Shown here in pieces: positions 1 through 21,704 of a stretch of 21,704 bases of DNA. Position 1 is the first letter of the stretch. Each line of letters begins with the position of its first letter. Made by a program: the position numbers and the translations under genes. Under the pieces are notes generated by a model. It did not search any database. It was not told the DNA's origin and saw nothing but the letters and a program-made list of their open reading frames with translations. The DNA comes from a virus. The stretch covers positions 1-21,704 of IMG/VR virus record IMGVR_UViG_3300009503_000599; one strand, given 5' to 3'.

Positions 1-1692
1 GGCGGCGCGGATATTCCGGATCGCGACAGGCGTGGAGTGTGGGAGCACCTTGCGACTCACATGCAGGATGCCGGCTGGGAGCCTACCGAACTCAAAGACT
101 TCGAGCCGGCGATCGCGATCGGCGGCCGCGAGCTGAAGCGCCTGGACGTCGCGGCGACTGCGGATGAGAACGTCGAGGGTGTCATCCGCGGCATCGCGTC
201 GGTCTACGAGAAGCGCGATCTCAATGGCGACATTGTCGTGAAGGGCGCGTTCACTGAGACCGTGCGCGAACGGCCGGAGGTGCCACTGCTGTGGGAGCAC
301 GACACCAAGTCAGTGATCGGCAAGGCGCACGTCAGAGAAAGCGACGCCGGCCTGGAGCTTGAGGCGAGGCTTGACACTTCGGACGAGACTGCGCTCAAGA
401 TTCTTCGAAAAATTCGTGACGGATACATTCGCGGGCTGTCCATCGGTTACACCGTGGACGACGCGGAATGGGCCGAACTGGACGGCAAGCCAGTTCGGAA
501 GCTGAACAAGGTTTCGGTGTGGGAGGTAAGCGTAGTTACGCTGCCTGCCATGCCGGACGCGCAAATCATCGAAGCGCGATCCGCCGCGATTGCGACGGAT
601 GCGCGCGTGAACGAACGGGAGGGAGTATCAGTGGAGCAGATCGAACAGCTGCGGAATGAATTGCGCGATGAGATCGCCGCGGTGAAGCGCTTCGTCGGCG
701 ATGCGATCGCCGAAGCTAAGCGGGCCGCGGCTCCGCCTCAGCCGGCGCGGCCGGCGAGCATCGGGCGACTGGTCGCCGAGGACCCGAAGGTTCGCGAATT
801 GGCGAGCGCGCCCATCCAGGGGGGAACGCGCGTGCACGTGGGCCGGTTCGAGTTCAAGGCAATCACGCGGCCTTCGGCGGGCACGACGTACGTTCCGACT
901 CAGTTCACGGGCGATGTGATCGGGCGCATGACGACGGTGCGCCGACTGCGCGACGTGATCCCCGTTGCCCGGATGGATAGCGCGGCGATCCAGTTTTTGC
1001 GCCAGAGCGGAGGTACTCTGGCGTCGCCGGTAGCAGAGAATACGGCGAAGCCCGAGTCCAGCTACTCGTATCAGGCAGTAACCGTCGTCGCAGTTACGCT
1101 GGCGCACTATGTGAAGGTGCCGAAGCCGTTCCTGAACGATGTCGCGGCACTTGAGGAGCGGATCCAGAACGAGCTCCTCGAAGGCCTGGCCGATATCGAG
1201 GATTACGAAATTCTGAACGGCGACGGGACGGCTAACCACCTCGAGGGTATCTACCATGCTGCCTCCGATGCCGCGATGACGTATCTGCCGACCGGCGCGA
1301 ACAACATTGACCGGATCGGCGCGATCATGGCGGAACTGGAGGCGCTGGGGTACCGGCCCGACGTGATCGTCATTCATCCGGCGAACTGGCGGCAGCTGAC
1401 GTTGCTGCGTTCCTCGGCGGGCGGGTACTTGCTCGGCGGCCCCATCGAGGCCGGCGAGCTGACCCTGTGGGGCTGCCAGGTGGTGCCAACCCGCGCGATC
1501 ACGCCGGGTACGGTCCTCGTCGGACAAGCGCGCGGTACCGTGGCCCTATACGATCGCGAGGAGTCCGCGGTCCAGGTCAGCAATGTGGACAGCAACGATT
1601 TCACGCAGAATCGCGTGACGCTGCTGGCCGAGGAACGTGTCGCTCTGGCCATTTTCCGGCCCGAGGCGTGGCTGCGCGGCACGTTGTCATAA
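1..1692 (+). CDS. Prohead protease-major capsid protein fusion (5' partial)
   Basis: This single reading frame encodes the HK97-type prohead maturation protease followed by the major capsid protein, which forms the icosahedral shell and is cleaved during head maturation. The frame is open to base 1, so the true start lies upstream; the first candidate start in the window is GTG at 37. The extreme N-terminus (IPDRDR..VWEHLATHMQDAG) resembles a short helical segment often attached to phage protease proteins. Numbering from the GTG, residues about 45-185 are a peptidase S78 domain with the expected His (His88 in LLWEHD) and Ser (Ser135 in RGLSIGY). Residues 199-235 are a short helical delta-like segment, and about 270-551 are the HK97 capsid fold (TTYVPTQF, NGDGTANHLEGI, IFRPEAW). 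Fusions of this kind are known. The protease is needed in far fewer copies than the shell protein, and an internal start at 631 may solve this. Confidence 0.93.
   Translation, partial: GGADIPDRDRRGVWEHLATHMQDAGWEPTELKDFEPAIAIGGRELKRLDVAATADENVEGVIRGIASVYEKRDLNGDIVVKGAFTETVRERPEVPLLWEHDTKSVIGKAHVRESDAGLELEARLDTSDETALKILRKIRDGYIRGLSIGYTVDDAEWAELDGKPVRKLNKVSVWEVSVVTLPAMPDAQIIEARSAAIATDARVNEREGVSVEQIEQLRNELRDEIAAVKRFVGDAIAEAKRAAAPPQPARPASIGRLVAEDPKVRELASAPIQGGTRVHVGRFEFKAITRPSAGTTYVPTQFTGDVIGRMTTVRRLRDVIPVARMDSAAIQFLRQSGGTLASPVAENTAKPESSYSYQAVTVVAVTLAHYVKVPKPFLNDVAALEERIQNELLEGLADIEDYEILNGDGTANHLEGIYHAASDAAMTYLPTGANNIDRIGAIMAELEALGYRPDVIVIHPANWRQLTLLRSSAGGYLLGGPIEAGELTLWGCQVVPTRAITPGTVLVGQARGTVALYDREESAVQVSNVDSNDFTQNRVTLLAEERVALAIFRPEAWLRGTLS
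618..633 (+). promoter_or_regulatory. Internal Shine-Dalgarno and GTG start for free capsid protein
   Basis: GGAGG at 618-622, within a longer GGGAGGGAG run, sits 8 nt before an in-frame GTG at 631. Initiation there would give a 353-aa protein that starts just before the delta-like helix (VEQIEQLRNEL) and contains the whole capsid domain without the protease. The spacing is ideal, and the purine run falls in the linker between the two domains. I infer a nested start that sets the capsid:protease ratio. Confidence 0.6.
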
Positions 1693-1726
1693 TCCGGCGC
1701 GCGGCGCGCGCTGATTGGAGGCGCGA

Positions 1727-2335
1727 ATGGCGGACGTCGTGCGCCAGCGGATCGTGCCGGTATCCCTGGTCCGAGTGGCGGGCCCGGCAGCGGAATTGGT
1801 GAGTGTCGAGCAGGCGAGACTCCACTGCCGGGTCCCCGAGTTGTCGGATCCGGACGAGGACGCGCGCGCGGTAGGGCTGCTGGCGCGATACATCGCTGCG
1901 GCACGCGAGTATGTCGAGGCGGCCACGGGCAGGACCTTCTACCGTACGACATGGCGCGTAATCATCCCGGCGGCTGAGCGCGTCGCGCTACCGCGCGCGA
2001 CGCCGCTACGGAACGTAGCGTCCGTCGAGTGGCGGCCTGACGCGTGGTCGGTATGGCAGCCCCTAACGGAGGGGACGGATTACGCGTTGGACGCCTCGAC
2101 GGTGCCTGGCGCTATCGAGTGCGCGCGAACGTCCGGCGAGCTGCGCGTCGAGTACGACGCCGGCGCGGACGCCGACGCCGAGGCGGAAAGCGCGGCAGTC
2201 CAGGCTGTGCTCCTGATGACCGGCGCGTTGTGGGAGAACCGCGAGGCGGAAACGGTGACCGACCGCGCGGCAGTGGACGCGGCGGCGTTCCGCCATGGCC
2301 TCGACGCATTGATCGGCATGCTGAGGGTAGCGTGA
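1727..2335 (+). CDS. Head-tail connector, gp6-like
   Basis: This 202-aa protein probably forms the connector ring beneath the portal that receives the tail. The N-terminal half has the gp6-like pattern LVSVEQARLHCRV...ARYIAAAREYVEAATGRTFYRTTWRV, in which an initial helix and a helical hairpin precede a conserved Tyr/Val-rich segment. The C-terminal half (ELRVEYDAGAD...AVQAVLLMTGALWENRE) is typical of the long connector form. ATG 1727 is chosen over an upstream TTG at 1715 because GGAGG at 1717-1721 lies 5 nt before it. It follows the capsid gene directly, the usual order, and its stop overlaps the next start (TGATG). Family assignment is by motif reading. Confidence 0.8.
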   Translation: MADVVRQRIVPVSLVRVAGPAAELVSVEQARLHCRVPELSDPDEDARAVGLLARYIAAAREYVEAATGRTFYRTTWRVIIPAAERVALPRATPLRNVASVEWRPDAWSVWQPLTEGTDYALDASTVPGAIECARTSGELRVEYDAGADADAEAESAAVQAVLLMTGALWENREAETVTDRAAVDAAAFRHGLDALIGMLRVA

Positions 2336-2562
2336 TGGCCGGAGATCTGTATGCCGCCGCGGGCGTCGCCCTGGCGGCGGCCTCGATCGTCGGGGCGGCG
2401 ATCGGAACCTACGTGAAGCTCACGGTTCGCTCCGAGTTGTCGGCGTTTAAGGCGGAACTGATCGAATCGCTGGACGGGCGGTTCGTCTCGCGCCGCGAGA
2501 ATGAGGCAGTAGTGGCCGACATATGCCGGCGACTGGACGGGTTGGAGGGGAGGAAGCGATGA
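2335..2562 (+). CDS. Small single-span membrane protein
   Basis: This 75-aa protein has one N-terminal transmembrane helix (about residues 5-27, LYAAAGVALAAASIVGAAIGTYV) followed by a charged, probably coiled-coil tail (SELSAFKAELIESLDGRF). The topology resembles small accessory lysis or membrane proteins of phages, but no family is recognised. Its ATG overlaps the stop of the connector gene (TGATG) and its own stop overlaps the next start (ATGA), so translation is coupled in the late operon. It lies far from the endolysin, so a holin role cannot be assumed. Confidence 0.65.
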   Translation: MAGDLYAAAGVALAAASIVGAAIGTYVKLTVRSELSAFKAELIESLDGRFVSRRENEAVVADICRRLDGLEGRKR

Positions 2563-2900
2563 AGCGAATCATCGAGGCGATTGCGAATTTCTTCCGGCGG
2601 CTATTCGCGCCAGGATGGGCGGAACGGCTTGTCGCCGGCGTGGAGGCGGCCTCGCCGTACATCCGCACGGCGTATGAGTTTGCGTCGGTCGCGGCGGCGA
2701 TGACGCCGACGCGTGCGGACGACGAGTTGCTGGCGCTGGCGGAGAGGTTGGGCGTGCCGAATTTGTGGCGCAGCGAGATCTCGAAAGGTGAGGCGATCGC
2801 GCGCATCGTGTATCTCGCCTTGCGCGAGAAGTACCCGGATGCGACGGAGCGATCGCTGCGGCGCGCGATCGAGATAGCGTACGGCGCAATCAAACCATGA
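2559..2900 (+). CDS. Small hypothetical phage protein
   Basis: This 113-aa protein starts at ATG 2559, after the purine-rich GGAGGGGAGGAAG run and overlapping the previous stop. The N-terminus is an amphipathic basic helix (MKRIIEAIANFFRRLF). The rest is helical, with a pattern (PYIRTAYEFASVAAAM...AIARIVYLALREKYPDATERSLRRAIEIAYG) slightly reminiscent of LL-H-type phage holin/accessory proteins, which likewise end in a conserved amphipathic helix. That similarity is weak and no function is assigned. Its stop overlaps the start of the first glycosyltransferase. Confidence 0.6.
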   Translation: MKRIIEAIANFFRRLFAPGWAERLVAGVEAASPYIRTAYEFASVAAAMTPTRADDELLALAERLGVPNLWRSEISKGEAIARIVYLALREKYPDATERSLRRAIEIAYGAIKP

Positions 2901-3544
2901 GCGAACCGCTCGTATCTGTCGTGCTTGTAACATCGGGCCGGCGCGACATGGTCGCGCGTGCGCTGGAATGCTTCGAGCGCCAAAGTTACGCGACGCGCGA
3001 GCTGGTAATCGTCGACGATCCACAGAATCCATCATTCGACAGGCCAACCGGCCAGCGATACGGGCGATGGCCTGGATCTCTCGGCGCGCGACGGAACGTG
3101 GGCATGGGATGGGCGCGCGGCGACTTAGTCGCGCACTGGGACTCGGACGACTGGTACGGGCCGGGATATCTCGCGCGCATGGTCGAGTTGATCGAATCGC
3201 GACACGCCATGGTTGCCGGCCTGCGCGTAGTGCCCTTCGTGGACCTGAGAACTGGCGAATGGCATCTCTACCGCGGGCCGGACTGGTTCGCGTGCGGCGC
3301 AACCCTGGTCTACCGGCGGCGATGGGCAATGGCGCGACCGTTCCCGCGCGTGGATACGGGCGAGGATGCGGCGCTGTGCTGGACGGCGTGGACGGAACGA
3401 GTGCTGGTCACGGCGGAGGCGGACTGGACGTTCATTGCGACGATCCACGACAGCAACACGTCGCCGCGAGCGGTAGGCGGGCCGAACTGGTCGAAATTGG
3501 ACAGCCGCGAGATACCGAAATGGGCGCGGAAGCTATTTGCATAA
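2897..3544 (+). CDS. Glycosyltransferase family 2 (first of three)
   Basis: This 215-aa protein is a GT-A fold glycosyltransferase, expected to move a sugar from a nucleotide-sugar donor to an unidentified acceptor. It opens with the family-2 nucleotide-binding strand (PLVSVVLVTSGRRDMVARALECFERQS), has VIVDD at 37-41, and carries the metal/nucleotide-binding DxD motif in HWDSDDWYGPGYL (Asp82-Asp85). GEDAALCW near residue 155 is a plausible acceptor-side acid motif. There is no membrane segment, so it should be cytoplasmic. It overlaps both neighbours by a few bases and sits inside the head-tail gene block, which suggests that it modifies a virion component; modification of phage DNA or the host surface is also possible. 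Confidence 0.85.
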   Translation: MSEPLVSVVLVTSGRRDMVARALECFERQSYATRELVIVDDPQNPSFDRPTGQRYGRWPGSLGARRNVGMGWARGDLVAHWDSDDWYGPGYLARMVELIESRHAMVAGLRVVPFVDLRTGEWHLYRGPDWFACGATLVYRRRWAMARPFPRVDTGEDAALCWTAWTERVLVTAEADWTFIATIHDSNTSPRAVGGPNWSKLDSREIPKWARKLFA

Positions 3545-4197
3545 TTCCATCGCGGAAACCCGAGAACGCGCGCGCGTGCGTCGCGAGTATCCGCGCGAGT
3601 GGCTGGCGCGGCGAGATCGCGATCGTGGACGACGGCGCGCGCGAGGGGGCCGGCGATTTGCCCGTTACGTGGCTGGACGGCGTCCGGCCATTCTGCTACG
3701 CGCGGAACGTAAACATAGGGCTGCGGTATGCCGCCGGGCGCGACGTGATCATCATGGGCGACGACGTCGAGGTCATCACGCGAGGCGGGCTGGAGAAACT
3801 TGTCGGTCTCGCGTGCTCCGGTAACTGGGGAGTGCTGGCGGCGGCAGTAATCGGGTCGGTCAAGTGGGGCGCGCAGCGCTGGCGCAGTGGGATGCGTGGA
3901 TGGAGAGTAGTTCGCGATGTGGCGTTTATCTGCGTCGCGCTGCCGGCGCGAACGGTCGCGCGCGTGGGATTGCTCGACGAGCAGTTCGAGGGCGGCTACG
4001 GATTCGATGACACGGATTACTGCGTGCGGATTGCGCGCGCAGGGATGCGATGCGGCGTGACGTACGAAGTGATCGTCCGGCATGTGGCGAACCGGGCGAC
4101 GTACGAACGGCGCATCGAGGACCTCGAAGCCCATGCCCGGATATTCGAACGTAAATGGGGCCGGGCGATGCTGCACGAGGTGATGAATGCGGGCTGA
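3520..4197 (+). CDS. Glycosyltransferase family 2 (second of three)
   Basis: This 225-aa GT-A type glycosyltransferase starts at ATG 3520, inside the end of the previous gene. It has a short N-terminal strand (EAICIIPSRK), AIVDDG at 34-39, the DxD-like motif IIMGDDVEV (Asp81-Asp82), and the late family-2 signature LLDEQFEGGYGFDDTDYCVRIARAG (151-175), in which the acidic cluster supplies the catalytic base. The frame stays open well upstream (to about 2968), but that part is an out-of-frame shadow of the first glycosyltransferase. No good ribosome binding site precedes 3520, so translational coupling is likely. It is probably the partner of the two flanking glycosyltransferases. Confidence 0.82.
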   Translation: MGAEAICIIPSRKPENARACVASIRASGWRGEIAIVDDGAREGAGDLPVTWLDGVRPFCYARNVNIGLRYAAGRDVIIMGDDVEVITRGGLEKLVGLACSGNWGVLAAAVIGSVKWGAQRWRSGMRGWRVVRDVAFICVALPARTVARVGLLDEQFEGGYGFDDTDYCVRIARAGMRCGVTYEVIVRHVANRATYERRIEDLEAHARIFERKWGRAMLHEVMNAG

Positions 4198-4384
4198 GAG
4201 ACTCTCTGCGAACAAAGCTGCCGCGCAGGAACGCGCCTGCTGGATGCGGAAACTGGCGCGACTGCGCCGGCGCGTCGAGGCGGGCGAGATAGCCGCGGCG
4301 GATGCGCTGCGGTATCTCGCGGAGTGGGGAAGCGATAGGGCGCAACGCACGTCGGCGCGGCCCGGCGGACTGGGGCGGCGATGA
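4187..4384 (+). CDS. Small basic helical protein
   Basis: This 65-aa protein is rich in Arg and Ala (AAAQERACWMRKLARLRRRVEAGEIAAADALRYLAEWGSD). It is predicted to be a helical hairpin followed by a disordered basic tail. It overlaps the second glycosyltransferase by 11 bases, and its stop overlaps the start of the third (ATGA). No family is recognised. The tight overlaps are the main reason to accept it. Confidence 0.5.
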   Translation: MRAERLSANKAAAQERACWMRKLARLRRRVEAGEIAAADALRYLAEWGSDRAQRTSARPGGLGRR

Positions 4385-5118
4385 AATTGATCGGGCTGAT
4401 GCGCGTACGCGACGAGGCGCGCTGGATTGCGCGCGCGGTAGCCGCGATGCGCGCAGTCTGCGATGAGGTTCTGGTCCTCGATGATCATTCGCGCGACGAC
4501 ACGCCGCGACTGGCGGCGGAGGCGGGGGCAACCGTGATTGCGTCGCCGTTTCCGGATCGTCTCGACGAAGTGCGCGACAAGAATTACCTCTTAGCACGCG
4601 CCGCCGAACGCGTCGAGGGCGAGACGTGGCTGCTCATGATGGACGGCGACGAGGTACTCGTGCCCGACGCGCGTACGACGATCCGTACGACGATCACGCG
4701 GCGGCTGTCGGCAGTTTACTCCGTTCGGATTCTGTACCTGTGGGACCGCGAGGACCAGATACGGATTGACGGCATCTACGGGCGTTTCCTGCGGCCCTCG
4801 CTGTGGCTCTATCATCCCGGCGATCGCTTCAGGAGCACATGCGCCGGCGGGCTGCACTGCGGGAACGTTCCGCGGCGCGTGAATGGCGCACCTCCGGTTT
4901 GCGCGACGGCGCTGCACTACGGCTATATGTACCGCGAGGACCGGATCAGGAAATTTCATTGGTACCGGCGCGTTGATGGAAACAATCGCATCGAGGATGG
5001 ATACCGCCATATGGTGCTCGGCGATCTGCCGGAGTATCCGGCGACGATGGCGACGCGATGGGCGGGGCCGCTGACTCTGAGGCCACTTGAATGCGTGCTG
5101 GCGAGCTGCGCGAGTTGA
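4381..5118 (+). CDS. Glycosyltransferase family 2 (third of three)
   Basis: This 245-aa protein opens with MKLIGLMRVRDEARWIARAV, the usual start of family-2 enzymes of the type that works on peptides or lipopolysaccharide cores. It continues with EVLVLDDHSRDDT at 29-41 and a DxD motif in LLMMDGDEVLVPDA (Asp88, Asp90). The C-terminal half holds many His, Tyr and Arg residues (ALHYGYMYREDRIRKFHWY), likely lining the acceptor site. It overlaps the head-closure gene by 28 bases, so it is transcribed and probably translated with structural genes. The three glycosyltransferases are clearly different in sequence and are not recent duplicates. Confidence 0.85.
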   Translation: MKLIGLMRVRDEARWIARAVAAMRAVCDEVLVLDDHSRDDTPRLAAEAGATVIASPFPDRLDEVRDKNYLLARAAERVEGETWLLMMDGDEVLVPDARTTIRTTITRRLSAVYSVRILYLWDREDQIRIDGIYGRFLRPSLWLYHPGDRFRSTCAGGLHCGNVPRRVNGAPPVCATALHYGYMYREDRIRKFHWYRRVDGNNRIEDGYRHMVLGDLPEYPATMATRWAGPLTLRPLECVLASCAS

Positions 5119-5405
5119 TCATGATTGAGCGGCGCGGGCCGAGCGCGCCGGACGCCCTGGGCGAGGCGATGCCCGCATGGGAGATGTTCGCGCGCGCGTG
5201 GGCGCGAATTGAGCCAGTGCGCGGGCGTGAGTTCCAGATGCCGGGACAGGAGGCGGCGGAACGGCGCATTGTGCTACGGACGCGAGCAATTGAGGGCGTG
5301 ACTTCCGCGATGCGCGTACGAATGCGCGGGCGAATACTCGACATCGTGAGCGTCGAGGCGGACGCGCGCGGATGGATGGACTTGTACTGTCGCGAGGCGG
5401 AGTGA
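5091..5405 (+). CDS. Head closure / head-tail adaptor protein
   Basis: This 104-aa protein matches the phage head-tail joining family (SPP1 gp16-like head closure). It starts MRAGELRELIMIERRGP, has the aromatic WARIEPVRGREF segment, and ends with the beta strands VRMRGRILDIVSVEADARGWMDLYCREAE, where 'ild I..v.....r...l.l.c.e' is typical. It would form the ring that seals the filled head. In most phages it directly follows the gp6-like connector; here about 2.8 kb with two small genes, three glycosyltransferases and another small ORF is inserted between them. Confidence 0.85.
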   Translation: MRAGELRELIMIERRGPSAPDALGEAMPAWEMFARAWARIEPVRGREFQMPGQEAAERRIVLRTRAIEGVTSAMRVRMRGRILDIVSVEADARGWMDLYCREAE

Positions 5406-5779
5406 TGCCGGCGGAGGAGATCATCCAGGCAAGGCTTACTGGCGACGCGGAACTAACCGCGATCGTGCCGGCAGAACGCATCCGCCTCCGCGGCGACAAC
5501 CGCGGACTGCCGATGCCGTTCGTCGTTCACGGCCCGGTTGTTGATCGGTACGAGCCGGTATTCGACGGAGTCGGCAGGCGCTGGATAGGCGTGTATCAGG
5601 TAAGCGTGTTCGCGAAAACTGCGGCGATCGCGCGCGCGGCGGCGGACCGGATAGTCCAGTTACTCGGCGGACTGCGTGCGGACGGCGTCAACCTCGAGGT
5701 TACAGGCCGGACGTGGTCGTCGGGGAGAGATCCGGAGTTCTACCATCACGTAGCGATCGAGTTGTCGGGAGCGAGTTAG
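5405..5779 (+). CDS. Tail completion protein, DUF3168-like
   Basis: This 124-aa protein starts at ATG 5405, overlapping the previous stop (TGATG); an in-frame start at 5372 would only extend it into the preceding gene. The order of motifs fits DUF3168 tail-completion proteins (gp17-like): EIIQARLTGDAELTAIV, LPMPFVVHGPV, a central WIGVYQVSVFAKT strand, AAADRIVQLLGG, and a final strand FYHHVAIELSG. These proteins join the tail tube to the head-closure ring. It lies before, not after, the gp10-like gene, a minor departure from the commonest order. Confidence 0.75.
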   Translation: MPAEEIIQARLTGDAELTAIVPAERIRLRGDNRGLPMPFVVHGPVVDRYEPVFDGVGRRWIGVYQVSVFAKTAAIARAAADRIVQLLGGLRADGVNLEVTGRTWSSGRDPEFYHHVAIELSGAS

Positions 5780-6189
5780 TGCCGCTGGAATTCAAAGTCG
5801 AAGGCCTCGACGATTTGCGCAAATCGCTGAGCGCGATTCGCGCGATCGGCGGAGACCGGAGGCTGAAACAGATTGCGGAGGAAGGTGCGCGAGTGCTGTA
5901 TCGAAGCATGGTGGACCGTGCGCCGTACAACCCGCGGCGGAAACGTGGCACGCACCTCCGCGATGCGATCTTTATTGGTCTCGGGCCACCTGAATACGCG
6001 AACGTGTTAGTTGGCGTGAACATGCGCAAAGCGCCCCATGCGTGGCTCGTCGAGTACGGTTCTCGGTTCTGGTCCGGGAGACCCTACTTCAGGCCAGCGA
6101 TCGAGCTACTCGGCGACGTCGTCATGGGGATGATTCAACGAGGGGTGGAACAACTCCTCGAGCAAAAATGGGAGGGAAAGAATGGCTGA
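5779..6189 (+). CDS. HK97 gp10-like head-tail/tail assembly protein
   Basis: This 136-aa protein is assigned to the HK97 gp10 family. It begins VPLEFKVEGLDDLRKSLSAI, has ARVLYRSMVDRAPYNPRRKRGTHLRDAI, in which the 'P..TG.Lr.si'-type region is recognisable, then HAWLVEYGSRFWSGRPYFRPAIE, the conserved 'h..fvEfGT....a.PFlrPA' block. GTG 5779 overlaps the preceding TAG, and GGGAGC lies just upstream. Members take part in head-tail joining or tail initiation. Confidence 0.88.
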   Translation: MPLEFKVEGLDDLRKSLSAIRAIGGDRRLKQIAEEGARVLYRSMVDRAPYNPRRKRGTHLRDAIFIGLGPPEYANVLVGVNMRKAPHAWLVEYGSRFWSGRPYFRPAIELLGDVVMGMIQRGVEQLLEQKWEGKNG

Positions 6190-6628
6190 GCTGTTGAGTG
6201 AATTCAAGGTCGGGTATTCTAAGTCCAGCCCGATCACGTGGACGAAAATTCCCGGCTTGCGGAACTGCACGCCGCCCTCCGTGGAGACGGAGGCGGTAGA
6301 CATTACAGCATTCGGCGATCAGTACGCGACGACGCGACCGGGTATGCGGCGATTGCGGGCGATGACGTTTCGCGCGCGTCTCGACCCGGCGGCGACCTGG
6401 TATGACGATCTGCGCGACGGCGTGGAGAGCCAGAGCCTGTACTACTGGCGGCTCGAATATGCGGCGAACGATGAGAGAACGCAGTGGATGGGCATCGAAT
6501 TCCAGGGGCGCGTTGCCTCAGCGAACCCGGTCGGCAACGAACCGGGACGCTTGCTGGAGGTCGAGGTTACCGTGATGCCCGTGCCGCCGATGTATGAAGA
6601 GGGGCCTGGCGCATCAGAGCTTGGATAG
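6182..6628 (+). CDS. Major tail (tube) protein
   Basis: This 148-aa protein starts at ATG 6182 after a good GGGAGGGAAAG site and overlaps the previous gene by 8 bases. Features of short siphovirus tail-tube proteins are visible: WTKIPGLRNCTPPSVETEAVDITAFGDQYATTRPGMRRLRAMTFRARLDPA, in which the 'vei.D.T.f.d..k...pGl.d....f' pattern is the tail-tube signature, and a final EVEVTVMPVPPM strand. It would polymerise into the hollow tail tube. Position before the chaperone and tape measure genes supports the call. Confidence 0.85.
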   Translation: MAELLSEFKVGYSKSSPITWTKIPGLRNCTPPSVETEAVDITAFGDQYATTRPGMRRLRAMTFRARLDPAATWYDDLRDGVESQSLYYWRLEYAANDERTQWMGIEFQGRVASANPVGNEPGRLLEVEVTVMPVPPMYEEGPGASELG

Positions 6629-6631
6629 CGT

Positions 6632-6970
6632 ATGGCGCGAGTGATTGAACCGCGCCCCATCGACGAGGTCGTTCTGCCCCTGCGCAATGGGCGCGAGTGG
6701 AGAATGGTATGCACGTGGGGCACACTGCGCCGGATCGAGCAGCGATTCGGCGCGAACGCATTCCGGCGCGCGCATGAGGGCGGTTTTCACGTCGCCCTCA
6801 TGTCTGCGCTGCTCTATGAGGCGGGCGTCGAGCGCGACATCTCGCTGGAGGAGTTCGAGGAGCTGCTTCCGGCCCCACCGGCCGTAATGGAGGCTGCGGA
6901 AGCCGTACTCCGCGAGGCGGGATTCGAGCCGGGGGAACTGGCAGCGCCGGCCACGGGGCCGGCCCCGTAG
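6632..6970 (+). CDS. Tail assembly chaperone, short (G-like) product
   Basis: This 112-aa protein lies between tail tube and tape measure, where siphoviruses encode tail assembly chaperones that coat the tape measure before tube polymerisation. It begins with a beta-rich part (VVLPLRNGREWRMVCTWGTLRRIEQRFG) and continues with helical segments ending in a low-complexity Pro/Gly/Ala tail. Such a flexible tail, ending shortly after a G-run, is where ribosomes usually shift into the T frame. The ribosome binding site is weak (GGATAGCGT), so coupling to the tail-tube gene is likely. Confidence 0.75.
   Translation: MARVIEPRPIDEVVLPLRNGREWRMVCTWGTLRRIEQRFGANAFRRAHEGGFHVALMSALLYEAGVERDISLEEFEELLPAPPAVMEAAEAVLREAGFEPGELAAPATGPAP
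6931..6937 (+). other. Candidate -1 ribosomal slippery site
   Basis: G GGG GAA in the upstream frame (codons GGG 6932-6934, GAA 6935-6937). The P-site tRNA re-pairs perfectly after a -1 slip, while the A-site codon would re-pair imperfectly on GGA, so it is not a textbook heptamer. It lies about 33 bases before the short-product stop, and the following CGCCGGCCACGGGGCCGGCC can fold. No better heptamer is seen in the overlap. Confidence 0.4.
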
Positions 6971-7167
6971 ACCCGGACGCTTGGCTCGAGCTGTGGGCGA
7001 TCGGCCGCGTAGTGATGGGGTTGTCGAACGAAGAGTTCTGGGAACTCACGCCTCGTGAGTTTCGCGCGCTGGCGCGACGCGCAGCCGGCCAGCCGGCTAG
7101 TGAGCGGCGCGGCGCGCTGGAGGCGATCCGTGCCCTACGCGCTGCCGGCGTGCTCGTGAGGAAGTAG
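6934..7167 (+). CDS. Tail assembly chaperone extension (T-like), read by -1 frameshift
   Basis: The -1 frame relative to the short chaperone is open from before 6931 to TAG 7165-7167 and encodes 77 aa downstream of the proposed slip. The sequence DAWLELWAIGRVVMGLSNEEFWELTPREFRALARR closely resembles the small TAC_6-type chaperone of gene transfer agents, whose hallmark is 'g...FW.LTP.E'. The domain starts upstream of any usable start codon: GTG 7012 and ATG 7015 lie within it and lack a ribosome binding site. A programmed -1 shift fusing it to the preceding protein (about 178 aa in all) is therefore the simplest reading. The exact slip site is inferred. Confidence 0.65.
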   Translation, partial: GTGSAGHGAGPVDPDAWLELWAIGRVVMGLSNEEFWELTPREFRALARRAAGQPASERRGALEAIRALRAAGVLVRK

Positions 7168-7170
7168 GCC

Positions 7171-9945
7171 GTGGCGAAAAACCTGCTTGTTCGAGTTGGC
7201 GCAGATCTCACGGAATTCGACCGCGAGATGGCCCGCGTCTCCGGGACGCTGAGTCGCCTCGAATCTACGACAGATCGTATGGCGGCGGGATTCCGGCGAC
7301 TGGGCGAGCATATTGCGTCCGTCGGTAGCACGCTTACTGTGGCGCTGACTGCGCCGCTGGTCGGTTTCGGCACGGTCGCGGTAAAGGCGGCGGCGGACAT
7401 GGATGCGCTCCGGCGTGGGCTTATCGCGGTCGGCGGCAGCGCGGAGGAAGCCGACCGGCAACTCAAGCGTTTGATCGAAACCGCGAAACTGCCTGGCCTT
7501 GGGTTCAAAGAGGCCGTCCAGGCTGCGGTCCAGCTACAAGCGGTCGGGTTCGCATTCAGAGACGCTGTGCGAATCATTGAGGCGCTCGGCAATGCGCTTG
7601 CGACGGTCGGCCGCGGGCGCGAGGACCTCGAGGAAGTCATCCGCCAGTTGGGGCAACTGGAAAGCCGCGGCAAGGTTACAGCGGACAACCTCAAGCCAAT
7701 TTTGGAACGCGTGCCGCAAGCGGCGCGAATCATCAAAGAAGCGTTCGGGACGATTGATACCGAAGCCCTCCAAAAGATGGGCATCACGTCGCGCCAGTTC
7801 ATAGATGCCCTCATCACCGAGCTTGAGCGACTGCCCAAGGTTACCGGCGGCATCAAAAACGAACTGGAAAACATGCGCGACGCCATCGAGCGCGCGCTCG
7901 CGCGGGCCGGCGATGCGCTCGTGCCGTTCACCGAGAAACTGTTGAACGTCGCGACGACGGCGATTGATGCGTTGCGCGGAATGGTGGAGTGGTTTCTCAG
8001 GCTCCCGCAGCCGGTACAGGAGTGGACGATCAGGCTTGCGGCGCTGGCTGCGGCGATCGGGCCGGTACTGTTCGCGATCGGCCAGTTGGTCGAGGCGATC
8101 GGCGCGCTCTACAAAATTAAGGTTTTGATACCGCCTCTGCTTGACCTCGTGACGCTGGGGTTCCGCAACTTCGCGGCGGCTGCCTCTGCGGCGCTAATGG
8201 CTACGAGCCCAGCCGGATTGAACGGCCTCGCGGCGGCATTGTACGCGCTCAAAGAGGCGGTGCTGCTAACTGCTGCCGCGTGGACCGGATGGCAACTGGG
8301 GCGCTGGATCGACGAAAACATCTTCAGCAAAATCGGCGCGCTGAACAGATTCATCGAGATCGTGGCTGCGTTCCCGGCTGCCGTGTACCAGAAGATCACG
8401 GGAGTGTCTGGCGACGCATCGCGCGCGATGCGGGATCTGGAGAGCGCCACGAAGGCGCTTGAGGAACGGCTCCGAGCACACGGCATCGTGGTCGAGCGCG
8501 GCAACATGTCAACTGAGCAGTACGCGGCGGCCCTGAGGAGAGCGGCGGAGCAAGCGGGGCTCTTCAAAGGTGCGCAGCAGGAGGTAGAGCACGCGACTCG
8601 GCGCAAAATCGCCGCGACCGTAGATGACGAAGCAGCAACACGGCAGATCATTGAGGCGGAGCGCGAGGCGGAAAGACAAGCGCGCGAGCTGACGGAGGCG
8701 CTCGTTGCGCTCGGCGTGCGGAGCCGCGAGGAAGTTCAACTCGGCGAACTCAGGCAACAGGTGGACGCGCTGCACCTCGCGTTCGCCCAGGGCAAAATCA
8801 CTGCGTACGAGCTGTCGGTCGCGTGGGAGAACTATCTGAAGGCGCTTGAGCGCGTGCGCGATCCGCTTGCGTTCATGCTCGACGAAGTCCCGAAGTTAAA
8901 CTCGGGGCTGAAAGAGCAAGCGGACTTGTTCTGGCAGCTCGACGCGGTGATGCGGCAGGCCTCCGCGGGCAGCGTGCAGTGGTGGGCGGAACTGGACGCG
9001 GAGTTTGGGCAAATAGAGGCTTCCGTGCAGAAACTCATAGCCTCTAGCGGCAACTACTGGAAAACTCTTGAGGCTGCCATGGGGCGCACGCCACAGCTGA
9101 TCGGCGTTGCGACACAGGAAGTGAAAAAGCACGAGGACGCGTGGACGAAGGCCGGCAAACAAGTTTCCACCATACTGACTGACATGTCGCGCGGCATTGC
9201 CGACGTGATACTCCAGGGTAAGTCCCTCGGCGACGTGATGAAGCAAACTTTCATGGAGATCGCGCGGGCCGCGTTGCGGTACGTCATCGAGGAGGCATTG
9301 GGCGGCATTGCGCGCGCGATCGGCAATCTGATCAAGGGCGAAGTCGCGAGTCTCGGCCAGGCGTTCAGTAGCCTATTCAAACAGATCGAGGACATCGGAC
9401 GGGCAATCGCGCGAGTTTTTGGCGGAGGCGGCGCTACAGGCAGAGCACCCGCCGGAGCGCCGGCTGGAGGCGGAGGCGGCGGTGGAGCAAGCGCCGGGGC
9501 TGGCGGCGGACTGGCTGGCTGGCTGGACTTCGCGACAAACCTCGTGTCCAGCATCGTCGGCTACTTCCAAGGGCGGCGCATCGAGCAGGATGTCGGGCGC
9601 ATCGAGGTCACGACACGCGGCATTCTGAGCCAGCTACAGGCGCTGCAAGATGCGGCGAATCAATGGTGGCCGTGGATGCGGAACCTAGCTGATCCGGCTT
9701 GGGAGGCCGTGAATCTGCTGACCGGCATTCACGACCTGCTGCGACAGATGCTTGAAGCTCTCGCTGGCGCGGCAGCGAATGCGGCGCGCTCGATTGCGCC
9801 GACGTCTGGCGGGCGAGCGCTCGCGCCAGCAACTGTGCCGGTGAACGTGAACGTGAGCGTGCGGACGGACGCGCGCGCGATCGCAGACGACGTCGCAACT
9901 ACGATCGCGCGGTCCCTGAAATCCGCTGGCTACGTCTTGGTGTGA
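7171..9945 (+). CDS. Tape measure protein
   Basis: This 924-aa protein sets tail length and is probably released during DNA entry. It starts at GTG 7171 after GAGGAAG. Residues 1-45 are helical (NLLVRVGADLTEFDREMARVS), residues about 60-230 form a tape-measure domain (MDALRRGLIAVGGSAEEADRQL, LESRGKVTADNLKPILERVPQAARII, MGITSRQFIDALITELERLP), and several hydrophobic stretches follow (about 50-70 and 285-390). The middle is long helical coiled coil (430-620). A domain related to the lambda tail-tape C-terminal region appears near 690 (FMEIARAALRYVIEEALGGI), then a Gly/Ala linker, then a final helical part. At about 0.15 nm per residue, the usual rule, the tail would be near 140 nm (inference). 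Confidence 0.95.
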   Translation: MAKNLLVRVGADLTEFDREMARVSGTLSRLESTTDRMAAGFRRLGEHIASVGSTLTVALTAPLVGFGTVAVKAAADMDALRRGLIAVGGSAEEADRQLKRLIETAKLPGLGFKEAVQAAVQLQAVGFAFRDAVRIIEALGNALATVGRGREDLEEVIRQLGQLESRGKVTADNLKPILERVPQAARIIKEAFGTIDTEALQKMGITSRQFIDALITELERLPKVTGGIKNELENMRDAIERALARAGDALVPFTEKLLNVATTAIDALRGMVEWFLRLPQPVQEWTIRLAALAAAIGPVLFAIGQLVEAIGALYKIKVLIPPLLDLVTLGFRNFAAAASAALMATSPAGLNGLAAALYALKEAVLLTAAAWTGWQLGRWIDENIFSKIGALNRFIEIVAAFPAAVYQKITGVSGDASRAMRDLESATKALEERLRAHGIVVERGNMSTEQYAAALRRAAEQAGLFKGAQQEVEHATRRKIAATVDDEAATRQIIEAEREAERQARELTEALVALGVRSREEVQLGELRQQVDALHLAFAQGKITAYELSVAWENYLKALERVRDPLAFMLDEVPKLNSGLKEQADLFWQLDAVMRQASAGSVQWWAELDAEFGQIEASVQKLIASSGNYWKTLEAAMGRTPQLIGVATQEVKKHEDAWTKAGKQVSTILTDMSRGIADVILQGKSLGDVMKQTFMEIARAALRYVIEEALGGIARAIGNLIKGEVASLGQAFSSLFKQIEDIGRAIARVFGGGGATGRAPAGAPAGGGGGGGASAGAGGGLAGWLDFATNLVSSIVGYFQGRRIEQDVGRIEVTTRGILSQLQALQDAANQWWPWMRNLADPAWEAVNLLTGIHDLLRQMLEALAGAAANAARSIAPTSGGRALAPATVPVNVNVSVRTDARAIADDVATTIARSLKSAGYVLV

Positions 9946-9947
9946 TT

Positions 9948-11495
9948 ATGGCGATCACCGTAAGGGTCGGCGGCGTTGACAGAACCTCCAGGCTGGCGGC
10001 ATCGAGTATCGTGCTCGACCGGAAGCTCGCATTCCGCGCGTCGGCGCGTTTCCACCTCCGGGACACCGGCGGATGGAGGCCATCGCTCGGCCAGTACGTC
10101 GAGATCGACGACGGGACGACGCCGCTGTTTCGTGGCTGGGTCTGGCGCATCGAGGAGCGGCCCATCATCGGCGCGGGGACGACGGAGGCGGAGGTAGAGT
10201 GCGTTGACCTGCACCACGTCGCGGCGCGGCGATTGCTGCGCGCGAATTACTCCGGCTGGTATCTGCCGAATATTGTTAGTCATATTGTCACCGTCGGGCT
10301 GAGCGACGAGGGCATCACGCTAGCTGGCTCGCCACCCACTCAGCTCATCGGCGGATCGCTGAGCTTCTACTACACGCCGGTAGCGCAGGTGCTGACGCAG
10401 CTTGCAGACATCGCAGGCTGCGTTTGGTACATCGACCATCAGAAACGTTTGCACTTCGAAACGTTCACGGCGCGGAACGCGACATGGCAGATCACGGATG
10501 ACAACCGCGACGTGTATGACCTCCGCGTGACGCGAACGCTAGAGGACTACCGCAACAAACAGTGGGTGAGAACTGAGATACCGCAGCTCGGTGACGAGTG
10601 GACGGAGAGCTTGTTTTTCCCCGGGCCCGGTTCGTGGATGGCATCAACTCGATGGGTGGTATATGAGGTCTACGAGATCTCGGTGGGCGGGGTCGCGAAG
10701 ACCATCAAGGCCGTCGACCCGTCGAGCGAGCAGCCGCCCGAGAGCGGCTACGATTTCTGGCACTTGATCGGCGCAGGCGGAATTTACAATCTCGACTGGC
10801 AGGCCCCCGAGGGCGGAGCGTACGTGGACGTGAGATACAAGCCCGGCGATCCCTGGGAGCAGCAGGAGTACGGACTAAAAGTGATTGCCGAAGCGGACGA
10901 CGACGAGATTCAGCGAATGAAAAGTTTGACGGGAGGCAGCGGTCTCTGGGAAGTGATCGAGGACACAAAGGCCGGCGTCGACCCTGACGGCATGGTTGCG
11001 ATCGCGCAGGCGAGGCTGCGCAGATATGCGCGCGACGGCATCCGCGCGACAGCAGAGATTGGACGGCGCGATCTCGAGCCCGGAATGCAAATCACTGTGA
11101 ATTCCTCGATGTTCGGCATCTCGCAGGCGCTGTTTTGCGAAAGCGTGCGCTGGACGATTCGGTGGTCGCCCTTTGGCGAGATTGTGCGGATTGAGGCAGA
11201 GCTGTCGGATGCGGAGCCAAGCGCTGCAGCTGGCACAAATTATTTCGCCAAGCTTGTCGAGATGGCACGCACTGGCGTAGGCGCTGGTAGCCGCGGAGCT
11301 GGTGCGCCAGGCGAGTGGTCATTTGGCTGGACAGGACCATATGTGCTCGTCGACGCCGAGACCGTCGGCGGAAGCGTACCGTTCACGCGCGAGCTGCTGA
11401 GCGGGACAACGTATGGCGTAAACATGATGCCGGATGACCCGCCTGTTGCGCGCGAGTTGTTTGTTACTGGTGCTGCTCAGAAGGTGACGGGATAA
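9948..11495 (+). CDS. Baseplate hub / tail-tip protein
   Basis: This 515-aa protein follows the tape measure. The N-terminal 200 residues (TVRVGGVDRTSRLAASSIVLDRKLAFRASARFHLRD, LGQYVEIDDGTTPLFRGWVWRIEER, VECVDLHHVAARRLL) match the pattern of hub proteins with the T4 gp27-like tube-derived fold. A second hub domain is suggested by the strands around MVAIAQARLRRYARDGIRATAEIGRRDLEPGMQITV. ATG 9948 and GTG 9942 are both possible starts; neither has a strong ribosome binding site, and ATG is preferred. No peptidase motif is evident. It likely closes the tube and carries the receptor-binding parts. Confidence 0.75.
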   Translation: MAITVRVGGVDRTSRLAASSIVLDRKLAFRASARFHLRDTGGWRPSLGQYVEIDDGTTPLFRGWVWRIEERPIIGAGTTEAEVECVDLHHVAARRLLRANYSGWYLPNIVSHIVTVGLSDEGITLAGSPPTQLIGGSLSFYYTPVAQVLTQLADIAGCVWYIDHQKRLHFETFTARNATWQITDDNRDVYDLRVTRTLEDYRNKQWVRTEIPQLGDEWTESLFFPGPGSWMASTRWVVYEVYEISVGGVAKTIKAVDPSSEQPPESGYDFWHLIGAGGIYNLDWQAPEGGAYVDVRYKPGDPWEQQEYGLKVIAEADDDEIQRMKSLTGGSGLWEVIEDTKAGVDPDGMVAIAQARLRRYARDGIRATAEIGRRDLEPGMQITVNSSMFGISQALFCESVRWTIRWSPFGEIVRIEAELSDAEPSAAAGTNYFAKLVEMARTGVGAGSRGAGAPGEWSFGWTGPYVLVDAETVGGSVPFTRELLSGTTYGVNMMPDDPPVARELFVTGAAQKVTG

Positions 11496-12346
11496 TGGGC
11501 ATCAAATACTCAGGAGCAGCGAGAACAGGAACGTTCGACGGATCTACGAGGCTGTCAATCGTGGATGGGCTGAAAGCCGCACTGGAAAGCGCGGGCTGGA
11601 GCGTTGCAAGCGGATCGAGCGGAGACTGGAAGCTGAACTCAGGCATCACGCCCTCCGGACATCAGATCCGCATCTGGCTATACGACCCCGGGGGCACGAA
11701 TCAATGCGCCCGCGCGCGATTGATGAACGTGAGTGAGACGATTGCGCCCGCACAGGCTGTGTTCCTGCGCGCAGTATCTGGCCGCGTCTATAGATGGTTC
11801 GCGAATCCGTATCAGTTTTTCGTCATCGCTCCGGGAACGGTCGCAGCAGGATCATATCTGGCAGCTGGCATACCATGGATGCCGTCATTCCTCTCGCCCG
11901 CGCACGTGGGATGGCTGGCGTGCTCGGCGCAGTCCGATACCAGTACAAATGACGCGCATTCTTTTCGTGCGTCAAATATTGCGCCGTACCACGACTCAGT
12001 GGCGGTGGCCGCCATATATGGGTCATCCGGCTGGGGTTCAACAAGCTTCGGCAGTGGAGCTATCACTCTGGCTGGATGGCGGCTCTCGGGCAACAACAAC
12101 ACCTCTATGCTGAGGCGATGGATGGATGGCAGCGTGCCAATTCTCGACCCCTTAATCGGCTGGGGTCCGACCTCCATCGACGATACGGCACGGTTAATTG
12201 GGCAGCTCTGGGATGCAATCATCGTCGAGGGCAACTGGCCCATGGATTCGGTGATTACTTTCGATGGTAAGCAGTGGTGGTGCATCTACTATCCGCGTAC
12301 CGCAGGCCAGTTGCTGACGCTTGCTGTGCTATATCCCACAACGTGA
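11495..12346 (+). CDS. Putative tail-tip or receptor-binding protein
   Basis: This 283-aa protein overlaps the hub gene stop by one base (TAATG). It is rich in Gly, Ser, Trp and Thr, with a repeated beta-strand look (SGSSGDWKLNSGITPSGHQIRIWLYDPGG, SSGWGSTSFGSGAITLAGWRLSG) and no transmembrane segment, consistent with an exposed virion protein. The first 45 residues (STRLSIVDGLKAALESAGWSVAS) could be a small alpha/beta domain seen in other phage tail proteins. I do not recognise a family. Position as the last structural gene before the lysis cassette is the main argument for a host-recognition role. Confidence 0.55.
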   Translation: MGIKYSGAARTGTFDGSTRLSIVDGLKAALESAGWSVASGSSGDWKLNSGITPSGHQIRIWLYDPGGTNQCARARLMNVSETIAPAQAVFLRAVSGRVYRWFANPYQFFVIAPGTVAAGSYLAAGIPWMPSFLSPAHVGWLACSAQSDTSTNDAHSFRASNIAPYHDSVAVAAIYGSSGWGSTSFGSGAITLAGWRLSGNNNTSMLRRWMDGSVPILDPLIGWGPTSIDDTARLIGQLWDAIIVEGNWPMDSVITFDGKQWWCIYYPRTAGQLLTLAVLYPTT

Positions 12347-12353
12347 GGACGCT

Positions 12354-12605
12354 ATGCGATTGAGCGATCGCGACAGAGCGATAGCGGAGATGATCATGCG
12401 CGGTGCTTCCAACAAAGACATCGCTGAGCGTCTCAAGATGCGGCTCCCCACTGTTCAGTCCTACGTCCGGCGACTTTATCTCAAGTTCGACATCGAGCAA
12501 TACGACGGGAACCCGCGCGTGCTACTCGCACTCAAACTCAGAGACTACTTCGAGGTAGAGCGTGGCGGAAGCGAAACTGGCAATCGAAAAGCTGCTGGCG
12601 CTTGA
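12354..12605 (+). CDS. Small LuxR-type HTH DNA-binding protein
   Basis: This 83-aa protein is little more than a GerE/LuxR helix-turn-helix. LSDRDRAIAEMIMRGASNKDIAERLKMRLPTVQSYVRRLYLKFDI (3-47) carries the usual LS.re..i..l...G.snk.IA..L......V..h...i..Kl pattern. There is no receiver or ligand domain. GAGG at 12345-12348 precedes ATG 12354. It overlaps the endolysin start. A regulator of late or lysis gene expression is an inference from position. Related small HTH proteins occur in other phages, but their targets cannot be read here. Confidence 0.75.
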   Translation: MRLSDRDRAIAEMIMRGASNKDIAERLKMRLPTVQSYVRRLYLKFDIEQYDGNPRVLLALKLRDYFEVERGGSETGNRKAAGA

Positions 12606-13083
12606 GGGCAGCGAGTACGTCGAGGCGGACGCCGAGGCCGGGCCGGCGCGCTACGGGCTAACCATGCGCTGGCTGCGCGCGGCAGGCCTCGCCGATGATC
12701 CGCGCGAGATCACGCGCGAGCGTGCCGCGGAGATCTACCACGAATACTGGTGGAAGCCTCTAAAGCTCGGCGCGATTAATGACCAGGTGGTTGCGGAAGC
12801 ATTGCTGATCACGGCGGTAAATGTGGGCGCTGAGCGCTGCGTGCGCTGGTGGCAGCAAGCGCTAAATGCTGCCGGCGAGGACCTCCGCGTGGACGGGCGG
12901 ATGGGGCCGCAGACGATCGCGGCGACGAACCGCAGCGGGCGGGCGGCCCTCGGCGCGTTCCGGACGACGGTAGAGCGATTCTATCGCGCGCTGGCTGCGC
13001 GAGAAAAGTACGCGCGGTATGCGCGCGGATGGGAGAGGCGAGTTCGCATCGCATTCGGGGAGGACAGATGCTTACCGGCGTGA
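12562..13083 (+). CDS. Endolysin, GH108-type muramidase
   Basis: This 173-aa protein degrades host peptidoglycan at the end of infection. It starts at GTG 12562 after GAGGTAGAG. The N-terminal domain has the GH108 pattern with catalytic Glu15 in LLALEGSEYVE, then AGPARYGLTMRWL (corresponding to 'GGpTkyGIt') and ITRERAAEIYHEYWWKPLKL. The second half contains the peptidoglycan-binding-3 pattern (NVGAERCVRWWQQALN, DGRMGPQTIAATN, FYRALAAREKYARYARGWERRV). Usual family length is 160-180 aa, so it looks complete. There is no signal peptide, so export should depend on a holin. Confidence 0.92.
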   Translation: MAEAKLAIEKLLALEGSEYVEADAEAGPARYGLTMRWLRAAGLADDPREITRERAAEIYHEYWWKPLKLGAINDQVVAEALLITAVNVGAERCVRWWQQALNAAGEDLRVDGRMGPQTIAATNRSGRAALGAFRTTVERFYRALAAREKYARYARGWERRVRIAFGEDRCLPA

Positions 13084-13313
13084 AGGCGAGAATTATTAAG
13101 GCGTTCGTCGGTTCGATCGCGAAGTCGAATGACACCCGTACCACGATCATGGGCATCGTGGCGGCGGCGCTGATCGCGGCGCAGCTGGACTGGACGGCGC
13201 TACTGAAGGGCGATCCCGATCAGATCGGGATGGCAGCCGGCGCCATCGTGGCGGCACTCTGGGGATACTGGACTAACAAGCCGGACGGCGAGGCGGAAAG
13301 TAAGAAGAGCTAA
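13068..13313 (+). CDS. Holin candidate (small membrane protein)
   Basis: This 81-aa protein overlaps the endolysin end by 16 bases and is preceded by GGGGAGGA. It has a charged N-terminus (MLTGVKARIIKAF), a hydrophobic segment about 27-40 (MGIVAAALIAAQL), a short polar loop with DWTALLKGDPDQ, and a second hydrophobic segment about 53-68 (IGMAAGAIVAALWGYW), then a charged tail ending SKKS. Two short spans with a charged C-terminus next to an endolysin is the usual description of a class II-like holin. No specific family is recognised. Confidence 0.65.
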   Translation: MLTGVKARIIKAFVGSIAKSNDTRTTIMGIVAAALIAAQLDWTALLKGDPDQIGMAAGAIVAALWGYWTNKPDGEAESKKS

Positions 13314-13348
13314 CCAGCGACGGGCGACGCTTGCCGTAGTGGCCACCT

Positions 13349-13378
13349 GCCGCGGCATCATGCCGCGGCTTTTTCTTT
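13349..13378 (+). terminator. Rho-independent terminator of the late operon
   Basis: A perfect 9-bp GC-rich stem (GCCGCGGCA / TGCCGCGGC) with a 3-nt loop is followed directly by TTTTTCTTT. It works for + strand transcription only, because the opposite strand lacks a U-run. It lies 36 bases after the holin candidate and closes the late transcript before the convergent leftward operon. Confidence 0.93.
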
Positions 13379-13397
13379 CCTCTGCGGCGGCATGCCC

Positions 13398-14009
13398 TCA
13401 ACATCCGCGCAGGCCGCCGGAAAGAACGAAAAGCAACAGCAAAGCCGCCAGCCCGCCCCCAGCCAGTAGGCACGAGCAGGGCCAGTCCCGGATGGCCGAG
13501 CTTTGCGGGATCGGCGCTGGCCTCTTCTCCGGGAGCTCATCCGGTGATGCCAGGCCCGGAACGTCCGCGTCCGGCTGGTATATCTCAGCGACCATGTACG
13601 GCAAAGGGTAGGCCTCGCCCTGCACGATCTTCTTGATCCATGCCCTCTGCTTGTACCCTGCATCGAGTAGAGGAGCGAGCTCCTCTGCTTCCTCCCTGGG
13701 CACGTAGCCGATCTGGTAGCCTTGGCGCAGCAGGACCATGACCGCGTTCGGGTCCGCCGGGTTGTCGGGCTCCCGGACCAGATAGACTGGATCATTTACT
13801 TCGGCATACGCTGGGCACTGGGGTTGCCGACCACGGCGGAGGCAGTCCAGGCAGAAGGGCATGCCATCGGGAGTCACCACGACGGGGCAGCGCGCCCGGC
13901 CGGCGATCCGGACCTCTGAGCCGTCCGGCAGGCGCACCAGGCTGACCGGTTCAACCGCTGCATGGTCGGACCGATGAGACGATACGCGGATTTGCTTCGT
14001 CGCGGTCAT
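13398..14009 (-). CDS. HIRAN-domain membrane protein
   Basis: This 203-aa protein contains a HIRAN domain at about 75-130 (VYLVREPDNPADPNAVMVLLRQGYQIGYVPREEAEELAPLLDAGY). HIRAN is known from Rad5/HLTF-type helicases, where it binds DNA 3' ends, and from stand-alone bacterial and phage proteins. Upstream are four cysteines (Cys41, 53, 56, 65) that could bind zinc. The C-terminus has one transmembrane helix (about 180-198, LLAGGGLAALLLLFVLSGGL) flanked by cysteines, so the HIRAN part would face the cytoplasm at the membrane. It is the second gene of a leftward operon, its start overlapping the RHH stop (ATGA), with GGAAGGAGG just upstream. The function is unknown. Confidence 0.85.
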   Translation of the reverse strand: MTATKQIRVSSHRSDHAAVEPVSLVRLPDGSEVRIAGRARCPVVVTPDGMPFCLDCLRRGRQPQCPAYAEVNDPVYLVREPDNPADPNAVMVLLRQGYQIGYVPREEAEELAPLLDAGYKQRAWIKKIVQGEAYPLPYMVAEIYQPDADVPGLASPDELPEKRPAPIPQSSAIRDWPCSCLLAGGGLAALLLLFVLSGGLRGC

Positions 14010-14221
14010 GGCCTCCTTCCCCCCTTATGCACCTCAGGATGTCCTTGTTGACCAAGACTTTTCCGCAAGATCTCTGCTGCACTGCCGTGGCGCTGCTCGA
14101 ACTCCTCCCACATCTGCCTGATCAGGTCACCCATTTCGAGTCCGCGTGCGGCGGCTTCGAGCTTGATCTCATGATGCACGTCCCGGTCTATCGGCAGTGA
14201 CTTTTTTCCTTTTGCTGGCAT
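14006..14221 (-). CDS. Ribbon-helix-helix-like regulator
   Basis: This 71-aa protein starts at the ATG complementary to 14219-14221, preceded by AAGGAGG; a longer frame reaching 14308 would run through the operator and promoter and is rejected. KKSLPIDRDVHHEIKLEAAARGLEMGDLIRQMWEEFEQRHG has the short strand plus two helices of an RHH (CopG/Arc-like) domain; the C-terminal tail is basic. As the first gene leftward from the divergent control region it probably represses one or both promoters, a role played by Arc/Mnt proteins in some temperate phages. Confidence 0.7.
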   Translation of the reverse strand: MPAKGKKSLPIDRDVHHEIKLEAAARGLEMGDLIRQMWEEFEQRHGSAAEILRKSLGQQGHPEVHKGGRRP

Positions 14222-14246
14222 GTAGTTAGGCCTCCTTCTGGACCAA

Positions 14247-14280
14247 AAGACCAACACTGGTCTTGACAAGTAGTGGTCTT
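14247..14280. promoter_or_regulatory. Operator: perfect palindrome plus imperfect copy
   Basis: AAGACCA-ACAC-TGGTCTT (14247-14264) is a perfect 7-bp inverted repeat with a 4-bp centre. Its last two bases are the first two of the -35 element. A second half-site TGGTCTT (14274-14280) lies between -35 and -10; its left half (TTGACAA at 14263-14269) is degenerate and has been shaped into the -35 box. A further GGACCA occurs at 14240-14245. A dimeric repressor bound here would block the rightward promoter. Confidence 0.8.
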
Positions 14281-14290
14281 CTGGTATACT
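14263..14290 (+). promoter_or_regulatory. Rightward early promoter, sigma-70 type
   Basis: TTGACA (14263-14268, perfect -35) and TATACT (14285-14290, one mismatch) are separated by 16 bp. Transcription should begin near 14296-14298, at or next to the GTG start codon at 14299. It overlaps the operator described above. No equally convincing leftward promoter was found on the opposite strand. Confidence 0.85.
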
Positions 14291-14298
14291 GTGAAATT

Positions 14299-14514
14299 GT
14301 GGAGCCAAACGTTAGCCTACCAAAGGTCAGGCGGATCCTGCTAAAGCGCCGCGGAGCCCTCTCGGAGATCGCTCAAGCGCTTGGCGTCAGCAGAACCACA
14401 GTCACGCGCGTGCTACAAGGCAAGGCCACCTCCAAGAGGATTTTGAACGAGGCCCTACGCAAGGCAGCCGAAATCGAAGGGATGGCCGCCCTGAAGGCTG
14501 GATCACGGGGTTGA
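14299..14514 (+). CDS. Cro/CI-like HTH regulator, probably leaderless
   Basis: This 71-aa protein starts at GTG 14299. Upstream in-frame codons lie inside the promoter, and no ribosome binding site precedes the GTG. The HTH is clear: ALSEIAQALGVSRTTVTRVLQGKATSKRILNEALRKAAEIE has the 'IA..lGVS..TV.rvL.G' pattern of Cro/CI and LacI-type helices. It lacks a dimerisation or protease-sensitive domain, so it resembles Cro more than full CI. It is the first gene of the early operon and its stop is 5 bases before the YqaJ start, so it probably autoregulates the operon through the palindromic operator. Confidence 0.82.
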   Translation: MEPNVSLPKVRRILLKRRGALSEIAQALGVSRTTVTRVLQGKATSKRILNEALRKAAEIEGMAALKAGSRG

Positions 14515-14519
14515 CCGGA

Positions 14520-15482
14520 ATGACACGCGACGAGTGGCTTGCAGCCAGGCGCACCGGCATCGGCGGCTCCGACATCGCCGCCATCCTAGGCCTCAGCCCA
14601 TGGCGAACGCCACTCGACGTCTACCTCGACAAAGTCGATGGGCGCGAAGCACCTGAGACAGAGCCGATGCGCTGGGGGCGCCTCCTGGAGGACGTCATCG
14701 CGCGCGAGTATGCGCTGCGAGCCGGCGTGCGCATCCAGCGCATCAACACCATCATCCGCGCACCGAGCCGGGACTGGGCAATTGCATCGCTGGACCGCGT
14801 GGTCGTTCCCGCTGGCACTCGCGCGCGAATCTACAAGGGAGAGCTGCGGGGGGCTGAGGGCGCTCTCGAGTGCAAGTCCGTCAATGCTTACGCGGCTGGC
14901 CAGTGGGGCCGTGACGACGACCCTGATGCGGTGCCGATCCATCACGCTGCCCAGTGCATGTGGTATTTGGGCGTCACCGGCCTGCCCTGGTGTGATGTGG
15001 CCGCGCTAATAGGCGGCCAGCGGCTCATCATCCGGCGTATCGAGCGGGACGAAGAAACTATTCGCGCGATGTTCGAGCGCGCGGAGAGATTCTGGTTCGA
15101 GCACGTCGTACCGCGCGTGCCTCCGGCCCCGGCGACGGCGCGCGATGCGGCGGCACTCTGGCCGGCGGATAACGGGGAGGCGCTCGAAGCCGACGAGGAA
15201 CTGCTTGCCGCGTACAACGCCGCCCGAGAGGCCAAGGCGCGGATGGACGAAGCTGAGCGCGACTACGAGGCCGCGGCAGAGCGGATCAAGCTCGCGCTGG
15301 GCGAGCGATCCACCCTCACTCTCAATGGAAAGCCGATCGCCGCCTGGAAGGCGACAGCGCCCCGCCAAAGGATTGACTATGAGGCAGTGATCCGTGAAGC
15401 CGCCGTTCCGGCAGAGATCATCGCCAGGCACACAACCATACAGCCCGGCATTCGCCGGTTCGTCCTGAAGGAGGTCCGATGA
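14520..15482 (+). CDS. YqaJ-type viral recombinase (5'-3' exonuclease)
   Basis: This 320-aa protein is a lambda-exonuclease-like nuclease that resects double-stranded ends to supply single strands for RecT. It starts MTRDEWLAARRTGIGGSDIAAILG, the family's opening signature. PD-(D/E)xK residues are visible: Glu57 (WGRLLEDVI), Asp92 (IASLDRVV), and Glu117/Lys119 (ALECKSVNAY), followed by HHAAQCMWYLG with the conserved Gln. Residues 215-290 are a coiled coil (LLAAYNAAREAKARMDEAERDYEAAAERIK), often found in longer family members. ATG 14520 is preferred over TTG 14511, which would overlap the preceding stop. Confidence 0.93.
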   Translation: MTRDEWLAARRTGIGGSDIAAILGLSPWRTPLDVYLDKVDGREAPETEPMRWGRLLEDVIAREYALRAGVRIQRINTIIRAPSRDWAIASLDRVVVPAGTRARIYKGELRGAEGALECKSVNAYAAGQWGRDDDPDAVPIHHAAQCMWYLGVTGLPWCDVAALIGGQRLIIRRIERDEETIRAMFERAERFWFEHVVPRVPPAPATARDAAALWPADNGEALEADEELLAAYNAAREAKARMDEAERDYEAAAERIKLALGERSTLTLNGKPIAAWKATAPRQRIDYEAVIREAAVPAEIIARHTTIQPGIRRFVLKEVR

Positions 15483-16318
15483 GCACAGCACTCAAAGCAG
15501 CCGTGACGGGGCAGCAGGCTACCGATGTAGTTAAGTCGCGGGCAGATAGCATCGCGGCCTTGCTGAACGATCCGCGCATCAAGCGTCAGATCGCCATCGC
15601 TCTACCACGGCACGTAACAGCCGACCGCCTGGCCAGGGTGGCGCTGACTGAGATCAGGCGGAATCCATACCTAGCGCGCTGCGACCAGGCCAGCCTGCTT
15701 GGAGCCATCATGTTGTGCGCCCAGTTAGGGCTTGAGCCAGGTGGTCCGCTCGGCCATGTCTACCTCGTACCATTCGAAAACAAGAAGACCGGCAGACAGG
15801 AAGTTCAGTTCATCCTCGGTTACCGCGGCATGATCGAACTGGCGCGTCGGTCTGGCCAGATCCAAAGCATCGAGGCTAGAGCAGTCTACGAGGGCGACAC
15901 TTTCGACTGCCAGTTCGGACTGAATTCTAGCCTCGAGCACAAGCCTGATTGGGACAATCCGAACCGGACCCAGCCCGAGAAGCTACGGTTCGTTTACGCT
16001 GTCGCGAAGCTCAAGGATGGAGGCATCCAGTTCGAGGTGATGAGCCGCCGCGAAATCGAGGCTGTGCGTGCCCAGTCGAAGGCCTCCTCAGCAGGACCAT
16101 GGCAGACCCACTTTGAGGCGATGGCCCTGAAGAGCGTGATCCGACGTCTCTTCAAGTATCTGCCCATCAGTATCGAGCTGGCCCAAGCGATCGAACAGGA
16201 CGAGCGCGCCGAGCTAGGACTGCCCCAGCAAACGCCGATCGACGCGGAAATAATCGAGGCCGAGACAGAGCAGGAGCCTACCGATGCCGCAGCGCAAACG
16301 CAAGGGCGCGAGGAATGA
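15479..16318 (+). CDS. recT: RecT single-strand annealing protein
   Basis: This 279-aa protein anneals complementary single strands in phage recombination. It starts at ATG 15479 after a perfect AAGGAGGT and overlaps the exonuclease gene by 4 bases. The RecT signatures are present: LPRHVTADRLARVALTEIRRNPYLARCDQASLLGAIMLCAQLGLEPG, GHVYLVPFENKKTGRQEVQFILGYRGMIELARRSGQI, and GPWQTHFEAMALKSVIRRLFKYLP. The acidic C-terminal tail (about 240-279) is typical and may contact partner proteins. Exonuclease and RecT together make a complete Red/RecET-like pair. Confidence 0.97.
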   Translation: MSTALKAAVTGQQATDVVKSRADSIAALLNDPRIKRQIAIALPRHVTADRLARVALTEIRRNPYLARCDQASLLGAIMLCAQLGLEPGGPLGHVYLVPFENKKTGRQEVQFILGYRGMIELARRSGQIQSIEARAVYEGDTFDCQFGLNSSLEHKPDWDNPNRTQPEKLRFVYAVAKLKDGGIQFEVMSRREIEAVRAQSKASSAGPWQTHFEAMALKSVIRRLFKYLPISIELAQAIEQDERAELGLPQQTPIDAEIIEAETEQEPTDAAAQTQGREE

Positions 16319-16565
16319 GCGGCGCTCGATCGCGCTGCTCGAAGCCGCTGGCTATCGGTGCACCCGGGCGGCGGCGAGTCTCGGGGCGTGGGATATCATC
16401 GGCATCGGAACGGTCGACATCGTGCTCGTCCAGGTCAAAACTAGGGACTGGCCGGGGGCGGCTGAATGGGAGGCGCTGAAGCTGTTTCCGGCCCCGCCCA
16501 ACTGCCGTAAGCTGGTGCATCGGTGGCGGGATGGCCAGCGCATGCCGGACGTGAAGGAGATCTGA
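16284..16565 (+). CDS. Hjc-like PD-(D/E)xK nuclease
   Basis: This 93-aa protein overlaps recT by 35 bases. It begins with KRKGARNERRSIALLEAAGY, the basic N-terminus and first acidic residue (Glu12) of Holliday-junction-resolvase-like nucleases. AASLGAWDIIGIG (Asp37) and IVLVQVKTRDW (Gln50, Lys52) follow, giving an E-D-QxK variant active site. Such small enzymes cleave branched DNA or act on recombination intermediates, which fits its place after the exonuclease and RecT. The length is usual for stand-alone phage versions. Confidence 0.8.
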   Translation: MPQRKRKGARNERRSIALLEAAGYRCTRAAASLGAWDIIGIGTVDIVLVQVKTRDWPGAAEWEALKLFPAPPNCRKLVHRWRDGQRMPDVKEI

Positions 16566-16789
16566 TGCACTCGATTTGCGGGATCTGCGGCTCTGCGCAT
16601 GCTTCGGTTTCCCAGTCGCTATCAGGCGCAGCCGTTTCTATTTGCGCCGCCTGTGCACAACAGCTGAGGCTGGCCGCGGCCGATGATGGCGGATCCCCAG
16701 CAGCCGGCTTCTGCCGGTGCGGGGCCTACATAGCAGGCCTGGCGCAATTCATCCGGCACGTGGCCCTGTGCAGCGAGTACGGGAGGTAG
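16565..16789 (+). CDS. Small zinc-binding protein
   Basis: This 74-aa protein starts at ATG 16565, overlapping the nuclease stop, after AAGGAG. Cysteines occur as CGICG (5-9), CAAC (27-30) and CRCG (50-53), plus a late His and Cys (IRHVALCSEY), enough for one or two zinc knuckles. No enzyme motif is present. It lies between the nuclease and the integrase in the same operon. Its role is unknown; DNA or protein binding is likely from the motif type. Confidence 0.65.
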   Translation: MHSICGICGSAHASVSQSLSGAAVSICAACAQQLRLAAADDGGSPAAGFCRCGAYIAGLAQFIRHVALCSEYGR

Positions 16790-16795
16790 CTCAAA

Positions 16796-18046
16796 ATGCC
16801 TGCCGCGCCCGACCCCCGGCTCGCACTGGCGCTCGCAGAGTGCAATGATGCACTCATGCGGTACCAGGATCCCAAGATCGAGCGGGCCGGCAGGCGCCGG
16901 CGGTACTACCAGATCCGCCCGTATGTGAGGATCGTGCGGCAGCACGGGCGCATCGAGGTCCTTCGCCGCCGCATCCGGCTGGGCTACTGCGATGAGATCA
17001 CGCTGCGGGAGGCGCGCAAGCGCAAGGCGGAGATCATGGCCACCATCAACGGTGGCCAGGTCACCGTTGCATCGCAGCTCACGCTGGCTGCGGTGATCGA
17101 GCGATTCCGCGCAGCGCACATCCCGACCCTTGCCTCTACGACGCGGGCCAAATATGAGGCCCACCTCAGGAACCACATCCTGCCGGATCTTGGCCACCTC
17201 AAGGTCGGGGAAATCGACCGGTCAGTTATCGCGGAATGGCTCCTCTCCAAGGCGGCGCTCAGCAAGGCGACCAGACTGGACCTCCGAAATCTCCTCGGCG
17301 CAATATTCCGCTGCGTCACCGAGTGGCGCATGTGGGTCGGCGAGAATCCGGCGCACCGAGCACCTGTCGGCCGCGGCGGCGCGCCGGCGCGAGAGTTCGC
17401 CAGGCTGACCGACGAGCAGGTTCTCCGCTGGCTGGACGAGATCCGCGACACGGCGATCATGCCTGCGTGGAAAGCTCGACAGTTGGCGGAACTCTGCCTG
17501 GTGGCCGGCCTCAGGGTGAGCGAGGCCTTGGCCCTGCGGTGGCGCGACATTGACCCAGCTAGGCGCACGATCAGGATCGAGCGCCGCTATGCTCGCGGTG
17601 ATGTCGATGCGCCAAAGTCGGCCGCCAGCCGGCGCGAGCGCTACGTCGGTCCGCTCGCTGATGAGATTCTCTTCCGCCGGCCAGAAGGGGAGGATGACGA
17701 TGACCCAATCTTCGTGCGGCCAGACGGCCGCATCCCTGACGACCGCGATCTCCAGGAGCATGTCTGGCGTCCAGCCGCTGAGCGGGCCGGCATTTACCAC
17801 CCGGGCTTCGGACTGCACAGCCTGCGCCGGCTTTCTATCACGTGGCGTCAGGAATGTGGAGCCACGTTGGTAGAGGCCATGCGCCAGGCCGGCCACAGCC
17901 GCCCGGCGACGACCGCGCTCTACACGCTCGACGATCTGCGCCGCGAGGTCCAGGTTGTGGAGCGCTTGCGAGCGAGGCTACGCGAACCAGAGCGAATGGG
18001 ACAAAACGGGACACGGTTAGAGGAGGGCGAGTGGCTAACCCATTGA
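16796..18046 (+). CDS. int: Tyrosine recombinase (integrase)
   Basis: This 416-aa protein integrates and excises the phage at its attachment site. It starts at ATG 16796 after GGGAGGT. Residues about 45-85 form an arm-binding-like N-terminal part, about 95-185 a SAM-like core-binding domain (TLAAVIERFRAAHIPTLASTTRAKYEAHLRNHILPDLG), and about 205-385 the catalytic domain. All catalytic residues are visible: Arg240 (AGLRVSEAL), Lys274 (PKSAASRR), His341 and Arg344 (LHSLRRL), His367 (AGHSRPATT) and Tyr376 (ALYTLDD). The gene ends 5 bases before a tRNA-Val 3' half, its predicted attP core. No excisionase was recognised. Confidence 0.96.
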   Translation: MPAAPDPRLALALAECNDALMRYQDPKIERAGRRRRYYQIRPYVRIVRQHGRIEVLRRRIRLGYCDEITLREARKRKAEIMATINGGQVTVASQLTLAAVIERFRAAHIPTLASTTRAKYEAHLRNHILPDLGHLKVGEIDRSVIAEWLLSKAALSKATRLDLRNLLGAIFRCVTEWRMWVGENPAHRAPVGRGGAPAREFARLTDEQVLRWLDEIRDTAIMPAWKARQLAELCLVAGLRVSEALALRWRDIDPARRTIRIERRYARGDVDAPKSAASRRERYVGPLADEILFRRPEGEDDDDPIFVRPDGRIPDDRDLQEHVWRPAAERAGIYHPGFGLHSLRRLSITWRQECGATLVEAMRQAGHSRPATTALYTLDDLRREVQVVERLRARLREPERMGQNGTRLEEGEWLTH

Positions 18047-18221
18047 AAACATGGTGGGCCCGTGGCGACTCGAACGCCAGACCTCTACCGTGTCAAGGTA
18101 GCGCAGATCAATCACTTACGGACACGGCTGTTGAAAACAAAGGACTTACCGTGTTTGCGTTTGGGACGAAACGGGACACGGAATGGCGAAGCGAAGGCGA
18201 AACTGGTACAAAACGGGACGC
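17998..18221 (+). repeat. Three direct repeats flanking attP, arm-type site candidates
   Basis: Three near-identical copies of a 17-bp sequence lie in the same orientation: GGGACAAAACGGGACAC (17998-18014, inside the integrase end), GGGACGAAACGGGACAC (18163-18179) and GGTACAAAACGGGACGC (18205-18221). One lies left and two lie right of the tRNA-like core. Such direct repeats on both sides of a core are how lambda-like integrases bind arm sites. An integrase-binding role is inferred. Confidence 0.6.
18052..18104 (-). other. attP: attP core: 3' half of tRNA-Val(GAC)
   Basis: Read on the minus strand this is a perfect tRNA 3' half: anticodon stem CTACC/GGTAG around TTGACAC (anticodon GAC), variable loop AGGTC, T-stem TGGCG/CGCCA around TTCGAGT, acceptor strand CGGGCCC, discriminator A and encoded CCA (18052-18054). 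No D-arm or 5' acceptor strand follows, so it is not a functional tRNA gene. It lies directly after int. Since the int side is phage and the other side is neither host tRNA nor obviously host DNA, this is an unintegrated attP. Integration would restore the host tRNA-Val. Confidence 0.88.
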
Positions 18222-18237
18222 AAACTGGAGGCGAACA

Positions 18238-18414
18238 ATGGGCGAAAGCGTCAGGCGAACAATGGGCGAATATGAGGACGTGGTCAGGATGTGGTTCCAG
18301 CTCAACCGCGCCCGCGAGCGCGAGAGAAGGCTGGCAGCATGGCTCTTTTTCTCGGTCGCTTGCGCCCTCATAGAGGCCGCGGCGCTTGTGGTCCTACTTG
18401 TGGAGCAGCTCTGA
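18238..18414 (+). CDS. Small single-span membrane protein
   Basis: This 58-aa protein starts at ATG 18238 after GGAGG (18227-18231). The first 30 residues are charged (EYEDVVRMWFQLNRARERERR) and the remainder is a transmembrane helix (LAAWLFFSVACALIEAAALVVLLVEQL). Its stop overlaps the start of the Cas12/TnpB-like gene (TGATG), which suggests coupled translation. A second in-frame ATG at 18262 lies in an exact copy of the 18 bp around the first. No family is recognised. Confidence 0.6.
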   Translation: MGESVRRTMGEYEDVVRMWFQLNRARERERRLAAWLFFSVACALIEAAALVVLLVEQL

Positions 18415-19802
18415 TGCCCGCAGGCGATCTCGAGGCCGCACTCCGCGCTGTGGAGCGCCAGGCGGAAGCAATGCAAGCGATCGAGCGCAAGATCGCCGCG
18501 GTCTACAGCAGGCGCTCCACCGACTTGCCAGCGACGGCACCGCCAAACGCCGACCACCACACAACTATCGACCGAGGCGGTTCGCACCCGCCGCGTGGCG
18601 TGGCAGCGGAAATGCCGTCGCACGCCCCAAGTGGGGCAACGAGGACCGTCCAGCGCGTGCTCGCTCTGCGGGCCGCGCTGGACTGGTCCAACCCAGAGCA
18701 CCGCGAACTGTATCGCGAGCTTCGCGATCTCGGATGGCAGGCGGCCCACTACCGCAACATGATGCTGCGGGCCAAGTGGGCGCAGGCATACGGCTGGACA
18801 GCCCCGTCCGCGCCGGATGACAAGGCCGGTCCGAGCAAAGCGGTGCGCCAGCGGGAAAAGGGTGAGCTTTCCGGCGACGCGTACAGCGCCGCGGAGATGG
18901 AGGTGCAGGGCATCTGGACGCGCGAGGGCAAGCGCATCCTCGCCGGCTCGCCACTGCCCGAGTGGCGACCCAATGCTGCACTGTCCGTCACCGGCAAGGC
19001 GAAGCGCGAGGACTCCGGCGTCCAGCTCGTCAAGCGAGGCGACGAGTACGCGGTGAGGCTGCGCGCGCGGTCGAACAAAGATCCGCGCGGATCATGGATC
19101 GAGATTCCGATCAAGCGCGGCTCCGCGCGCGATGAGTGGCAGGGTCCGATTCTGGACAAGATGCTGCGCTGGGAAATCCCGATGAAAAAAGCAACCGTGC
19201 ACATCGAGCGGCGCGGCATCACGGTGCGGATCACGTATCCGCTGAGTCTGCCTGCCCTGCCCCCGCCCGGCGAGCGCCGCGCCGTAATTTCCGTCACCGA
19301 GGACGGTAGGTTCCTGATCCGCACAGAGACCCAGACGCGCGATGATACGAGGCGCTATCAGCACTTGCTGCGGCGCGCTGACGATTGGGAGCTGATACGC
19401 CGGCGAGCTATGGCACAGATCGGGCGATGCAAGGGCCACGCGCGAAGGAAGCGCGAGGCGATCGCGCGCTTGGGTTGGCAGGACTGGTTGCGAGACTACC
19501 TGCATCGCTGGACTGCTGACATCGTGCAGTGGTGCCGATCGCAGCTCGTCGGCACCATCGAGATTGCGGAAATTGGGGCGCTGACGTGGCCAGCGGCGCA
19601 GTTCCGGCAACTCCTGGCATACAAGGCGGAGGAGTATGGCATCAAAGTCACAGCTGGCGCTGACGTAACCACCGAGCCAGGCGAGCGCGCAGCGGAAGCT
19701 GAGCTGCGCCGGCGATTGGCGAAAGCGAAAAAGCGCCGCGAGGCACTGCGAGAGATTGAATACCAACTCAACTCGGAGGTTAAACATGGAGAACCAAAAT
19801 GA
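18414..19802 (+). CDS. Compact TnpB/Cas12-like protein with degenerate RuvC
   Basis: This 462-aa protein shows the domain order of TnpB and compact type V effectors. Residues 80-170 are helical (ALDWSNPEHRELYRELRDLGW, AAEMEVQGIW). Residues 175-282 form a beta-rich wedge-like domain (AGSPLPEWRPNAALSVTG, GPILDKMLRWEIPMKKATVHI, GITVRITYPLSLP). A RuvC-like region spans 288-430: strand I AVISVTEDGRFLI, bridge helix IGRCKGHARRKREAIARLG, strand II VGTIEIAEIG (Glu386) and AYKAEEYGIKV. Ser293 occupies the place of the first catalytic Asp. The zinc ribbon is absent (only Cys339 and Cys374), and no clear third Asp follows. It is probably an RNA-guided DNA binder without nuclease activity. The adjoining repeat-spacer array argues for CRISPR function; a TldR-like TnpB derivative is the alternative. 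Confidence 0.7.
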   Translation: MPAGDLEAALRAVERQAEAMQAIERKIAAVYSRRSTDLPATAPPNADHHTTIDRGGSHPPRGVAAEMPSHAPSGATRTVQRVLALRAALDWSNPEHRELYRELRDLGWQAAHYRNMMLRAKWAQAYGWTAPSAPDDKAGPSKAVRQREKGELSGDAYSAAEMEVQGIWTREGKRILAGSPLPEWRPNAALSVTGKAKREDSGVQLVKRGDEYAVRLRARSNKDPRGSWIEIPIKRGSARDEWQGPILDKMLRWEIPMKKATVHIERRGITVRITYPLSLPALPPPGERRAVISVTEDGRFLIRTETQTRDDTRRYQHLLRRADDWELIRRRAMAQIGRCKGHARRKREAIARLGWQDWLRDYLHRWTADIVQWCRSQLVGTIEIAEIGALTWPAAQFRQLLAYKAEEYGIKVTAGADVTTEPGERAAEAELRRRLAKAKKRREALREIEYQLNSEVKHGEPK

Positions 19803-20115
19803 TGGGATCATTCTGACCAGCGAACTGGACAGCATCGCACGCAAAGGGCTGAACGACGTGCGAGCTGTTTTCGATGGCCAGATGGACGACGAAACCATCG
19901 AGAAAGCCAACATGGCAATCAAGCTGCTTCGCATCAGCAGCGGACGATACAGCGCAGAAACCAACCGCATGGCTTTGGCTTTCCGGCTGGCCCGCGCGCT
20001 GGAGGTGCCGAAACAGGAGATGGTGTGGCTCTGGAGGCAAATGTCCGGGGCTTCGCAAGCGCAGAAGCAGATCGCTGCTGATAGCGCGAGCAGCCACGGG
20101 AAAGAAGGCGATTGA
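19786..20115 (+). CDS. Small helical protein coupled to the Cas12/TnpB-like gene
   Basis: This 109-aa protein starts at ATG 19786 after GGAGG (19774-19778) and overlaps the effector gene by 17 bases. It is mostly helical: ELDSIARKGLNDVRAVFDG, DDETIEKANMAIKLLRISSGRYSAETNRMALAFRLARALEVPKQEMVWLWRQM. The C-terminal 20 residues look disordered. I recognise no family. Lying between the effector and the array, it is a candidate accessory subunit or regulator of the RNA-guided module. Being an unrelated phage regulator that happens to be coupled is equally possible. Confidence 0.7.
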   Translation: MENQNDGIILTSELDSIARKGLNDVRAVFDGQMDDETIEKANMAIKLLRISSGRYSAETNRMALAFRLARALEVPKQEMVWLWRQMSGASQAQKQIAADSASSHGKEGD

Positions 20116-20123
20116 ACGGCAAT

Positions 20124-20195
20124 GATGCGACGGCCTCTCGCATTCTCATCTGCAAGCCGCTGTGCGACGATGAGTTGCCGAGAGGCCGTCGCATC
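20124..20195 (+). ncRNA. Array leader hairpin with possible anti-repeats
   Basis: A perfect 17-bp inverted repeat (GATGCGACGGCCTCTCG at 20124-20140, its complement at 20179-20195) encloses a second 6-bp stem CTCATC/GATGAG (20145-20150, 20169-20174). The right arm runs into repeat 1. GATGCGAC (20124-20131) is complementary to the first 8 bases of the repeat. CTCGCATTCT (20137-20146) can pair with the last 10 bases of every repeat, with only G-U wobbles. This may be a tracrRNA-like element, a processing hairpin or an attenuator. Alternatively 20138-20167 is a decayed repeat, since it is bounded by TCGCA and TGCGA. Confidence 0.5.
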
Positions 20196-20478
20196 GAATG
20201 CAAGATTCATCGTGGAGTGCGAGCAAGACGGACTGGCTGCCTCGCGAGCAATACCGCGTCGCATCGAATGCAAGATTCATCGTGGAGTGCGAGTCCGCTG
20301 GGCAGAGTGGCGGCGCCGCGGGGATTACGTCGCATCGAACGTGGTTTCCGTCGTGGGGTGCGAGAAGTTGGCTGGCAATGCGTCGGCCTGCAAATCGGCG
20401 TCGCATTGGGCCAGGAATTCGTCGTGGGGTGCGAGATGTGCTGCCGCAGGCTGCACATGATTGATCGTGGAGTGCGAG
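20188..20478 (+). CRISPR. Short CRISPR-like array, four repeats plus a truncated fifth
   Basis: Repeats of 36 bp lie at 20188-20223, 20258-20293, 20329-20364 and 20400-20435, separated by unrelated spacers of 34, 35 and 35 bp. Repeats 1 and 2 are identical; 3 and 4 match them at 27 and 25 of 36 positions. A fifth, degenerate copy ends at 20478 and keeps only its last 16 or so bases, after a 27-base gap. All begin near GTCGCA and end TCGTGGRGTGCGAG, and TCGCA pairs with TGCGA to close a stem. The invariant 3' end with a drifting middle fits a type V crRNA handle transcribed on the + strand. No cas1/cas2 is nearby, so new spacers are probably not acquired by this locus alone. Confidence 0.78.
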
Positions 20479-20523
20479 CCCGTGCCCATGGCCATCGGTG
20501 GCCCTGGGGCGGGGATGGGGACT

Positions 20524-20547
20524 GGCTCCCCCCCAAATCGGGGAGCC
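20524..20547. repeat. Hairpin after the array
   Basis: GGCTCCCC (20524-20531) and GGGGAGCC (20540-20547) form a perfect 8-bp stem with an 8-nt loop. No U-run follows, so it is not a classic terminator. It might protect or end the array transcript, or form a start-proximal structure for the next gene, which begins 17 bases later. Confidence 0.5.
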
Positions 20548-20564
20548 ATAGGCTGGTCTGAGGC

Positions 20565-20801
20565 ATGCCGCTGGTGAGCACTTGGCGCGAGAGGGCCGCC
20601 AGCGTGATCTGGCGGGTGGTCCTGGCCCACCCCGGGGCAGGCGAGGCGGACTTGCGGGCAGCCATCGGGGCTTCTTACCCGTTCGGCCCCCGCCGCTATT
20701 GGCCGTACAAGGTCTGGCGCGAGGAAGTAGACCGTGTGATGCGGCGGCTCTTCCCGAAGCCGCGGCAAGTGCAAGGGGAGCTTTTCGCTCTGGAGGAGTA
20801 G
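20565..20801 (+). CDS. Small conserved phage protein of unknown function
   Basis: This 78-aa protein contains the pattern WRERAASVIWRVVLAHPGAGEADLRAAIGASYPFGPRRYWPYKVWREEVDRVM. The core 'aYPFG.R...PYK.W..ev' is shared by many short phage and prophage proteins found beside replication genes. No function is established to my knowledge. It is read from ATG 20565 after a weak GAGG, and its stop is 3 bases before the next gene's TTG start. No transmembrane or zinc motifs are present. Confidence 0.75.
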   Translation: MPLVSTWRERAASVIWRVVLAHPGAGEADLRAAIGASYPFGPRRYWPYKVWREEVDRVMRRLFPKPRQVQGELFALEE

Positions 20802-20804
20802 GCT

Positions 20805-21704
20805 TTGAAACGAGGTACCCCTGAACACCCGAAAGTGCACGACTTGGCCAGGCGGCTTGGGATTGCTTGGCCACATGCTGTCGGTCTGCTCGAGTTGCTC
20901 TGGCACTTCACTGCTCGTTACGCGATCCAGGGCAACATCGGGAAGTGGGCGAACGAGCAGATTGCGAATGCTGTCGGCTGGGACGGCGACCCGGACGTCC
21001 TCGTCGAGGCGCTCGTGGCTGCAGGATGGCTGGACAGCGACGACGAGCACCGCCTCATTGTGCACGACTGGCACGAGCACGCCGACCAGAGCGTCCGCAA
21101 AACCTTGAGGTCGCGCGGCATGGATTTCGTCCGCCCAGCCCGGAAGCGAGCCAACATCGGTCCGGAACGATCCCGGAATGATTCCGGAACCGTTCCGGAA
21201 ACATTCCAGAAAGGTATGGTATTAGTGGCGGAAACGGTTGGCCATGTTGGCGGAAGTCTTCCGCACAAGCCGGAGCCAGAGCCAGAGCCGTTGCCGTTGC
21301 CAGAGCCAGAGCCAGAGCCGGAGCCGCAGCCGCAGCCGCCGCAACAAACCAGGCCAGCTACTCGATCCCAGGCAGCGGCCGGCTCGGCTTTGTGTGCTGG
21401 AGAGCGCAAAAACGGCAGCATCAACGGCCGGCATCTGGACTGGATCAGAGCTGTTGAGCAGGAAATCGCCTTGGCTGTTGGTCGGAAGCCGCGGCCAGAT
21501 TCTGCACTCAAGCTGGCCAGGCAGGCGGCCAGTATGGGCATCCATCCGCGCTACCTGGTCGGCTGGATCCAGTCCCGGGCCAGAGCCTCGCCCCCGCGCA
21601 GCGACGGGCTGTTCCTCAAGGCCATTGCCGATCTCCCGGATTGGGTGCGCCGCAATCACGCCTACGACTCAAGCTGGGGCCTGCGCGAATCGGTCGTTTG
21701 CCCA
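20805..21704 (+). CDS. Replication-initiator-like protein (3' partial)
   Basis: This frame is open from TTG 20805 (GGAGGAG at 20792-20798) to the window end, at least 300 aa. The N-terminal 105 residues (HPKVHDLARRLGIAWPHAVGLLELLWHFTARYAIQGNIGKWANEQIANAVGW, ALVAAGWLDSDDEHRLIVHDWHEH) form the winged-helix-like domain common in phage replication initiators and replisome organisers. Residues about 156-182 are a Pro/Glu repeat linker, and from about 205 a second helical domain begins (DWIRAVEQEIALAVGRKPRPDSALKLARQA). The gene contains an 11-bp iteron cluster, as lambda O contains ori. A loader or helicase gene would be expected downstream, beyond the window. Confidence 0.78.
   Translation, partial: MKRGTPEHPKVHDLARRLGIAWPHAVGLLELLWHFTARYAIQGNIGKWANEQIANAVGWDGDPDVLVEALVAAGWLDSDDEHRLIVHDWHEHADQSVRKTLRSRGMDFVRPARKRANIGPERSRNDSGTVPETFQKGMVLVAETVGHVGGSLPHKPEPEPEPLPLPEPEPEPEPQPQPPQQTRPATRSQAAAGSALCAGERKNGSINGRHLDWIRAVEQEIALAVGRKPRPDSALKLARQAASMGIHPRYLVGWIQSRARASPPRSDGLFLKAIADLPDWVRRNHAYDSSWGLRESVVCP
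21160..21214 (+). repeat. Five 11-bp iterons, candidate replication origin
   Basis: Five tandem 11-bp units of the form TTCCGGAANNN begin at 21160, 21171, 21182, 21193 and 21204; units 3 and 4 contain the palindrome TTCCGGAA exactly, and units 1, 2 and 5 each differ by one base. The 11-bp period is not a multiple of three, so the repetition is kept at DNA level and not for the protein. A locally AT-richer stretch (GGTATGGTATTAG) follows at once. The layout resembles lambda ori within gene O. Confidence 0.75.
21270..21346 (+). repeat. Hexanucleotide repeat coding a Glu-Pro linker
   Basis: CCAGAG/CCGGAG/CCGCAG units repeat in frame within the initiator gene and encode alternating Pro with Glu, Leu or Gln. 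The period is a multiple of three and codon variants differ, so this is a protein-level flexible linker between two domains, not an iteron. Slippage-prone DNA like this may vary between related phages. Confidence 0.8.

What the first reader, a model, noticed from the sequence alone, without database searches (positions are those of the whole stretch)
17998..18221. Intact attP: tRNA-Val(GAC) 3' half with direct-repeat arm sites
The tRNA half ends in an encoded CCA and folds perfectly from the anticodon stem onward, next to int, with no 5' half. If this were an integrated prophage, the int-side junction would have a whole tRNA. The window therefore comes from a free or circular phage genome. Three 17-bp direct repeats, one left and two right, are likely integrase arm sites.
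Basis: partly seen in the sequence, partly recalled or inferred. Interest (0 to 1): 0.7.

Follow-up and report, generated by a model that had tools for sequence, protein, structure and literature searches.

The report
Phage attachment site for bacterial tRNA-Val
This is the unintegrated docking site of a soil phage: it carries the second half of a bacterial valine tRNA gene beside its integrase, which points to an uncultivated acidobacterium (Bryobacterales) as host and shows that the sequence is not an integration junction; the site itself is of an ordinary, well-known kind.

Summary
Window 18052-18104 (minus strand) is an exact 53-nt 3' part of a tRNA-Val(GAC) gene, from the anticodon stem to the encoded CCA. 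It lies 5 nt from the end of a tyrosine integrase gene and has no real 5' half. Three bipartite repeats, TGGGACRAAACGGGAC, flank it: one left, inside the end of int, and two right. All 11 exact core matches among 84,980 species genomes are Acidobacteriota, mostly Bryobacterales. In six Bryobacterales genomes a related integrase converges on a complete tRNA-Val(GAC); two of these and a third genome also hold a half copy on another contig, sharing 50-53 nt. That is what integration at such an attP leaves behind. A sister contig (83% identical integrase) repeats the whole attP. A circular 28.5-kb relative has the same neighbouring genes but lacks exactly the 1.47-kb int-attP cassette. An IHF-like site follows the CCA in most elements. 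Verdict: a genuine unintegrated attP (anticodon type) of a temperate Bryobacterales phage, a new member of a known kind. 'Free phage' is well supported, though the record is a linear fragment and a tandem lysogen is not excluded. More unusual is the neighbouring TnpB/Cas12f-like gene with a CRISPR-like array.

The parts
16796..18046 (+). Tyrosine integrase gene (416 aa)
   Evidence: PF00589 4.1e-14, PF14659, PF22022; PHROG integrase 7.3e-50; R240, H341, R344, H367 and Y376 present in the expected motifs
18052..18104 (-). attP core: 3' part of tRNA-Val(GAC), anticodon stem to CCA
   Evidence: exact in 11 Acidobacteriota tRNA-Val(GAC) genes
18090..18096 (-). Anticodon loop TTGACAC, probable overlap region of strand exchange, between the inverted anticodon-stem repeats 18085-18089 and 18097-18101
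   Evidence: inferred: identity between attL and attR copies of relatives begins at the 5' strand of the anticodon stem; class A sites in Islander
17997..18012 (+). Left arm-type repeat TGGGACAAAACGGGAC, inside the 3' end of int
   Evidence: conserved in L016
18162..18177 (+). Right arm-type repeat 1 TGGGACGAAACGGGAC
   Evidence: conserved in L016
18204..18219 (+). Right arm-type repeat 2 TGGTACAAAACGGGAC (1 mismatch)
   Evidence: conserved in L016
18036..18048 (-). IHF-like site TTTCAATGGGTTA between core and left arm (overlaps the int stop codon)
   Evidence: 8 of 9 consensus positions; same offset in 11 of 13 element-side flanks, in none of 8 uninterrupted tRNA genes
18108..18121 (-). Conserved flank CCGTAAGTGATTGA next to the core, in place of a tRNA 5' half
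   Evidence: GTAAGT at -17/-18 from the core in five of six half-sites
18132..18137 (-). Conserved TTTTCA, fixed at -35/-36 from the core, role unknown
   Evidence: present in all six half-sites
16790..18259 (.). int-attP cassette, absent as a block from the circular relative L017/L073
   Evidence: edges read from the sequences, accurate to about 10-20 bases

Best explanation
This is the complete attP of a temperate tailed phage of Bryobacterales (Acidobacteriota), seen in the unintegrated state. The phage tyrosine integrase recombines the 53-bp core with the matching stretch of the host tRNA-Val(GAC) gene, most likely within the anticodon loop TTGACAC. The phage's own 3' half replaces the host's, so the host keeps a complete tRNA-Val next to int, and the host's old 3' half is pushed to the far end of the prophage, beside the gene at 18414. 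Repeats on both sides (one left, two right) are bound by the integrase N-terminal domain, and an IHF/HU-type bend between core and left arm folds the site, as in lambda. Shown: core identity, gene order, attL- and attR-like products in relatives, conservation of arms and of the IHF-like site. Inferred: point of crossover, binding by Int and IHF, activity of this copy, exact host species.
For: Exact 53-nt core only in Acidobacteriota, 11 of 11. Integrase with catalytic residues. Related int next to complete tRNA-Val(GAC) in six Bryobacterales genomes; half copies in G087, G136 and G214 sharing 52, 53 and 50 nt with the complete copy. Second attP in L016 with the same core, flank and three arms. 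Phage genes on both sides, and a circular sister genome without the cassette. IHF-like site at a fixed offset; HU/IHF-family genes in the host order. RecT 79% identical in a Bryobacterales genome.
Against: No integrated copy of this very phage was found; the int relatives in genomes are 33-53% identical. attL and attR of relatives lie on separate contigs of MAGs and were not joined. Five relatives show no exact-hexamer tandem arms. In G214 the related int lies beside the half copy instead. No binding or recombination data.
Confidence: 0.94

Rival explanations
1. The window comes from a chromosome: two tandem prophages or a concatemer share the tRNA-Val site, and 18.05 kb is the junction element-core-element, which has the sequence of an attP.
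For: Several different elements use this same tRNA, and L002 has different arm repeats on the two sides of its half, as a junction of two elements would.
Against: Both sides of the window's half carry the same arm repeat, and genes of both sides are neighbours in the circular relative L017/L073, so they belong to one backbone. A tandem array of identical phages stays possible.
Confidence: 0.05
2. The site is a relic: the half tRNA is an old attachment site that this phage no longer uses.
For: Close relatives L017 and L018 lack a tyrosine integrase altogether, so the cassette is dispensable.
Against: Int frame intact with active-site residues; core exact to host genes; arms and IHF-like site kept in L016 although the DNA is only about 77% identical.
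Confidence: 0.04
3. It is a phage-encoded tRNA-Val, possibly degenerate in its 5' half, kept for translation.
For: ARAGORN calls a 74-nt tRNA.
Against: Rfam tRNA model has no match at E<1 against 69 bits for a host gene; the fold is not a cloverleaf and no better than shuffles; no consistent likeness to the host 5' half.
Confidence: 0.01

Closest known systems
tRNA-gene-targeted phages and islands with a 3' tDNA fragment and anticodon-centred crossover (Islander class A; PMC4383910)
   Same: Tyrosine integrase; 3' tDNA fragment ending at the tRNA end; integration restores the tRNA and displaces a fragment; crossover probably at the anticodon loop
   Different: No difference of kind; the host group (Bryobacterales tRNA-Val) is little studied
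Phage lambda attP (PMC4880445)
   Same: Core flanked by arm-type sites on both sides with an IHF-like site between core and arm; two-domain-binding integrase plan
   Different: Core lies in a tRNA gene; arms are bipartite with about one helical turn between halves; only one clear IHF-like site; no Xis identified; left arm lies inside int
tRNA-dependent lysogeny (PMC10865867, title and abstract only)
   Same: A link between lysogeny and tRNA genes
   Different: By its title that behaviour needs phage-encoded tRNA genes; here only a 3' half is carried

Membership tests
tRNA-targeted attP of a tyrosine-integrase element (Islander class A) | Tyrosine integrase encoded next to the site | tested here: met
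   16796-18046, PF00589 4.1e-14; catalytic motifs
tRNA-targeted attP of a tyrosine-integrase element (Islander class A) | tDNA fragment identical to the end of a host tRNA gene | tested here: met
   53 nt exact in 11 Acidobacteriota genomes
tRNA-targeted attP of a tyrosine-integrase element (Islander class A) | Integration leaves a restored tRNA at one end and a displaced fragment at the other | tested here: inconclusive
   met in relatives (G087, G136; partly G214), but on separate contigs; no integrated copy of this phage found
tRNA-targeted attP of a tyrosine-integrase element (Islander class A) | Crossover at the anticodon loop | tested here: inconclusive
   shared runs start at the anticodon stem in three genomes; the exact point is not resolved
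Lambda-type attP | Arm-type sites on both sides of the core | tested here: met
   three repeats, chance excluded by shuffles, conserved in L016; as sequence only
Lambda-type attP | Site for a DNA-bending protein between core and arm | tested here: met
   IHF-like sequence at a fixed offset in 11 of 13 flanks; as sequence only
Lambda-type attP | Integrase binds both arm and core sites | not testable with these tools
   needs footprinting
Lambda-type attP | Excisionase gene and sites | tested here: inconclusive
   none among the proteins scanned, but small ORFs were not all scanned and the record is incomplete

The most novel reading that the evidence does not exclude
The int-attP cassette was gained by (or lost from) a phage line that carries a RuvC-degenerate, Cas12f/TnpB-like protein with its own CRISPR-like array, so that the attP docks an RNA-guided DNA-binding module into Bryobacterales chromosomes, next to the displaced tRNA half, where it could act on host or rival-phage genes during lysogeny.
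Probability: 0.2. Interest if true: 0.75.

Novelty: new member of a known kind. Interest (0 to 1): 0.32.

Why it matters
The site points to the host group of an uncultivated soil phage from sequence alone, and gives an integrase with matching attP and attB for a phylum with few genetic tools. It also shows tRNA-Val(GAC) as a shared entry point for several different elements in Bryobacterales. As a mechanism it is ordinary.

Tried and rejected
A whole phage tRNA, as called by ARAGORN, was rejected: Rfam, the fold and the alignment do not support it. A remnant of a host 5' half in the phage flank was tested by shuffling and is not consistent. A search for the neighbouring 462-aa gene in 257 Bryobacterales genomes found nothing, but had no positive control. 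BLAST of the core and integrase in annotated phages gave only distant matches. Structure prediction of the 462-aa neighbour gave a poor model (mean pLDDT 48), so no fold search was run. Spacers of the CRISPR-like arrays matched nothing beyond short chance hits in the loci held. A literature search for prophages at tRNA-Val in Acidobacteria found no paper with all four terms.

Full report
What is there. The window is a 21,704-base IMG/VR virus record. It runs from a truncated prohead protease/capsid gene through tail, lysis, RecE-like and RecT genes to int, then the site in question, then a 462-aa gene at 18414-19802 and a truncated replication initiation gene at the right end. The minus strand at 18052-18104 reads GCGCTACCTTGACACGGTAGAGGTCTGGCGTTCGAGTCGCCACGGGCCCACCA: anticodon stem and loop, variable region, T arm, 3' acceptor strand and encoded CCA of a tRNA-Val(GAC). 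It occurs once, and never in shuffles even with 3 mismatches.

No 5' half. ARAGORN calls a 74-nt tRNA here, but its D arm hardly pairs. Rfam's tRNA model finds nothing at E<1 in 521 bases around it, while the same search on a host gene gives 69 bits. The predicted fold is not a cloverleaf and no better than shuffles. Alignment of the phage flanks to the host 5' half gives shuffle p values from 0.03 to 0.69, which is not a consistent signal.

Host. The 53-nt core was searched for exactly in one genome each of 84,980 species. All 11 matches are Acidobacteriota MAGs, several named Bryobacteraceae or Bryobacterales, and in each it is the 3' part of a complete tRNA-Val(GAC). Independently, the phage's RecT is 79% identical to a protein in a genome of the same order. 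An exact-match search cannot exclude hosts that differ by one base.

Integrated relatives. Among 257 genomes of the order, 14 hold a relative of the integrase at E<=1e-40. In six of them (L030, L034, L038, L021, L036, L037) the integrase gene converges on a complete tRNA-Val(GAC). G087 and G136 of these, and also G214, hold a second, half copy on another contig. The shared runs between complete and half copies are 52, 53 and 50 nt; all begin at the 5' strand of the anticodon stem (or one base before it) and end at or just after the CCA. This is the expected attL/attR pair, with crossover probably in the anticodon loop. Islander lists anticodon-centred sites and 3' fragments as common classes (PMC4383910). 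In G214 the related integrase lies beside the half copy (L031), so arrangements vary.

Sister attP. L016, with an 83% identical integrase, has the same core with two changes, the same conserved flank, one arm repeat at the end of int and two on the other side. There too the site has phage genes on both sides.

Cassette. L017 and L073 are the two ends of one 28,633-base record that share an exact 127-base terminal repeat, which indicates a circular genome. It holds no PF00589 integrase and no PF00239 resolvase. Its genes align on both sides of the window's int-attP stretch, and the stretch of about 16790-18259 is missing. So the genes on both sides of the attP belong to one phage backbone, and int-attP is a gain-or-loss cassette; which of the two is not decided.

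Flanking sites. The arms are TGGGACRAAACGGGAC at 17997, 18162 and 18204. Comparable repeats of 10-11-bp period but different sequence stand near the core in several other elements at the same tRNA, for example GTCCAA in L004, L005 and L009, and TGGCACA and GTCCAA on the two sides in L002. Five relatives showed none by the exact-hexamer test. Three to four nt after the CCA, 11 of 13 element-side flanks carry a match of at least 7 of 9 to the IHF consensus WATCAANNNNTTR (three perfect; the window 8 of 9); none of the eight uninterrupted tRNA genes has one at that offset. The consensus itself is from general knowledge. Genomes of the host order encode HU/IHF-family proteins. On the other side TTTTCA is fixed at -35/-36 from the core in all six half-sites; its role is unknown. 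Core, bending site and arms on both sides match the general plan of lambda attP (PMC4880445).

Free or integrated. The half-site has phage genes on both sides and is not a junction with host DNA. The simplest reading is an unintegrated genome. A tandem lysogen or concatemer would give the same local sequence, and the record itself is a fragment; comparison with L016 suggests that about 5-6 kb is missing between its right and left ends, which is an inference.

Verdict. Observation confirmed; interpretation supported with those limits. It is a new member of a well-known kind, useful for host assignment. The neighbouring 462-aa gene and its array are listed separately, as noticed in passing.

Noticed in passing
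window 18414-19802 (+) and 20124-20478: A 462-aa TnpB/Cas12f-like protein (NCBIfam guided_TnpB 5.9e-7, below its cut-off; PADLOC Cas12f 3e-4) is followed by a CRISPR-like array: 37-nt repeats every 70-71 bases, spacers of 33-34 nt, with a strong hairpin in front that overlaps the first repeat. By eye the RuvC-I aspartate is replaced (ISVT.DG in the three-sequence alignment), so it may be nuclease-dead. Best candidate for a finding of its own.
   Followed up: partly
L017 6001-7383 with L073 10419-10880; L018 6001-7230 and 7650-7971: The same gene (85-88% identical) and an array with related but different repeats and different spacers occur in two further phages (8 repeats in L073, 5 or more in L018), so the module is conserved while spacers turn over. 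No protospacer was found in the loci held.
   Followed up: partly
window 19789-20115 (+): A 108-aa protein between the TnpB/Cas12f-like gene and the array is conserved in L017 and L018 (79 and 69% identical) and has no family match; possible partner of the module.
   Followed up: no
L017/L073 (IMGVR_UViG_3300031950_000010): This 28,633-base record has an exact 127-base terminal repeat, so it looks like a complete circular genome without tyrosine integrase or resolvase-type recombinase.
   Followed up: partly
L021 and L037: In two integrated relatives the integrase frame stays open through the tRNA core, with its stop beyond the CCA end, so the C-terminus of the integrase may differ between free and integrated states.
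   Followed up: no
L002 5500-5950: A half tRNA-Val with TGGCACA repeats on one side and GTCCAA repeats on the other, and a 'NAASFAP' type gene downstream, looks like a junction of two different elements at the same tRNA.
   Followed up: partly
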